Of a stretch of DNA of 64,000 nt, positions 1-64,000 are shown one piece after another; the stretch's first letter is position 1; each line of letters opens with the position of its first letter. The translations under genes were made by a program, and so were the position numbers. The notes beneath the pieces were generated by a model. The model was given only the letters and a program-made list of their open reading frames with translations, was not told the DNA's origin and made no database searches. The stretch is from Pseudochryseolinea flava (GTDB lineage: Bacteria; Bacteroidota; Bacteroidia; Cytophagales; Cyclobacteriaceae): assembly GCF_003286915.1 (NCBI RefSeq), contig NZ_QMFY01000002.1, positions 496,001 through 560,000 on the forward strand. The letters are read 5' to 3'.

Positions 1-3000
1 ATTTCGGGACTGAACGGCTTCGTCATATAAGCATCGGCACCAATCTCAATGCCTTCCTTATGATCGGTTAACGAAGTTTTCGCCGTTAATAGAATAATCG
101 GAATATGACTAGTTCTAATATTACGTTTCAACTGCTTGCATAGCTCGATACCATCCATGCCTGGCATCATGATATCGCTGATGATTAAATCCGGATGGTG
201 TGCTTGCGCTGACGCTAATCCCTCATCGCCATTCGACGCTTCATATACTTTATAGTCTTCACCAAAATATTCTTTAATGAACGTTCTGATCTCGTCATCA
301 TCCTCCACAATCAGAATTGAACTAAAACCTTTACGTGTACCATGCTCGTCGTCGTGTATTTCGCTAACGGTTGTCGTTAGCGCGGGATGTAGGATTGGCT
401 CTTCCGCAGAAACAAAATCTTCAGGCTTAAAATGTTCTTTTCCAAGAGGAATCTTGATGCTGAACACGGAACCGTTTCCTTCTTCACTTTCTACATAAAT
501 ATCCCCTTTGTGAAGATGAACGAGTTTTCTTGCCAATGACAAGCCGATACCCGAATTCATGGAGCCAGCAGGATTACCTTTATAAAACCACTCGAAAATA
601 CTGCTCATGTGTTTCTTCGGAATACCGATCCCGTTGTCTCGCACTTTTACAATGACTCGACCGTGCGGATATTTTTCTGATACATGGGTAGCACAAGACA
701 CAACAATCTCATCACCCGCGCCGATGTATTTAAAGGCGTTGGAAATAATATTATTCAATACCATCTCCATCTTTTCTTTATCGAACCAAACCAAAATAGA
801 AGGATGCTCCGTTACAAACTCAAAACGAATGTTGCGCTTAGCCGCAAGATCTTTGAATGTGACATAAATATCATTGACAAACGGCACGATATCTTCTTCT
901 TTGATCTTTAAGAACACGTTGCCGCTTTCAATCTTTCGATAGTCGATCAGTTTGTTGATGAGCATCAGCAACTTATTGGCGTTCCGATGAACCATGCGTA
1001 ACTTTTTGCCATTCGGTGTTTCAGAATCTTCCTCCGACATCATATCCTCAAGCGGTCCCATGATTAGCGTAAGCGGTGTTCTAAACTCATGCGACACTTC
1101 CGTAAAAAAGGTAAGCTTCTCCATCGCCAACCGTTTTTCACTCTTACGATGGGCTTTTTCTATTTTTAAACGCTTACGCAATGAATATTGCTTTCTCGTG
1201 AATCTGAAAATTAAAAGTCCAGCGGTAAGTGCAATTAAAGAATAAGCAACATATGCCAACGGCGTTTGCGACCATGGTGCTTTAATGGTGATGGCAAGGC
1301 TCACATAGTCGTCGCTCCAAACATTTTCTTGATTAGATGCTTTAACTTTGAATGTGTAGTCGCCAGGTTTAAGGTAACGGTAAGTCGCTGTTCGTTGATG
1401 ACCGACAAAGTTCCAATCATCATCAAGCCCATCTAATTTATAAGCGTAATTATTTTTCTCCGGATAGCTATAACTCAATCCGAGAAATTCAAATGTTACT
1501 ACCGACTGATCGTGATTGAGAACAATTTTCTTTGTACGGTTAATAACCTGTCGAAGCATGGGCTCACCATCGACACTATCCTGAATAGAGACAGGCTTAT
1601 TAAAAATTTGTAGGCCCGATATCATCACCGTTGGCTTGACGACTTTTTCCTCGTTTTGGTCGGGATAAAAAATATTTGCGCCTTGCGTACCGCCGAAGCA
1701 CATGTATCCAGAGAGATAATTATAAATTCCCGACCCTGGATTAAACTGTCCTTCTTGCAAACCATCTAGTGTTTCGTAACGCGTGAATTTTTGTGACTGT
1801 ACATTAAACCGAGAAACACCTGCGTTTGTACTTGCCCAACAGTTTCCTTTATTGTCGATGAGAACAGCATACACCGTATTGTTAGAAAGGCCATCTTTTT
1901 CGGTAAAGCCTCTGAGAATATCTTTCTGCAAATCGTAGCAATAAAGTCCGCCGCCGCCCGTACCGATCCACAACTTTCCTTGACGATCTGCATTTAGCGT
2001 AAATACAATTTCACTTTGAAGCTGCCCTCGTGCATCTCCCTGACTAAAAAAACGAGAAGTTTGTTGTGTTGCATCATTGTACCGATGTAAGCCATCACCA
2101 TAAAAACCCAACCAGAGATTACCTTGCTTATCCTCAGTAATACTTCTGATGTCACCGTCACGCAGCATGCCGCGAAAGTTTTCACGATGGCCATACACCT
2201 GTGTATGTTGATCAATCAGACAAAGTCCTCCACGATTTGTCCCAACCCAAATATTTTTCTTTGAGTCTTCAAAAATTACACGCACATCATTGACGCCTTG
2301 CCGGTCTTCATCGCCTTTGAATTTAAAATGCGTAAATGAATCCGAATCACGATTGTAACAAAATACACCTTGCGCATAGGTTCCAAACCACAGTCGACCA
2401 CGGGAATCGCAAAGCGCAGAAAGCACAGCATTATCACCAATACTCCCCTTCTTCCCATCCGCCGTATAATGCTTGACATCAGAACCTGAAATTCCTTTTT
2501 TATAAAGTCCGTTGCCATCGGTACCAAGCCAGAGGTTGCCATCATGATCGTAGCACATACCGTAATACGACACAAAACTCATCGTCGATTCTTTGTATAA
2601 CGCCTGCTGGATTTTCACAAATTTCTCCTTATCGCTACTAATCATGTAAACACCGTCACCGAAAGTGCCTACCCAAAGATTTTTATTTCGATCCTCGTAA
2701 ATAGATTGTATTGTTTTTTTAGAGATATCAAAGTCATCGAGGTTTCCGATGGACGAAAAGATAAAATCATCAACGGGGCGTGTTATCATTTGCCGCAGAT
2801 CAAGTTTGAATAAACCACTACCCTGCGTTCCTATCCATAAATTTTCATTTCGGTCGACAGCGAGAGAAAAAATACTTTTTTTAGCGATCGAAAATTTTGC
2901 ATCGTTAAAAACAAAAAACTTATTGAGGCGACGAAGGTAAACTACCAATCCCTTTGACGTTCCGATCCAAATATTACTAGCATAGTCTTCCACAATAGCG

Positions 3001-3710
3001 TGAACATTTTGCGATGGAAGTTTCATCGCATTCGACAACGCATCAACTTTATCGACAACCTTTCCGTCATTAACCTTAAACACGTTGAGTCCACCATCTT
3101 GCGTGCCGACCCATAAAATCCCTTGCTTATCTTCGAGGAGCGTAACGGTACGGGTACTGGTCAACCCAATGGGTGACGACGTGTCATATGTAACATACTT
3201 CTTCGACTTTTTATTAAAGGAAGCAAAACCACTTCCGTACCAGGCAATCCATAAATTTTTAGCTACACCTTCCGTAATAAAACTAACATCGTTGCTGGAA
3301 GCGTGATCCGATTTTGCAGGACGGTGCTGGTATAAAGTGAATGATTCGATATTCGGATCGAACTGGAGCAAGCCTTTACGAGACGACACCCATAACGTTC
3401 CTTCGGAGTCTCTGAAAAGTGACTGTATAAAATTATCAGGAAGGCCGTTGGTTTTGAGCGGGTCGTGCTTAAAAACTTTGAAGTTGTAGCCATCAAAACG
3501 GTTAAGACCATCTTCCGTCGCGATCCAGATAAGTGACTCGTCGTCTTGGAATACGCTGTTAACAACTGCTTGCGAAAGGCCATCTTTCAGGTTGTAATGC
3601 TTGACCAGATTTTCTTGCAGAAATTGAGCGTTCGTACTTCCGATGCAAAACAGCATCAACACGATCATGATTTGCAAAATTCGCCTTACCTGTAAAAAGT
3701 ATCCCGTCAT
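1..3710 (-). CDS. hybrid two-component system sensor/regulator (HTCS), C-terminus cut by window edge
   Basis: This is an inner-membrane one-protein signalling system of the kind that senses glycan breakdown products and activates polysaccharide utilisation genes. The reading frame starts at ATG 3710 and stays open to base 1, giving 1236 visible codons. Order: signal peptide about residues 1-27 (ending NAQF), a long beta-propeller of Reg_prop repeats (for example SLIWIATEDGLNRFDGYNF) to about residue 720, a Y_Y_Y domain, one membrane helix near 815-835, a HisKA domain with phospho-acceptor His874 in SHEFRTPL, an ATPase domain with NNIISNAFKY and GIGIP, and a receiver with Asp1179 in SDIMMPGMDG. 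The frame leaves the window just after GADAYMTKPFSPE. An AraC-type DNA-binding domain is expected beyond base 1 but is not seen. It is divergent from the dienelactone hydrolase at 3997. Confidence 0.95.
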   Translation of the reverse strand, partial: MTGYFLQVRRILQIMIVLMLFCIGSTNAQFLQENLVKHYNLKDGLSQAVVNSVFQDDESLIWIATEDGLNRFDGYNFKVFKHDPLKTNGLPDNFIQSLFRDSEGTLWVSSRKGLLQFDPNIESFTLYQHRPAKSDHASSNDVSFITEGVAKNLWIAWYGSGFASFNKKSKKYVTYDTSSPIGLTSTRTVTLLEDKQGILWVGTQDGGLNVFKVNDGKVVDKVDALSNAMKLPSQNVHAIVEDYASNIWIGTSKGLVVYLRRLNKFFVFNDAKFSIAKKSIFSLAVDRNENLWIGTQGSGLFKLDLRQMITRPVDDFIFSSIGNLDDFDISKKTIQSIYEDRNKNLWVGTFGDGVYMISSDKEKFVKIQQALYKESTMSFVSYYGMCYDHDGNLWLGTDGNGLYKKGISGSDVKHYTADGKKGSIGDNAVLSALCDSRGRLWFGTYAQGVFCYNRDSDSFTHFKFKGDEDRQGVNDVRVIFEDSKKNIWVGTNRGGLCLIDQHTQVYGHRENFRGMLRDGDIRSITEDKQGNLWLGFYGDGLHRYNDATQQTSRFFSQGDARGQLQSEIVFTLNADRQGKLWIGTGGGGLYCYDLQKDILRGFTEKDGLSNNTVYAVLIDNKGNCWASTNAGVSRFNVQSQKFTRYETLDGLQEGQFNPGSGIYNYLSGYMCFGGTQGANIFYPDQNEEKVVKPTVMISGLQIFNKPVSIQDSVDGEPMLRQVINRTKKIVLNHDQSVVTFEFLGLSYSYPEKNNYAYKLDGLDDDWNFVGHQRTATYRYLKPGDYTFKVKASNQENVWSDDYVSLAITIKAPWSQTPLAYVAYSLIALTAGLLIFRFTRKQYSLRKRLKIEKAHRKSEKRLAMEKLTFFTEVSHEFRTPLTLIMGPLEDMMSEEDSETPNGKKLRMVHRNANKLLMLINKLIDYRKIESGNVFLKIKEEDIVPFVNDIYVTFKDLAAKRNIRFEFVTEHPSILVWFDKEKMEMVLNNIISNAFKYIGAGDEIVVSCATHVSEKYPHGRVIVKVRDNGIGIPKKHMSSIFEWFYKGNPAGSMNSGIGLSLARKLVHLHKGDIYVESEEGNGSVFSIKIPLGKEHFKPEDFVSAEEPILHPALTTTVSEIHDDEHGTRKGFSSILIVEDDDEIRTFIKEYFGEDYKVYEASNGDEGLASAQAHHPDLIISDIMMPGMDGIELCKQLKRNIRTSHIPIILLTAKTSLTDHKEGIEIGADAYMTKPFSPE

Positions 3711-3996
3711 ATTATTCTCGCCTGCACCGTTACTAAAACTGGCGTTAAACTTAAGTTTTGAAGCCGTTGCCGCATAATTTACGAAAAAGAATCACAGGGG
3801 GCATGCGGGTATTTCAGGCGGGGCATTTGTGTTTTTGAAGCCGTCCCATTACAAATTCCCCATTCTTTAGAGGAATTATTTAAAAATAAGCCTTTGCAGA
3901 TCACCCAATCGACAGCGCACGTTTTGAGAATCCAGCCGAGGATCGAAATCTGACCTTCAAATATTTTACTAACTTGAAATTCCAAACCGATGTATC

Positions 3997-4884
3997 ATGG
4001 AAGAAATCAGAAAAGAAGATATCAAACAGGAAGTATTCGATCTTTATGACGATTATGCGCACAACCGGATTGAGCGACGTGAATTTGTCAAACAACTTTC
4101 GACCTATGCCGTGGGCGGCCTAACGCTAGCATCGTTGATGAGTTTTTTAATGCCAGACTATAAAGGTCAAATTCAGATTCAAAACGACGATCCAAGATTG
4201 AAGTCAGAAACGATTTCATACTCATCGCCAAAAGGCGGTGGCACAATCAAGGCATTGTTGTCAAAACCTGCCGACGCGAAAGGTAAACTGGGTGGAATTG
4301 TTGTTGTGCACGAGAATCGCGGACTGAATCCGCATATCGCAGACGTTGCGCGGCGCGCTGCTTTAGCAGGATTTATCTCTATAGCACCCGATGCCTTAAC
4401 GCCATTGGGCGGCTATCCCGGTAACGACGATCAGGGTCGTGAACTTCAAAGCAAGCGCGATCGAAATGAAATGCTCGAAGACTTCATTGCCGCATACGAC
4501 TATTTAAAAACACATAAAGATTGTAATGGAAAAGTTGGTGTCGTTGGCTTTTGTTTCGGTGGATGGATATCCAACATGATGGCTACACGCATTCCAACAT
4601 TGGCCGCGGCTGTGCCATTCTACGGTGGGCAACCTGCTACAGAAGATGTGCCGAAGATAAATGCGCCGCTGCTACTTCACTACGCTGCATTAGACACCCG
4701 CGTCAATGAAGGCTGGCCAGCATACGAAGCCGCTTTGAAAGAAAACAAAAAAGATTACGTTGCGCACATGTATGCGAATGCCAATCACGGCTTCCATAAC
4801 GATACAACACCGCGGTATGATAAGACTGCTGCGGAACTTGCTTGGCAACGCACCGTCGACTTCTTTAAAGACAAACTAAAATAA
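3997..4884 (+). CDS. dienelactone hydrolase family protein, possibly Tat-exported
   Basis: This 295-residue alpha/beta hydrolase has the dienelactone hydrolase layout. The nucleophile is Cys186 in GFCFGG, the acid Asp233 in ALDTRV and the base His264 in NHGFHND; the HENRGL segment at 105-110 matches the oxyanion-side loop of the family. Residues 24-55 ([11 protein letters not shown] followed by a hydrophobic stretch) look like a twin-arginine-style export signal or membrane anchor, set unusually far from the N-terminus. The substrate cannot be told from sequence; the family hydrolyses cyclic lactones and other small esters. The gene stands alone between the divergent HTCS and a convergent methyltransferase whose stop lies only 7 bases away. 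Confidence 0.9.
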
Positions 4885-4891
4885 TCGTCGG

Positions 4892-5395
4892 TCATAGACA
4901 CGCCTTAAAGCAAACACCATTATTCGACTTCGTAAATTCCATCTCAACAATATTAAAAGCATGCTCCTCTAAACACTCAGCGATTGCATCAACCATTGTT
5001 GATTTGATTTTACCTGGCGCATCATAAAACACAAAAAGTTCAGCGCGTCTACGCATCATCTTTTTTAGCACCTGAAATTCAGCCTCATTCGGTTTCTTCC
5101 AAAAGAAGTTCACATTGAATGCAACAATCTTATTGAATGAAGATCCAGAATTGAAGTGAGCGAAATCTGACTTATAAACCTCAGCATGGGATGATGCTAT
5201 AAAATCACGAAGTCGTTTCTGGGCTTTGCCTACCATAGCAGACGACTTATCAATGGCAACAACTTTTCCACTAGTCAGTGTCGACGCAATCATCGCGGCA
5301 AGCACGCCCGAGCCACACCCAATATCTAATAACTTCTCTGACTTTTTTACGTCAAGTATTCCCAACGCCCAGTTAAATCTTGATGCTGTTAACAT
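4892..5395 (-). CDS. class I SAM-dependent methyltransferase, small
   Basis: A 167-residue Rossmann-fold methyltransferase. Motif I is LLDIGCGSGVLAAM at residues 22-35, followed by an acidic residue in VVAIDKSSAM that would hold the ribose of S-adenosylmethionine. Later strands (KSDFAHF, KIVAFNVNFFW, LFVFYDAP) fit the rest of the fold. The N-terminal helix SRFNWALGILDV resembles the cap of small methyltransferases often annotated as UbiE-like. The substrate is unknown. It is convergent with the dienelactone hydrolase and has no operon partner. Confidence 0.85.
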   Translation of the reverse strand: MLTASRFNWALGILDVKKSEKLLDIGCGSGVLAAMIASTLTSGKVVAIDKSSAMVGKAQKRLRDFIASSHAEVYKSDFAHFNSGSSFNKIVAFNVNFFWKKPNEAEFQVLKKMMRRRAELFVFYDAPGKIKSTMVDAIAECLEEHAFNIVEMEFTKSNNGVCFKACL

Positions 5396-5704
5396 CTTTA
5401 AAAAATAGTGACGTCACTTGATAAATACAATACAGCTCGAGCAAATTATCGCGAACTTTGTCACATCCTAATAAATATCTAGCGACTAGAATAAACCGAA
5501 TCACAATACAATGTTATCAAGAGTCAAATCGAAACTACGCTTGTCACCTTACCGGCACGTTTCCCGATTACAGCGTTTGCTAGATCGCTACAGCCGCCGC
5601 TATCATAACCAATTATAATGTGATTATATCTAAATTAAGTCAGCCATTATTTCCCTTTTAAAGGTTATATTTATAGTCGTTCGCACCCTCATAACACAAT
5701 ACCA
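5396..5704. other. intergenic region with a possible 35-codon basic ORF
   Basis: This 309-base AT-rich gap lies between a minus-strand methyltransferase and a plus-strand TerC protein. It holds a GC-richer stretch with a short plus-strand frame at 5511-5618 encoding 35 residues with 8 Arg and 2 Lys. I see no TAnnTTTG element in good position and no known riboswitch. A yybP-ykoY-type leader, which precedes TerC/Alx genes in some bacteria, is not recognisable. Confidence 0.4.
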
Positions 5705-6628
5705 ATGTCGGAAACCGCTATCTGGATCAGCTTCAATCTCTTCGTCGCGTTCTTTCTCGTTCTTGACCTTGGTGTCTTTCACAAAAAATCAGAAGAAGTC
5801 TCTGTTAAGGAAGCTTTGATTTGGACCGCTGTGTGGGTTTTCATGGCCTTCTTGTTCAATATTTTTATCTACTACCAACTTGGCGAGGCAAAAGCCTATG
5901 AGTTCTTCACCGGATATCTCATCGAAAAATCGCTAAGCGTTGACAACATCTTTGTCATCATCCTGATCTTCTCATACTTCAACGTTCCCGCGGCATATCA
6001 ACACAAGGTATTATTTTGGGGAATCTTGGGTGCGCTATTGATGCGTGTTGGTTTTATCTTGGCAGGTGTCGAATTGATTCACAAATTCCATTGGTTGATC
6101 TACATCTTCGGAGGATTCCTGGTGATCACGGGAATCCGGATCCTCACACAAGGTGACGCGAAACTTGAACCTGAGAAAAATCCGTTGATCAGAATCATTC
6201 GGAAGGCAATTCCGGTAACACCAAACTTCGTAGGCGATAAATTTTTTGTTTCCATCAACAAAAAAGTTTGGGCAACACCACTCTTTCTCGTTGTGGTCAC
6301 CATCGAGGCTACTGATCTGATTTTCGCTGTCGATAGCATCCCAGCAATTCTATCCATATCAGATGACGCCCTCATCGTGTATACTTCGAACGTATTCGCC
6401 ATCATGGGACTTCGATCACTATACTTCGCCATCGCTGGGATGGAAAAATATTTTACATACCTGAAATACGGACTTTCAGCCATACTCATCTTCGTCGGTG
6501 TGAAAATGTGCATTGGTGATCTCTACAAAATTCCGATCGAGATCTCTTTGATGTTTATTGTGTTAACACTTTCCGTGGCAGTCATTGCATCGCTTGCACA
6601 CAATGCAAAGCACGACGCAAAAAAATAG
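5705..6628 (+). CDS. TerC/Alx family integral membrane protein
   Basis: A 307-residue polytopic membrane protein with about eight or nine hydrophobic segments and the acidic motifs typical of TerC/Alx proteins: FLVLDLGVF near the start, KSLSVDNIFVI around residue 80, and TIEATDLIFAVDSIPAI around residue 200. Members are linked to tellurite resistance and to manganese or calcium efflux (Alx and MntP-like roles), with the conserved aspartates in the membrane. Its length fits the Alx subgroup rather than the longer TerC fusions with a CBS domain. It is monocistronic. Metal export is family knowledge; the specific ion is not readable from the sequence. Confidence 0.9.
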   Translation: MSETAIWISFNLFVAFFLVLDLGVFHKKSEEVSVKEALIWTAVWVFMAFLFNIFIYYQLGEAKAYEFFTGYLIEKSLSVDNIFVIILIFSYFNVPAAYQHKVLFWGILGALLMRVGFILAGVELIHKFHWLIYIFGGFLVITGIRILTQGDAKLEPEKNPLIRIIRKAIPVTPNFVGDKFFVSINKKVWATPLFLVVVTIEATDLIFAVDSIPAILSISDDALIVYTSNVFAIMGLRSLYFAIAGMEKYFTYLKYGLSAILIFVGVKMCIGDLYKIPIEISLMFIVLTLSVAVIASLAHNAKHDAKK

Positions 6629-6750
6629 GCAGTCAGAATTTCGGCGTCACCAATAACCACCTCATGCTGTTGTGACGACGTTTTAAACATCGGCCAAAAG
6701 TTATTCAACCTCGCTCACAACAAAGCATCCCTCCCATCAATGATAAGTTA

Positions 6751-6772
6751 TTGAATGCGTGCTCACGCTTCA
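6751..6772. promoter_or_regulatory. inverted repeat upstream of the Nudix regulator
   Basis: The arms TTGAA and GCGTG are mirrored by CACGC and TTCAA around a CT centre, with one extra T in the left arm. It sits about 48-70 bases before the ATG at 6820 and has no following T-run, so an operator is more likely than a terminator. It does not resemble the two operators before nadM. Confidence 0.45.
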
Positions 6773-6819
6773 ACAACTTCTGATTTTTAACTGTACATGA
6801 TTTATCCTAATTTGACGAC

Positions 6820-7503
6820 ATGAAGCAAGACATCAAAGTTTCTGTTGACGCAGTAGTATTTGGCTATGATCCAGACCACGGAATGCAACTCTTGCTGATC
6901 AAACGTAGAGACGAACCATTCCAAAAAATGTGGGCACTCCCGGGTGGACTTGTGCTTGATGGAGAATCACTTGACGATGCTGTCAACCGCGAATTAAAGG
7001 AGGAAGCAGGTATCCGCGTAAACTACCTCGAACAATTGTATACATTCGGAAAACCAACCAGAGATCCGAGAAATCATGCGATATCCGTTTCGTATTTTGC
7101 GCTCGTAAGACCAAAGGATTTCCAAATTAGTGCGCAATCAGATGCTGAAGATGTAGCGTGGTTTGACATCCAGAAACTACCAAAACTCGCTTTTGATCAT
7201 AAAGAAATTATCAACGTTGCGATTAAACGATTGCGCGGAAAAATCACCTACGAGCCTGTGGGATTCGAACTCCTTGATAAAGCATTTCCATTTTCTGACT
7301 TGGAAAACCTTTACCAAGCATTGCTAGGGCGTGAGATCGATCGCAGAAACTTTAAGAAGAAAATTGCAAAACTCAGCATACTTGAGGCTTTGAATGAAAC
7401 CATACAACGAAAATCGGGAAGACCCGCACAGCTCTTTAAATTCAACCGAAAAAAATACTTCGAATTGAAAGAAAAAGGCTACAACTTCGACTTTTTCGCC
7501 TAA
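6820..7503 (+). CDS. nrtR: Nudix-domain transcriptional regulator, NrtR type
   Basis: A 227-residue protein with an N-terminal Nudix domain (about 1-145) and a C-terminal winged-helix region (about 150-227, ending in LFKFNRKKYFELKEKGYNF). This is the layout of NrtR, the repressor of NAD metabolism genes whose Nudix domain binds ADP-ribose-type ligands. The Nudix box is intact here (ALPGGLVLDGE, then RELKEEAGI), so hydrolysis of ADP-ribose may be retained, whereas several NrtR proteins have a degraded box. The next two genes are NAD salvage enzymes, and two inverted repeats lie between this gene and nadM, which strongly supports the regulatory role. Confidence 0.88.
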   Translation: MKQDIKVSVDAVVFGYDPDHGMQLLLIKRRDEPFQKMWALPGGLVLDGESLDDAVNRELKEEAGIRVNYLEQLYTFGKPTRDPRNHAISVSYFALVRPKDFQISAQSDAEDVAWFDIQKLPKLAFDHKEIINVAIKRLRGKITYEPVGFELLDKAFPFSDLENLYQALLGREIDRRNFKKKIAKLSILEALNETIQRKSGRPAQLFKFNRKKYFELKEKGYNFDFFA

Positions 7504-7522
7504 AATCGCCACCTCAACACAT

Positions 7523-7543
7523 TTAGCGTACTTTTTACGCAAA
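7523..7543. promoter_or_regulatory. candidate NrtR operator 1 upstream of nadM
   Basis: TTAGCGTA, a 5-base spacer, then TACGCAAA: an inverted repeat with one mismatch between arms. The same pattern recurs 52 bases downstream (centre to centre), close to five helical turns, so two bound dimers would lie on the same DNA face. It lies just upstream of the likely -33 region. Confidence 0.7.
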
Positions 7544-7570
7544 TACATTTCAAGGAAACAACTTTCATCC

Positions 7571-7578
7571 TATATTTG
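7571..7578 (+). promoter_or_regulatory. promoter -7 element of nadM-nadV
   Basis: TATATTTG matches the Bacteroidota -7 consensus TAnnTTTG exactly. A TTTC at 7548-7551 could serve as a weak -33 element with a 19-base spacer. Operator 2 starts inside this element, so bound regulator would block the polymerase. Confidence 0.65.
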
Positions 7579-7596
7579 CGTATAATTTACACAAAT
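7574..7596. promoter_or_regulatory. candidate NrtR operator 2 overlapping the nadM promoter
   Basis: ATTTGCGTA, a 5-base spacer, then TACACAAAT, an inverted repeat with one mismatch. It shares the pattern TTwGCGTA-N5-TACrCAAA with operator 1 and overlaps the -7 element, the expected place for a repressor site. Confidence 0.72.
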
Positions 7597-7606
7597 TAAC
7601 AGCAAC

Positions 7607-8497
7607 ATGATCGGCGTTATCATAGCTCGACTTCAAACACCCTACCTCCACCCGGGACATATTGGCCTCATCGAATCCGTGAAAGCCAAGCATAGAAAAG
7701 TTGTTATCATTTTAGGTGTGTCGCCCGTATTAGGAAGCAAGAGAAATCCACTCGATTTTCCCACCCGTGAAAAAATGATCAAAAAATCATTCCCTGAGAT
7801 CATCGTCCTTCCACTCCCCGATCATCCATTGGACACCACTTGGTCTACCACATTAGATACACTATTGACGAACACTTTTCCCGGAGCCTCTTTCGCCCTC
7901 TACGGCAGTCGCGACAGCTTTATTGACTACTATTCAGGAAAAAACGTGGTCGTCGAAATTCCCGCACAAGGCCAACACAACGCAACACAACTGCGTGAAT
8001 TCGCCCAAGATGAAACAATGGATTCAATGGAATTCAGATCAGGAATTATTTACGCTTACGCCAATACTTACAACAAAGTGTATCCCACCGTCGACATCGC
8101 AGTTTTTAGAAACAACCGTGCAGAGATTCTGTTAGGAAAAAAAGACATTGACCAAAAATGGAGACTCATTGGGGGCTTCAGCGACCCGACCGACGAAAGT
8201 TTTGAATGCGCTGCACTTCGTGAACTTCGAGAAGAATGTGGCGATATTACCGTAGCACCGATGCAATACGAAACGTCACTCAACATAAATGATTGGCGAT
8301 ATCAACGTGAGACCGATAAAATCATTACGACACTTTTCTCTACAAACTATATTAGCGGCACTCCCGTCGCTAATGATGATCTCGCAGAATTGAATTGGTT
8401 CAAGCTTAACGAACTAAGTGATCTCATCAAAAATAATCTTACTACCCCCACACACACGCCGCTCCTCAATACTCTTATCACGAAATACACCAAATAA
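7607..8497 (+). CDS. nadM: bifunctional NMN adenylyltransferase / Nudix hydrolase (NadM-Nudix)
   Basis: A 296-residue fusion. The N-terminal half (about 1-165) is a nucleotidyltransferase with the HxGH motif in LHPGHIGLIE and a second ATP motif NATQLR, as in NadM-type nicotinamide mononucleotide adenylyltransferases, which make NAD from NMN and ATP. The C-terminal half (about 170-296) is a Nudix domain with GGFSDPTDE and RELREECGD; one residue is inserted between G and E relative to the strict box. The fused Nudix domain typically hydrolyses ADP-ribose. It is followed after 3 bases by the nicotinamide phosphoribosyltransferase, whose product NMN is its substrate, and is probably repressed through the two upstream operators. 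Confidence 0.93.
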   Translation: MIGVIIARLQTPYLHPGHIGLIESVKAKHRKVVIILGVSPVLGSKRNPLDFPTREKMIKKSFPEIIVLPLPDHPLDTTWSTTLDTLLTNTFPGASFALYGSRDSFIDYYSGKNVVVEIPAQGQHNATQLREFAQDETMDSMEFRSGIIYAYANTYNKVYPTVDIAVFRNNRAEILLGKKDIDQKWRLIGGFSDPTDESFECAALRELREECGDITVAPMQYETSLNINDWRYQRETDKIITTLFSTNYISGTPVANDDLAELNWFKLNELSDLIKNNLTTPTHTPLLNTLITKYTK

Positions 8498-8500
8498 TTC

Positions 8501-9934
8501 ATGTCTATGGAAAAGCAGAATTTACTCCTTTTAGCAGACGCATATAAGTATGCGCACCACAAGCTTTACATGCCAGGCACAACCAAGATCTACTCTTACC
8601 TGGAAAGTAGAGGCGGAATATTTGACGAAACGGTGTTTTTTGGCTTACAATATTTTTTAGAACATTATCTGGCGGGACAAGCATTTACAAAAGTCGATCT
8701 TGACCAAGCAGAAGAAATTTTACACGGCGTCTTCGGCCGAGGAGATATCTTTAACCGTAGCATATTTGAACACATCCTTCAAACACATGGAGGTCATCTT
8801 CCCATTCGCATAAAAGCAGTTCCAGAAGGTATGGCCATCCCCGTAAGTAACGTTTTGATGACCATTGAAAACACTGACCCAAAATGTTACTGGCTCACAA
8901 ATTTTCTCGAAACTCTTCTGATGCAAGTCTGGTATCCTTCTACGGTAGCAACGCTATCTCGCGCCGTGAGAAAAATTGTAGCGCAAAATTTTGAAGAAAC
9001 TGCCGATGATACATCCTACGAAAATATCGACTTTGTACTGAATGACTTTGGTTTTCGAGGAGTTAGTTCGGTTGAAAGTGCCGGCATCGGCGGTGCAGCA
9101 CATTTGCTCAACTTTCGCGGCAGCGACACGGTGTATGCATCTCAGTTTGCAAAGCGATACTACAACACTCAGCAAGTATATGGATTGTCTGTGCCCGCAA
9201 CAGAACATTCTATTATGACTTTGTTGGGTGAAGAAGGAGAAGCTGCTATTTTACAACATGTATTTAACGCATACCCAACAGGAATTCTTTCTTGCGTGTC
9301 TGACTCTTATAACATCTTTAACACTGTCGAGAATTACTGGGGTAGTCAATTTAAACAACAAATCCTCGAACGAGATGGTCGTCTCGTCATTCGTCCAGAC
9401 TCCGGTGATCCCGTCAAAACACTGCTCAAAGTTTTCGATATCCTTTTCGAAAAATTTGAATTTCATGTCAATTCAAAAGGCTACAAAGTTTTACCGCCGC
9501 AATTGCGAGTCATTCAGGGCGATGGCATTGACATTGATTCCATTCCTATTATTTACGACGCGCTCAAGAAAAATAAGATCTCTGGAGAAAACCTGGTTCT
9601 CGGTATGGGAGGAGCTCTCCTACAAAAAGTAAATCGCGACACACAAAAATTCGCTTTGAAATGTTCATTTGCTGAGATCAACAATCAGGGTGTCAATGTG
9701 ATGAAGAAGCCGCTTGAAATGAATGAACATGGCGATATCATCAAGTCGTTTAAAGCGTCAAAAACTGGAAAACTCAAACTTATTAAACAGGATAACCAAT
9801 TTAAGACAGTTGGCATGGATCAAGACGGTGAAGACGTCCTACAAACTGTTTTCGAAAATGGCGTCCTTAAAAAAAGTCACACATTTGAAAGTATCCGCGA
9901 CCGCGCAAGACTTCTTTCGCCCGTGTACGCATAA
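8501..9934 (+). CDS. nadV: nicotinamide phosphoribosyltransferase
   Basis: A 477-residue NAMPT/NadV enzyme that joins nicotinamide and PRPP to give NMN in the cytoplasm. Family segments visible are LLADAYKYAHH at the N-terminus, LNDFGFRGVSS around residue 180, the catalytic His236 in ATEHSIMT and the phosphate-binding VIRPDSGDP near 300. Length matches bacterial NadV. Start 8501 was chosen; an in-frame ATG at 8507 is also possible. It forms an operon with nadM, so the pair carries out two-step salvage from nicotinamide to NAD without deamidation. An intrinsic terminator follows. Confidence 0.95.
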   Translation: MSMEKQNLLLLADAYKYAHHKLYMPGTTKIYSYLESRGGIFDETVFFGLQYFLEHYLAGQAFTKVDLDQAEEILHGVFGRGDIFNRSIFEHILQTHGGHLPIRIKAVPEGMAIPVSNVLMTIENTDPKCYWLTNFLETLLMQVWYPSTVATLSRAVRKIVAQNFEETADDTSYENIDFVLNDFGFRGVSSVESAGIGGAAHLLNFRGSDTVYASQFAKRYYNTQQVYGLSVPATEHSIMTLLGEEGEAAILQHVFNAYPTGILSCVSDSYNIFNTVENYWGSQFKQQILERDGRLVIRPDSGDPVKTLLKVFDILFEKFEFHVNSKGYKVLPPQLRVIQGDGIDIDSIPIIYDALKKNKISGENLVLGMGGALLQKVNRDTQKFALKCSFAEINNQGVNVMKKPLEMNEHGDIIKSFKASKTGKLKLIKQDNQFKTVGMDQDGEDVLQTVFENGVLKKSHTFESIRDRARLLSPVYA

Positions 9935-9952
9935 AATATAGAAACGATAACC

Positions 9953-9985
9953 AAATCCAGCGTTCGAAAGACGCTGGATTTTTTT
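9953..9985 (+). terminator. Rho-independent terminator after nadV
   Basis: An 11-bp stem (AAATCCAGCGT pairing with ACGCTGGATTT) around a 7-base loop runs into a T-tract. It lies 19 bases after the nadV stop and closes the nadM-nadV operon. Confidence 0.9.
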
Positions 9986-10053
9986 GTGCACGCCACTCAC
10001 ATTTTTGCTAATTTGACCACAGAACGTACGCACTCATTAACCGCGTTTACCAC

Positions 10054-11409
10054 ATGATGAACCGTAAAGAATTCATTAGAAACGGTGCTCTTGCAACGGC
10101 ATCGCTATTGGCACTTCCTGCACTTGACACCTTCGCAGACGAACCTTCTAAGATAAAAATTGCACTGATCGGCGTGGGGCTGCGCGGACAGGAACACCTT
10201 GACCTGTTACTTCGACGCGACGACGTTGAGTTGATCGCCATTTGTGACATCGACAATCGGATGCTCGACATGGCTAAGAAGATTATCGCAAAGCATAAAA
10301 AGAAAATGCCCGAAGTATTTACCGGCAGCGTTAATGCATGGAAATCGATGCTCGATAAAAAACGTTGTGACGGCGTAATCATTGCAACGCCTTGGGAGTG
10401 GCATAAGCCAATGATCCTTGGTGCGCTGGAGTCTGGCGTTAAATATGTTGGCACCGAAGTTTGCCTTGGTATTACACTGCAAGATCATTGGGATGTCGTA
10501 AAAGCCACAGAAAGTAATAACGCAAACGTGATGATGCTTGAAAATGTGTGTTACCGCCGCGACGTCATGGCCGTGTTAAACATGGTCCGCCAAGGGCTGT
10601 TTGGTGAGCTTATCCATTTACAGGGAGGCTATCAACATGACCTGCGTGATGTAAAATTCAATGACGGTACTCATCCTTATGGGCATGGTGTGGAATTCGG
10701 GGCGAAAGGATTCTCGGAGGCGCGCTGGAGAACTGAACATTCTGTAACACGAAATGGCGACCTCTACCCTACACATGGTGTTGGACCACTTGCTCATTTT
10801 TTAAACATCAATCGTGGAAATCGCTTTACATCATTAAACTCATTTTCATCCAAGTCGCGAGGGTTACATCAACACATTATAAAAGGCGGAGGAAACGACC
10901 ATCCAAATGCAAAGGTCAATTTTAAACTTGGTGATGTCGTCACAACGCAAATCAACTGCAGTAACGGAGAAACCGTACTCCTTCAACACGACACGAACTT
11001 GCCAAGACCTTATTCTCTTGGGTTCCGTGTACAGGGCACCGAAGGCCTCTGGATGGACGTAAACAATGGGGTGTATATAGAAGGAAAATCTACCAAACCA
11101 CACCGATGGGATGATGCAAAAACTTGGCTCGACCAATACGATCATCCGCTTTGGGCACGTTGGAGCAAAGACACTGAAGGTGCTGGACATGGTGGGATGG
11201 ACTTCTTTGTTATTCACGCCTTTATAGAATCCATCAAGCGAAAAACTTCTACGCCGATGGACGTTTACGATGCCGCTACCTGGAGTGCCATAACACCCCT
11301 TAGTGAAGAGTCGATCAAGCTCAATAATCAGACAGTCGCGTTCCCCGATTTCACGTCTGGAAAATGGTCAAGTCGAAAAGCTGTATTTGCCTTGAATGAC
11401 GAATTCTAA
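10054..11409 (+). CDS. Gfo/Idh/MocA-fold secreted protein, GH109-like (alpha-N-acetylgalactosaminidase family)
   Basis: A 451-residue protein with a Tat-like signal (MNRKEFIRNGALATASLLAL), then a Rossmann NAD-binding motif GVGLRGQEHL around residue 37, and the Gfo/Idh/MocA C-terminal domain. Segments ATPWEWHKPM, GTEVCLGITLQDHWDVV and MDVYDAATWSAI match my recollection of GH109 enzymes, which use tightly bound NAD+ to cleave alpha-GalNAc; length is also close. The next gene is kinase-like and could handle a released aminosugar, which supports this reading. Other secreted oxidoreductases of the same fold cannot be excluded. A TAATTTG element at 10010-10016 may be its promoter. Confidence 0.82.
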   Translation: MMNRKEFIRNGALATASLLALPALDTFADEPSKIKIALIGVGLRGQEHLDLLLRRDDVELIAICDIDNRMLDMAKKIIAKHKKKMPEVFTGSVNAWKSMLDKKRCDGVIIATPWEWHKPMILGALESGVKYVGTEVCLGITLQDHWDVVKATESNNANVMMLENVCYRRDVMAVLNMVRQGLFGELIHLQGGYQHDLRDVKFNDGTHPYGHGVEFGAKGFSEARWRTEHSVTRNGDLYPTHGVGPLAHFLNINRGNRFTSLNSFSSKSRGLHQHIIKGGGNDHPNAKVNFKLGDVVTTQINCSNGETVLLQHDTNLPRPYSLGFRVQGTEGLWMDVNNGVYIEGKSTKPHRWDDAKTWLDQYDHPLWARWSKDTEGAGHGGMDFFVIHAFIESIKRKTSTPMDVYDAATWSAITPLSEESIKLNNQTVAFPDFTSGKWSSRKAVFALNDEF

Positions 11410-11420
11410 ATTCAGTATTA

Positions 11421-12479
11421 TTGACAACAATACACGTTCTTTCGCATTACAGCGTCGATCTTTCGTCGACTGCCGTAAAACCGTTTGGTAATGGATTGAT
11501 TAATCACACCTGGTTAATCGATACGCCAACTGAACAATTTATTCTGCAACGACTGAATGAGCGGATCTTTAAATCGCCCGATGACATTGCTTCGAATATT
11601 GAGGCCATTCGAGATTTTCTTGAGCGGAAACATCCGTCATACCATTTTGTAGCACCGATAAAAAACAAGCGCGGCGCCACGTTGACTCACGTCGAAGAAG
11701 GTTACTTTCGACTCTTTCCTTTCGTGAAGCATTCTATTTCACGCAACGTTGTCGATTCACCGAAACAAGCTTTCGAAGCAGCTTCTCAGTTCGGAAAATT
11801 CACGACGATCCTCCATGACTTTCCTGTCGAACAACTCAAGATCACTTTACCTGACTTTCACAACCTCACGCTGCGACACCAACAATTTGTTACATCGCAG
11901 CATCAGGGTAATCCCGAGCGCATTCAGCAAGCACAACATCTTATTGAGGCGCTTAATAATCGTGAAGACATCCTAAAAACATTCGAGGCTATTCAACGCG
12001 ATACGCAATTCAAATTACGCGTAACGCATCATGACACTAAAATTAGCAACGTCCTATTTAACGCCAATGATGATGGGCTTTGTGTGATCGACCTCGACAC
12101 GGTAATGCCCGGTTATTTTATTAGCGATGTGGGCGACATGATGCGAACTTATTTGTCGCCGGTGAGTGAAGAAGAAAAAGACTTCAACCTAATTGAAATT
12201 AGAGAGCCATTCCTCGAAGCCGTGGTTAAAGGCTATTATCGCGAAACACAATCGACTTTATCTACGATTGAAAAAGAACATTTCTTTTTCGCAGGAAGAT
12301 TCATGATCTACATGCAGGCACTCAGGTTTTTAACAGACTACATAAACGACGATCAGTACTACCCGATTACTTACTCTACTCAGAATTTTGTGCGTGCTGG
12401 CAACCAACTGTCCTTGTTAATCAAGCTTGAAAGCAAGTCGGCCATGATCCATCGGATGCTCGACAATATCAGCCAATAA
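11421..12479 (+). CDS. aminoglycoside-phosphotransferase-fold kinase, N-acetylhexosamine 1-kinase-like
   Basis: A 352-residue kinase of the APH/choline kinase fold. The catalytic loop is VTHHDTKISNVLF (Asp and Asn around residues 205-211), followed by the metal-binding Asp in CVIDLDTVMPG. The N-lobe starts with PFGNGLINHTWLI. It resembles NahK-type N-acetylhexosamine kinases in size and motif wording, and follows the GH109-like gene by 11 bases, so phosphorylation of GalNAc or GlcNAc is a reasonable inference. No ATG fits: the start is TTG at 11421, with the frame open further upstream and overlapping the previous gene. Confidence 0.82.
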   Translation: MTTIHVLSHYSVDLSSTAVKPFGNGLINHTWLIDTPTEQFILQRLNERIFKSPDDIASNIEAIRDFLERKHPSYHFVAPIKNKRGATLTHVEEGYFRLFPFVKHSISRNVVDSPKQAFEAASQFGKFTTILHDFPVEQLKITLPDFHNLTLRHQQFVTSQHQGNPERIQQAQHLIEALNNREDILKTFEAIQRDTQFKLRVTHHDTKISNVLFNANDDGLCVIDLDTVMPGYFISDVGDMMRTYLSPVSEEEKDFNLIEIREPFLEAVVKGYYRETQSTLSTIEKEHFFFAGRFMIYMQALRFLTDYINDDQYYPITYSTQNFVRAGNQLSLLIKLESKSAMIHRMLDNISQ

Positions 12480-12687
12480 AAGCTACCAACGTCGCGGCCG
12501 TCCCTAAATATTTACCCCTAGCAAGACAAAATGATATGATTTTTCGTTTTTTGAGCGTTAGAAACAGGTGAGTTACGTTGCGCGCAATGATCTTTTTTCA
12601 CGATATTGGTAAGCATTGTTTCTGCGTTCATCGCTGGTATATCCACGTGAATTGTTCATCCATTTTAACCGCTACGAATTAACTGCT

Positions 12688-13002
12688 ATGATCAAGAGCA
12701 CACAATATGTAAAAGGCGTTCGTGAAATTGTTGAACGCGTCGCTACACAACGACCTGATGTTGGAAAATATATTCATCATGAAGCCATCGACAATGCTGA
12801 GTTTATCATTAAAGTAAAGAACGGTACACTTCGCATGCCCAAGGATGCCGCATGTAATCAAGAAATGTATCCGATCAATGTACCCGAAGATTGGATCAAA
12901 GAAATTGCCGATACATTTGAGCAAGTCAATCGTCATGAGATCAACAACAAAAAATTTTCGATCGGCAACCTGATCTCAACTATTTTTCCCGGAAGCAAAT
13001 GA
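12688..13002 (+). CDS. small protein of unknown function
   Basis: A 104-residue acidic/basic mixed protein without signal peptide or membrane segment. I start it at ATG 12688 (MIKSTQYVKG); the frame is open upstream to 12616, but those residues look noncoding. The middle NAEFIIKVKNGTLRMPKD suggests a small beta-rich unit, with a C-terminal helix around WIKEIADTFEQVN. I do not recognise a family. It is followed by a convergent lipoprotein gene with a 1-base gap. Confidence 0.65.
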   Translation: MIKSTQYVKGVREIVERVATQRPDVGKYIHHEAIDNAEFIIKVKNGTLRMPKDAACNQEMYPINVPEDWIKEIADTFEQVNRHEINNKKFSIGNLISTIFPGSK

Positions 13003-13003
13003 T

Positions 13004-13885
13004 TTATTCCTTCGCGTGGAAATATAAATAGCAAGGTTTCTTTTTCTTCTTCTCACTTAGCGTATAAAAGCCGGCGCCGTCAATGGCCCACGCGATTGAC
13101 TCCCCCTGAGGTTCTTCGTCATAAGGCACGCGTGCAGGTTTTGATTTCAACAGTGCCGCGATGCTTTCACGCTTTTCATTCTTCCAGTAGTAGACTGCCT
13201 GATAATTCTTTATCAATACATCGCCATTAACCGAAGTATAATCCGCAGCAACAATCTCTTTGAACGGAAGGCTGTATAATTTTTTCGCTACCAGCGTATC
13301 ATTTGACATTGGCGCAGTAAGCTCATATAAATAAACTGGCTGCTCGCGCTTCGAAATGACATACACATTTTTTGTTTGATGATCGATCATCAACGACTCT
13401 GTATCTTTAACCTGGTCTTCAAGTTTGAATACTATTTTTTCGATATCGCTCACGCCAATTTCAGCAACACCGTCAAGCAGAGGCTCTTCAAAGCGATAGA
13501 TGTATTTATAAGGATATACCGCGTCGTTATCGCCAATATCACCAACATAAACGTATTGTTTACCCGCAACCGGACCTGGGCCAACGGCAATATCCTCCCA
13601 GTCACGATTTTCCACGCCTTCAAGCTTAACGGTTAGTCGAATGTTCAATTGATCATCGATCAGATAAATTTCTGGTTCATTGCCACTATCGTTATGCACC
13701 CAAAATAGTCCAGCATTGCCTCTACTCGCAGCCATTCCAGATACCTCTTTTAACTTTTTATCCATGAGTTCTGCCAATTGCTTTCGTGCAGCAAAATCTT
13801 TTGCCTCAGTCGACTGCGTGGAGCCTAGATTGCACGCGCCCAGCACAAAAACCAGCAAAACGAAACAAATACCCTGTGTTTTCAT
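13004..13885 (-). CDS. lipoprotein with probable beta-propeller
   Basis: A 293-residue lipoprotein with signal peptide and lipobox VLGAC, acylated Cys18. Repeated strand-turn units such as GLFWVHNDSGNEPEIYLID, YVYVGDIGDND and KNVYVISKREQPVYLYEL suggest a propeller like those in phytase-like or SdiA-regulated extracytoplasmic proteins. No catalytic residues can be assigned. It lies head to head with the response regulator at 14042 and may share regulatory sequence in the 156-base gap. Confidence 0.8.
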   Translation of the reverse strand: MKTQGICFVLLVFVLGACNLGSTQSTEAKDFAARKQLAELMDKKLKEVSGMAASRGNAGLFWVHNDSGNEPEIYLIDDQLNIRLTVKLEGVENRDWEDIAVGPGPVAGKQYVYVGDIGDNDAVYPYKYIYRFEEPLLDGVAEIGVSDIEKIVFKLEDQVKDTESLMIDHQTKNVYVISKREQPVYLYELTAPMSNDTLVAKKLYSLPFKEIVAADYTSVNGDVLIKNYQAVYYWKNEKRESIAALLKSKPARVPYDEEPQGESIAWAIDGAGFYTLSEKKKKKPCYLYFHAKE

Positions 13886-14041
13886 ATCTAACCCTTAATT
13901 TAATCAAACGCAAAGCAAAAGCAGAAAACCGGAAACATTCTGGAAGGATTTCGAATTACTTTTATTTGGATGCTATTCCCAAATCTTTCCGAAATCACAC
14001 TCTTATTTTGTATGGTTGGTTAATTTATCCATTTTCAGTCT

Positions 14042-14719
14042 ATGAAAATACTGTTGATAGAAGACGAAGATGATCTACGCGACGTGATGAAAATATCATT
14101 GGAGAAAGAATTGTTTCTCATTGAAACTGCTTCTGACTTTCATACAGCCGCTGAAAAACTAGAGACGTATGACTACGATTGCATTTTACTTGACATTATG
14201 CTTCCCGGTGGTAGCGGACTCACGCTGTTAGAGCTTTTAAAAGAAAAGGGAAAACACAACAGCGTCATCATTATTTCTGCGAAGAATTCAATAGACGATA
14301 AAGTGAGAGGACTCAATCTCGGCGCGGATGATTATCTCACAAAACCATTCCACCTCGCAGAGTTGACTGCGCGCGTGAAATCGGTAATCCGTCGCAAGCA
14401 GCATGATGGACAAAAGATCATCAATATCGGAAACGTAAAGATCAATCTGAATGAACGGACCGTGAACGTACAAAGCAGCGCACTTATCTTGAACCGTAAA
14501 GAGTTTGACATTCTGGTATATTTCGCATCAAACAAAAATAGATTGATTAACAAAACTGCCCTCGCCGAACATATTTGGGGAGATCACGCAGATCAATCCG
14601 ATGATTTTGAATTCATCTATTCGCAAATCAAAAACTTGAGAAAGAAACTCAAAGAGACTGACGCAAGCATCGAAATTCAAGCAGTGTATGGTATCGGTTA
14701 TAAACTTGTGGTCGAATGA
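14042..14719 (+). CDS. OmpR-family response regulator
   Basis: A 225-residue regulator with receiver domain (phospho-acceptor Asp51 in LLDIMLP, conserved TKPF) and a C-terminal winged helix (about 125-225, RKEFDILVYF to VYGIGYKLVVE). Its stop overlaps the start of the sensor kinase by 4 bases, so the two are translationally coupled and form a cognate pair. Target genes are not visible, but the PepSY-like protein downstream is the natural candidate. Confidence 0.95.
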   Translation: MKILLIEDEDDLRDVMKISLEKELFLIETASDFHTAAEKLETYDYDCILLDIMLPGGSGLTLLELLKEKGKHNSVIIISAKNSIDDKVRGLNLGADDYLTKPFHLAELTARVKSVIRRKQHDGQKIINIGNVKINLNERTVNVQSSALILNRKEFDILVYFASNKNRLINKTALAEHIWGDHADQSDDFEFIYSQIKNLRKKLKETDASIEIQAVYGIGYKLVVE

Positions 14720-15987
14720 AGTTAGTCAATCACACACTCTCCTATCTGTCTATCGCATTCTTTATCGTGCTTGGTGTTTGGGCAACCATATTCTACGCAA
14801 ATTTTCTAGACGAGATCTACGACAGTATTGACGATGGACTTGAAAATACAAAACTCTTGATCCTTGAGCGTGTAGCGACTGACACAACCTTGATACACAA
14901 GACGGCACTTCTGGAAAGCAATTATGCCATCCGTGAGATTAACGCGACGGATGCGCTTCAATACCGGGATGTATACATGGACTCTACCATTTACACGATC
15001 AATGAACAGGACTATGAACCCGTTCGAGTATTGAAGTCTGCCTTTCAAGTCCACGGAAAATATTATGAGCTATTAATTGTTTCATCCATGGTAGAGGAAG
15101 ACGATCTCATCGAAGACCTCTTATACTCCATCATTTGGTTATATGTTATTTTACTGATCAGCATCATGATTATCAACAACATTTTACTTCGCCGTATTTG
15201 GCGACCTTTTTACGCTATCCTGGACCGCCTTCGAAATTTCAGGGTGGAGTCTCCGGAATTGCCTGCATTTTCCGTGACGCGTGTTACCGAATTTAACATG
15301 CTTCAAGAGTCCATTACCACACTTTTACATCGAACAGTAGCTACCTTTCAAAGTCAAAAACAATTTATTGAAAACGCATCTCATGAATTGCAAACACCCC
15401 TGGCCATCAGTATTAATAAGCTTGAGCTGTTAGCGGAAAAGCAACAACATGCAGAAGCAAATCTTGCAGAAATCAGCAGCGTCATTGAATCACTGCAGAG
15501 GCTAACACGTCTCAACAAAACATTGTTACTGCTATCAAAAATCGAGAACCGCCAATTCCCTGAACAAACGTCGGTTGATTTCAATCAACTACTAGATCAT
15601 CTGGCGATAGCACTATCAGACCTTGCTGACTACAAATCGGTAATCTTGTCGGTGCATCACCGAGGAAGATTGACAAAAAGAATCAACGAGGACCTTGCCT
15701 CCATCATGCTATCAAATCTTATTAAAAACGGCATCCTTCACAATGTCGAAGGTGGTCGCATTGAAATCGAAGTTACTGATCAAGGTGTCACAATTGAGAA
15801 CACCAGTACTTTAGGAACGTTAGATAAGTCAAAGATCTTCGAACGCTTCTACAAAGGAAGTAATCAAAAACATTCAACAGGACTTGGGCTTGCTATCGTG
15901 AAATCGATTTGCGATCTCTACGGCTACAAATTAGAATATCGCTACAATGGCAAACATGTTTTTTCTATAACGATGGCGGCAAGCTGA
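14716..15987 (+). CDS. sensor histidine kinase
   Basis: A 423-residue inner-membrane kinase: membrane helix about 8-30, periplasmic sensor about 31-138, second helix about 139-160, HAMP-like linker, HisKA with His223 in NASHELQTPLAI, and an ATPase domain with SNLIKNGILHN and GLGLAIVKSI. It overlaps the response regulator by ATGA. The periplasmic part has no domain I recognise. QseC/PhoR-like layout. Confidence 0.95.
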   Translation: MKLVNHTLSYLSIAFFIVLGVWATIFYANFLDEIYDSIDDGLENTKLLILERVATDTTLIHKTALLESNYAIREINATDALQYRDVYMDSTIYTINEQDYEPVRVLKSAFQVHGKYYELLIVSSMVEEDDLIEDLLYSIIWLYVILLISIMIINNILLRRIWRPFYAILDRLRNFRVESPELPAFSVTRVTEFNMLQESITTLLHRTVATFQSQKQFIENASHELQTPLAISINKLELLAEKQQHAEANLAEISSVIESLQRLTRLNKTLLLLSKIENRQFPEQTSVDFNQLLDHLAIALSDLADYKSVILSVHHRGRLTKRINEDLASIMLSNLIKNGILHNVEGGRIEIEVTDQGVTIENTSTLGTLDKSKIFERFYKGSNQKHSTGLGLAIVKSICDLYGYKLEYRYNGKHVFSITMAAS

Positions 15988-15998
15988 TTCCCTATTAT

Positions 15999-16037
15999 TT
16001 ACCAATTTCTTACGGTGATTGCCGTATAAATTGGTAA
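15999..16037 (+). other. strong intercistronic hairpin between kinase and PepSY-like gene
   Basis: Arms TTACCAATTT and AAATTGGTAA pair perfectly, and inside them TACGG pairs with CCGTA around TGATTG. It starts 12 bases after the kinase stop. No T-tract follows on either strand, so it is more likely an mRNA-end stabiliser, an attenuator or a Rho-type stop than a full intrinsic terminator. Confidence 0.7.
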
Positions 16038-16170
16038 CACAAGAAAAACATACCACAGTATTATCGCCTTCTCACGTGGTGGATCTACGAAATAAAAAAC
16101 GAAGCAGTTGATATATTCCAGTTTCTTTCCCAGATCATGTATGACATTTACATCATCAAACAGCACAAAT

Positions 16171-16602
16171 ATGAAAAAGCTACTATCACTTATCATTGCT
16201 ATTTCGGCAATCACTGTCGTGAATGGCCAAGACATCGCTCAAAGCGAAGTGCCATCTGTTATCCTCAATAATTTCAAGCTCAACTTTGAAAAGGCTACAG
16301 ACGTCGACTGGGAGATCAAAGGAGAAGAGTATAAGGTTGAATTTGAAATCAATCACGAAGACCACGACGTTTGGTTTGATAAAAAAGGAAATGTGCTCAA
16401 GCACAAGCAAGATCTTTCATTGAGCAATCTCCCCACAAACATCAAACAAAAAATCGAAACAGACTTTAAGTCTTACAAGATTGATGACATTGACAAAATT
16501 GAAATTGCAGGAAAAACGACTTTTGAAGTTGAGCTAGAATCCAACGCTGGAGACAAGGTTGTTGTTTTCAGCAGCGACGGAAAAGTAGAAAATCAGAAGT
16601 AG
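16171..16602 (+). CDS. secreted PepSY-like protein
   Basis: A 143-residue exported protein; signal peptide MKKLLSLIIAISAITVVNGQ. The mature part shows two related units (residues about 22-75 and 78-140), each with a helix followed by a strand pair such as DWEIKGEEYKVEFEIN and DDIDKIEIAGKTTFEVELES, the pattern of PepSY-like domains that are common in Bacteroidota. I chose ATG 16171 because the frame upstream lacks a signal. Its place behind a two-component pair fits a periplasmic accessory to that sensor. Confidence 0.82.
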   Translation: MKKLLSLIIAISAITVVNGQDIAQSEVPSVILNNFKLNFEKATDVDWEIKGEEYKVEFEINHEDHDVWFDKKGNVLKHKQDLSLSNLPTNIKQKIETDFKSYKIDDIDKIEIAGKTTFEVELESNAGDKVVVFSSDGKVENQK

Positions 16603-16611
16603 AGAAGTGAA

Positions 16612-16649
16612 GGAAGTCAAGACTGAAAACACGCTTGACTTCCAATTCA
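16612..16649 (+). terminator. terminator between convergent genes
   Basis: GGAAGTCAAG pairs with CTTGACTTCC (10 bp) around a 12-base loop, followed by a T-rich stretch. It ends the PepSY-like transcript just before the convergent permease stop at 16651. Confidence 0.6.
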
Positions 16650-16650
16650 T

Positions 16651-19032
16651 TTATTCTGTACGTAAGCTCTTTACCGGGTTCATCAAGCTCGCTTTAATGG
16701 CTTGATAACTTACGGTAAACAACGTGATGGCTATTGCTCCCGTTACCGCAGCCGTAAAAATCCACCAGGAAAGATCCGTTTTATACTCATAGCTGCTAAG
16801 CCATCCTACCGCCAAATAATATGCGATGGGTACGGCAATCAGGCAAGAAATGATCACCAACACGACAAAATCTTGGGAGAGCATACGCCATAGGTTAGGC
16901 ACAGAAGCGCCCAACACTTTTCGAATACCAATTTCTTTTGTGCGCTGTTCTGCAACAAACGATGCTAGCGCAAAAAGTCCAAGACAAGAGATAAAAATTG
17001 CCAACACTGCAAAAAATGATGAGAGTGTTCCGAGACGTTTCTCATCACCAAACTTTTGCGCGTAATCTTCATCGACAAACGACGGCGAGAATGGTCGACC
17101 CGGGCTTTCACGTTTAAATACAGACTCAATCTTGGATAATGCCGATTTCACATTTGTTTGCGGATTAAGTTTCATCAGAAACACATTCTGAGCGTCTGTA
17201 TTTAAATGCCACATCGCTGGTCGAACAGGTGCATAGGGTGATTGCACTAAAATATCTTCGATCACACCGATTACCGTATACGGTTGATTCTCCCAACGGA
17301 TAATTTTTCCAACAGGATCTTTCAACCCGATAAATTTTACAGCCGATTCGTTCAAGATGAACGTCGCTGTATCCGAAGCAAAATCTCTGGAAAAATCACG
17401 GCCTTCTTTAAGTTTCCAGCCAATCACATTTCCATAATCGTGCGAGACAGCGTTGTTCGGAAAATCTACCGCTTGATTCGGATCTTTACCTTCCCAATCG
17501 AAACCACCGTTCGTATTCCAAACTTGTGTCGTTGGACTTCCAGATTCAGCCATCGCCACAATGGCCCCTGCTGACATTAGCTCTTCGCGAATGGCATCAA
17601 AGTGCTTGTGAAGATCATCCGTTACACTCGCGCGAATCAATCCATCTTTATTGTATCCAATAGGCCTATTCTGCGCGAAGGTAATTTGTTTGTAGACAAC
17701 GATCGTGCCTATGATCAACGTAGTAGAAATAGAAAATTGCAATACAACAAGTGCTTTACGTGGGATCGCGGCGTAACGACCAACACGAAAGGTCCCCTTC
17801 AGGGTTTTCACAGGATTAAATGAAGACAAATAAAGTGCGGGATAAATTCCTGCTAACACGCCAGTAAAAATCGCAAAGCCCACGCCTGTTGCCCAGAATG
17901 TAAAGTCTACAAACGGAATATCGATACGTTTATCTGCAACCACATTAAATGAAGGAAGCACGAGGTACACCAACAATATTGAAAGCACAAAAGCCAACAC
18001 CGCGATCAAGATTGATTCACTAAAGAATTGCGCTACCAGTTGTTTACGCAATGATCCAATCGCTTTTCGTATACCAACTTCTTTAGCACGTTTTTCAGAG
18101 CGCGCGGTGCTCAAATTCATAAAATTTATACATGCCAAAATCAGTACAAAAACGCCGATCGTACCAAACAGCCAAATATTGGTAATACGTCCTCCGATGT
18201 TAACACCATTCTTAAACTCAGAATAAAGTCTCCACTTCGACATGGGATGTAAAAACACTTGCGGGTTATAACGATGTTCTTCTTGTGAAACTTTATTCAG
18301 TTTAACGTCCTTGATTTTTTTAGATAACGATTCCATTTCTGCATGATCGCCAATCATGGCAAATGTACGGGTAAAATTACTACCCCATGGATTTTCCATC
18401 TGCTCAACCCACTTGTTTTGACTCAGATACAAAGACCACGGCATGATGATCTTCATATCACGAAAAGAAGAATTGAAAGGCAGATCTTCGTAAACACCCG
18501 TCACCTTCACATCTACGGCATCGTCAATACGAAGCATCTTTCCCATTGGGTCATCGTCACCGAAGTAGGTCTTAGCAACCGCTGCAGAAATTAAAATGCT
18601 ATTCATTTCCTGCAGGCCGTTACGCGAGCCATGGATCATTTTCAATGTTAACATTTCAGCAACCTGTGGTTCAAAGAACGAACCTTCTTGCAAAAACATC
18701 TTATCACCAAAAGTAACGGTGTGCTCGTGGTTCCAAGACGCTTGTAGCACATACCGAAAATCTGCGCCATAAACGTTTCTAATCTCCTCACCCATCGCTG
18801 CAGGATTTGATTCTTGCGTCCCAACATTACCATTGTATGTTTGGTGCTGCATCACCTGCGCGATGCGATCATAATTTTGATGATAACGGTCGTAACCCAG
18901 TTCATCAATAACCCAGAGGGCAATCAAGATTGTTACGCCCATTCCGACGGCCAGTCCACCGATGTTAATCATGGAGTAAACACGGTTCTTCTGAAGATTC
19001 CGCCATGCAATTTTAAAATAGTTGGTAAGCAT
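16651..19032 (-). CDS. ABC transporter permease, FtsX/MacB type
   Basis: About 793 residues starting at ATG 19032 (MLTNYFKIAWRNLQKN, the standard opening of this Bacteroidota family); the frame is open to a TTG at 19059. Layout: N-terminal helix about 20-40, a MacB periplasmic core domain, FtsX permease domain about 285-400 (ARSEKRAKEVGIRKAIGSL), a second periplasmic domain, and a second FtsX domain near the end (EQRTKEIGIRKVLGAS). Such proteins are mechanotransmitting permeases for export of peptides or toxic compounds. No ATPase gene lies beside it. Confidence 0.93.
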   Translation of the reverse strand: MLTNYFKIAWRNLQKNRVYSMINIGGLAVGMGVTILIALWVIDELGYDRYHQNYDRIAQVMQHQTYNGNVGTQESNPAAMGEEIRNVYGADFRYVLQASWNHEHTVTFGDKMFLQEGSFFEPQVAEMLTLKMIHGSRNGLQEMNSILISAAVAKTYFGDDDPMGKMLRIDDAVDVKVTGVYEDLPFNSSFRDMKIIMPWSLYLSQNKWVEQMENPWGSNFTRTFAMIGDHAEMESLSKKIKDVKLNKVSQEEHRYNPQVFLHPMSKWRLYSEFKNGVNIGGRITNIWLFGTIGVFVLILACINFMNLSTARSEKRAKEVGIRKAIGSLRKQLVAQFFSESILIAVLAFVLSILLVYLVLPSFNVVADKRIDIPFVDFTFWATGVGFAIFTGVLAGIYPALYLSSFNPVKTLKGTFRVGRYAAIPRKALVVLQFSISTTLIIGTIVVYKQITFAQNRPIGYNKDGLIRASVTDDLHKHFDAIREELMSAGAIVAMAESGSPTTQVWNTNGGFDWEGKDPNQAVDFPNNAVSHDYGNVIGWKLKEGRDFSRDFASDTATFILNESAVKFIGLKDPVGKIIRWENQPYTVIGVIEDILVQSPYAPVRPAMWHLNTDAQNVFLMKLNPQTNVKSALSKIESVFKRESPGRPFSPSFVDEDYAQKFGDEKRLGTLSSFFAVLAIFISCLGLFALASFVAEQRTKEIGIRKVLGASVPNLWRMLSQDFVVLVIISCLIAVPIAYYLAVGWLSSYEYKTDLSWWIFTAAVTGAIAITLFTVSYQAIKASLMNPVKSLRTE

Positions 19033-19215
19033 AGATATGGGTTGGTTTGTGAAAGACAACAGCGCCTTCGAAAGGTTGCACCTGCCCTCTTTGATACTCC
19101 GAATATTGCCAGAGGTTACTAAATTTCCTCATTTTTTGATCACCTATTGGGTGACATGATCCGTGGGCGCTTCACGCACAGAAAAAAAACAAAAAATACA
19201 TGGATAAAGAACCTT

Positions 19216-20208
19216 CTACAGCCGAATCTTACCGAAAATTGCAAGGTGATCGGAACTTCCCCCTTGGACAACATTGATATTGATTGTCGATACACGACCG
19301 CGGCCAAAAATATAATCAAGGGTAATGATGGGTCCGAGCTTACTCGTATTAGGGAAATTTGCGCGTGTAGGCGTTAGCGGCACACCACTCAAATCGACCC
19401 AATCACGTTTAAGATCTCTGTAGATTGGCTCGAAGTACGTTGTATTCAAATCACCAATTAAAAGTTGCGCATAACATGTCATTTCCGTCGTTAAGACACG
19501 GTCATTGATTTGTTTCAATTGTTCCAGTCGGGCCGTGTAGTTCTCACTTAGGAGGCTAAAGAATCGCGCAGGTTTTTCTACAGCAATGGCAGGCGAAGCC
19601 AGATGAGTATGCACTACCTGTAACTCTTTGCCATGAACATTCAGGGTAACGATTTGCGCAAAAGGTCTTGTAGCGTTCCCCAAGAGTTCAGATTTAACGA
19701 TAGGAAATTTTGCATATACGCCGATGCCATGCGTGCCACGAAGCACCGTTTCCCGCGTATACAGATACCGTTGTCCAAGGGAACGCTTTATTTGACTAGC
19801 CCATTCGGGTGTCAGCTCTTGGACGAATAAAATGTCGGGATCCTTTTCCTTTATCACCTTCAATGACAGTGCCTTACTGCTGTTCTTAAAGAAGATGTTG
19901 TACGTCATCAAAGAAACTGTTACTGATGCTGTATGGTCGAGCAAACGTTCTTCTTGAATCGTATTCCAACGGTATTCAACAAGCACTACAATCATCACGG
20001 CTACCAATCCCGGCCGTATCCAACGCGCTGCGATCCGATTGCGTGATGTGTAAAGAAAAATCGCGCTTGTCAGAAAAAGGAACCAGCGTGACACAATTAG
20101 CATTGTGCCGAGTAGATAGTGACTTCTAAAAAGTACCATCCCTGTCGCACTAATAATAATTATCGCCGCGATGATTTTCCAGAACAGATTGAGTTTTGGC
20201 GGAAGCAT
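19216..20208 (-). CDS. endonuclease/exonuclease/phosphatase family membrane protein
   Basis: A 330-residue protein with three N-terminal membrane helices (about 10-30, 33-53, 66-82) and a C-terminal EEP catalytic domain. Metal and catalytic motifs are SLMTYNIFFKN, FVQEL, HTHLASP, LLIGDLNTTYF, ITLDYIF and GSSDHLAI. The arrangement matches YafD-like proteins; substrate (phosphodiester, lipid or nucleic acid) is unknown. Catalytic domain side is probably extracytoplasmic or cytoplasmic-face, not decidable here. It is the last gene of a minus-strand run. Confidence 0.88.
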   Translation of the reverse strand: MLPPKLNLFWKIIAAIIIISATGMVLFRSHYLLGTMLIVSRWFLFLTSAIFLYTSRNRIAARWIRPGLVAVMIVVLVEYRWNTIQEERLLDHTASVTVSLMTYNIFFKNSSKALSLKVIKEKDPDILFVQELTPEWASQIKRSLGQRYLYTRETVLRGTHGIGVYAKFPIVKSELLGNATRPFAQIVTLNVHGKELQVVHTHLASPAIAVEKPARFFSLLSENYTARLEQLKQINDRVLTTEMTCYAQLLIGDLNTTYFEPIYRDLKRDWVDLSGVPLTPTRANFPNTSKLGPIITLDYIFGRGRVSTININVVQGGSSDHLAIFGKIRL

Positions 20209-20219
20209 TTACATGATCA

Positions 20220-20612
20220 TTATTTTTTCCGAAACGTCGGAAACAACAATACAATGGCAATCAAAATAAAAATGACACTCGTTGCCTTCTTAAGAGAATC
20301 AAATGTTTTCATTTTACTTGTCGCATCGCTCCGATCTTGGATGGCGTCATAATACAATATCAGTTTTCGATTAACATCTTCTTTGCGCTCACCATCGACT
20401 GCAGACAAAGAATCCAAAAGGTTATCACGAAATGTCGCATCCATAAGAAGCGAATCTTGAAATGTCTCAGAGAGATTAAGTTCAGAACGATATTGTTGGC
20501 ATTTGAGTGACAACAGGTCAACATCTTCAGAAACATTCTTGATCAATACCGAAAACAGAATTTTCAACACTAAAAAAACTACTATTGACAAAAGAATGAT
20601 TTTCTTATTCAT
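20220..20612 (-). CDS. small membrane protein of unknown function
   Basis: A 130-residue protein with one hydrophobic helix at each end (about 5-22 and 105-125) and a charged, mostly helical middle region (residues 30-95). No family recognised. Its stop is 11 bases before the exonuclease-fold gene, and it probably belongs to the same transcript as the neighbours on both sides. Confidence 0.7.
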   Translation of the reverse strand: MNKKIILLSIVVFLVLKILFSVLIKNVSEDVDLLSLKCQQYRSELNLSETFQDSLLMDATFRDNLLDSLSAVDGERKEDVNRKLILYYDAIQDRSDATSKMKTFDSLKKATSVIFILIAIVLLFPTFRKK

Positions 20613-20633
20613 CGCACCGAAAAATAAGTTATT

Positions 20634-21098
20634 CTAAATTTCAGTTTTTGCATGTGACTTGCACCTTATTCGAAGCCCGGCAAAAATATTTATTACGAAA
20701 AGTAGCTGCAAAAGTATAAATAATATGGTTAACGGGCTTCCGAAGGAAATCAAACGCGGCGAATTATTTAAAATAGTCGGATAGAGATATTTTTCAACTT
20801 CTTTTATCGCATTTGCTTTCAGATATATATTGGTGGTTCCCAAAAAATATGTCACCATGAGCACCGTACCTAAAACATGAATCCACGAAAGGTACTGCGT
20901 AAATAAAAACCTTTGTGTCAAGTGGTAGGCTATCCACAACATCATGATCAAGACAGACAGGCTAACCATCGCAATATTACCCGTCATCGTTACCACCATA
21001 CCCACCTGTAACGCTTGCATCCAAAAAAATAATGGAGATACGAGTATAACTATTGCGATCACCAAAAAAAGATGATGAGGATGATTCAAAAATCTCAT
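20634..21098 (-). CDS. four-helix membrane protein of unknown function
   Basis: About 154 residues with four hydrophobic segments, starting at ATG 21098 (MRFLNHPHHL); a longer frame to 21119 would overlap the previous gene. A lumenal stretch around VEKYLYPTILNNSPRLISFG separates the last two helices. Not recognised. It directly follows the GldH-like lipoprotein gene in the same direction. Confidence 0.7.
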   Translation of the reverse strand: MRFLNHPHHLFLVIAIVILVSPLFFWMQALQVGMVVTMTGNIAMVSLSVLIMMLWIAYHLTQRFLFTQYLSWIHVLGTVLMVTYFLGTTNIYLKANAIKEVEKYLYPTILNNSPRLISFGSPLTILFILLQLLFVINIFAGLRIRCKSHAKTEI

Positions 21099-21102
21099 AT
21101 CA

Positions 21103-21591
21103 CTACTCGGCAGCGTCAATTACAAATCCTACCTCCATGATTCCTGGTATTTCGCCATACTGCGTGTGAGAAACTGTTACGATATACTCACCCTGAGTGA
21201 ACTTCATTTGTTCTTCAATTACAATTTCCAAGTCACACAAATCACCAGCACAATTTGATTTGTATTCGCCATTACCATCCATAATATCCACGCGATAATG
21301 CTTCGTAAACTCCTCTCCTTTCGGTGAAGTTATTGCTACTTGGATATTGATTCCATCGAGACGTAGACCATATAAATGACGAAGTGCAAAACTGACTTTG
21401 TACTTTTTACTTCCATCGTCAATAGTCGGTTTAAACATGACAACCTCATCCCGTTCCCAAACACGATCTGCGAAAGTGTTTTTTTCGTATTTCTTGTACG
21501 TATGACATCCAAACATGATTAACATCAGGAAGCCCAACCACATTTGTTTTATGCGCGTCATGATCAACAATTTAGAAAGGTAATCTTTCAT
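21103..21591 (-). CDS. gldH: GldH-like gliding motility lipoprotein
   Basis: A 162-residue lipoprotein with signal peptide and Cys29 in LIMFGCH. The mature part follows the remembered GldH pattern: an aromatic W-x-x-D/E with VVMF, then KKYKVSFALRH, a segment IQVAITSPKGEEF, and the closing GEIPGIMEVGFVID. GldH is a lipoprotein needed for gliding and type IX secretion in Flavobacterium. The start overlaps the upstream serine hydrolase stop as ATGA, so the two are coupled. The in-frame ATG at 21561 gives a shorter signal peptide and is a possible alternative. The family call rests on pattern memory only. Confidence 0.68.
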   Translation of the reverse strand: MKDYLSKLLIMTRIKQMWLGFLMLIMFGCHTYKKYEKNTFADRVWERDEVVMFKPTIDDGSKKYKVSFALRHLYGLRLDGINIQVAITSPKGEEFTKHYRVDIMDGNGEYKSNCAGDLCDLEIVIEEQMKFTQGEYIVTVSHTQYGEIPGIMEVGFVIDAAE

Positions 21592-22847
21592 TTAGGGTTC
21601 GGTATACCATATACAGCATTCCTAAAATTATTATGGAGTTGTCCATCGAACGGAAAAATCTGAACAAAGAGCACCGCTGTCAATTCGTTTGTTGGATCTA
21701 CCCAGAAAAGTGTACTCGCGGCTCCATCCCAAAAAAACTCACCCACTACGCCGGCATTTTCTTGTGCGTCCACTGGCGATTTGAGTCTCACGGCAAAATC
21801 AACACCAAAGCCAACTTGGCCTTTACTTGGAAGCCACATACGTTCTGTAACGCTGTAGGAAAGGTGATTCGTCGCCATTAGCTTGATGGTCTCTGGTTTT
21901 AGAATCGTAGCACCATCGAACGTACCTCCATTGACCAACATTCTTGCAAAACGTTGATAGTCGTCGATGCAAGCCGTAAAACCAAATCCACCCGGCTTTA
22001 ACGGCCATGATTTCCCATTGAATTCATTTGCCTTTTCATTTGGAATACGCTGAAGAACGCCGTCATCGCCCTTCATATATACCGCGGCTAAGCGCGTTGA
22101 ATCAACCGGAACATAACGCGTTGAATTCATCTTTAATGGATCCAGAATATTCTCTTTTACATATTCATCAAAAGGCTTTCCTGAAATACGTTCTACCAAG
22201 TATGCTTGTACATCAACAGAAATTCCGTAAGACCATTGCTCGCCAGGATGAAAAGCCAAAGGCAATTTGGAAAGTTTTGCAGCCATTTGTGCGAGTGTAT
22301 TTTGTTTGTTCATGCAATCCGCTTCCTTGACCAAAGCGCCAAGTTCGGGATGCTCCTCTCGTGCCCAACCAGCAGTATGGCGTGTAAGATCACGAATGGT
22401 AATCGGCCTTTTTGTTGGTTCTAGGATTAGCTTGCCGGCGTTGTCTTTCCCAACAAAAACCTTCATGTTGGCAAACTCCGGTGCATACTTGGAAATGGGA
22501 TCATCCAATTGAAACTTCCCTTGCTCAAAAAGCTGCATCAACGCTGTGCCAGTGATGGGCTTTGTCATCGAGAAAATTCGCACGAGTGTGTTGCGATCAA
22601 ATGTTTTCTTTGCTTCACGATCAGCAAATCCAAAAGCATTAAAGTATACTTCTTTGTTCTTTTCAATGATCAACGCCGACACGCCAGCTATTCGGCCTGC
22701 ATCAACTTGGCTTTTCAACGTAGAGTCTATACGCGCTTTAACGCGTTCGGTGACAACATTATTACTGGACGACTCTTGCTCAGATTTGGGTGATTGACAA
22801 GCTGCAAGAAAGGCAAGACCAATCAGTAGCGACAGGGTTCTAGACAT
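21588..22847 (-). CDS. secreted serine hydrolase, class C beta-lactamase fold
   Basis: About 419 residues starting at ATG 22847; signal peptide with lipobox LAFLAAC, Cys17. The catalytic SxxK is Ser93-Met-Thr-Lys96 in IFSMTKPITG, and the tyrosine motif is in WSYGISVD. Members are esterases, D-aminopeptidases or penicillin-binding-like hydrolases rather than true resistance enzymes. It is followed with a 4-base overlap by the GldH-like gene. Confidence 0.9.
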   Translation of the reverse strand: MSRTLSLLIGLAFLAACQSPKSEQESSSNNVVTERVKARIDSTLKSQVDAGRIAGVSALIIEKNKEVYFNAFGFADREAKKTFDRNTLVRIFSMTKPITGTALMQLFEQGKFQLDDPISKYAPEFANMKVFVGKDNAGKLILEPTKRPITIRDLTRHTAGWAREEHPELGALVKEADCMNKQNTLAQMAAKLSKLPLAFHPGEQWSYGISVDVQAYLVERISGKPFDEYVKENILDPLKMNSTRYVPVDSTRLAAVYMKGDDGVLQRIPNEKANEFNGKSWPLKPGGFGFTACIDDYQRFARMLVNGGTFDGATILKPETIKLMATNHLSYSVTERMWLPSKGQVGFGVDFAVRLKSPVDAQENAGVVGEFFWDGAASTLFWVDPTNELTAVLFVQIFPFDGQLHNNFRNAVYGIPNPK

Positions 22848-22870
22848 GGCTATTATAAGTTGGACTTTAA

Positions 22871-22910
22871 GATAACAAGGAAATAGCAAAAGCCAATTTC
22901 CCTTGTTATC
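22871..22910 (-). terminator. hairpin downstream of GH97
   Basis: GATAACAAGG and CCTTGTTATC pair over 10 bp, with AAAT/ATTT continuing inside. It lies 35 bases after the GH97 stop on the minus strand. The following TTAAAG is a weak T-tract, so termination may be partial and allow read-through to the serine hydrolase. Confidence 0.6.
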
Positions 22911-22944
22911 CAAGCCTTGGAGGTAAGCAGTGCCTTACGAACTG

Positions 22945-24912
22945 CTACTCAATGATGGCCGCCCATCCACCATTTCGCACCATGGTTATGGTTAGCTTAT
23001 CGCCATTTTTTACGGATAACGTTCGCTTCCGATAATCCATCGCCTGGCGCCCTGCATTGATTCCGTCTTCAAACAAGGTTAGCGTATATGATTTTCCAGG
23101 CGTTAAAAAATCGAAGTTTAGATCTAACATTCGTTTATCTTCCTTGCCATTGCAGATGCCGCCAACAAACCAACGCTCTCCTTTTCGTTTTGCAACCACT
23201 GCGTACTCGCCAACATTCGCATGAATAGCTTTTGTCTCATCCCATGTTGTTGGAACTTTGGTCATAAACGCTGTACATTCTTCATTCCGATAATAAAGCG
23301 TGGGATTGTCGGCTAACATTTGTATACCACTTTCAAAAACCACAAACAATGCAAGTTGATAGGCGCGTGTACCGATGCTCGCAGAATTCGGTCGCTCCGA
23401 CGCATACACCTCGGGTTGCATGCTCAACATCGCGCCGGGTGTGTAGTCCATCGGTCCTACCGCATTACGCATAAAAGGTAAATACAAACTGTTATCGGGT
23501 GTACATCCTCCCATTTGTTCCATACCCCGCACACCTTCGTACGAAAGTAAGTTCGGATATTTGTATTCCAAGCCTGCAGGTTTAAACGCGCCGTGAAAGT
23601 CGACAAACAAGTGATGCTTCGCTGCTTCTTTCACCACGTTCTCATAGTAGTTCACCATCCATTGATCACTGCGATCCATAAAGTCGATCTTCACACCTTT
23701 AACGCCCCATGTTTCAAAAGTCTTGAATAGATCCATGTTCTTATGTACCGTAAGCCACGTAAGCCAAAGTACAATGCCTACATTTTTCTCCTTTCCATAG
23801 CGAATCAATTCCTTCACATCCACTTTTGGATTCGGCGTGTAGGGATCCGTTGTTTCTTTCGCCCAACCTTCATCCATGATAATGTACGGTACACCGAACT
23901 TCGCTGCGAAATCAATATAATACTTGTACGTCTCTAAGTTGTAACCACTCACAAAATCTACGTCCGGTCCATACGGAGATGCATCATTCCACCACTCCCA
24001 ACTCGCTTGGCCAGGTTTGATCCAGGCAACATCCGTGATCGCTGGTTTCGCCGACAACTTCAGGGTCATTGTATTTTCTATCAAAAAACGATCATCCTTG
24101 GTGACGACAAAATATCGCCATGGAAAAGATCTTGAACCTTTTGTTTTCGCGATGTAAGATGCTTCCTTCAAGATCTTAACGCTACGATCACCATCGGGAC
24201 CAAACTCCAGTGGCACTTTTGGAAACACACCATTCATAACATTGGATCCTGAAGACTTAATAAACATTGCTGGATAATCGGTGAGATCTGATTCACTAAT
24301 CAACACTTTATATGTATTCTTCGTGTCGACTAACAATGGTAGCGTCGACATCCTATCTGAAGGCTTCCATTCATTTGACTGTTTGTGCGAATACGTTTCT
24401 TCGTACGAAGTCTTGAATCCTCCTGCCAATTGCAAATGTAGTAGACAGTCTTTCGGGAAATTCACCACAAAATCTTCTTCACTTATTTCCACGTCACCAT
24501 CTTTTGCTGTGATAAAGCGATACGCAACACCATCATTGAAAGCGCGAAACTCGACTGTAAATTTCCCTTTGAATTCCATCGCTAGGAAATTATAACTACT
24601 CTTCACGGTCGCGAACTTTAACGATACATACGGCTTGATGTCCTCAGACACCTTTCCTGTTTTTGACCGCAACAATTTTGGATTGGCACCTAACACCTCA
24701 CTTCCTAGTGTGAGGCTCAAATGGTTTTTTTGAAAAATAGTTTGTCCACCAGCATTGATGGTATAGTAAATGCGGTCTGCCAATGTGATACTCACACTTA
24801 ATTGACCATCCGGTGAGGTTAACTTCAGTTCTTTGCTTTGCGCGCTGGCGTGGATGCACAATCCAAACGCAAAAATTAGTAAGGGTACTCGTAAAATTAA
24901 GAAACGCAGCAT
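22945..24912 (-). CDS. glycoside hydrolase family 97
   Basis: A 655-residue secreted enzyme (signal peptide about 1-24, ending in HASAQ). It has the three GH97 parts: N-terminal beta-sandwich (about 28-270), a catalytic barrel (about 280-560, with SWEWWNDASPYG and YIIMDEGWAKET) and a C-terminal sandwich. The segment GVKGVKIDFMDRSD carries an aspartate at the position I associate with the retaining alpha-galactosidase branch, whereas the inverting SusB branch lacks it. That assignment is inference; the family is clear. Not adjacent to a SusC/D pair. Confidence 0.92.
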   Translation of the reverse strand: MLRFLILRVPLLIFAFGLCIHASAQSKELKLTSPDGQLSVSITLADRIYYTINAGGQTIFQKNHLSLTLGSEVLGANPKLLRSKTGKVSEDIKPYVSLKFATVKSSYNFLAMEFKGKFTVEFRAFNDGVAYRFITAKDGDVEISEEDFVVNFPKDCLLHLQLAGGFKTSYEETYSHKQSNEWKPSDRMSTLPLLVDTKNTYKVLISESDLTDYPAMFIKSSGSNVMNGVFPKVPLEFGPDGDRSVKILKEASYIAKTKGSRSFPWRYFVVTKDDRFLIENTMTLKLSAKPAITDVAWIKPGQASWEWWNDASPYGPDVDFVSGYNLETYKYYIDFAAKFGVPYIIMDEGWAKETTDPYTPNPKVDVKELIRYGKEKNVGIVLWLTWLTVHKNMDLFKTFETWGVKGVKIDFMDRSDQWMVNYYENVVKEAAKHHLFVDFHGAFKPAGLEYKYPNLLSYEGVRGMEQMGGCTPDNSLYLPFMRNAVGPMDYTPGAMLSMQPEVYASERPNSASIGTRAYQLALFVVFESGIQMLADNPTLYYRNEECTAFMTKVPTTWDETKAIHANVGEYAVVAKRKGERWFVGGICNGKEDKRMLDLNFDFLTPGKSYTLTLFEDGINAGRQAMDYRKRTLSVKNGDKLTITMVRNGGWAAIIE

Positions 24913-25007
24913 GCTGATGAGGTTGGTTTAGTGAAACACAAATAGATTCACAAACATGACGAGGAAATAGCATTTTTAACTCAACTCACCGCGCTTTTAT
25001 TTTCATT

Positions 25008-25382
25008 TCACCGGCTCATTAAAATCAAGCCAATAATTTTCATTCCTTCTCCCTCATCGGAAAGAATATAAAAATTCGTTTCATTGGCGACCACCTTGCC
25101 TTCGCTATCTGAATTGGTCCAAATCACTTTACTCACCCATATATTTTTACTGAGTTGTTCTTCCGTTAAAGTGATGGGAACGGCCTTCACAATATTTTGT
25201 GCGGCATAAGGCTTTACGGCCTCTTTCCAAAAAGCAATTGTATCGGCCTTGTCGGTAACGGTCCGACTGCCTTGGTCTGAAAAAATTGTGACAGGGACAG
25301 CGTAGAAACTTGCGATATCTTCTGGCGAGTAAGACATCAATGCTTTCGCATAGTTTTCGAAGAATGTTAGAGCCGTTGTCAT
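25008..25382 (-). CDS. NTF2-like / SnoaL-fold protein
   Basis: A 124-residue cytoplasmic protein with the cone-shaped NTF2-like pattern: first helix ALTFFENYAKALMS, strand pair around VPVTIFSDQG, helix TIAFWKEAVKPY, and closing strands ANETNFYILSDEG and MKIIGLILMSR. No catalytic dyad can be assigned. It follows the NarL-type regulator with its own start 77 bases downstream. Confidence 0.78.
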   Translation of the reverse strand: MTTALTFFENYAKALMSYSPEDIASFYAVPVTIFSDQGSRTVTDKADTIAFWKEAVKPYAAQNIVKAVPITLTEEQLSKNIWVSKVIWTNSDSEGKVVANETNFYILSDEGEGMKIIGLILMSR

Positions 25383-25459
25383 GGCGGTAATTTAGCCACA
25401 ACTATCAAAAGTTCATGCCAGCGTCATTGGACAACTAAGCAACAAATCAGTCTAAAAAA

Positions 25460-26101
25460 TTAGGCAAGTCCCTTTTGAAACGCATACTTTACCAAACCTG
25501 CAACATTCTTAACGCCTAATTTGGAGATAAGATTTTTTCGATGGGTATTCACAGTATATTGACTGATGAATAATTTCTCAGCGATTTCCGGAGTGGTAAA
25601 TTCTTCCGCAATGTATTTTAGGATCTCTTTTTCGCGTTTGCTTAACACAGGATCACCAGCAGACGTCTGTTCTGTTGAAAAAACGCTGGCAGTGTATTTC
25701 TCTTGAACTTCCTTTGAGAAATAATTATCTCCAGACGTTATCGTAAAGATCGCTTTTAGTAGTTCGTCTTTCTCCGCATTTTTCAGCAGATATCCATTCG
25801 CTTTACTTCCAACAAGCTTCAATATTTTATCAGGATCACTGTACGTGGTGAGCACCAACGTCTTCACGTGCGGATATTGTTTTTTGATAACAGTGTTCAA
25901 GGCAATCCCGTCCATTCCAGGCATACTGATATCGGTCACCACTAGATCGACATCATTTACCTTTAGGAGATTCACAACTTCATTTCCATTGAGCGCCATC
26001 CCCACGATGTGTATGTCTTCTACAACTGAAAGCATCGCATGCAAACCTTCGAGAAACATTTGATGGTCATCAGCCAATATAACTTTTATCCTTTTCTTCA
26101 T
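25460..26101 (-). CDS. NarL/FixJ-family response regulator
   Basis: A 213-residue regulator with receiver domain (Asp57 in VVTDISMPGMDG, lysine in AKGY-equivalent SKANGYLLKNA) and a LuxR-type helix-turn-helix (about 148-213, LSKREKEILKYIAEEFTTPEIAEKL shortened here). It starts 10 bases after the stop of the TPR kinase and is its expected partner. Confidence 0.95.
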   Translation of the reverse strand: MKKRIKVILADDHQMFLEGLHAMLSVVEDIHIVGMALNGNEVVNLLKVNDVDLVVTDISMPGMDGIALNTVIKKQYPHVKTLVLTTYSDPDKILKLVGSKANGYLLKNAEKDELLKAIFTITSGDNYFSKEVQEKYTASVFSTEQTSAGDPVLSKREKEILKYIAEEFTTPEIAEKLFISQYTVNTHRKNLISKLGVKNVAGLVKYAFQKGLA

Positions 26102-26111
26102 ACCTGGTTAT

Positions 26112-28058
26112 TTATTCGAGGGGAATATCAATATTTACGATCGTTCCTCTTCCGGGAACAGACTCGATATGCAAAGTTCCTTGAATATCGGTAACACGCC
26201 TGCGAATGCTATTCAAGCCAACACCATAATTCACTTTTTCAACATCAAAGCCTTTACCAGAATCTTCAACAATTAAGTTAATAGATTCATCGTTCATGGT
26301 GAATTGAACCTCAACAGATTTTGCGCGCGCATGACGAACAATGTTAACCATAAGTTCTTGAATGATCCTGAACACTTCAATCTTAATCTGATCGGGAAGT
26401 TTATTGAGCTTTTCTTCAGGATGTGTGATAAAATCCATTTCAAGATTAGCGTCTTCCGACACCTGTTTTAAATGGCTTTTGATGAGATCGATAAATGCCG
26501 TGTTCAGCACTTTGTAAGGGCTTAGATTATGCGAAATCATTCTCACTTCATCATACACGCTGTCCACATTACGGATGATTTTTTCCAGATCTGGCGTTTG
26601 AAGTGTATCACTCACTTTTCGAATCTGCAATTTGATTCCTGCCAATGATCCGGCAACACCGTCATGAAGTTCTTGAGAAATCCGGAGACGTTCTTTATCA
26701 CGCCCCTCGATGTTCGCAATGATGGTTTTCATTTCGTGTTCGCGAATCAACTCCAACGTCCGTTGACGATTCAGCGCCTCCGTTCTTTCGCCAGCCTGAA
26801 TTCGATTGCGCATCCGCTGTCGATACAAAATAAGCAACACCACGAACAATACAATGATCAATAAAGCTGCAAGCAATATCAAGTCGCGTGTGAGTCGAGA
26901 TTTCTCGAGCGCCGACTCTTGTTTATGTAACTTGAGGTCTTGCAATTCTTTTTCCCGTTGCAGTAATACGATTTTTTGTGCTTGTTTATCCGCCTCGTAT
27001 TTAGCAAGCAATTCTTCCATAGCCTCGGCCTTACCAATTGCCTCCAAGCTATCCTCCCGTGTTTTAAACGCAACGAAGTGGTTGTAAGCCCGTCGGTAAT
27101 CATTGAGTTGCTCGAAGGCGAATGCCAAGTTCGCATTGATCAAATGTTGATTCGCATATTGATTTTTTTGTGCAAGTCGAAGCGCGTGTTGAAAATTGTC
27201 GATTGCATGTGATGCTTGACTCAAATTCAAATAGCAAAGACCTATGCGATTTAAGGTTTCGATTTGGCCGGTCATCCAACTCGACGCCTTGTGAATTTTT
27301 AGCGCGGCAAAAGAATTCTCTAGCGATTCTGCGTACTTGCCTTGACTAAAATAAACCAACGCCATCCCATCATATCCAGCAGAAACACCCTGACTATCTT
27401 TCAACTCAGTGCTCACCGCAATACTCTCCCTATAGCGCGCTATCGCAGCGTCATATTGCTTTAAATCTACTTTAGCCTTCGCTATATTTTGAAGAAAGGG
27501 AACTTTGTACCGTTTTTCTGGATTCAACCGCAAGGCTTCTTCATAATATGAAATCGCTTTTTCTGAATGCCCTTGTTCATCATAGAGATTTCCTATGTTA
27601 TTATTCAACGCGCTTTTCTCAATCTGAAGGTTAAATTTATTGGCGAGCACCAATGCATCAGAATAAAACTTCATCGCGTGTGTATGATCGCCGCTGAGAT
27701 AGTGTACAACCCCCAGTTCTTTTAAACCAAGACAAAGACCACGTTGGTCATTCAGAGATTCAAATAACGTGACACATTTTTCAAGGTATGGTAGTGCTTT
27801 TTTCGGTACGTCATAGAATCGGATAGATTTTCCATACCAATAATTTCCATACGCCTGAAATTTGACATCACGCTCTTGATCACCAAACGCGATCATCTGC
27901 GTACAAAGCTTGGACACTAACTGAGGATCTGCAGCGACCGTTTGTTCGTAAACCGAGATCAAGCTATCGAAGTCCGCGGACTTAATGGATTGTCGTTGGC
28001 AATAGCCGTGACCAGCAACACAAACCAAAAAAAACAAGAAAACAAGACGTCGATTCAC
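26112..28058 (-). CDS. TPR-containing sensor histidine kinase (NarX/DegS type)
   Basis: A 648-residue kinase: signal peptide about 1-20, an array of TPR repeats about 35-330 (for example SGDHTHAMKFYSDALVLA and GNLYDEQGHSEKAISYYEEA), coiled coil, membrane helix about 392-412, HisKA_3 domain with His465 in ISQELHDGVAG, and an ATPase domain with IIQELMVNIVRHA. The TPR part is periplasmic and probably binds a protein or peptide. The start is GTG at 28058; no ATG precedes the signal peptide in frame. Confidence 0.93.
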   Translation of the reverse strand: MNRRLVFLFFLVCVAGHGYCQRQSIKSADFDSLISVYEQTVAADPQLVSKLCTQMIAFGDQERDVKFQAYGNYWYGKSIRFYDVPKKALPYLEKCVTLFESLNDQRGLCLGLKELGVVHYLSGDHTHAMKFYSDALVLANKFNLQIEKSALNNNIGNLYDEQGHSEKAISYYEEALRLNPEKRYKVPFLQNIAKAKVDLKQYDAAIARYRESIAVSTELKDSQGVSAGYDGMALVYFSQGKYAESLENSFAALKIHKASSWMTGQIETLNRIGLCYLNLSQASHAIDNFQHALRLAQKNQYANQHLINANLAFAFEQLNDYRRAYNHFVAFKTREDSLEAIGKAEAMEELLAKYEADKQAQKIVLLQREKELQDLKLHKQESALEKSRLTRDLILLAALLIIVLFVVLLILYRQRMRNRIQAGERTEALNRQRTLELIREHEMKTIIANIEGRDKERLRISQELHDGVAGSLAGIKLQIRKVSDTLQTPDLEKIIRNVDSVYDEVRMISHNLSPYKVLNTAFIDLIKSHLKQVSEDANLEMDFITHPEEKLNKLPDQIKIEVFRIIQELMVNIVRHARAKSVEVQFTMNDESINLIVEDSGKGFDVEKVNYGVGLNSIRRRVTDIQGTLHIESVPGRGTIVNIDIPLE

Positions 28059-28087
28059 TTGGATACAGTGGATTCTTAACAGATTAA

Positions 28088-28095
28088 CAAATATA
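28088..28095 (-). promoter_or_regulatory. promoter -7 element of the TPR kinase operon
   Basis: On the minus strand TATATTTG matches TAnnTTTG exactly and lies 29 bases before the GTG start. A TTTG further upstream is separated by 25 bases, which is longer than usual, so only the -7 element is claimed. Confidence 0.5.
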
Positions 28096-28137
28096 CATCT
28101 AACAGCAGACTTCTCCTTAGCAAAGTTTATTTTCCCA

Positions 28138-28401
28138 CTATTCGAGTAACGTCATTTCCACGACTTCGCGACTGTTAAAAATCGATACATCCAGTGACCT
28201 GTTCTGACGGTGCGCTGCGCAAGAAAACATCAAGAGGGATTCCGCACCGTTTTCTTGGAAAAACAAAATATTACCCCGAAGAATTTCACCACCCCTTAAC
28301 GTGAGTTGCAAACGCGGTAAAGCAACACATTCATCCGTACTACGAGCAAGGTCAGCGAATTCCGCAAACCCAGCATGAAGCTCTCTTCGTTTATTTTTCA
28401 A
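28138..28401 (-). CDS. small protein with possible Sm-like fold
   Basis: An 87-residue frame starting at TTG 28401; no ATG is available before the upstream stop. After a basic N-terminal helix (KNKRRELHAGFAEFADLA) comes an all-beta region whose spacing resembles an Sm/Hfq unit: LQLTLRGGEILRGNILFF, then ESLLMFSCA, then LDVSIFNSREVVEMTLLE. The L-x-L-x-G-x4-G-x-I-x-x-F pattern is the reason for the suggestion. The gene starts 36 bases after the adhesin stop on the same strand. The fold is inference; no function is assigned. Confidence 0.55.
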   Translation of the reverse strand: MKNKRRELHAGFAEFADLARSTDECVALPRLQLTLRGGEILRGNILFFQENGAESLLMFSCAAHRQNRSLDVSIFNSREVVEMTLLE

Positions 28402-28436
28402 CCGCCAAAATTCTTAATGTGAATCTTTAAAATGAA

Positions 28437-31400
28437 CTAGCGCTTCAAGACAATAAAACCTTTGATTGGCGTTGAACTATCATTGAGTGTAATCGAATAA
28501 AAGTAAGTGCCATCCGGAAGATTGTCCGCACCAAGTGCCGAAAGGCGATTAGCGTTACCGTTGAAAACAAGCGTTTGATTGTTGTACCCCTTCACACTAT
28601 AGACACAATTACCCCATCGATTGAAGATATTAACTTCATTCGTTTTATACTTTTCTATTCCAGTCAATATCCAATTTTCATTGAGTCCATCTCCGTCAGG
28701 TGAAAACCCTTCTGGAATATGAAGATCTTTTACTTCCACCTTTACCTCATCCGTTGCCGTGCAACCATTGGGTGTGGTAAACAACACTTTATATGTTGTG
28801 GTCGCCAACGGAGTGGCTACTGGATTCGGGATATCATCTCGGTCCAATGATTCACCAGGTGTCCATAAAAATGTTCCATTATCTATAGAGGCCACAGCGC
28901 TGAGTTGAACGTTTCCACCCACGGTCATAATAACGTCCCTTCCTGCATTCACGCGCACGTTAGACTTCACATTGATTGTAAAGGAGCAAGTTGTTTCGTT
29001 TCCAGCAATATCTGCGGCGGTAAGCGTTATTGTCATTCCGTTTGTCAACGTTGTTCCTGGTGCCGGCGATTGTGTTACTGTTGGCGACGCATCTTTGTTG
29101 TCGCTAGCAACAACTTGAGAAGTATAGTCTGCAACCGTGGTCACATCACAATCTACGAGCTGATCTCCTGGACATGTTAACGTCGGACTTTGAGAGTCTG
29201 GTGCCTCAGCAATTGAGAACGAGCAAACTTCCGTATTACCACTAGCATCCTTCGCCGTGAGTGTAACCGTTAATGCGCCTGTAAATGATGTACCGGCAAT
29301 GGGCGATTGTGTGACCGTCGGTGTCGCATCACAATTATCTGCAACGATGGCTTGTGAAGTATAATCAGCGATTGCATCACCCATGTTCAATGTGGTATTG
29401 GCCGGACAAGTAATTATTGGCTTCTGTGTATCCGCAGGTTTCGCCACCATAAAGGAACATGTACTGCTATTTCCTGCATCATCGGTTGCCGTGAGTGTTA
29501 CGGTCATTCCATTTGTGATGGGAGTTCCAGTTGCGGGCGATTGCGTTATCGTCGGTGTCGCGTCCTGGTTATCGGAAACTGTAGCCAAAGAGATGTAATT
29601 GGGAAGCGACGTCGTCATACAAGTCACGCTCTGGTTTCCGGCGCACGATATTGCTGGCGCCTCTGTATCTGGAGCAGGTGTTACGGTAAATGAACACGTT
29701 TCTGAATTTCCACTTGCATCCGTCACCGTCAGCGTAACAACCGTTGCTGCCATAAATACACCTCCACTTGCTGGCGATTGGGTGATCACTGGAGCTAAAT
29801 CGCAATTATCGACAGCGGTAGCCAGTGATCTGTAATCCGGAAGTGTCTCACCAATTGTTAACACTTTGTTTCCTGGGCAAGTAATCGTCGGCTTCTGTGC
29901 GTCGACCGTTTTCGAAACGACAAAGCTACATGTGGCGGTGTTGCCAGCGTCATCGGTCGCGGTGAGCGTCACTGTCATGCCTGTAACGACAGGGCTACCC
30001 GCCGCTGGAGATTGCGTCACTGTTGGCGTTGCGTCCTGATTATCAGAAACTGTCGCCAGAGAAATATAACTCGGGAGCGTTATCGCCGTACATGAAACAC
30101 TTTGGTTGCCTGGACATGAAATCGTAGGATCTTCGACATCTGGCGCTGGTGTAACATTAAAGCTACATGACTCTGAATTTCCACTCGCATCCGTTACGGT
30201 CAATGTTACAACCTGAGATGTTATGAACATTGTTCCGCTAGCTGGCGATTGCGTTACAACGGGCGCCATATCACAATTGTCAGAAGTCGTCGCTGTTGGT
30301 ACATAGTTTGGCAACACGAAGCCAGGCGTTAACACCTGATCACCTGGACAATTGATTATCGGTTTTTGCGTGTCGGTTGTCTTGGCCACGATGAAGTTAC
30401 AACTTGCGACATTGCCTTCATCATCGATTGCCGTCAATGTAACAGTCATCCCATCAACGAAGGGGCTACCCGCAGCTGGTGATTGCGTTACTGTGGGCGT
30501 TGCGTCTTCATTGTCCGATACAGTCGCCAACGACACATAGCTAGGAATCGTCGTCGACGCACAACTTAACGACTGATTTCCCGAACAAGTAATCGTGGGC
30601 GGTGCTGTATCAGGAGCTTTACCTACAAAAAACGAACATGTCTGTACGTTGCTACTTGCGTCGGTAGCGGTCAACGTAACAGTGAGAGGGCCCGTAAATA
30701 TTGTTCCTGCTACCGGTGATTGTGTTACCGTCGGTGATGCGTCACAATTATCTGTGACAGTTGCCAAGCTTCTATAGTCAGGGATGGTAGCATTGAGACT
30801 TAATGTTCTATCTGTTGGACAGGTAATTGTAGGCTTCTGCGCATCTACTGTTTTGGTAACGGTGAATGTACATGTCTGTGTATTACCAGCATCATCGGTA
30901 GCCGTCATTGTAATCGTCATGCCATTAACAAAAGTACTTCCTGACACAGGCGATTGCGTAACGGTCGGTGTCGGGTCTGTGTTGTCAGTCGCAGTAACAA
31001 GCGCGGTATAATCAGGAATTGTTGTCGCGGTACACACTACTGTTTGATTACCTGGACAAGTAATCGATGGCGGCGTGATATCACCCAATGGAAGCGTTTT
31101 TACATTGTCCCAATGATGATAGTTAATGTCTTTGTTTCCGGCATCGTCAAGAAAGTGAACGTAGACATCGTACTCTGTATCAGGTGCGAGCCCATCAAGA
31201 AGGTGAATGATATCGACATTACTGCTACCGATCGGAAAACTTCCAGACACAATTGCGCCAGTGCCATTGTCAATCACATCTAGGTTGTTCATTAGTGGTG
31301 TTGACGATGGGTAAACCGCATAACGAATGATACCGGTCTCCTTCGCGTTGAAACGAATACGGAAACCATCTGAGCGAAGTTGAATGATAGAAGGATTATT

Positions 31401-32810
31401 GTTGAGCGGTAACGCAATGTGATCGCCACCGAATACAACAGCGACGGTTCCATCTCCACTGATGTTATCGTAAGCAAAGTCGGAGAACCCATCACCATTA
31501 AAATCCTTGCCGCCATCAATAGGGCGTCCTATGTTCGTGTTGCTGGTGGGAATCGTAAATCCATTTGTACCGTCAATATCTTCGGGATCTACCAGTGCTG
31601 GGAATCCCGATGCAGTTCCGAACACGACGTAATTGCCTGTTTGTCCAACAACCAATAGATCATCAATACCATCACCACTCAAGTCGCCTGCGGAGCAAGC
31701 ATGATGTACGTAGCCGTCGAGTAACGCTCCGTTGTTGCCATTGAGCGAACTCATGGACAAGGTTGAAGGGAATGGAGATGTTGATCCGAAAATGAGGTTA
31801 TTCTCCGAAAAACAATCATCCATTCCATCGCCGTTAATATCACCAACCCGTCCAACACAAGTGATGAAGTTATTCCCAGCGTTTTCAATTCTAAAACCAT
31901 CGGTTCCATTCAATGTTGTCAATTCTACCTGTGATGTAAAACTGGCCCTCCCAAAGAGCAAAAAACTAAATGCCTCAGCACTCGCCGAAGCCCAATTCCC
32001 AACTAGCAAATCATCGTATCCATCATTGTTGATATCGCCGGCAGCACCTACGCGATATGCCGGGCGAGATCCTGGAAATGGATTTGTCATAAATCCTTTG
32101 ACACCATCAAGCCAAGTGTTATTAATCGATGCAGGAAAATTGCCACTACGGCCGAAAATAACCCAAGCTCTTTCAGACCAATGTGGATTGGAAATTGCAA
32201 AATCATTTATCCCATCACCATTCATATCGCCAAGCGCATCGACCTGCGTAGTGCCATCAATTTGAATCACGAAACCATTTGTACCATTGATATCACCTAC
32301 TTTCATCACCGCCGGGAAGGCGCCACTCCTACCGTAAATCACCATGGTCAATTCACCGCTTGTGGCCGACACAATTATATCATCAATTCCGTCGCCATTA
32401 ATATCTCCAGGTCCTGCAATGGATTGACCACGTCGCTCATCGGCAGTCGTTGGATCTACCATGAAACCATTTGAACCATTCAAAGTCTTTGGATCAAACT
32501 CTTTTGGAAAAGGTGTAGATGATCCGAAGACGATATAAGCACGTCCACCCAGAGCAAGACCTCCCACTTCTTCAAGTTCATCACTGAACGCTAGGTCTTC
32601 CAATCCATCGTTATTAATATCCCCCACAAATTGAAGCTCAGCGCCCAAGACTTGATTCGCGGCATTTCCTTTCATTACAAATCCATTTGACCCGTCTAGT
32701 GATGACGAATTGAATACAAGTGGATATCGTTGCCCAAAACAAGGCTGCGCACAAAATGCACAGACAAACAATGCTGCTACGGCGAAAGAATAAATTAAAT
32801 TGAAACGCAT
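28437..32810 (-). CDS. giant secreted FG-GAP/HYR-repeat protein with gliding-motility-type C-terminal domain (T9SS substrate)
   Basis: A 1457-residue exported protein. Signal peptide about 1-26; then about seven FG-GAP repeats to about residue 480, each with a calcium loop such as GDINGDGIDD; a linker domain 480-575; nine HYR domains of about 78 residues (about 577-1280); an Ig/PKD-like domain about 1285-1370; and a C-terminal type B sorting domain beginning EGFSPDGDGLNENW and ending FIVLKR. Type B domains direct export through the type IX system and surface attachment with help of SprF-like proteins, and one such gene lies 32 bases upstream. Each HYR unit has three cysteines. Likely a surface adhesin or polymer-binding protein. 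Confidence 0.95.
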   Translation of the reverse strand: MRFNLIYSFAVAALFVCAFCAQPCFGQRYPLVFNSSSLDGSNGFVMKGNAANQVLGAELQFVGDINNDGLEDLAFSDELEEVGGLALGGRAYIVFGSSTPFPKEFDPKTLNGSNGFMVDPTTADERRGQSIAGPGDINGDGIDDIIVSATSGELTMVIYGRSGAFPAVMKVGDINGTNGFVIQIDGTTQVDALGDMNGDGINDFAISNPHWSERAWVIFGRSGNFPASINNTWLDGVKGFMTNPFPGSRPAYRVGAAGDINNDGYDDLLVGNWASASAEAFSFLLFGRASFTSQVELTTLNGTDGFRIENAGNNFITCVGRVGDINGDGMDDCFSENNLIFGSTSPFPSTLSMSSLNGNNGALLDGYVHHACSAGDLSGDGIDDLLVVGQTGNYVVFGTASGFPALVDPEDIDGTNGFTIPTSNTNIGRPIDGGKDFNGDGFSDFAYDNISGDGTVAVVFGGDHIALPLNNNPSIIQLRSDGFRIRFNAKETGIIRYAVYPSSTPLMNNLDVIDNGTGAIVSGSFPIGSSNVDIIHLLDGLAPDTEYDVYVHFLDDAGNKDINYHHWDNVKTLPLGDITPPSITCPGNQTVVCTATTIPDYTALVTATDNTDPTPTVTQSPVSGSTFVNGMTITMTATDDAGNTQTCTFTVTKTVDAQKPTITCPTDRTLSLNATIPDYRSLATVTDNCDASPTVTQSPVAGTIFTGPLTVTLTATDASSNVQTCSFFVGKAPDTAPPTITCSGNQSLSCASTTIPSYVSLATVSDNEDATPTVTQSPAAGSPFVDGMTVTLTAIDDEGNVASCNFIVAKTTDTQKPIINCPGDQVLTPGFVLPNYVPTATTSDNCDMAPVVTQSPASGTMFITSQVVTLTVTDASGNSESCSFNVTPAPDVEDPTISCPGNQSVSCTAITLPSYISLATVSDNQDATPTVTQSPAAGSPVVTGMTVTLTATDDAGNTATCSFVVSKTVDAQKPTITCPGNKVLTIGETLPDYRSLATAVDNCDLAPVITQSPASGGVFMAATVVTLTVTDASGNSETCSFTVTPAPDTEAPAISCAGNQSVTCMTTSLPNYISLATVSDNQDATPTITQSPATGTPITNGMTVTLTATDDAGNSSTCSFMVAKPADTQKPIITCPANTTLNMGDAIADYTSQAIVADNCDATPTVTQSPIAGTSFTGALTVTLTAKDASGNTEVCSFSIAEAPDSQSPTLTCPGDQLVDCDVTTVADYTSQVVASDNKDASPTVTQSPAPGTTLTNGMTITLTAADIAGNETTCSFTINVKSNVRVNAGRDVIMTVGGNVQLSAVASIDNGTFLWTPGESLDRDDIPNPVATPLATTTYKVLFTTPNGCTATDEVKVEVKDLHIPEGFSPDGDGLNENWILTGIEKYKTNEVNIFNRWGNCVYSVKGYNNQTLVFNGNANRLSALGADNLPDGTYFYSITLNDSSTPIKGFIVLKR
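28970..31080 (-). repeat. nine tandem HYR-coding repeats, alternating two types
   Basis: About 235-base units within the adhesin gene. Odd units (1,3,5,7,9 from the N-terminal side) carry a cysteine in the second strand (for example NQSVSC) and DNxD without cysteine; even units lack that cysteine and have DNCD instead. Both keep cysteines in ITCP and TCxF. The higher-order unit is therefore about 470 bases. Confidence 0.9.
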
Positions 32811-32842
32811 GTTAAATTGGTCGTGTAGATGATAGGTATCGC

Positions 32843-33739
32843 TTACTGTCGTTTAATGAAACGATAGTTGATCGTTAACTCATGGCTATTAAAGTTTATC
32901 TCGCGGTTTGCATTACCAATCGGAGTATCATAGATATAGCCAATTTGCAAATCCTTTAACATCATAAAGCCGAGTATAAAATTCAGACGCGACACTGTGC
33001 GGTATCCGACGCCGAGCAAAAGTTTATCTTTGAATTCTAATTGTGTATTAAAGTCCGCTTGAATCGGTGCACCCTCCGCATATTTCACCAACGCATTTAA
33101 GTTGACCTTCGAAGACACGCCAGTCAAGAGCTGATAACTCGTATTGAGAAAAATATTACGACTTAGATTATAGTTATTTGCTTCCGTAGTTGTAATCAAT
33201 TCAGGAATTGATAGCCCGACAAAATAGTGGTTTTTGCTATAATAAATTCCGAAGCCGACGTTAGGAAAAGCAAAGCTCACGTTCTCTTCAAAGTTATGAT
33301 CGCCATCCACATTGAGGCTGGTTAGATCTTCTTTATAATAAGTAACGCCTGCGCGTAGCCCTAGCGATAGAACATGAGGATTGAACCCCCAGTTGGTGTA
33401 GACATTTCTATTTCTTGAAATTAACTTATACGCATAACTCCCGTAGACGCCTGTGGTGGAAGTCACACCAATTTTATCCGACATAAAATTTGCACCCAAC
33501 GAAACCTTTGGATTATAGATTTGTCCATGTCCAGAAAAGAAAATTGTACGTGGCGCACCTTCAATTCCTTGAAAGGAACTTTTGCTCGCAAAGTTTACTT
33601 CTGGATCGATGTTGTAACCGGCATACGCGGGATTGATCGCGAACGGATTAAAAACATAGTTGTAGTTCGCAGGAAATTGTTGTGCCTTGCATAAAAACGT
33701 TAGCGACAACATTGCTATTCCGAGTAAATATTTCTTCAT
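32843..33739 (-). CDS. PorP/SprF-like type IX secretion outer membrane protein
   Basis: About 298 residues starting at ATG 33739 (MKKYLLGIAMLSLTFLCKAQ signal peptide). The mature part opens with FNPFAINPAYAGYN, the hallmark of the PorP/SprF family, and continues as alternating strands of a beta-barrel to the C-terminal NYRFIKRQ. SprF partners type B-domain substrates such as SprB; this one precedes the HYR adhesin in the same operon and is most likely its dedicated secretion or anchoring partner. Confidence 0.93.
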   Translation of the reverse strand: MKKYLLGIAMLSLTFLCKAQQFPANYNYVFNPFAINPAYAGYNIDPEVNFASKSSFQGIEGAPRTIFFSGHGQIYNPKVSLGANFMSDKIGVTSTTGVYGSYAYKLISRNRNVYTNWGFNPHVLSLGLRAGVTYYKEDLTSLNVDGDHNFEENVSFAFPNVGFGIYYSKNHYFVGLSIPELITTTEANNYNLSRNIFLNTSYQLLTGVSSKVNLNALVKYAEGAPIQADFNTQLEFKDKLLLGVGYRTVSRLNFILGFMMLKDLQIGYIYDTPIGNANREINFNSHELTINYRFIKRQ

Positions 33740-33917
33740 CAGTAGTGCGTTCAGTATTTTGCAAACACACCACAATACTACGGTCAAGCGATCTGCTAGG
33801 AATCACTTCTTTGGCGTAAAACAGAAAATCACTAGAAATAGTGAGCGTCAAAAGGTAAATGCAATTCAACTTTCCAAAATGCGACTGGACGTAAAAATCA
33901 ACCCGCTCATCATCAGC

Positions 33918-33945
33918 TTGAATCAAGAAACAACTATTATCTTTG
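33918..33945 (+). promoter_or_regulatory. promoter of the unknown gene at 33961
   Basis: TATCTTTG at 33938-33945 matches TAnnTTTG exactly; TTG at 33918-33920 could be the -33 element with a 17-base spacer. The transcript would have only about 9 untranslated bases. Confidence 0.5.
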
Positions 33946-33960
33946 ACATTCATTTACATT

Positions 33961-34851
33961 ATGCAAACGACACTTGACATTACCTTAACGCGTGATGAAA
34001 TTTTAATCAATAAAAACGCAGTAAAACTACCTACATCAATCAACATCCTTACCGACATACTTGGTCCGGCACGGTTATCGAAAAAGAAGTACAATCAAAT
34101 CTACACATGGGATGCCCTCGGCCTATTGGCTTACTCAAAAAACGGAAAAATTGTAGAAGGGATAAATATTCCTATCGTCAGCAACACGTATGACTTCTCT
34201 CCTACACAAAATTTCTCCGGCACATTAACTATTGATGGGCACGACTATCGCAAGTTGCCTATTGTGAAAGAGAAAAAACGAGACCGTCATTTTAAAATTG
34301 AGCTAGGGGCACACAGCGTATTCATTTCGCTTACGGACGAAGATTCATCCAGAGATATCGATATTACAGCGTTTACGCCACCGCCGCCAGTCGAAGATCC
34401 GGATCGCTATAAATTCAAAAAGGCCGAAGGCGAAAAAATGGCGTTCGTAGACTTTAACTTCAAACTATGCGTGGTACAGGAACTCATGTACATGCGCGAC
34501 ATTTTGAAGCCACGATTCGATGTTTATGAATTTGTGGAGCGCTACAAAGAAAGGCAAATCGACATTGAGGAGGAAGGCTACGACATCATCCCTGAAGTTC
34601 GAGCGTACTTCGACAAATTAGAAATTGACAATAAGTATGCTGACATCATTACCACCATCGAACAAGACGGTGGTAACGATATCTACATGCACATTTTTCC
34701 TTTCTGGACGGGAGAAACGGATGACTTCAACATCCAGGTTTTTACAGATGTTGACCAATTCAAGAATCTAAAATCAATGACCTTATTCTACGATAAGAAC
34801 GAGAAAGCGATACAGCAGGAATTAAAAGCAAAAGATATCGAGGTTTCTTAA
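33961..34851 (+). CDS. cytoplasmic protein of unknown function, possibly DUF6892-like
   Basis: A 296-residue protein with no signal or membrane segment, started at ATG 33961. N-terminal half (about 1-140) is beta-rich and includes a hydrophobic core around YTWDALGLLAYSKNG; a proline-rich TPPPPVEDPD linker follows; the C-terminal half begins FVDFNFKLCVVQELMYMRD and continues with acidic helices. The C-terminal wording reminds me of proteins annotated as DUF6892, which I cannot verify. Such proteins sometimes neighbour polymorphic toxin loci, but no toxin is visible here. Confidence 0.75.
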   Translation: MQTTLDITLTRDEILINKNAVKLPTSINILTDILGPARLSKKKYNQIYTWDALGLLAYSKNGKIVEGINIPIVSNTYDFSPTQNFSGTLTIDGHDYRKLPIVKEKKRDRHFKIELGAHSVFISLTDEDSSRDIDITAFTPPPPVEDPDRYKFKKAEGEKMAFVDFNFKLCVVQELMYMRDILKPRFDVYEFVERYKERQIDIEEEGYDIIPEVRAYFDKLEIDNKYADIITTIEQDGGNDIYMHIFPFWTGETDDFNIQVFTDVDQFKNLKSMTLFYDKNEKAIQQELKAKDIEVS

Positions 34852-34854
34852 ACA

Positions 34855-35892
34855 CTATTTCGGTATTTCAAGTTTTACACCTTTTGCAACAGGGGTTCCA
34901 AAACTTGGTAGACCATCTTTTGTCCACGAGAACTTTTGCATGCGTGGCGAACGATGATGTCCGCATCCTTGTCCAGGTTCGTCGTTTGCGTGATACAAAA
35001 TCCAATCCTCTTTCCCATTCGGTGACTTGAAAAAAGAATTATGTCCAGGCGAAAACACCTTCGCTTCCGGCGAGGGCTGAAACACGGGAGTCTTTGACTT
35101 CGTCCACGATTTAGGATCTAACAAATCTGCTTTCACCGTCGTTGACAACATTCCGAGGGTATAGAAATCAGTCCAACATCCACTTGCAGAGTAGACAACA
35201 AACAACTTCTCGTTGTGCAATAAAAATTGCGGGCCTTCATTCACGTTTACATGCGGCGGATTATTGGGATCATTCGGAATATCACCATGACGCTCCCATT
35301 CAAATTCTGGACTTGATATTTTTACACGTGAACTTTCAACGGTCCAAGGATTTTTCAACTGCGCGATGTAAATATCTTGTTGTCCATTAACGTCTCCCTC
35401 CCATCCTGACCACACCATATACAGCTTTTTATTGATCTCCATTACGGACCCGTCAATTGCCCATTTGTCTGTTTCATCAGATATTTTCCCTTTGAAAACC
35501 CATTCACCCGCCATTGGATCCGTGGATGCATTTTCAAGAACGTAGAGGCGATGTGTTTCATTCTTTCCGTCGTCGGCAGCAAAGTATACATACCATTTAC
35601 CTTGCAAGAAATGAATTTCTGGCGCCCATATATCTTTCGAATACAACGTACCGGCTGGGGGCGTCCAGATGGTTTTACGTTCAGCGTTCGCCAAGTCCGC
35701 AAGGTTTTTCGTTCTCCAAATATCCAATCTATTCCCGAGCGTGTGCGTATAGTAATAGTATCCGTCTTTGTAAATGCTCCAAGGGTCAGCCCCAGACGAC
35801 ATCAATGGATTTGTAAAAGTGCCTTGCGCTAGTACACTGTGTACAGCAAACAAAGCAAACAAAATAATGATAATGTTTCTACTGAATTTCAT
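34855..35892 (-). CDS. glycoside hydrolase family 43 (arabinanase/xylosidase type)
   Basis: A 345-residue secreted five-bladed propeller enzyme; signal peptide 1-22. Catalytic residues by family pattern: Asp36 (SGADPWSI) as base, Asp147 (WAIDGSV) as pKa modulator and Glu219 (VNEGPQF) as acid. The GNRLDIWRTKNL and KDIWAPEIHFLQGKW segments are typical. It probably removes arabinose or xylose units from plant polysaccharides. It is monocistronic and convergent with the unknown gene upstream. Confidence 0.92.
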   Translation of the reverse strand: MKFSRNIIIILFALFAVHSVLAQGTFTNPLMSSGADPWSIYKDGYYYYTHTLGNRLDIWRTKNLADLANAERKTIWTPPAGTLYSKDIWAPEIHFLQGKWYVYFAADDGKNETHRLYVLENASTDPMAGEWVFKGKISDETDKWAIDGSVMEINKKLYMVWSGWEGDVNGQQDIYIAQLKNPWTVESSRVKISSPEFEWERHGDIPNDPNNPPHVNVNEGPQFLLHNEKLFVVYSASGCWTDFYTLGMLSTTVKADLLDPKSWTKSKTPVFQPSPEAKVFSPGHNSFFKSPNGKEDWILYHANDEPGQGCGHHRSPRMQKFSWTKDGLPSFGTPVAKGVKLEIPK

Positions 35893-36022
35893 GTTCTTTC
35901 TATCGATCTGGTTATACTATCACATGTAGCGGCGATCAACGCAGCAAGCGAACAATATACCAGTCGCGGCCTTGGAATTCAATAGCCATTTCGCTTAAAC
36001 ATCTATAAATATACTTTGAGCT

Positions 36023-36057
36023 AAAAAAAACGTTCTCGATAATCTTCGAACAGAACG
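36023..36057 (-). terminator. Rho-independent terminator of the AraC-type regulator gene
   Basis: On the minus strand CGTTCT pairs with AGAACG, with TCG/CGA pairing inside, followed by eight T. It lies 22 bases after the regulator stop. Confidence 0.8.
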
Positions 36058-36078
36058 CCACCGACCGATAGGTTAACG

Positions 36079-37191
36079 CTAAACCTTACCGCGAAATGAC
36101 AGTGGCCCATTACCAAATGTTTTTGTAAAAGCGATGGTGAAATTCGCAGGATGTGCATAACCCACCTCATGTGCAATTTCTTTGATCGTCTTGTCGGTAT
36201 CGCTCAACAAGGAACGGCTGAATGTCAACCTGCGATATTGCAGATAGCGCATCGGTGATGTATCGAATAGCACCTTAAAGCCATGCTTCAATTTAAACTC
36301 ATTGATACCAAAACGCTTGGAAAGCATTTCTATCGAAGAAGGCACTAAAAAGTTTTGATCTATATAATCTTTAATATCGTGAAGCGTGTCATGATCTCGT
36401 TTCGTAATGCGCGTATCAAATGAAATTGATCGATCTCCTACTACCTGATTGAAGTGAAAAAATTGCAACGCCAACAACGCGCGAATATGCTCTCGCATAA
36501 ATACCGATTTCATTTCCCCTTGAAAGGGACAGCTCAGGATGTTATTCAAGATTCCTTCTATGGCAGCATCTATGGCAATGTGTTCGTTGATCGTATTAAA
36601 CTCCTGCTCCTGCATAATCAACGACGACAAACGATCGTACACGCCCAAATAATTGGCAACAAAATTGGCATAAAAGCTTTTCGACAGGCCAAACGTGATG
36701 TCTTGCTGCCGTGTACCCTTTTGCAATAAATTCTTGCACTCAAACCGATTAAAAAAACTTAGCGAATGACTTTTCGGAGAAAGAATGAACGGCGAAGAAC
36801 TCCGGTTGAAAGAAGACTGCCCGTTGATCGAAAAGATCATTTGAAGTGATGGCTGTTGCCGCGAAAAAGGAATGGCCATTTCTCCATCATATGTTTCAAA
36901 GTCACGCTTGAGAATAATATATTGATCATGATCTTCCACCGAACAAGAAAATTTCCCGAGCGCATTCTCTTGTGTTATTTCGCCGCCTTCAAGGTTCGTA
37001 AGCATTTTTCCAATGGAAACTTCTAGATGTTCTCTAACGTGTCGCGCATTCATCGTAACGGTATTTTGCTTGGTAGGAGCTCGAACGATGTTAAGGTGTG
37101 TTTCGTTTCCTTTATGAATCGAAAACTTACCCGTTGCTTGTAACAAAAAAAGAGACTGACGAATCAGTCCCTTTAGCCTATCAACATACAT
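36079..37191 (-). CDS. AraC-family transcriptional regulator
   Basis: A 370-residue regulator with C-terminal double helix-turn-helix (about 275-370; MLSKRFGINEFKLKHGFKVL and IKEIAHEVGYAHPANFTIAF). The wording of the first helix-turn-helix is like PchR-type regulators. The long N-terminal part (1-260) has no domain I recognise and may be the ligand sensor. I start it at ATG 37191, which overlaps the haloperoxidase stop as TGATG and so is translationally coupled to it. Confidence 0.9.
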   Translation of the reverse strand: MYVDRLKGLIRQSLFLLQATGKFSIHKGNETHLNIVRAPTKQNTVTMNARHVREHLEVSIGKMLTNLEGGEITQENALGKFSCSVEDHDQYIILKRDFETYDGEMAIPFSRQQPSLQMIFSINGQSSFNRSSSPFILSPKSHSLSFFNRFECKNLLQKGTRQQDITFGLSKSFYANFVANYLGVYDRLSSLIMQEQEFNTINEHIAIDAAIEGILNNILSCPFQGEMKSVFMREHIRALLALQFFHFNQVVGDRSISFDTRITKRDHDTLHDIKDYIDQNFLVPSSIEMLSKRFGINEFKLKHGFKVLFDTSPMRYLQYRRLTFSRSLLSDTDKTIKEIAHEVGYAHPANFTIAFTKTFGNGPLSFRGKV

Positions 37192-38489
37192 CACAACCCT
37201 TTGTTCTGCTTCGGCTTCAATTTCGTATCCAATACCCAATGACCAATCTTATCACCAAGTGCTAGTCCACTATCGCATGAGAATCGAAAATGAATACCAG
37301 CCAATACCCGTGACGTTGCATTTTCCTGTGCTGCATGGCTAAAGCTCGCGAACGTGCGCAAACTACCAGCGGGTTCGGCGCTCGATGAAGTCATTGAGAA
37401 ACCAACCTTCTCTCCGATCAACTCATTTAGGACAACAGCCGCTGCGTTTCCGAGGGTACTATGTGTTGATGGATAATCATGAACAGGAGGCGTAACCATA
37501 AGCGGCTCCCAAGCTGCATCTTCATTTGTGTTCGCATTTCCATCGGTCGACGCTTTTCTAATCGCGGTATAGGGGCGCCAAAAGTTATGGTGAAATTTCG
37601 AATCCCACCCTGCAATGTAGGCATCAGCCATGGCCACGTTCACAAGTGCAAACACGCGTGCTGTCGATAAAAGATCCAACTTCCCATCTACCACAGCCGT
37701 AGCGGCTACGCGGTTCCAACCGATCTCTGAAAACTCATACCAAAATTTGGCAATCGCAGTTTGATCTTCTGTTCGCACAACACTCTCTTTTGAACCATAC
37801 TGACGCACCTCGTCGAATGCTTCTACATACGCGTTGCTGTTTAAGCTCGGCATCGCGGCAACACGAAACTGATGTGGCGATGACAGTCCGAATGTTCTCA
37901 AATCTTTCCAAAATGGTGCAGCTAGATAAAGTACCGGTGGAACAAGTTGATATAATCCTGGATCGTCGGGGTTGTTCAATTCTGCAACCGGATTTTGAAA
38001 TGCGCCATCACCCTCACGAAGTGCGAGTATGGCTTCGCCGGCAAGCTTGCCAAGTTGCAAACCGCGAGCCCGTGCATCATTGGCTTTCACATCCGCCAAC
38101 GAAACCGCGAGTGCGCTATCAAGGTAATTTTTACGATCCGGAAATGAATTAACAAGTACTGTATAAGCGGCATTCGAAAGGGCCGCGATCGGGTCCGCTT
38201 TTTTATCTTTCACTTGCAAAGCGTACGTATCAAATGAAGGCTCTATACTATTCAAAGCATCGTGAATGGCTACGTGAACCATCGCATAAATCCTCGAAGC
38301 AAGCATTGGATTGTAGGCTGGGCCATGCATTGTCCCAAGCGTCACGTTATTCCACTGCAATATCGATTCGTTTGAATAATTTGAAAATGGTCTTCTCACA
38401 TCGGCCTCCGCTCCACTACCGGCCGAATCTGTGCACGACAAACACAAGGCAGTCGTTAACGCTACTAATAATGACATCAGTTTTTTCAT
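37191..38489 (-). CDS. vanadium-dependent haloperoxidase-like lipoprotein (PAP2 superfamily)
   Basis: A 432-residue lipoprotein: signal peptide with lipobox LCLSC, Cys19. The helical body carries the vanadate/phosphate pocket of the PAP2 superfamily: KFHHNFWRPYTAIR, then YPSTHSTLGNAA with the catalytic His neighbourhood, then SRVLAGIHFRFSCDSGL. Members oxidise halides with peroxide or act as acid phosphatases. The next gene, coupled by TGATG, is an AraC regulator. Whether it halogenates cannot be told from sequence. Confidence 0.9.
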   Translation of the reverse strand: MKKLMSLLVALTTALCLSCTDSAGSGAEADVRRPFSNYSNESILQWNNVTLGTMHGPAYNPMLASRIYAMVHVAIHDALNSIEPSFDTYALQVKDKKADPIAALSNAAYTVLVNSFPDRKNYLDSALAVSLADVKANDARARGLQLGKLAGEAILALREGDGAFQNPVAELNNPDDPGLYQLVPPVLYLAAPFWKDLRTFGLSSPHQFRVAAMPSLNSNAYVEAFDEVRQYGSKESVVRTEDQTAIAKFWYEFSEIGWNRVAATAVVDGKLDLLSTARVFALVNVAMADAYIAGWDSKFHHNFWRPYTAIRKASTDGNANTNEDAAWEPLMVTPPVHDYPSTHSTLGNAAAVVLNELIGEKVGFSMTSSSAEPAGSLRTFASFSHAAQENATSRVLAGIHFRFSCDSGLALGDKIGHWVLDTKLKPKQNKGL

Positions 38490-38670
38490 GATTGTTAAGT
38501 GTTTTTTGACTTAGAACGGCGAACATCAATCCTCGTCGTTATGCAAAAAGGAGCACGATATATGAAATCAGTATTATTCTGAATGGTCTTCCTTGTGTAA
38601 GATCCGCGTTAAATCGTCAAAAAAAATAAAGTCGCGACTTAATAACTTGCCGCTAAAACTAAACTGTTAT

Positions 38671-39273
38671 ATGAAATTGAAATTGACTGTTCTAACCGCC
38701 GCAATGTCCTTGTTGGCACTTTCATCTTGCAAAGACGATGACAAAAAAATTGCCGTCGACAATAAACTCACCGCCAACACCGAAACTATCAAACTCACTG
38801 ACGCCGCATTTATCTGGGATACCAAAGCAGGAACGGATGACGACGGAAATGAATACTATCGGAATGAGCTCGCTTTTCTTAGTGCAGGAATGCAAATATC
38901 TGCAAACGAAGACGGCTCTCCGAAATTAACCGGAAATGCAACGATTATGACACTACTCATAAACAACGACATACAGGAATTACAACCCGGAACGTATACA
39001 TGGCAGGGCGAGGAGCATGAGCAGCCGTTTGATTTGTGGGATGCGTACTACTACAAAAATTACGATCTCGAAAGTGAGCAACGATACGGATTCTCTACAG
39101 CGCAACTTGTCGTGACCAAATCCGGTGATTCATTCACACTCGTGTTATCAGGAACGGCCTACCCGTCAATTCGATCAGAATTCGGCTGGGATGGTCTCGA
39201 TCTTGAGGAAGATCCAATCGCCGTAACCTTGCAATATCAAGGTACTCTTAAAAATTTTAAGCAAGATTTTTAA
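38671..39273 (+). CDS. small lipoprotein of unknown function
   Basis: A 200-residue lipoprotein starting at ATG 38671; signal with lipobox ALSSC, Cys20 followed by KDDDKK. The mature part is beta-rich and acidic with a WDTKAGTDDDGNEYYRNELAF segment. I do not recognise a family. It is divergent from the haloperoxidase operon and is followed by a terminator. Confidence 0.78.
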   Translation: MKLKLTVLTAAMSLLALSSCKDDDKKIAVDNKLTANTETIKLTDAAFIWDTKAGTDDDGNEYYRNELAFLSAGMQISANEDGSPKLTGNATIMTLLINNDIQELQPGTYTWQGEEHEQPFDLWDAYYYKNYDLESEQRYGFSTAQLVVTKSGDSFTLVLSGTAYPSIRSEFGWDGLDLEEDPIAVTLQYQGTLKNFKQDF

Positions 39274-39277
39274 CCCC

Positions 39278-39308
39278 AAAAAAGCTCCTCATCATGGAGC
39301 TTTTTTTT
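39278..39308 (+). terminator. Rho-independent terminator after the small lipoprotein
   Basis: AAAAAAGCTCC pairs with GGAGCTTTTTT around a 7-base loop and runs into a T-tract. It is symmetric enough to act on both strands. Confidence 0.88.
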
Positions 39309-39402
39309 ATCAATGATTTCACAATATTTTAGCATCACCTCTAAAGCAAGACTAAGCCACTAACCTTCGTGATTTTGTGCAACATGAATTTATTCTTGTA
39401 AT

Positions 39403-39436
39403 AACAAAAAAGGGTGCACCTCTCGGTTACACCCTT
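39403..39436 (-). terminator. Rho-independent terminator of the heme operon
   Basis: On the minus strand AAGGGTG pairs with CACCCTT, with ACC/GGT inside, and TTTTTT follows. It lies 22 bases after the hmuY stop and marks the operon end. Confidence 0.85.
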
Positions 39437-39457
39437 ACTAACTAACAACTTACTTTA

Positions 39458-40903
39458 TTAAACTCCTTTTTTCAAAAGGGAGAATTGAATTTGTGGGCGA
39501 CCGCGCTCACCATTCTGCGTGAGTGCTGTAAACTTCAGCTTGTAGATATTACCACCGGAGTCCTTCACAATGTAAAAACGATCTTCCTTCAACGCAGGCG
39601 GCGTGCCCGGACCACCACCGGAGCGCCACTTCGAACCAATGTTGATCTGGCTGCTAGAGAAAGTCACGCTTGCCAAATCGGCTTCTTCAAAGTCCTCATA
39701 TGATCCCGCTGCCGACGTTAGCAACTCTGCAGTTTCAGTCGCATAAAGATTTTGCAAAACGATGTCTTGGAAAACATACGGCACGATGAGTCCCGGCCCT
39801 GCCGGTGTCGTATTGGTGAATACTGTAAATGCGATATCCCATTTATCTTTCTTCGGTTCAACATTCACAACACCCTCACCGATTTTCACGTAGTTAAAAT
39901 GATAATCGGCATCACGTGAAATTTCAACCGTTACGAAATTCGTTGCATTGATATCGGCATGCTGCAATGTGTAATTATTCCCGTTTCTAACAACGCGTAT
40001 TTTTTTCCAACCACGCTGAGTACCATCTGCATTTTTTCCAAGGTTGACGATGTAAACTTTATTCTCATCTGCAGTGCTAGACACTTCGGCAATTGCCGCC
40101 TTCGAAAGGTCACCGGTTGGTGAATCAATCCATTGATTTGATTGAGGAAGCCACTCCGGTTGCGGGTTTGACGTGAGTGCCGCAAACACAGCTTCCGTTG
40201 ACAATTGTGAAATCCAGCCAACTGTATCTTCTGCTGTTACCGCATCCAAACTATTCTTATCGAGTGCGCGCGCCATCATTCCAGCGGAAGAATTCAGAAT
40301 AACACGAAACTGTCCTTCCACGGTGTAGAACCCAAAGTCCCATGCACCACGACCGACCGAAGTCTGTCTATTCGCGCTCAAATCGATAAAGACTTTATTA
40401 GGCTGCAAGCTTCCACCTACCGTGGGATCCAATGTGCTCTCTGTAGCAACTATTTCAGAAAAGCTTACAACAATTTTCTTACGCTCACCAACAGCAAAAC
40501 CTTCTCCCACCGTTGCAAGACTAAATTCAATTTTATCGTCATCCTCAAGAACTACACTTTCTTTTCTCTTCAACACAAACGATGCGAATGTTGATCCTTT
40601 TGTTACAGGCAACGACAACTTAGTGCCAGTGATCGCAGGAACGGTTACAAACTCCACGTCATACGTAACGCCAGTCGATAGGACATCGAGCGTGATATTT
40701 TCGTCGCCCGAAACTTCACGCGACAAGTCAACACGGATCGTGATCTCATCATCCGTTTCGTCGAACCCAAGTTCCGTGGCCTCAAACTCAACCACGTTAT
40801 CGGCCACTGGCGGATCATCATCTTCACAACTTGTTAAAAATCCAACTAACGTCACGGCGCATGCCGCAGACATGTACTTCCAAAATGATATTTGAGACTT
40901 CAT
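39458..40903 (-). CDS. hmuY: HmuY-family heme-binding lipoprotein with N-terminal Calx-beta-like domain
   Basis: A 481-residue lipoprotein with lipobox FLTSC, Cys26. Residues about 35-155 look like a Calx-beta-type sandwich (acidic, repeated VEFEATELGFDE-like strands). The remainder matches HmuY, the surface heme scavenger: NKVFIDLSANRQTSVGRGAWDFGFY and later WDIAFTVFTNT. It is the last gene of the heme operon, downstream of its TonB receptor. The extra N-terminal domain makes it larger than classical HmuY (about 215 residues). Confidence 0.88.
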   Translation of the reverse strand: MKSQISFWKYMSAACAVTLVGFLTSCEDDDPPVADNVVEFEATELGFDETDDEITIRVDLSREVSGDENITLDVLSTGVTYDVEFVTVPAITGTKLSLPVTKGSTFASFVLKRKESVVLEDDDKIEFSLATVGEGFAVGERKKIVVSFSEIVATESTLDPTVGGSLQPNKVFIDLSANRQTSVGRGAWDFGFYTVEGQFRVILNSSAGMMARALDKNSLDAVTAEDTVGWISQLSTEAVFAALTSNPQPEWLPQSNQWIDSPTGDLSKAAIAEVSSTADENKVYIVNLGKNADGTQRGWKKIRVVRNGNNYTLQHADINATNFVTVEISRDADYHFNYVKIGEGVVNVEPKKDKWDIAFTVFTNTTPAGPGLIVPYVFQDIVLQNLYATETAELLTSAAGSYEDFEEADLASVTFSSSQINIGSKWRSGGGPGTPPALKEDRFYIVKDSGGNIYKLKFTALTQNGERGRPQIQFSLLKKGV

Positions 40904-40914
40904 GATACTTATTA

Positions 40915-42927
40915 TTATAATGTTTTTTGAAACTTAAAATTGATAGACAAGAAAAATGACCGACCATAGGCAATCGGCGACACGCCCGAATCGCCGCTGT
41001 GAGTTGACACACTAGACGGTGAAGAATTCGAGATCGATGTGATATCGAATAAATTTCTAACACCACCAGAAAGTGTTAAGGAAGACCCGAACTCCTTTTG
41101 CATCGTGATGTCTGCCCAATGAAAACTCCCCGTTTTTGCCAACACAATGTTGCTGTCCGAGGGATCGATCACATATGCCTTCGTTACGCCTGTGTATTTG
41201 TAAAACATTGAAACCGTCAACGTCTTGACTATTGGATAGCTCACCGACGCGTTGATTTCGGGAGACCACGTGTATGTTGGAAGCGCTTCATCACTTTCAA
41301 CCAGCCTGTTGTATCTTCCGGTGTAACCAATTCCGAAACGCATCTCTATCGCGTTGCGTCTGAACGTTGATTGAAGCGTAGCACCCTTGGACTTGAAATT
41401 ATTGACATTGATGTAAGTCGTATTCCGGCTGCCCGCGAGTCTACCGTAATCAATGAGATTTTTCACATCATTATAAAAAGTCGATAGCGATGTTTTCAAG
41501 ATACCCTTCGCTATTTGGATATTGTTATTCCATGAAACATTGAAACTGTGGGACAACTCCGCTTCTAAATTCGGATTGCCCGCGATGGAATGACTTGCAT
41601 CAAAAAAATTGAAATATAATTCCCGTATCGAAGGAGCACGAAAGCCACGACCATACCCAATACGAACATCGTTCTTACCACCAAGCGAAACTTTCGCATT
41701 GAACGACGGTATGAGCGGCGGTGCATCATACACAGAATTTCTAACGATTCGTACGCCAGGGCGAAAACTCCAACGCGCTACGTTGATATCCGCCAAGAGA
41801 AAACCGGCATAGTCTGTTATTGCGTTATCACCTGTTAGAAGACGTGAACCTTTTCCAATTTCAGAATTAAAATCAAAGCCTGGTTGAAGACTCACTGATT
41901 CCCAAATCTTGATATGTAGTGACCCGCGTAGCGTTGCGCCACGGAATTCATCTTTGCTATGAAGTGTGTCCTCCGCCAATGTTTCCCGACCAGTCTTTCT
42001 GTCGACGACAATACTTTGCGTGCGTCTCTCAAAATCAGTAAATGACGCCGCTCCGTTGAATTGAATTTTTTCAGACAAATGCCCGTTAACCTGCGCCTGA
42101 TGCATCAATCGATCTGTTAGGTAGTTTTGATCAATTGCTTCAAGTCCACTGAATTCGGACGGGTTGTGAATTTTCTCATCCAAAAAATCGAAACGATAAT
42201 AAGCGTTAACTTTTTGCTTTTGTAATCCCATAACACCTCCTGCAAGCCATTGAAGTTTGGGATGCCACGCGAGTTCGCGCCCGGTAGCATCTCCCTTCCA
42301 CCCATTAAAATCGTTTCGCGTTACGTTAGCATTCGCATAGATCGATTTCAATTTATATCCGACGCTTACATTTTGATTATGTATTCCTTTCGCCAGACTA
42401 TATTCAGATCCGATGCTCTCCTCATGGATGGTCGCACTTACGTCCAGTTTGTTTTCAGGATTTTTCTTTGTGATAATGTTGATTACGCCCGCCAACGCGT
42501 CTGCGCCATAGATCACAGACATAGGGCCCTCTACAATTTCAATCCGCTCGATGGTGTTAATATTGATTTGATTGATATTGATTTCATTACCAGTTCCTTG
42601 CCTACCGATAATCGGAACGCCATCAAGCAGCACTTTTACATTTTGTCCAGGTAATCCAACCATACTTAAGTTAGAACCACCCAATGCAAGATCTTGAGAG
42701 AATCGAATGTTCAACTCAGCATTCAATACGTCTTGAAGACGAGTCGCACCTTGCGCTTTCAATCTCTCCATTGAGATTGTGCGAACGTTATAAACAGACT
42801 TCTGGACCGACTGCGGTTCCACCACGCCTGTCACCACGACCTCATCCAACGCATGGATCTTCAAGGTATCTTGTGCGTTCGTGACGATAGAAAAAATGAG
42901 AAGCAATATGCTCAACAGCTTACTCAT
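40915..42927 (-). CDS. hmuR: TonB-dependent heme receptor
   Basis: A 670-residue outer membrane receptor. Signal peptide about 1-18; plug domain about 35-150 with LDEVVVTGVVEPQSVQKSV, VLLDGVPIIGRQG and RIEIVEGPMSVIYGADALAG; 22-strand barrel to the C-terminal aromatic SINFKFQ. Its place between hmuS and hmuY in a heme transport operon supports heme as the ligand. It has no carboxypeptidase-like SusC extension. Confidence 0.93.
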   Translation of the reverse strand: MSKLLSILLLIFSIVTNAQDTLKIHALDEVVVTGVVEPQSVQKSVYNVRTISMERLKAQGATRLQDVLNAELNIRFSQDLALGGSNLSMVGLPGQNVKVLLDGVPIIGRQGTGNEININQININTIERIEIVEGPMSVIYGADALAGVINIITKKNPENKLDVSATIHEESIGSEYSLAKGIHNQNVSVGYKLKSIYANANVTRNDFNGWKGDATGRELAWHPKLQWLAGGVMGLQKQKVNAYYRFDFLDEKIHNPSEFSGLEAIDQNYLTDRLMHQAQVNGHLSEKIQFNGAASFTDFERRTQSIVVDRKTGRETLAEDTLHSKDEFRGATLRGSLHIKIWESVSLQPGFDFNSEIGKGSRLLTGDNAITDYAGFLLADINVARWSFRPGVRIVRNSVYDAPPLIPSFNAKVSLGGKNDVRIGYGRGFRAPSIRELYFNFFDASHSIAGNPNLEAELSHSFNVSWNNNIQIAKGILKTSLSTFYNDVKNLIDYGRLAGSRNTTYINVNNFKSKGATLQSTFRRNAIEMRFGIGYTGRYNRLVESDEALPTYTWSPEINASVSYPIVKTLTVSMFYKYTGVTKAYVIDPSDSNIVLAKTGSFHWADITMQKEFGSSLTLSGGVRNLFDITSISNSSPSSVSTHSGDSGVSPIAYGRSFFLSINFKFQKTL

Positions 42928-42929
42928 GC

Positions 42930-44009
42930 TTATGCAATTGGGAGTTCATCAACCAGCTTGCGCCAGCCTTCTAGTTCCGCGATCCCAGGCTTACGAAGTC
43001 CAAAGAATTGAACAATCATGTTTTTCTTTTCGTCGAAAACTTCAATACCTGTAACAACACCATCCGTTGTCGGTTTTCGCACTACCCACACCGACGCAAT
43101 CTGATCTTCGCGCAAGTGCATGTTAAAATCAGGATCAAGCACATTCAGCCATTGATCCATCACGCGAATGGTTTGAACTTTTCCTTGATGGATTTGAAGA
43201 TTCCCCCTATTGCCTGCAAAAATCATGATTGGCAATTTTGTAGCGGCGGCCTTCTCTAACAACAATCGTAACGATTCAACTTTTATCTGATGACTAAATC
43301 TGTTTTTCGCAAGAACCACGGCGTCAAGTCTATTTACCTGATGCTTTCTTAGCATCCCGAAAAACTCGTGGGTATCTTTCATCGAAGACCAGTCATTCAA
43401 GAGTTCCTGGTGATCAACTTCATCGATTGACTTTGAAAACGGTTCGTTCACCGTCGCTGTGACGATTTCCTTCGACTGATCATCGCTGGTAAAATCTGCT
43501 ACCAGCCTATCAAACGCATCTTGATTACTTCCTGCTTTGTTACCGATAGGTTGCTGCAAGAATATTTTCGTGATTGCATTTCCTGCTGCGTCGAAAAACT
43601 GCAAACTTTGCATCAAGCCATGATGCGATTGTTGACGAACAGCAAAACCAAATTTCCACGCTTTAAAAAACACACGCGATTCGATCGGACCGATTACAGT
43701 GGCCATCGCCATCGGGAGTTCTCCCATAATATCAATCTTCTGGAACGAACCCTTATGCTCCAACACACAACTTTCATTGCGCGTCAGTGACATTACACGC
43801 CCAAGTTCCGGAAGTCTAGTGAGAAGTTTTGTCCAATCACCCGAGAGTCGTGTTGTATAGTCTCCCACCGTCGTCACTAACAATTCCGCTTCACTACATC
43901 CCAGCGCATCCGCTGCATCTCTGATTCTAATACCAGGCTTTGCTTTCTGGATACCAAGCCACGCTTGCTTTAAGGTTGCCGTCGTATCGACTGATAAATT
44001 CATATTCAT
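42930..44009 (-). CDS. hmuS: hemin-degrading factor, HemS/ChuS family
   Basis: A 359-residue cytoplasmic protein made of two tandem HemS-type halves (about 10-170 and 185-359). Characteristic pieces are MSLTRNESCVLEHKGSF in the first and VMDQWLNVLDPDFNMHLRED in the second. Family members bind heme from the transporter and open it or pass it on. Its start overlaps the hmuV stop by one base (TAATG). Confidence 0.9.
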   Translation of the reverse strand: MNMNLSVDTTATLKQAWLGIQKAKPGIRIRDAADALGCSEAELLVTTVGDYTTRLSGDWTKLLTRLPELGRVMSLTRNESCVLEHKGSFQKIDIMGELPMAMATVIGPIESRVFFKAWKFGFAVRQQSHHGLMQSLQFFDAAGNAITKIFLQQPIGNKAGSNQDAFDRLVADFTSDDQSKEIVTATVNEPFSKSIDEVDHQELLNDWSSMKDTHEFFGMLRKHQVNRLDAVVLAKNRFSHQIKVESLRLLLEKAAATKLPIMIFAGNRGNLQIHQGKVQTIRVMDQWLNVLDPDFNMHLREDQIASVWVVRKPTTDGVVTGIEVFDEKKNMIVQFFGLRKPGIAELEGWRKLVDELPIA

Positions 44010-44818
44010 TATTTTGTGATTGACATGTTATACAATACATTTTCATTTGTGGGCACGACAAACGGACAATTCGTGCAGGGGTCGCGATAAATATTGACCT
44101 TACAGCAAAATGTTTCTTCAATATTTTCCTTGGTAAACACTTCTTCGACCGAACCCACATTTTGTATTCGGCCATTATTGATCATGCAGATTTCGTCTGA
44201 AAACTGCGCCGCCAAATTGAGGTCATGAACAATGGCGAGCACACCGATATTGCGCGAACAAATCCCACGGATAATGCCGAACATTTGCTGCTGCTGCGCG
44301 ATATCCATGCTGGAAGTAGGTTCATCTAGCAAGATGTAGCGCGGATAAAGCGTTTCTTCCCAAACCTGAGCGAGCGTTCGCGCCAGTTGTACACGTTGCT
44401 TTTCTCCCCCTGATAGCGTCAAATAATTTCGATCGACAAAGGCGTGCAAATTTGTTGCATCGACAACTTCTTCAATGACTGATGCATTGTGACCACTAGT
44501 GGTGTCGTGAGCATGTCTGCCAAAAGAAATAATCTCTCGCACGTTAAAAGCAAATTGTACCTGCGGATGTTGCGTCATAACGGACCTTATTCGCGACAAT
44601 TCCTTCGGACGGTATGACGAAATGTTTTTTCCATTCACACGCACATCGCCTGCATAATGCGCAATCTCGTTGCTCATAATTTTCACAAAGGAGCTTTTAC
44701 CAGCACCGTTAGGACCAACTACTGCAGTAAACTTTCCTGGCGTAATGCATAGACTGATCTCTTTCAGAATAGACCTTCCGCTTACGCTGAGCGATATGTT
44801 GTTGGCCTCGTAAGTCAC
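44009..44818 (-). CDS. hmuV: heme ABC transporter ATP-binding protein
   Basis: A 269-residue ATPase: Walker A GPNGAGKSSFVK, Q-loop MTQHPQV, signature LSGGEKQRVQL, Walker B YILLDEPTSSMD and switch His in AIVHDLNLA. It starts with GTG at 44818, overlapping the hmuU stop as GTGA. The C-terminal CKVNIYRDPCTNCPFVVP segment is cysteine-bearing, which is uncommon in HmuV. Confidence 0.94.
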   Translation of the reverse strand: MTYEANNISLSVSGRSILKEISLCITPGKFTAVVGPNGAGKSSFVKIMSNEIAHYAGDVRVNGKNISSYRPKELSRIRSVMTQHPQVQFAFNVREIISFGRHAHDTTSGHNASVIEEVVDATNLHAFVDRNYLTLSGGEKQRVQLARTLAQVWEETLYPRYILLDEPTSSMDIAQQQQMFGIIRGICSRNIGVLAIVHDLNLAAQFSDEICMINNGRIQNVGSVEEVFTKENIEETFCCKVNIYRDPCTNCPFVVPTNENVLYNMSITK

Positions 44819-45882
44819 AGTTGTAGTTTTCGTTTTGACTTTAGCAAAAGCATAATGAAGAAAGGTGAGCCGATTAAGGCAGTAACAACACCAATGGGTA
44901 ATTCAGCTGGCGCTACTACCACACGTGCGATGATATCAGCAATGATTAAGAGGAACGCGCCACCAAGGGCAGACGCCGGTAACACAAGTGTATTATCGAC
45001 ATAAAAAATTGTTCTAATCAAATGCGGAACGATCAGTCCAACAAATCCGATAATTCCCGCCAGCGAAACAGAGACTGCAACCGCTGCTGCTGCCATAAAA
45101 ATCATCAACCGTTTGGTCTGCTCAACGTGAACGCCCATATGGTATGCCTCTGCTTCGCCCAATGCAAGTACGTTGAGCGGCTTTGCGAAAAAGCATAGCC
45201 CGACCGTGGACAAAATCAACGCGGGTGCAGCTATTCGAAGTTTATCCCAAGTGGCACCACCAAGGTCTCCTAAAGTCCAAAAGAGGAACATGCTCATTTG
45301 TTGCTCATTGGCATAAAATATAGCCACGCCGATAATGGCCCCTGTCAACGCATTGACAGCAACGCCGATCAAAATCAAGGCGGCCATATTTGTGCGTCCT
45401 GAATCCATACTCAACTTGAGCACGAAAAATGTTATCGCGGACCCACCGGCGAACGCTGCTAAGGAAAGCATTACACTGTAACTCCATAACGCCACCGAGG
45501 GCAATACAGCACTTCCGAAAACGATCAACACCACGACCGCAGCAGCAGAGCCTCCCGAAACGCCAATTAGACTTGGCTCTACCAAAGGATTTCTAAACAA
45601 ACCTTGTAGAGCTGCACCACTGATACCGAGCGCAGCGCCAATGAGCAACGTCATCACTACACGCGGGAGCCGAATCGATGTCATGACGACGGTAAATGTG
45701 TCGTCGATAGTAATGTCGTTGAATAACCCGAACGACTTACATAAAATGACAACAGCATCTGAAAATGGAATACTCACTGCACCGACCGTTAAAGAAAACA
45801 GTGTTACAAACAGCAAGCTGAGTCCGAGTACGACAAGTATTGTGATAGTCTTGTATTGCCGCAAAACGATTGACGTGACCAT
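44815..45882 (-). CDS. hmuU: heme ABC transporter permease (FecCD family)
   Basis: About 355 residues from ATG 45882, which lies one base after the hmuT stop; a TTG at 45897 is the next upstream alternative. About ten membrane helices and the FecCD features RLPRVVMTLLIGAALGISGAALQG (shown here only by its span near residues 60-85) and GFVGLIVPHLIR near 280. It forms the heme importer with HmuV and HmuT. Confidence 0.93.
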   Translation of the reverse strand: MVTSIVLRQYKTITILVVLGLSLLFVTLFSLTVGAVSIPFSDAVVILCKSFGLFNDITIDDTFTVVMTSIRLPRVVMTLLIGAALGISGAALQGLFRNPLVEPSLIGVSGGSAAAVVVLIVFGSAVLPSVALWSYSVMLSLAAFAGGSAITFFVLKLSMDSGRTNMAALILIGVAVNALTGAIIGVAIFYANEQQMSMFLFWTLGDLGGATWDKLRIAAPALILSTVGLCFFAKPLNVLALGEAEAYHMGVHVEQTKRLMIFMAAAAVAVSVSLAGIIGFVGLIVPHLIRTIFYVDNTLVLPASALGGAFLLIIADIIARVVVAPAELPIGVVTALIGSPFFIMLLLKSKRKLQL

Positions 45883-45883
45883 A

Positions 45884-46726
45884 CTATTTCGCGGCAAGCT
45901 CAGGATGAAGAAGTATGATTACTTCCTTCACGGCCTCTCCAAAACGAGGCCCAAAGTTGGTTAGCTTAAGACCATCGACAGATACAATTTGCTTTTGTTT
46001 CCCTGCCTTGGTCAACGCTACTCCTTGCACTTTTAAAACGCCGTCTACGCCGCCGAGGCTTTCTAGTCCTGACGTGAGCATGAGTATATAATCTGGATTT
46101 GCTTGAATCAACGATTCCGTATTCAGAGGCTTATAACCATCAATATTCTGAATCGCATTTTTTGCACCCGTATATTTTAGTATTTCGGCAAAAGTTTCTG
46201 CACCTGCAGCGCTGATCGTAGCGGTCCCACGATTATAAACACAGAGTACTTTTGGTTCTGTGGACTTGTTCGCCAACATCTGTTGCGCTTCTTTCAAGTT
46301 AGTTTCAATCGATGCAACAAGTTTTGCTGCTTGATCATTACGATTCAACGACTTCCCGATCTGAAGAATCATTTTTTTTGTATCCTCAACATTGAGTTTT
46401 CTGTCGATCACGACGAGCGCAATGCCCGCCGTCGTGAGTTGTTGTAACACAACTTCTTCAACGTAATTTTTCTCTGCAATAACGATGGTCGGCTTAAGGC
46501 TAAGAATTCCTTCGGCATTGATTCCTGACCGATAACCTATAGACGGAAGTTTCTGAATATAATCAGGATATAAACTCGTTTTGTCGGAAGCAACGATTTT
46601 ACTGCCTTCGCCGAGCGCGCAAACAATTTCTGTAATTGCGCTTCCTGCAGTAATAATTCGGAGGGATTCCTGCGCATGGCAGAACATAGAAATCCCAAGG
46701 ATAAAAATGGTAATGAGTTTTTTCAT
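45884..46726 (-). CDS. hmuT: periplasmic heme-binding protein
   Basis: A 280-residue exported protein starting at ATG 46726; signal peptide MKKLITIFILGISMFCHAQ. TroA/BtuF-like fold with IITAGSAITEIVCALGEG at the mature N-terminus and PSIGYRSGINAEGILSLKP, a wording typical of HmuT proteins. First gene of the operon hmuT-U-V-S-R-Y and reached by the promoter at 46746-46777. Confidence 0.92.
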   Translation of the reverse strand: MKKLITIFILGISMFCHAQESLRIITAGSAITEIVCALGEGSKIVASDKTSLYPDYIQKLPSIGYRSGINAEGILSLKPTIVIAEKNYVEEVVLQQLTTAGIALVVIDRKLNVEDTKKMILQIGKSLNRNDQAAKLVASIETNLKEAQQMLANKSTEPKVLCVYNRGTATISAAGAETFAEILKYTGAKNAIQNIDGYKPLNTESLIQANPDYILMLTSGLESLGGVDGVLKVQGVALTKAGKQKQIVSVDGLKLTNFGPRFGEAVKEVIILLHPELAAK

Positions 46727-46745
46727 TTCAGTATGAATTCTGAAA

Positions 46746-46777
46746 CAAAAGTATTTCAACAGGGGCACCTGCGTCAA
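46746..46777 (-). promoter_or_regulatory. promoter of the heme uptake operon
   Basis: On the minus strand TACTTTTG (46746-46753) matches TAnnTTTG exactly and TTG (46775-46777) lies 21 bases upstream. The -7 element is flanked by TGTTGAAA and TTTCAGAA, an imperfect inverted repeat (6 of 8), which could be an iron- or heme-responsive operator; that role is inference. Confidence 0.6.
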
Positions 46778-46899
46778 TCGCCTATGGTGGCCAATTTTTT
46801 CATACCCTGCAACAGGTATTATGAATTTAAAACGAGGATATATCGCCAGTCGAAGGTATCCAGCGTATCACCCTTGGAGGGTATCGTGCACTAAATCTC

Positions 46900-47244
46900 T
46901 CAATAAGCAAACTCTTCTAAGAGCTGCAAACATTCCTGTGCAAGCCGACGACATGTCTTCGCACAACTGCGGCAATGCTCCAGGTGGCCATGTTGATCGC
47001 AATGCGCTGCGCAGGCCTCACAAATATCCAAGCATATGCTACTTAAAATTCTTGTATGGGCAACGGTGATTGTCATGAGTTTCACAGTCGTTCTACAAAT
47101 GAGTGAACACTCGCGTGCTGATGAAATACACTCCGCCAATGACTTCACGTCGTCGTCTTTCAAACAACTAACAGCACAATGCTCGCATTCAATTGCGCAC
47201 TCGTTACACGCATCAATAAAATTTATAATTGCTTCACTGTCCAT
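46900..47244 (-). CDS. cysteine-rich four-helix-bundle copper-binding protein (DUF326-like)
   Basis: A 114-residue protein without signal peptide and with 16 cysteines arranged as helix-spaced CxxC and CxxxC groups: ACNECAIECEHCAVSC at residues 12-27, then ECSLIC, then CLDICEACAAHC and CRSCAKTC. This is the pattern of Csp-type copper-storage or DUF326 proteins, which bind many Cu(I) ions within a four-helix bundle. Upstream on the same strand lie a hairpin and what reads as a TPP riboswitch; downstream is the heme operon with its own promoter. Confidence 0.88.
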   Translation of the reverse strand: MDSEAIINFIDACNECAIECEHCAVSCLKDDDVKSLAECISSARECSLICRTTVKLMTITVAHTRILSSICLDICEACAAHCDQHGHLEHCRSCAKTCRRLAQECLQLLEEFAY

Positions 47245-47293
47245 AAGTAATTTCCACCAGTGATGACATCAAACAAAATGTGACGATAAAAGT

Positions 47294-47329
47294 AGAGGCT
47301 GTCCTATGTTTAACGATAGAACAGCCTCT
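47294..47329 (-). terminator. terminator-like hairpin in the riboswitch leader
   Basis: AGAGGCTGT pairs with ACAGCCTCT (9 bp), with CTAT/ATAG continuing inside. On the minus strand it starts 2 bases after the riboswitch P1 stem and is followed by ACTTTTATC, a short T-tract. It is well placed as the expression platform. Confidence 0.65.
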
Positions 47330-47331
47330 GA

Positions 47332-47447
47332 AGTTAGCCGTGTGTTTCCTTTCGCTAGTATTACCTAGTTCAAGTAGTCAGGATGTGTTCTCAGGTAAAA
47401 TATCGAAAATTAATTCAATCTTAAACCACTCCTATTCATGACTAACT
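47332..47447 (-). ncRNA. TPP riboswitch (THI element)
   Basis: Read on the minus strand, the element shows the TPP aptamer in order: P1 AGTTAGTC/GGCTAACT; P2 TAGGA/TCCTG followed by GTG; an AT-rich P3; the invariant CTGAGA; P4 CTT/AAG; P5 CTAG/CTAG around GTAATA; and GCGA followed by GGAAA. Compared with E. coli thiM, the P4-P5 part has identical spacing (CCU-gau-CUGG-auaaug-CCAG-cgu-AGG) and the stem bases differ in compensating pairs, as do those of P2. All ligand-contacting segments (CTGAGA, TGA, GCG) are kept. P1 is offset by small internal loops. The next gene downstream is the 16-cysteine protein, not a thiamin gene. Confidence 0.85.
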
Positions 47448-47947
47448 ACACTAACAACAAAAAACGCTATGCCTATGCCGTATCAATATTCTGGCTACCC
47501 TTTCGTTGCAATTCAGCCACATAAAAACGGGGAACAAGCGTCATCAATGTTCGGCTAAATAAAAAAAGAAGGTTGAGTTCACCCAGCCATTCTTTAATGG
47601 AATGGCGCATCAACCAATACGACAATCCTTCCAGGAAAGCCGGTCGTCGTAATCGCGTTGTCGAGGGCAGTGAACTTGTGGCCTCTTCCGCGTGCTATGA
47701 CGATCCTTACGATCGGATGCATCAACGCCAGGGCACTAGCAACAAAAATAAATTGTGAACTAAAAATATTATCAGATACATCATCAATTCATCAACACAA
47801 AACTCCGGATGTAGTATTTTGCTACGTTAGGCCAAACGAATCCTTGTTTAGAATTTTTGAATGCTTCCAACTCATGTCGTATTGCATCCGTAATTTAGCA
47901 TGCATGTTGATTAACGAAAAGTAAACCACTACATTTCACTCACAGTT
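47448..47947. other. intergenic region without a supported gene
   Basis: This 500-base stretch lies between the riboswitch and the plus-strand hydrolase at 47948. Short open frames occur on both strands (such as minus-strand codons around 47590-47780), but none has a start, length or composition that supports a gene. No clear promoter match was found. Confidence 0.4.
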
Positions 47948-48787
47948 ATGAAAAAGATAATCATTGCCGTTACACTTTTATTTTCAGTACACCTCTTACT
48001 TGCTCAAAATGTTGCATGGAAGAAGCTCGGCGAAAATTCGACGACAGGAAAATATCTTGACGCTCGTGGCTTCAAGATGTACTATGAAGTTTATGGTACA
48101 GGCATGCCGCTTTTGTTTATCCATGGTAATGGTGGATCAATGCGAGATTTTAGTGAACAAGTCCCCTACTTTGCTAAGGATTACAAACTGATTCTGGCTG
48201 ATAGTAGAGCACAAGGTAAGTCTGTTGACGAGCGCGATTCTTTAAGTTATGAGATGATGGCCGATGACTATAGTGCGCTATTAACACATCTTAAAATCGA
48301 TTCTGCTTATGTAATTGGTTGGAGTGACGAAGGGATTAATGCCCTACTCCTTGCGCTTCGTCATCCGGAGAAGGTGAAAAAAATGGCGATCACGGGGACG
48401 AACTTATGGCCCGATTCTACAGCCCTCACACCATGGATGTACAATTTACTTTTGCAGTGGAACGACACACTATCGAAAGCACCAGCTACGCCAAAATTAA
48501 AAAATGATCTGAAACTTCTTCAGCTGATGATCCGCCAACCTCATATTGCAACGAGCGACCTAAAAAAAATTCACTGTCCTGCTTTGGTAATCGGCGGTGA
48601 CCACGATGTAATTTTACCCCGACACACACTACTGATTGCAGAATCTATTTCGAAATCATATTTGTGGATCCTTCCAAACTCCGGACATTCCACGCTTCAG
48701 GTTTATTCAGATATTTTCAATAAGACTGTCCATGACTTTTTTAGAAAACCGTACAGAAAAATTGAAGGACATGCTACACTTCGCTAG
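47948..48787 (+). CDS. secreted alpha/beta hydrolase
   Basis: A 279-residue exported hydrolase; signal peptide MKKIIIAVTLLFSVHLLLAQ. Triad by motif: Ser in IGWSDEG near residue 125, Asp in GGDHDVILP near 218, His in PNSGHST near 242. The oxyanion HGNGG sits near residue 58. The GWSDEG elbow is a variant seen in many Bacteroidota hydrolases. Substrate unknown. Confidence 0.9.
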   Translation: MKKIIIAVTLLFSVHLLLAQNVAWKKLGENSTTGKYLDARGFKMYYEVYGTGMPLLFIHGNGGSMRDFSEQVPYFAKDYKLILADSRAQGKSVDERDSLSYEMMADDYSALLTHLKIDSAYVIGWSDEGINALLLALRHPEKVKKMAITGTNLWPDSTALTPWMYNLLLQWNDTLSKAPATPKLKNDLKLLQLMIRQPHIATSDLKKIHCPALVIGGDHDVILPRHTLLIAESISKSYLWILPNSGHSTLQVYSDIFNKTVHDFFRKPYRKIEGHATLR

Positions 48788-48966
48788 ATTGTAATACTAC
48801 AATCATTCGCGAAAAGATCGAGAACGTAAGGAAGTTGTTCTATGGTGAGCTTAACCTTATCGAAGGTACCATTAATTGAGATACAATAGTGTCGCGCAAT
48901 AAAAAAGATCAATGGATCGTTCGGAGTTGAAAAAAGTCCAGAGATGTCGTCACACCTCAGACATTT
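48784..48966 (-). other. possible cryptic coding segment downstream of the small secreted protein
   Basis: From AAA at 48966 the minus strand reads 60 codons to TAG at 48784, including KCLRCDDISGLFSTPNDPL and NGTFDKVKLTIEQLPYVL. The wording is protein-like, but no ATG is in frame; TTG about 20 codons in is the only common start, and the frame stays open upstream inside the previous gene. It may be a frameshifted remnant or a gene with an unusual start. Confidence 0.35.
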
Positions 48967-48980
48967 GATGGGTTGTCGAC

Positions 48981-49325
48981 TTACCGCGTCACGAGTATAC
49001 GATCCTCTTCTCCTGATTGCGCGTTCGTGTCGTTTACGATATTGTCAAATGTAAAGTGTTCTTCAATTGACCCACATGTGATTTTGATGAAGTATTTACC
49101 AGCCTTCTTAAAATAGAAATCAACGATCACCTTTTTATGCTTGATGGTTTCAACAACGAGCACGTTGCCGTTCTCATCCGTGATTTCCAATACGGCGTTG
49201 TGAATTTCTTTGTCCAATTTGAAGTAAATAATGCTACTATTTGTGGATAAGATCGACACCGGTCTTTTCGCAAATCCAACATTCAATACCATTCCAAAAA
49301 CCAAGAGTAAAATTGCCTTTTTCAT
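48981..49325 (-). CDS. small secreted protein of unknown function
   Basis: A 114-residue protein with signal peptide MKKAILLLVFGMVLNVGFA and a beta-sandwich-like mature part (IYFKLDKEI, HNAVLEITDENGNVL, KKAGKYFIKITCGS). The strand pattern resembles small domains at the end of type IX secretion substrates but here it is the whole mature protein. Another open frame continues beyond its stop in a different phase (48784-48966). Confidence 0.75.
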   Translation of the reverse strand: MKKAILLLVFGMVLNVGFAKRPVSILSTNSSIIYFKLDKEIHNAVLEITDENGNVLVVETIKHKKVIVDFYFKKAGKYFIKITCGSIEEHFTFDNIVNDTNAQSGEEDRILVTR

Positions 49326-49563
49326 AATTTGTTATCCTCGACGCCACTGTGGCGATAACAATGCCAACAGGCAAATCCTAGTTTAACGCTCAAAAACAAA
49401 GTCTATTCCTATACAATTATCCCATTATGAGATTAAAATCCATAAAACGAATATTTTCCAATAAATAGATAGCGATTGCATAAACGATAAAATGTCGTCT
49501 GTTTGTTTAACTATTAGGCTGGAATAAGAATGGAGATTTATATTGTTTGAAAAATCATGAACG

Positions 49564-50256
49564 ATGCGTTTTAACAGAGGGCGATTTGGCGCCACAATAT
49601 TGTGTTTTGTACTCATTAGCCTTTTTACGAGTTGTTCCATGTCGCGATACACGAAGAAATCTTTGGAGCAAGCCGAGAAACAAAAACCTTTTGACGTCAT
49701 CGTTGTGCCTGGCGTTCCTTATGATGGAGACAAAACAACTACGGTGATGAAGATGCGGCTACATTGGGCAAAGTATCTTTATGACAACGGATTTTGCAGG
49801 AATATTATTTTTTCCGGTAGCGCTGTATACACGCCCTACACGGAAGGCGTTATCATGAAAATTATGGCGGATTCGTTGGGCATTCCAACTGATCGAACCT
49901 TCTCAGAAACAAAAGCAGAGCACAGTACTGAAAATATTTACTACAGTTGGAAGATGGCCAAGTCCATGGGCTTCGAAAAGATTGCGCTGGCAAGTGATCC
50001 CTATCAATCGCGCCTCTTGCGACGCTTTCAGAAAAAGTATTGTCCAGGAACGAAATCAATTCCGATCGTTCTTGGCACAATGAATATCGAGGAGAAGAAG
50101 CTTCCCGTTATTGACCCCTCTACTGCGCGCGTGTCGAATTTCAAATCTATAAAAGAACGCGAAAGCTTTTTCCAACGGCTGCGCTATACGCTTGGCCGCC
50201 GCGTGAAACAAGAAGTCCGTGAAGCAAGAAAGAGTCGCAAAGACAAAAACGCCTAG
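49564..50256 (+). CDS. YdcF/SanA-like (DUF218) lipoprotein
   Basis: A 230-residue protein with lipobox LFTSC, Cys24. The DUF218 domain follows: FDVIVVPGVPY near 40, RNIIFSGSAVYTPYTEG near 80, ETKAEHSTENIYYSW near 115 and KIALASDPYQSRLLRRF near 140. Family members (ElyC, SanA, YdcF) act in envelope biogenesis. The basic C-terminus is unusual for an outer-membrane lipoprotein. It is convergent with the next gene, overlapping by 4 bases. Confidence 0.87.
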   Translation: MRFNRGRFGATILCFVLISLFTSCSMSRYTKKSLEQAEKQKPFDVIVVPGVPYDGDKTTTVMKMRLHWAKYLYDNGFCRNIIFSGSAVYTPYTEGVIMKIMADSLGIPTDRTFSETKAEHSTENIYYSWKMAKSMGFEKIALASDPYQSRLLRRFQKKYCPGTKSIPIVLGTMNIEEKKLPVIDPSTARVSNFKSIKERESFFQRLRYTLGRRVKQEVREARKSRKDKNA

Positions 50257-50744
50257 TCGGCAATAAACGACACTGGCTGCGGTTGCACATATTCCGATTG
50301 TTCAAACGTTAATGTCTTGAAAGCTCTCAATAAAGACTGCTCTGTATCAGGTGAAACATTCAATCCTACGATCAGCAATTTAAAATCGGTCGTATTACCA
50401 TTCTTAATATTCTCAAAATATATGCCCGTGAACCCATCACCCGATATTTTAGGACGAACGATTTTTGCTCCCTTATCATCGACTAAAGCGAAATTTATAT
50501 CGTGCGTCGATGGATCGGTATGAAGGTTATTGCAATAGGGCCCGTAATTGATTGATACTTTCTCGCCTTCTTGCACTTCAAGAAAACCAGCGCTAATACC
50601 AAGTACTGGCGTATATCTCCAAGCACGCGGCACTTCTATACTAATGTCCCCTAAATCTAAACGTTGGAGTTTTAGCGATTCTTTTTCCTGGGAGATATTA
50701 CATGCCACGCAAGCGAGGCAAAAAATGAAAACGAGTTTTGTCAT
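50253..50744 (-). CDS. lipoprotein of unknown function
   Basis: A 163-residue lipoprotein started at ATG 50744; lipobox LACVAC, Cys15. The mature part has VPRAWRYTPVLGISAGFLEV and an acidic tail. Not recognised as a family. The frame is open upstream to 50810, but the residues there do not form a signal peptide. Confidence 0.72.
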   Translation of the reverse strand: MTKLVFIFCLACVACNISQEKESLKLQRLDLGDISIEVPRAWRYTPVLGISAGFLEVQEGEKVSINYGPYCNNLHTDPSTHDINFALVDDKGAKIVRPKISGDGFTGIYFENIKNGNTTDFKLLIVGLNVSPDTEQSLLRAFKTLTFEQSEYVQPQPVSFIAD

Positions 50745-50838
50745 CGCGGTTAGGTTATTGATCGAATTTCGAGAAACCAATTCCCAAGGCAAAAGAATAT
50801 ACATTAACAAACTATGAATTACCCAACGCCTGAGTTAA

Positions 50839-50874
50839 CAAAAACACAAAAGGCTCTCCTTGCGAAGAGCCTTT
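50839..50874 (-). terminator. Rho-independent terminator of the SusCD-phosphoesterase operon
   Basis: AAAGGCTCT pairs with AGAGCCTTT around an 8-base loop. On the minus strand a T-rich run (TTGTGTTTTTG) follows. It lies 20 bases after the phosphoesterase stop. Confidence 0.8.
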
Positions 50875-50893
50875 GAAAAAAATTGCACAACAA

Positions 50894-52411
50894 TTATACG
50901 CCAAGTTTTAACGTAGCAAGGTCAACTTCTTGCTTGTATACATTCTTAAATCGATCCGTCACCTGAATGGTAATCTGTGCATTGGAAGACGATGGCTTTC
51001 CAAAAAACATATGATCCGTCAACACCGGATCTACCCATCCACGCTTCGAAGGTTTTTCCAATCCTTCATGAAGCAATACTGACCACGGATCAAAAGACAC
51101 TTCGGGTTTCAACTCGCCCATAGCCTTACCGTTGTCAAACCACTCCACCTTCCACTGTGGATCCCAGTTCCAAACATTAACCGAAAAAGATTCGGGCTTG
51201 TCCTTCACAGCACCGATCGGATAAATTCTGAATTGATGATTTCGCGGCAAGCCAACTGACTTATGATACCAAGTAATCTCGCTACCATTCACCTCATAAA
51301 CACCGTATCCATTGGGTGTACCATCATAGCAGATCGGACCTGTCCACCATGCGCCACATACGGTGCCATGCACGTGTTCAATGATATTGTCGTCTTGAAA
51401 AACTTTCTCATTAAAATGCGTATGGCCGGACATGATGTGAGCTTTGAAAGGTTTGAGTAACCGATAGAGCTCTTTTCGATTAGCAACTACACCGCCAATA
51501 GGTTCTTCATTCAGTTTATCGCGTCGCTTCGTTCCGGTATTTACCGGAATATGCACAGACACCACCACGGTAGATCCCTTCTTGACATGAGCTAGATCTT
51601 GCTCAAGCCATGCAAATTGTTTTTCATCAATGTAGCCGATGTACTTTTTCGAAGTTCCAAGGAAAAACACATCATCCAATACCACATAATGAATTTGCCC
51701 GCGGTTAAAGGAATAGTACGACGGCCCGAAGTGTCCCTTGAATGTTTTCGAAGAATAATCATCTGTTCGCGCATCAAGATCCATGTCGTGATTTCCGATC
51801 ACTTGAAAAAATGGTATCGATGTTTTATCAACAGCTTGCTTGTAGTCTGTGAATAGCTCAAAGCGATCCCAAACTAAATCTCCACACCCAATCCCATGGA
51901 ACAATGCATCTTTTCCGTAGCCGTCGACAAGTTGTTTTGTATCCGGTGCAGACTGCGTGTTCAGTAACAATGCGTCGTCGGCATTCTGAATTTGAGGATC
52001 CGCCCATACGACAAAATTGTGTTTGGAATCATCTTGAGCAAGCCGCGAGAGCGTAAAATCGCCCTTAAATGAATTTGCATTCGGCTCGATCCGATGAAAG
52101 AAATTGGTAATCCCTTTTTGATGATTAAAAGCATAGCCCGCCGGGATAGAGATGTAAACAAACTCCGCCGCAGAAGTACTGGCCAAAGAATAATTCCCTT
52201 TCGCGTCGGTGAGCGTAACATTCAGGCCATCGGTAACCGCCACACCGGCTATGCCCTTGCCTCCATCGCGAACTGTGCCTGTCAGTTTAAGGACTGCGTT
52301 TGTTTTTGCTTTCCTTTCAACATTAGGAGTAGCTTGGAGTCCGTGAAATCCAATGAGACCAAGGCTTGTAAGCCCGAGTTTTTGTAAGAATGATCGTCTG
52401 TTAAATTTCAT
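50894..52411 (-). CDS. secreted calcineurin-like phosphoesterase with N- and C-terminal accessory domains
   Basis: A 505-residue protein with a Tat-type signal (KFNRRSFLQKLGLTS). Residues about 38-130 form a carboxypeptidase-regulatory-like domain (TDAKGNYSLAST), then the metallophosphoesterase core: VVWADPQIQ, GCGDLVWD, VIGNHDMD, VSVHIPVN and MSGHTHFNE, followed by a beta-sandwich C-terminal domain. The first metal motif has Gln where many families have His, as I recall for this subgroup. It is the third gene of the SusC-SusD operon and probably cleaves a phosphodiester or phosphomonoester in the imported substrate. Confidence 0.92.
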   Translation of the reverse strand: MKFNRRSFLQKLGLTSLGLIGFHGLQATPNVERKAKTNAVLKLTGTVRDGGKGIAGVAVTDGLNVTLTDAKGNYSLASTSAAEFVYISIPAGYAFNHQKGITNFFHRIEPNANSFKGDFTLSRLAQDDSKHNFVVWADPQIQNADDALLLNTQSAPDTKQLVDGYGKDALFHGIGCGDLVWDRFELFTDYKQAVDKTSIPFFQVIGNHDMDLDARTDDYSSKTFKGHFGPSYYSFNRGQIHYVVLDDVFFLGTSKKYIGYIDEKQFAWLEQDLAHVKKGSTVVVSVHIPVNTGTKRRDKLNEEPIGGVVANRKELYRLLKPFKAHIMSGHTHFNEKVFQDDNIIEHVHGTVCGAWWTGPICYDGTPNGYGVYEVNGSEITWYHKSVGLPRNHQFRIYPIGAVKDKPESFSVNVWNWDPQWKVEWFDNGKAMGELKPEVSFDPWSVLLHEGLEKPSKRGWVDPVLTDHMFFGKPSSSNAQITIQVTDRFKNVYKQEVDLATLKLGV

Positions 52412-52420
52412 GTTTGATTT

Positions 52421-53902
52421 TTATTTTTCCCACCACCCTTTTGTATTGATATCGTCGGTACCAAAGGTAGCAACAGCTTTCGCGTAATTATCAGGGTTGT
52501 TTGTTCTCACTACGAGCGGGTACTTAAATCTAACAGGAACACGCTTATCATTCAACATAGCATCCGTGGTTGGAAGTACTGGGAGCCCAGTTCTACGGTA
52601 TTCGAACCATTGCTGAAAGTCATTGAAATACAATGCGTAATATTTTTGAAGCATGATTCGTTCAATGGTGCCATCATATGCGGCGGCCTCGTTGGCAAAG
52701 TAGTCTACAGGCATTACGGCTCCCCATTGTTCAATCGAAGCCTTCACACCGTTTTCATAGTGCGTTTTTGGATCAGATGCAATTACTCCGTTGAGGGCAA
52801 GTTCAGCTTTAATAAATTCCACTTCCGCATACGTCATGATTACGCAAACCATCGGCGCTGTTACTAAGGCTACATTCAAATTTGAAGGCAAGAAATCAAA
52901 CTGCGAATCGCTTCCGGTATACGCACTTGGAATACCTTTATATCCAATTTGCGTTTTTCCATCCTTTGTTCTTGCTTGGGTGTTGAATACAGCACGACGG
53001 GGATCATTGAAGTTGTTGAGGTTGTCGATAAAAAATTGAGAACCCGCTCTAAATGTTGTGAAGTCGATTGCGCGTCCCCATGGAGAGAGATTTGCGCCTA
53101 CGCCAGATACTTTCAAGATAGCAGCCTCACTGTTATTTGTGAATACAGGATATTTCGCAGGATCTCCAATCATTACCGACAGTTTTGTGAACGCATCCAT
53201 TTCGGCACGCTTTGACACACGCAACAATAAGCGCAACCTGAGTGAATTACAAAACATTCTCCACTTCGCGATATTTTTACCTTTATCGGTTTCGGCTGCT
53301 GTGCTGCTGTACAAAATATCAGCGCCATAGATCATTGGCTTCGACACATCGAACAACGTATTTGCACGCTCGAGGTCCGCGATGATTTTCGTGTACACTT
53401 CTTGCTGTGTGTTGAACACAGGTTTTAAGATACCTTCTTCTCCTCTTACCGCTTCATCCATCGGAACATCGCCAAAGCAATCTGACAATTGTGAATACAC
53501 CCACGCATTCAACGTCAGGGCTACTGCTTCGTAGTTTGGATCTTGAGCCGCGATTGACACTTCTCTCATCTCCTTGATATTCGCGAGCCAGCGATAGTAG
53601 TTATTCCACGTCGAATTACCCGCTGTTTCAGTAATATCATATCGATGTACACCGCCTGAGACGCTAGGATAAGGCAATGCTACTTGCATAACATTGAAAG
53701 TAAAGTCGTCACTCTTTGACGTATTGAAACTTGCCATACCGTAAAGAATCGGATTTAACAAAGTTCCGGGGCTAATCTTTTGAAGGCGATTTGGATCTGT
53801 ATTAATTTCTTCAAAATTATCCATGCAGGCACTGTTACCGAAAGCTATCAGCACAATACACAATAGTGATATTCTCCAGATTGATTTTTTATTCATGACC
53901 AT
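52421..53902 (-). CDS. SusD/RagB-family nutrient-binding lipoprotein
   Basis: A 493-residue lipoprotein; lipobox FGNSAC followed by MDNFEEINTDPNRL, the hallmark opening of the SusD-like family 2. TPR-like helices fill the body (YEAVALTLNAWVYSQLSDCFG). An in-frame ATG at 53896 (MNKKSIWRIS) is an equally good start. It caps the SusC channel encoded just upstream. Confidence 0.95.
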   Translation of the reverse strand: MVMNKKSIWRISLLCIVLIAFGNSACMDNFEEINTDPNRLQKISPGTLLNPILYGMASFNTSKSDDFTFNVMQVALPYPSVSGGVHRYDITETAGNSTWNNYYRWLANIKEMREVSIAAQDPNYEAVALTLNAWVYSQLSDCFGDVPMDEAVRGEEGILKPVFNTQQEVYTKIIADLERANTLFDVSKPMIYGADILYSSTAAETDKGKNIAKWRMFCNSLRLRLLLRVSKRAEMDAFTKLSVMIGDPAKYPVFTNNSEAAILKVSGVGANLSPWGRAIDFTTFRAGSQFFIDNLNNFNDPRRAVFNTQARTKDGKTQIGYKGIPSAYTGSDSQFDFLPSNLNVALVTAPMVCVIMTYAEVEFIKAELALNGVIASDPKTHYENGVKASIEQWGAVMPVDYFANEAAAYDGTIERIMLQKYYALYFNDFQQWFEYRRTGLPVLPTTDAMLNDKRVPVRFKYPLVVRTNNPDNYAKAVATFGTDDINTKGWWEK

Positions 53903-53929
53903 TTGATGCTTGTCGTTTGAGTGTGTGCA

Positions 53930-56900
53930 TTAAAGTTTAAGATTGATATTCAATCCATAAGTACGTGGTGTTGGCAACTGCCCCATCTCGATACCAGGAA
54001 GTAATGTAGAGCCATTGAGTGCCGCCGTTTCAGGATCAAACATTGGGAAGTCAGTAATCATCAACAGGTCGCGACCATACAATGCGATGCTTGCTTGTTG
54101 AATCGGTGTACGCGCTAACCATTTCTTGGGCATTGAAAACTCAAGACGTACTTCACGCAATTTCACATACGATGCGTCAAAAGAATTTGATTCCACATTT
54201 GCACGGCGATAATAGTCCGCATAATAATCCGGAAGCAAAACTTGTTTCGTATTCGGCGAAAAAGTACCGTCAGCATTTTCCACAACGCCCTCGCCTACGA
54301 TATATCCTTCCTCTCTACCACGGAGTGTATGCTTCAACTTTCCTTGCTCTGACATCTTATGATGTGTTTGCGAGTAGACAATACCACCATATTGACCATC
54401 AATCAAGAAGCTCATACGCCATTGCTTATAGCTGAATTCATTTAAGAATCCACCCTTCCAATCAGCGTATGCGTTGCCGATGTATTGGATGTTGTCGGGA
54501 CGCGCAGGCAGACCATCTTTCGTATAAATGATTTGTCCATCAGGTGCGCGCTTAAATCCAAAACCATAAATATCTCCTGTTGTACCGCCTACCGTTGCCG
54601 ACACTGTCGCATTACCACCGTAGCCAAGATCCATTCTACCACCAAGTTCTTCCGGCAATGTGAGTACCTTATTAAAGTTCTTCGCCCAAGTGACCGTCGT
54701 ATTCCATTTGAAGTTACGTGCAACGACAGGGCTACCGGTAAACACGAGCTCCACACCTTGATTACGCACTTTTCCAGCATTGAGCCATTTTCTTGTATAT
54801 CCGGTTGTTGGATCTACCGGTACATCTACGATGTTATTACTGGTCACATTTCGGTACCACGTCGCGTTCACTCCGATTCTCTTTTCAAGTAAGAATAACT
54901 CTAACCCGCCTTCGTAATTGGTATTGAATTCCGGAATAAAGTCAGCGTTGTATAGTGTCTGATCTAATACCGCCGATCCCGCAAACTCAACTGGCACATA
55001 GTACTTTTTGTTTTTATAAGGCTGTGCATCACCACCGACACCAGACACGGAAAATCTAACTTTTGCATAAGAGATCGTCTTTGGTAGCGTCAGCATTTCA
55101 CTTAGGATAAAACTAGTGCTCGCTGAAGGATAGAAGAAAGATGCTTCAGATCGTTTGATGGTGCTCGCCCAATCGTTTCGCGCAGTAACGTCGAAAAATA
55201 TCTTGTCGTCGTAAGACACGGTCATCAAACCGTACACACTGTTAAGCATGCGATCTTGATCGTTTGATGTGACCATTGGCGTGGACACACCATTTCCGAG
55301 TTTGTACTCTGCAGGAATGACCAATCCGTTTACATAAGCATCCATTTGATCGAGATCTTGCTTCATATGATTCCCACCGACGGACATGCGAAAATCAAAT
55401 TTATCAAAGAACTTATCTTTATAAGTGAAGAGGAAATCTGTATTGATTTCGGAGTAGCTTATGTTTTGAACTTTGAAATATCCTTTTTGAAAATTCGCTG
55501 TACTGTATGGACGTTTCTGAGCACGTTCCTCCTGATTTAGCGTCATACCGCCACGAACCATCAATTCAAACTTTTTGGAGATTTCATACGTAGCTGACAA
55601 CGACCCAACATACGAATTGCTCAGCACACTGTTTGTCATTTCATAAGCAATCAAATATGGATTATCAATGAAGCCACTGAATGGGTGTACCTGATCGATC
55701 TGATCTTTTCCTTTTTTCCAACGAGGCTCATACCACTTCAGGTCGACGTTGGGATTTTGAAAGATCATGAAGTAAGAAATAGATTGATTGTTATATCCCG
55801 TAGCAGGCAAGTTATCACTCTGCTTACGCGTATAATTCAACTTTCCATTGACCCCAATTTTAGAAGACACTTTTTGATTAAAACTGAAAGCAGCATTAAT
55901 CCTTTCGAATCCCGTGTTGGGCATGATCCATTCGTTCTTGGTGTGCGTGATAGATGCGCGTGCGGAACCATTTTCACCGCCGCCATCTAGCGATATGCTA
56001 TTCGCAATGGTTGATCCCGTGCGCCAAAAACCTTTGATGTTATCTTTATATGGTCTCCACAATTGACGTTCTGTTGTTCCTGTCTCCGTTGTGGGATCGT
56101 ATTGATAATACGACTGACCTTCGAACCTTGGACCAAATGCGCTACTCGTTCCACCGGTGCTCGCACCATCCGCCGTTGCACCGTATGAGTAGTACAATTG
56201 ACCATCGGCGTTCAATGCTTTTCCTGTGCCTTGTCCATATTCATATTGGTAATCTGGCCACTTCAAGATATCGTTGACACTGATATTCGAATTGATTGTG
56301 ACGCCTAGCCCCTTGTTCTTTCGCGAACCCGATTTCGTTGTAATCAAGATTGCACCACTACCACCACGACTACCATATAACGCTGCCGCACTTGCACCCT
56401 TCAACACCGTAATACTTTCAATGTCATCAGGATTGATATCGGCGATACCGTTACCGAAGTCAATTGGAACATCGTTGCCAGATCCTGCACCGTACGCATT
56501 TGTAACGCCTGAGGTCACCGTGCCGGTATTCATCGGGACGCCGTCCAATACAATAAGCGCCGTATTACCATTTGTGGTGAACGAATTATCGCCACGCAAC
56601 TTGATTCGCGTGGAATTCAAAGGACCAGAACCCGCGGATATCAAATTCAATCCGGCGACTTTCCCTGACAATGCTGAAGACCAATTGTTCGATCTTGCAT
56701 CCGTCATCGCATTTTGATTTAACACCTGCGTTGAATACCCCAATGCTTTTTCTTCTCTTTTGATACCGAGTGCTGTAACAACAACTTCATTGAGCATGGC
56801 ACGATCTTCAGACAACACAATGTTTAATTTTGTATTTCCGTTAAGCGCAACTTCTTGCGAGCGATACCCGATAAAACTGAAAAGCAGAATACTATTTTCA

Positions 56901-57124
56901 TTCACGCCCGCCGCACCTAGCGTAAACTGACCACTTGCGTTTGTAACTGTTCCGGTTGTGGTACCCTTGATCAGCACGTTCACACCAGGAAGTGGTGTAT
57001 TGACGCTGTCTGTTACAATGCCTTCAATGGTATTTTGCGCGTTCACCGAGTAAGCAGTGATCAAGAGCAAACATCCCATTAGCAGAAATTGAATTGTTTT
57101 TTTTAGCGTAGAGATTTCATCCAT
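53930..57124 (-). CDS. SusC/RagA-family TonB-linked outer membrane protein
   Basis: About 1064 residues from ATG 57124 (MDEISTLKKTI); the longer frame to 57271 lacks a signal peptide. Signal to about residue 28; carboxypeptidase-like domain 30-110 (GVNVLIKGTTTGTVTNASGQ); plug with ALGIKREEKALGYSTQ and VLKGASAAALYGSRGGSG; then a 22-strand barrel. First gene of the operon SusC-SusD-phosphoesterase. The exact substrate is not readable, but the coupled phosphoesterase suggests a phosphorylated one. Confidence 0.96.
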   Translation of the reverse strand: MDEISTLKKTIQFLLMGCLLLITAYSVNAQNTIEGIVTDSVNTPLPGVNVLIKGTTTGTVTNASGQFTLGAAGVNENSILLFSFIGYRSQEVALNGNTKLNIVLSEDRAMLNEVVVTALGIKREEKALGYSTQVLNQNAMTDARSNNWSSALSGKVAGLNLISAGSGPLNSTRIKLRGDNSFTTNGNTALIVLDGVPMNTGTVTSGVTNAYGAGSGNDVPIDFGNGIADINPDDIESITVLKGASAAALYGSRGGSGAILITTKSGSRKNKGLGVTINSNISVNDILKWPDYQYEYGQGTGKALNADGQLYYSYGATADGASTGGTSSAFGPRFEGQSYYQYDPTTETGTTERQLWRPYKDNIKGFWRTGSTIANSISLDGGGENGSARASITHTKNEWIMPNTGFERINAAFSFNQKVSSKIGVNGKLNYTRKQSDNLPATGYNNQSISYFMIFQNPNVDLKWYEPRWKKGKDQIDQVHPFSGFIDNPYLIAYEMTNSVLSNSYVGSLSATYEISKKFELMVRGGMTLNQEERAQKRPYSTANFQKGYFKVQNISYSEINTDFLFTYKDKFFDKFDFRMSVGGNHMKQDLDQMDAYVNGLVIPAEYKLGNGVSTPMVTSNDQDRMLNSVYGLMTVSYDDKIFFDVTARNDWASTIKRSEASFFYPSASTSFILSEMLTLPKTISYAKVRFSVSGVGGDAQPYKNKKYYVPVEFAGSAVLDQTLYNADFIPEFNTNYEGGLELFLLEKRIGVNATWYRNVTSNNIVDVPVDPTTGYTRKWLNAGKVRNQGVELVFTGSPVVARNFKWNTTVTWAKNFNKVLTLPEELGGRMDLGYGGNATVSATVGGTTGDIYGFGFKRAPDGQIIYTKDGLPARPDNIQYIGNAYADWKGGFLNEFSYKQWRMSFLIDGQYGGIVYSQTHHKMSEQGKLKHTLRGREEGYIVGEGVVENADGTFSPNTKQVLLPDYYADYYRRANVESNSFDASYVKLREVRLEFSMPKKWLARTPIQQASIALYGRDLLMITDFPMFDPETAALNGSTLLPGIEMGQLPTPRTYGLNINLKL

Positions 57125-57142
57125 CGTAATTTGGTTTATGCG

Positions 57143-57150
57143 CAAACGTA
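57143..57150 (-). promoter_or_regulatory. promoter -7 element of the SusC operon
   Basis: On the minus strand TACGTTTG matches TAnnTTTG exactly. The ATG at 57124 is only 18 bases away, so the leader would be short. A TTTC about 22 bases upstream might be a weak -33 element. Confidence 0.55.
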
Positions 57151-57377
57151 GGATTGAATTATGACCTGGAAAGAAACGTGTGATTATGAAATCTTTAAGG
57201 CATTGTACCGCGCTATACTTTTTACGTAACATTAAAAAAACAGACAAAGTGGTAAAAAACAGACCTGACACAACGCTTTGGCTATACGCTGAAAGACATG
57301 AACCTTAAAATCCCACCTATACCGACGAAATCTTTTGGCTTTTTTCTCGTCGACGTTTTCCCTAAATTCAGCGGGCT

Positions 57378-58493
57378 ATGAACGTACAATTGCCCAATAC
57401 AAAACCACATTACATTATTCTCGATGGACTTCGCGGTGTCGCCGCTATCACGGTAGTGGCATTTCACATCTTGGAAGCGCATGCTACCAGCCATTTGGAT
57501 ATGATGATCAACCACGGCTATCTCGCCGTAGATTTCTTCTTTTTACTTTCCGGATTTGTGATCGGCTATGCGTACGACGATCGCTGGCAAAAACTTTCCC
57601 TCGGCGAGTTCTTCAAAAGAAGACTCATCAGGCTTCACCCATTGATTATCTTCGGGATGCTCGTTGGCGCAGTCTGTTTCTATTTTCAAGATTCGGCACC
57701 ATGGCCAAAAATCGATGAAGTTCCTTTATCGACATTACTCGTGGTGATGATCATTGGTTTTACACTTATACCACTCCCTATTTCCATGGATATCCGCGGG
57801 TGGCAAGAAATGCATCCGTTAAACGGTCCCGCGTGGACTCTTTTCTTCGAGTATGTCGCGAACATTCTCTATGCGGTTGGCCTTCGGCGACTGCCCAACA
57901 TTGCACTTGCGGTACTTGCAGTGTTGGCCGCCGGCGCATTGATTCACCTTGGATTGACAAACCCGTACGGCGACGTAATCGGTGGCTGGTCATTGGATCC
58001 CACACAACTTTACATTGGCAGCGTAAGATTGCTGTTTCCTTTTCTGGCGGGCTTACTCCTTTCGCGCATCATTAAACTCGGAACCATCAGCAACGCTTTC
58101 ACGTGGTGCAGCTTGTTACTTCTAATTGTTCTGGCCATGCCACGGATCGGCGGAAGCGAAAACCTCTGGATGAATGGTTTATATGATTCACTGACGATCA
58201 TCCTGATTTTTCCGATTGTTATTTACCTCGGCGCCAGTGGACGCGTTGAAGGTCCAATCCAAAACAACATCTGCAAATTCTTAGGCGACATATCTTACCC
58301 AATTTACATCACACACTATCCCTTGATTTACATCTACACCGGTTGGGTACAGGAGCACCGCTACAGCATTGAAGATACAGCGCTCGTAGCAGTACTTGTG
58401 TTTGTCGGTTCCATCGCATTGTCGTATGCCGCGCTAAAATTGTACGATGAGCCACTCCGAAATTGGCTTACCCGGAAATTTGTAGCAAAGTAA
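57378..58493 (+). CDS. acyltransferase 3 family membrane protein
   Basis: A 371-residue integral membrane protein with about ten hydrophobic helices and the family motifs ILDGLRGVAAITVVAFHI near residue 15 and VDFFFLLSGFVIGYAY near 50, plus GDISYPIYITHYPLIY near the end. Members O-acetylate or succinylate surface glycans and lipids. It is divergent from the SusC operon and monocistronic. Confidence 0.93.
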   Translation: MNVQLPNTKPHYIILDGLRGVAAITVVAFHILEAHATSHLDMMINHGYLAVDFFFLLSGFVIGYAYDDRWQKLSLGEFFKRRLIRLHPLIIFGMLVGAVCFYFQDSAPWPKIDEVPLSTLLVVMIIGFTLIPLPISMDIRGWQEMHPLNGPAWTLFFEYVANILYAVGLRRLPNIALAVLAVLAAGALIHLGLTNPYGDVIGGWSLDPTQLYIGSVRLLFPFLAGLLLSRIIKLGTISNAFTWCSLLLLIVLAMPRIGGSENLWMNGLYDSLTIILIFPIVIYLGASGRVEGPIQNNICKFLGDISYPIYITHYPLIYIYTGWVQEHRYSIEDTALVAVLVFVGSIALSYAALKLYDEPLRNWLTRKFVAK

Positions 58494-58583
58494 AGTATCG
58501 CGTGGCACTTGAACGAATTTGGATCATTGTTTTCGTGCCTGTATCGCGCGCCGAAAAAACAAAATACTCCGGTCGCTTTTTCT

Positions 58584-58591
58584 TATTTTTG
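58584..58591 (+). promoter_or_regulatory. promoter -7 element of the M1 peptidase
   Basis: TATTTTTG fits TAnnTTTG and lies 24 bases before the ATG. No TTG is found at the usual -33 distance. Confidence 0.4.
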
Positions 58592-58615
58592 AAGTCTTAA
58601 ACATTTTAACCCCTG

Positions 58616-60199
58616 ATGAAATACACCATTGGCCTCTTCCTTTTGATTGTCGTATCGCCTCTTCTCGCACAAGAGAACTATTGGCAACAAAAACTACACT
58701 ACACCATCAACGCTGAACTCAACGACAAAGACAAAACCATCACCGGAACAGAAACAATCATTTATAAAAACAACTCGCCACAGTCGCTAGACTTCATCTG
58801 GTTTCACATTTGGCCAAATGCTTATAGCAACGATTCTACCGCGCTCATGAAGCAGATTAAGAAAGATCCGGAACTTTCAGCAAAAGGCACCAAGCTTAGC
58901 TATGGCCATATCGAGGGACTTTCTTTTAAAGTGAATGACAAGGCTGCAGAAACGAAACCCCATGAAAATCCACAATATGTGGATGTCATTAAACTAATCC
59001 TGAACAACCCGCTTGCGCCTGGTGACTCTATTTCTATTAGCACACCGTTCAAGGTTTTTCTTCCCGAATACTTTTCGCGGTCGGGTTATTCAGCAAACGA
59101 ATTTATGGCGTGTCAGTGGTATCCGAAACCAGCGGTGTTTGACGCTTCTGGATGGCACGCATTTCCTTACCTCGACATGGGCGAGTTTTATAGTGAGTAC
59201 GCCGATTTCAATGTATCGCTCACCGTTCCTGCGAACTATGTTGTCGGCGCAACAGGCACGCTTTTAACAGTCGACGAACTAAAGGCTTACAAAACTATCG
59301 GCGCAAAAAACGCAGCAAACCGTAAGAAATCGCCCACCCCTTACACGCCGATTACGAAGAAGGCAACCAAAACACTTCAGTATACAGCGAAGCAAGTGCC
59401 TGACTTTGCCTGGTTTGCCGACAAAGATTTTGTGATTCAATATGACACCGTGCGTTTGAAGAGCGGTAAAGTAGTAGACGCTTTCTCATTCTACCATGAC
59501 GCCAAGAAAACATTATGGAACAACAGCATTGACTTCATCAAAGACGCTATTCACAAATACAGTGGATGGATTGGTGAATATGAGTACCCGGTTGTTCAAG
59601 TCGTAGAAGGACCTCAGAATAATTCCAGCGGTGGTATGGAGTACCCGATGATAACATTGATTACAGCACCAAATGCAGAAGAAGAGTCATTGGATGCCGT
59701 GATCACCCATGAAGTAGGCCATAATTGGTTTATGAGTATGCTGGGAAGTAATGAGCGTGACCATACTTGGATGGACGAAGGCTTAAACACGTACTACCAA
59801 TTTCGTTACGAAGGTGAAAAATATCGCAGCAACAGCATCTTCGGAAATTCACTTCCAAAAGAACTAAAAAAACTTCCTGCTGATCAGTTCCTGCAAGTGA
59901 TTTACACAACGATTGAAAAACATTTACCCATGCAATCGGCTATGGATATTCCTGCAGACAAGTTTCCATCATCTGCCGAATACGGAATTGTATCGTATGT
60001 AAAAACTGCCCTTTGGATGTATATTCTAGAAAGCGCTATTGGTCAGGATCAAGTTGACCTCGCCGTTAAGAACTACTTTCAAAAATGGAAGCACAAACAT
60101 CCACAACCTGTTGACATGGAAAATGCTTTTGAATCGGCCACCGGCAAGGACCTTACTGACTTCTTTCTCTTAACAAAAAAAGAAGGCAAATTCGAATAG
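58616..60199 (+). CDS. M1-family metallopeptidase
   Basis: A 527-residue secreted zinc aminopeptidase; signal peptide 1-18 (LLIVVSPLLAQ). Zinc ligands are His365 and His369 in THEVGHNW with catalytic Glu366, and Glu388 in WMDEGLNTYY, exactly 18 residues later. The GGMEYPMI exopeptidase-type motif is present near residue 340. It lacks the C-terminal helical domain of full-size M1 enzymes, as is common in secreted Bacteroidota members. It is followed by an intrinsic terminator. Confidence 0.94.
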   Translation: MKYTIGLFLLIVVSPLLAQENYWQQKLHYTINAELNDKDKTITGTETIIYKNNSPQSLDFIWFHIWPNAYSNDSTALMKQIKKDPELSAKGTKLSYGHIEGLSFKVNDKAAETKPHENPQYVDVIKLILNNPLAPGDSISISTPFKVFLPEYFSRSGYSANEFMACQWYPKPAVFDASGWHAFPYLDMGEFYSEYADFNVSLTVPANYVVGATGTLLTVDELKAYKTIGAKNAANRKKSPTPYTPITKKATKTLQYTAKQVPDFAWFADKDFVIQYDTVRLKSGKVVDAFSFYHDAKKTLWNNSIDFIKDAIHKYSGWIGEYEYPVVQVVEGPQNNSSGGMEYPMITLITAPNAEEESLDAVITHEVGHNWFMSMLGSNERDHTWMDEGLNTYYQFRYEGEKYRSNSIFGNSLPKELKKLPADQFLQVIYTTIEKHLPMQSAMDIPADKFPSSAEYGIVSYVKTALWMYILESAIGQDQVDLAVKNYFQKWKHKHPQPVDMENAFESATGKDLTDFFLLTKKEGKFE

Positions 60200-60221
60200 C
60201 CAAAAAAGAACTTTACTAAAG

Positions 60222-60255
60222 ACTGTTGCTCAAGACCTGGGCAACAGTTTTTTTT
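60222..60255 (+). terminator. Rho-independent terminator after the M1 peptidase
   Basis: ACTGTTGC pairs with GCAACAGT and the stem extends by three further pairs around a short loop; a run of eight T follows. Confidence 0.9.
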
Positions 60256-60258
60256 GCA

Positions 60259-60942
60259 CTACTTCCAGTAGTAATACCAGTTTCCTTGAAAATCGCGGTC
60301 GAAGGATTCTTTACTATCAAACCGAAATGAAAGCGAGTGGGTACCGAAATATCCAAACTCATCATATTTTTTCATGATGCTTAAGATTTCCTGAAGTAGC
60401 TTTTTGGCTTCGCCGTTGATTTGATTCTCCATGACTTGCTGATCGGTGTAAAAGAAAATAACATTGTCTGACATCGTCCATACCTCACCATATTTACGAA
60501 TGACAGCATGACATTCTGATTTTATCTTCTCATCAACAATCTTTTTTTCAATCTCTTCCAGTGGGCGATACGCAATAATAACCTCTGGATATGGATCGGT
60601 ATTCAACGCGAACACGTTGCTTTTCAACGGGTCAATGGTTCGAGCTTCCGCATCAAGCGATGAAAAGTAGCTAACAAATTCGTGTGCGATCCGTATGTCG
60701 TTTCCGCGATCCGATTCCAATCTGGCAGCATCTGAAACGCGCTCAACAATAACGTAAAGCAACTGCTGTTTTAATCCTTTCGAGGTTTCTTTGGTCTCGC
60801 AAGCAAAGTCCAACACCGATACATTAAACTGACGACTCAGCCAATCGACAAAATCCTGATAGACCAAGGGAAGTCTATAGGTTCCTGCCTTAATGGCCCG
60901 GGCCTGGCGATATGATTTGTCGGTGGTATTATACATCGTCAT
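60259..60942 (-). CDS. protein of unknown function
   Basis: A 227-residue soluble protein with no signal or membrane segment. It mixes helices (SDAARLESDRGNDIRIAHEF) and strands (PEVIIAYRPL, VIFFYTDQQVM) and ends with aromatic-rich YFGTHSLSFRFDSKESFD. I do not recognise the family. An in-frame ATG at 60936 is also possible as start. It is divergent from modA. Confidence 0.72.
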   Translation of the reverse strand: MTMYNTTDKSYRQARAIKAGTYRLPLVYQDFVDWLSRQFNVSVLDFACETKETSKGLKQQLLYVIVERVSDAARLESDRGNDIRIAHEFVSYFSSLDAEARTIDPLKSNVFALNTDPYPEVIIAYRPLEEIEKKIVDEKIKSECHAVIRKYGEVWTMSDNVIFFYTDQQVMENQINGEAKKLLQEILSIMKKYDEFGYFGTHSLSFRFDSKESFDRDFQGNWYYYWK

Positions 60943-61246
60943 TTTAATATAATGAGATTTCTAAATGAGATCAACCGGGCATTTTCCCTTTTTTGCTCGT
61001 ATTGCCCGAAATGTCGGACCCATGTCGTTGAGATTTCTCTTCACCCGGCGTCCAAAGGGAGACACGATTTTTGGGGATCATTATGTTCAGTACTAAAGTC
61101 AATGACATTGAATGCCGGCCCCTGAAAGGTATCGAAATATCCGTCCGACTATATCGAAGAATCCACCTGACAGAAAACTAATTTCCATATACAAACAACT
61201 TTCAATGCAAGAAATTAACCCTTACCTTCGTCATTGATTTTTCACG
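60943..61246. other. intergenic region upstream of modA
   Basis: This 304-base gap contains a plus-strand frame of 43 codons at 60965-61096 of doubtful reality. TACCTTCG at 61223-61230 is a one-mismatch -7 element for modA. I see no ModE-type palindrome and no molybdenum cofactor riboswitch. Confidence 0.4.
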
Positions 61247-62002
61247 ATGACGCGCACGCACAACCTTTTTATACTATTCCTGCTTACAGCTACTACCCTT
61301 TCATTCGGCCAGGAAAAGAAAATACGCGTTGCCGCTGCCTCCGATTTAAAGTTTGCCATGGACTCGCTTATAACAGCATTCCAAAAAAAGAATTCAGGAG
61401 AAGTTGAAGCAACATATGGTTCGTCTGGAAAATTTCACGAACAGATACGTCACGGCGCACCACTCGATGTATTCTTTTCCGCAGACATTGCCTACCCAAC
61501 AAAACTGATGGAAAGTAACTTGGCATCGTCTGAAGTTTACGCGTATGCAAAGGGAAGAATTGTCCTGTGGAGCAAAACATTAGACCCGACCGTGTCCGGC
61601 ATGAGAACGCTTGAAGACGCATCGATAAAAAAAATTGCAATCGCTAACCCGAAACATGCGCCTTATGGACAACGCGCTATGGAAAGTATCGAGCATGCTA
61701 AACTAAAATCATCCATCAACACGAAACTTGTGTACGGAGAAAACATATCGCAGACAGCGCAGTTCGTTGCCACAGGTGCGGCCGACATTGGCGTCATTGC
61801 GCTTTCATTGGCCGTTGCTCCAACGATGCGTACACAGGGCCGCTATTACATCATTCCGGAACACACACATAAGCCGCTTATACAAGGCGCTATCATAACA
61901 GCTTACGGAAAGGGGAAACAGCTCGCAGCATCATTTTTGGATTTTGTAAAAAGCAGTGAAGGCATGTCGATTTTAGCACATTTTGGATTTACAAAACCGT
62001 AG
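61247..62002 (+). CDS. modA: molybdate-binding periplasmic protein
   Basis: A 251-residue exported protein (signal MTRTHNLFILFLLTATTLSF). ModA features: RVAAASDLKFAMDSLI at the mature start, TYGSSGKFHEQIRHGAPLDVFFSAD, and KLVYGENISQTAQFVATGAADIG. It binds molybdate or tungstate for the ModBC importer that follows in the same operon. Confidence 0.95.
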   Translation: MTRTHNLFILFLLTATTLSFGQEKKIRVAAASDLKFAMDSLITAFQKKNSGEVEATYGSSGKFHEQIRHGAPLDVFFSADIAYPTKLMESNLASSEVYAYAKGRIVLWSKTLDPTVSGMRTLEDASIKKIAIANPKHAPYGQRAMESIEHAKLKSSINTKLVYGENISQTAQFVATGAADIGVIALSLAVAPTMRTQGRYYIIPEHTHKPLIQGAIITAYGKGKQLAASFLDFVKSSEGMSILAHFGFTKP

Positions 62003-62007
62003 CGGCA

Positions 62008-62685
62008 ATGTGGGATTTTGCGCCTTTCATCCTTACGCTTAAATTATCGCTTGTCACGACGGCGATTCTTTTCATCGTTGGTGTTCCCCTCGCGTATTGG
62101 CTTGCATACAGTCGATTTAAGATCAAAGTAGTGGTCGAGGCTCTCGTTGCACTCCCCATTGTGTTGCCCCCTTCCGTGCTGGGATTTTATCTCCTCTTAG
62201 CTTTTAGTCCGCAAAATACTTTCGGAAGACTTCTTCATGAATATCTCGATATCCAATTCGTGTTCTCATTTCCGGGACTTGTCATTGCATCGCTCATTTA
62301 CAGTATGCCATTCATGGTACAGCCGATTCAATCCGGATTTCAACAACTTCCGAGAACATTGCTTGATGCGGCTTACACACTTGGCAAAGGTCGAATGACA
62401 ACGTTGATAAAAGTTCTGCTGCCAAACATCAAAGCCTCGCTCCTCACGGGTTGCATTCTTGCTTTCGCGCATACGATTGGAGAGTTTGGCGTGGTGTTAA
62501 TGGTCGGTGGAAATATACCTGATGAAACGCGCGTCATCTCCATTGCAATTTACGATGAAGTGGAATCGATGAACTACGACAAGGCAAATATGTATTCAAT
62601 CGCCCTCCTTGCCTTTTCATTTATGATCCTGACTATCGTATACATCATCAACTACAATCATCGGCGCAAAATTGAAATCTTATGA
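62008..62685 (+). CDS. modB: molybdate ABC transporter permease
   Basis: A 225-residue permease with five or six membrane helices and the ModB/CysW loop EFGVVLMVGGNIPDETRVIS near residue 155, including the coupling segment ALPIVLPPSVLGFYLL. It starts 5 bases after modA and overlaps modC by ATGA. Confidence 0.95.
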   Translation: MWDFAPFILTLKLSLVTTAILFIVGVPLAYWLAYSRFKIKVVVEALVALPIVLPPSVLGFYLLLAFSPQNTFGRLLHEYLDIQFVFSFPGLVIASLIYSMPFMVQPIQSGFQQLPRTLLDAAYTLGKGRMTTLIKVLLPNIKASLLTGCILAFAHTIGEFGVVLMVGGNIPDETRVISIAIYDEVESMNYDKANMYSIALLAFSFMILTIVYIINYNHRRKIEIL

Positions 62686-63353
62686 TGAAGATAAATCTTA
62701 CGCATACGTTGATTGGTGCCGATGGACCTCTTCACCTTAACATTGATGTAGACATTCATGACGGCGAGCTTGTTAGTTTATATGGACCTACGGGCTCCGG
62801 GAAATCAAGCATATTAAGGATGATTGCCGGACTGATGAAACCTGATGACGGTACCATTGAAGTTGATCGCGCCATGTGGTATAGTAAATCGAATCGACTC
62901 TTCACCAAACCTCAATATCGTCATGTAGGAATCGTCTTTCAAGATTACTCGCTCTTTCCGAATATGACCGTGCGCGAAAACCTTACCTTCGCACTACCTC
63001 AAGGTGAACCCACGCGTATCGTAGATGAACTTCTTGACATTACTGAATTAAAAAACTTACAGCACAAAAAACCACATCTACTTTCAGGCGGACAAAAACA
63101 ACGGATCGCTTTAACAAGAGCGCTCGTTCGAAAGCCGAGGGTGCTACTACTCGATGAACCGCTATCTGCGTTGGATTCGGAGATGCGCGCCAAATTGCAA
63201 GATTACATCCTGAAGTTTCATGCTGAATTTAAGCTAAAGACAATTTTAGTTAGCCATGACTTACCTGAGATCATGAAGTTATCCAATCGTGTATTGGTAT
63301 TAGAAGGTGGCCGTATTATAAAAGATTGCCCGCCACGCGCATTGATTGCATAA
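62682..63353 (+). CDS. modC: molybdate ABC transporter ATP-binding protein, short form
   Basis: A 223-residue ATPase with Walker A GPTGSGKSSILR, Q-loop VFQDYSLFPNM, signature LSGGQKQRIAL, Walker B VLLLDEPLSALD and H-loop VSHDLPEI. It ends right after the ATPase core and lacks the C-terminal Mop/TOBE molybdate-sensing domain of E. coli ModC (about 350 residues), so feedback by internal molybdate would be absent. Confidence 0.94.
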   Translation: MMKINLTHTLIGADGPLHLNIDVDIHDGELVSLYGPTGSGKSSILRMIAGLMKPDDGTIEVDRAMWYSKSNRLFTKPQYRHVGIVFQDYSLFPNMTVRENLTFALPQGEPTRIVDELLDITELKNLQHKKPHLLSGGQKQRIALTRALVRKPRVLLLDEPLSALDSEMRAKLQDYILKFHAEFKLKTILVSHDLPEIMKLSNRVLVLEGGRIIKDCPPRALIA

Positions 63354-63424
63354 TCGCTACATCTGATTTTCTTACCCAGTCTTGCGCATAAACGCATCCT
63401 GCAACCTCCAACACTACTGATCAC

Positions 63425-63440
63425 GATTGTGACCACAATC
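63425..63440. promoter_or_regulatory. palindrome upstream of the PPOX gene
   Basis: GATTGTG and CACAATC are perfect inverted arms around AC. It lies about 47 bases before the -7 element, an activator-type distance. The binding protein is unknown. Confidence 0.5.
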
Positions 63441-63486
63441 AAAACCGTCGCTGACGAAAATCAGGTCGCTCCCATTTTCGGGGAAT

Positions 63487-63494
63487 TACTTTTG
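63487..63494 (+). promoter_or_regulatory. promoter -7 element of the PPOX gene
   Basis: TACTTTTG matches TAnnTTTG exactly, 12 bases before the ATG. A separate inverted pair CGAAAAT/ATTTTCG (63455-63480) lies just upstream over the -33 region. Confidence 0.55.
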
Positions 63495-63506
63495 TAACAA
63501 AAACTT

Positions 63507-63959
63507 ATGCTAGGCCAACTTACCGAAAATCAATGTCGTCATATCCTGACAAGTAACCACATTGGTCGACTGGGATTTCACGACGCTCAGCGCATTACCA
63601 TTATTCCGATCGCTTACGCGACTGATGCGAAACACATCTACAGCCATGCCATTGAAGGAAACAAGACTGCTGCCATGCGAAAAAATGCCTCTGTCTGTTT
63701 TCAAGTCGACAACATCGACAGCCTTACCAACTGGCGAAGTGTTATCGTGTGGGGACGATTCGAGGAGATCACATCGCCAGCAGAACAAGAAAAAATACGG
63801 AGCTTATTCGATGATCAGCTGGCGCCGCTAACACTAGGAGAAACCGTCTCGCCCGATCGCGTAGTTGATACACGGCCACAGCATGTCATCAAGAAAAAGC
63901 AGCCCGTGATTTATAAGATCGTCATTGAAGATATTTCCGGCAAATTCGAAAAATCCTGA
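63507..63959 (+). CDS. pyridoxamine 5'-phosphate oxidase family (flavin-binding) protein
   Basis: A 150-residue split-barrel protein: GRLGFHDAQRITIIPIAYATD near residue 20, IYSHAIEGNKTAAMRKNASVCFQVD near 45-70, and SVIVWGRFEEI near 82. This is the NimA/PPOX-like FMN-binding group, which includes nitroimidazole reductases and general stress proteins; which of these is meant cannot be told. A hairpin overlapping the stop codon (63953-63972) follows without a T-tract. Confidence 0.88.
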   Translation: MLGQLTENQCRHILTSNHIGRLGFHDAQRITIIPIAYATDAKHIYSHAIEGNKTAAMRKNASVCFQVDNIDSLTNWRSVIVWGRFEEITSPAEQEKIRSLFDDQLAPLTLGETVSPDRVVDTRPQHVIKKKQPVIYKIVIEDISGKFEKS

Positions 63960-64000
63960 CAAAAATCAGGATCGCCGGTGACCATCATCAACGCGTACTG

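Follow-up and report, generated by a model that had tools for sequence, protein, structure and literature searches.

A TPP-class aptamer with its own terminator and a promoter-like motif in Pseudochryseolinea flava: a possible family of free-standing TPP RNAs in Bacteroidota

The minus-strand leader that precedes a gene for a 16-cysteine protein in Pseudochryseolinea flava carries a TPP-class aptamer, followed at once by a terminator hairpin. This aptamer would form a separate transcription unit and not the switch of a thiamin gene, a reading to which we give a probability of roughly 60%. Its basis is found at the level of sequence, i.e., in the aptamer, the terminator, their conservation, a common upstream motif and the genomic contexts. 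Few gene switches have been studied as well as TPP riboswitches, which are regarded as leaders of thiamin genes. Here, «the window» means the whole stretch of DNA that was analysed (64,000 nucleotides).

Aptamer and terminator at the window locus

The Rfam model of the TPP riboswitch (RF00059) matches the leader over its full length (model positions 1-105) with 41.6 bits and an E-value of 6e-7 for the 401 bases searched. When the whole genome is searched, the E-value of this copy is 2.4e-6, the weakest among four TPP matches. The gathering score of RF00059 being 54.3, the window copy is below the cut-off, so that a scan of the window against Rfam at gathering scores lists nothing. The P1-P5 fold with its P2/P3 and P4/P5 arms is present, as indicated by the full-length match, and so are both core motifs, CUGAGA and GCG, which we take to be the letters of the TPP-binding pocket. 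A chance match was considered and is ruled out by the whole-genome E-value together with the covariation given below. The aptamer shape is thus confirmed as real by sequence comparison.

The preliminary description of this DNA, made from the letters, had placed on the minus strand a TPP aptamer (CTGAGA, GCG and P1-P5 in this order) directly followed by a terminator hairpin, and then a gene for a Csp/DUF326-like protein instead of a thiamin gene. These points are borne out: the RF00059 match is significant, though below the gathering score, the hairpin and the 16-Cys protein are found where they had been placed, and csp and a heme operon follow downstream. The spans of the aptamer and of the whole RNA are corrected in Table 1. 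The T tail behind the terminator (ACTTTTATCG) is modest and short. The window copy is itself included in the alignment of covariance model R1, and its R1 match is G000:C22:543285-543447 (window coordinates were converted from those of the contig).

A second noncoding stretch on the minus strand (47555-47770), between the TPP element and a divergent hydrolase gene, has a folding z of −1.99 (8 of 200 shuffles as good) and ends with a branched hairpin and a T run; its comparison with Rfam gave no convincing match.

Table 1. Features of the window locus (positions in the window).
Feature	Position	Strand	Basis or remark
Promoter-like motif AGGCATAGCGTTTTTTG	47458..47474	-	sigma-54-like -24 half; -12 half non-canonical
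Whole predicted RNA (P1, TPP aptamer, terminator)	47285..47447	-	model R1, 140.6 bits
TPP-type aptamer (P1-P5)	47329..47443	-	RF00059, 41.6 bits, below gathering score
Terminator hairpin, 14-pair stem, then ACTTTTATCG	47294..47329	-	stem conserved with paired changes across the group
csp, next gene: Csp3/DUF326-type protein, 16 Cys, 114 aa	46900..47244	-	CSP3 similarity, putative copper binder
TACTTTTG box before first gene of heme operon	46746..46753	-	read in sequence
Heme-type substrate-binding protein	45884..46777 (ORF as listed; likely ATG 46726)	-	Pfam Peripla_BP_2
Heme-uptake operon, remainder	40915..45897	-	domain families
Permease of heme operon	44815..45897	-	
ATPase of heme operon	44009..44818	-	
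HemS/ChuX protein of heme operon	42930..44009	-	
TonB receptor of heme operon	40915..42927	-	

The csp gene and the heme operon

The csp gene starts 41 nt past the end of the R1 match. The closest solved relative of its product is CSP3 (5fig, E 1.3e-13), while both curated cut-offs are missed, since the product scores 34.9 bits with NCBIfam TIGR04401 (cut-off 100) and 15.6 bits with Pfam DUF326 (cut-off 20.4). The protein resembles the Csp3/DUF326 copper storage proteins by its near-full-length similarity and its cysteine pattern; it differs from them by these scores and by the position of its gene ahead of a heme-uptake operon.

The preliminary description had also named a promoter between leader and gene that would bypass the leader: no site of the sigma-70 type was found there, by a scan whose promoters do not include the Bacteroidota type. 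Control of csp by read-through is therefore possible. The heme operon appears to have a promoter of its own, judging from the TACTTTTG box, presumably a housekeeping -7-type box of Bacteroidota.

The association of csp with a TPP element is not conserved in the loci compared. No TPP match was obtained in 17 loci of Csp homologues (about 3 kb each, drawn from 28 retrieved, own copy excluded). A Csp-type (DUF326) gene lies beside the element L112 in one other genus, but it is divergent from it. In another genus, CRISPR repeats (CRISPR-DR7) are located directly upstream of a Csp homologue (L012, positions 12-1232).

Distribution of the divergent elements

Of the four TPP elements in the genome of P. 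flava, L001 (in front of thiC) and L003 (in front of a TonB receptor gene) are ordinary; the window locus and L002 are divergent. All seven genomes of the genus that were examined have three to four TPP matches apiece, at least one of them divergent. The divergent elements have in common a long P1 and a terminator hairpin a few bases past P1. In four of the seven genomes an element (L050-L053) occupies the same site, flanked by a YtxH/DUF4142 pair on one side and by a convergent gene on the other. Across 20 contexts, with ORFs read by eye, no thiamin gene was seen near a divergent element.

Stricter filters were applied in searches over 40 genomes, so that the member counts they gave are lower bounds. 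Model R1, built from seven sequences and run on 295 genomes of the family, has matches in 250 of them, most of those inspected being ordinary TPP elements; the divergent type is present, by inspection, in at least 16 of the 295. Named carriers, both of them environmental species, are Parachryseolinea silvisoli (G002; Cytophagales, Fulvivirgaceae in the NCBI taxonomy) and Chryseosolibacter histidini (G185); G021 stands for Chryseolinea sp. H1M3-3. A second model (R2, built from 20 sequences) brought in L251, L252, L254 and L276 from 395 genomes of the class, L253 being ambiguous. In one outside order 3 of 42 genomes have the element, of which one is new (L325). For the own order (390 genomes), inspection of 28 new loci, several with contexts that are not clear-cut, added L340 alone to the members; the 35 rows of this search correspond to 2 own loci, 1 known earlier, the 28 new ones and 4 without loci. 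L191 is a copy in a MAG of Chitinophagaceae. In the genomes searched the distribution is broad yet patchy: Chryseolinea-type Cytophagales plus scattered other Bacteroidota.

Among 16 members scored with RF00059, 11 are below the gathering score and 5 pass, which would explain that routine annotation misses members.

The core letters ACTTG..GCGNAAGGA were tried as a hallmark of the group and rejected, the pattern having matched loci across many phyla. Its scan over named genomes gave at least 118 stretches, 80 of which are listed as loci. The motif script, run over 69 of these 80, flagged five, all Chryseolinea-type or Cyclobacteriaceae; for the remaining 11 it did not find the start of P2, and L191 alone was viewed by eye.

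Two other arrangements of TPP elements were seen in these searches: (i) adjoining pairs of matches resembling tandem riboswitches, mostly a strong one plus a weaker one (G157:C128, G010:C83, G070:C18, G117:C32, G008:C238 and G015:C6); (ii) elements upstream of a methyltransferase-like gene, behind which an AIR-synthase-like gene is located where read, by eye (L034-L037, which are strong, L119 and L131).

Structure and covariation

With the MAFFT alignment of seven sequences, both sides change in 15 of 40 pairs (shuffle mean 6.0) and 91.8% of the cells pair (shuffle mean 87.0), a value that falls to 35-55% when the partners are slid by 1-3 columns. The alignment of 20 sequences gives 34 of 40 pairs changed on both sides, including all 10 pairs of P1 and all 12 of the terminator, and 93.6% of cells pairing (shuffle mean 73.6). 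As the latter alignment was fitted to the structure, 15 of 40 is the safer figure.

All 20 members have GCG, and 19 have CUGAGA, L111 having CCGGGA instead. Recurring letters of the members, AGGA/UCCU in P2 and CUU/AAG in P4, are all at paired positions, while the linker and the terminator loop have no conservation. The binding core and the helices being kept with compensating changes, the element does not seem to be decaying.

The upstream motif

Two sets were compared. The members are 26 elements gathered by hand, each with a TPP-like match, a hairpin resembling a terminator and no visible thi gene; some of them are near-identical to others, coming from sister genomes (L049, L051-L053, L043 and L089). 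The 85 ordinary elements were assigned by eye, one locus being doubled (L062 = L122); among them are L034-L037, before a methyltransferase-like ORF, and L095, which is weak and has no thi gene seen. Neither set contains L253 (GGTAC motif, terminator, no thi gene), both L091 elements, L078, L124-L130 or L132. L149, L156, L176 and L200 were left out of the counts, being named copies of L087, L040, L110 and L089.

Upstream of P1, members have GGYAY followed by T-rich letters. In 18 of 20 rows the first G is located 25-32 nt before the model start; the shift of the remaining two is due to the pattern used. Within a fixed window, 25 of the 26 members have a GGYAY-N4-6-TTT-like motif, compared with 1 of the 85 ordinary elements and 28 of 2000 shuffled upstream sequences; for this count L191 and L151 are circular, because they were chosen partly for the motif. 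TAnnTTTG has the opposite distribution (35 of 85 ordinary elements vs. 1 of 26 members). L276 is devoid of GGYAY and has a housekeeping box. Among the later loci, the motif is found in L325 and in L340, which also has a terminator, and is absent from the other 27 loci of the order-level search.

The sigma-54 consensus is given as TGGCAC N5-7 TTGCT in the excerpt used of PMC12316311. Members resemble sigma-54 promoters by the -24 half, GG being present in 25 of 26, and by its distance to P1: in the window copy the second G, at 47472, leads to a predicted +1 at 47448, close to the position where P1 starts (47446). They differ by the -12 half, which is TTTA/TTAC-like. The canonical GC at -12 is absent from the window copy, and TTGC occurs in 1 of 20 rows (L113).

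RpoN was found in 40 of 40 genomes tested. A second RpoN was considered as a required factor and rejected: full second copies were found in the own genus (7/7 genomes) and in g105 (3/3) only, and ten other member genomes have one RpoN. The two full RpoN genes of P. flava are G000:C33:309015-309488 (L295) and G000:C47:6062-6538 (L294); the second adjoins a response regulator (by eye), presumably of the NtrC type.

The motif scan of the own genome gave 15 matches vs. 11 for the backward control, i.e., no clear excess. In 6 of the 15 an ATG is located 41-47 nt after the motif start, a spacing that was not controlled (L279, L280, L285, L286, L289 and L292; L280 by eye). Genes behind the matches include DUF4142-like and Ku-like ones (by eye).

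Genomic neighbours

The 26 copies were grouped into 20 contexts, with ORFs of at least 70 aa. Six contexts have the next ORF on the opposite strand. In the others it is on the same strand, at a distance of 144-550 nt in 5 contexts and within 66 nt in 9, csp (41 nt) among them. Thus 11 of the 20 contexts have no same-strand ORF start within 140 nt downstream, and in these there is no close gene to switch.

A Pfam family was assigned at E 1e-4 to 22 of 30 neighbour proteins scanned; examples are DJ-1/PfpI, YtxH, DUF4142 (two contexts), PRC-barrel, BON, Hsp20, OsmC, SDR (three contexts) and Ku, and also MFS, PAS kinase, HAD, glycosyl hydrolase and outer-membrane families. This is a plain listing of neighbours, many of which we take to be general-stress genes.

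Transketolase requires TPP. A short transketolase-like ORF (118 aa, by eye) is located about 246 nt upstream of the RNA L191, in divergent orientation.

Terminator arm

In the predicted nascent RNA the first arm of the terminator is essentially free, its pairing gaining 0 to −1.9 kcal/mol in 18 of 20 members; the exceptions are L051 (−3.1) and L050 (−5.8). The cost of losing the terminator is 11.9-23.2 kcal/mol in 17 members, compared with 3.5-5.9 in the other three (L048, L050 and L051). The arm test is mild evidence only, because values of 0 to −5.1 kcal/mol were obtained for terminator-bearing elements outside the set, and one of −3.4 for the member L151 with other boundaries. The terminator is directly behind P1, with little sign of an antiterminator.

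Discussion

Members have the P1-P5 architecture and the CUGAGA and GCG core of the TPP riboswitch (RF00059), from which they differ by a sigma-54-like motif, a terminator with no clear antiterminator and no thiamin neighbour seen. EutX and Rli55 are small RNAs that contain a riboswitch, with a cobalamin aptamer. Members would share with them a metabolite aptamer within a small RNA; they differ by TPP in place of cobalamin, by no known protein-binding partner and by being scattered among stress genes. In the excerpts used, three TPP riboswitches are reported in B. (PMC7366714), and riboswitches are described as almost always located on the same strand as, and upstream of, the genes they control (PMC7266159). 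A free-standing TPP RNA of Bacteroidota was not found in the literature searched, mostly outside subscription papers and preprints and partly as excerpts; the portions available of PMC2258182 and PMC9723704 have no such RNA.

Could the element act on the next gene in cis? The same promoter would then be followed by the TPP aptamer and by a leaky or TPP-tuned terminator setting the expression of csp here, and of Hsp20, PRC-barrel or OsmC genes elsewhere. The same-strand ORF within 66 nt in 9 of 20 contexts, the lack of a sigma-70-type site in the gap between leader and csp and the low cost of terminator loss in L048, L050 and L051 are consistent with this. However, 11 of 20 contexts lack such an ORF, most members have a free terminator arm, and the downstream genes have no common function, none of those seen being a thiamin gene; a cis leader is thus rather unlikely, even if a serious candidate. 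The proposal that thiamin status controls a metal-storage protein is not supported as the main role: the 20 contexts differ, the Csp link is not conserved, and the 17 Csp loci are devoid of a TPP match.

The scores below the Rfam cut-off, at the window and in 11 of 16 scored members, might point to an orphan riboswitch decaying after loss or rearrangement of a thi gene, as the preliminary description had suggested. This idea fares badly, and we regard it as highly improbable: core letters and helices are preserved with paired changes, the common upstream motif is unlike that of ordinary elements, the site and its flanking genes are the same in four of seven genus genomes, and no thiamin gene was seen in the 20 contexts. 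A variant aptamer with a changed ligand would agree with the non-thiamin contexts and with the helix letters AGGA/UCCU (P2) and CUU/AAG (P4) common to many members. But the differing letters are paired, and the unpaired part of the core is that of ordinary TPP elements, apart from CCGGGA in L111; such a change is improbable.

The reading as a separate transcription unit also meets points against it: (i) 9 of 20 contexts, including that of csp, have a same-strand ORF within 66 nt; (ii) the canonical -12 half (TTGC) is found in 1 of 20 rows, and L276 has no motif; (iii) the antiterminator test discriminates weakly, and three members have a small cost of terminator loss; (iv) the motif count in the own genome is 15 vs. 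11, and the T tail at the window is short. A promoter and a terminator of its own, as expected of a free-standing sRNA, are present as sequence signals only.

From these signals we infer transcription from the motif, termination, TPP binding, induction by stress and a function, in the following way. An alternative-sigma promoter, most likely of the sigma-54 type, would fire under a certain stress or nutrient condition and yield an RNA of about 120-185 nt, which would fold, bind TPP and terminate; the long P1 starts roughly where transcription from a sigma-54-like promoter would begin. Since the linker and the loops outside the aptamer are unconserved, the output of the RNA is most likely determined by TPP itself: the ligand would alter the stability or the partners of the RNA, or else the RNA would lower free TPP and thus relieve the ordinary thi riboswitches. 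At the window locus csp would be reached by read-through alone.

In its full form the proposal is more tentative, and we hold it at somewhat less than even odds: a family of Bacteroidota sRNAs, free-standing, driven by an alternative sigma factor and located among general-stress genes, which may couple thiamin diphosphate to stress by reading or soaking up TPP and leave their neighbours unswitched. If this is true, a TPP aptamer has been converted into a separate RNA, which could tie the level of a coenzyme to the stress response and would be a new use of a well-known vitamin sensor.
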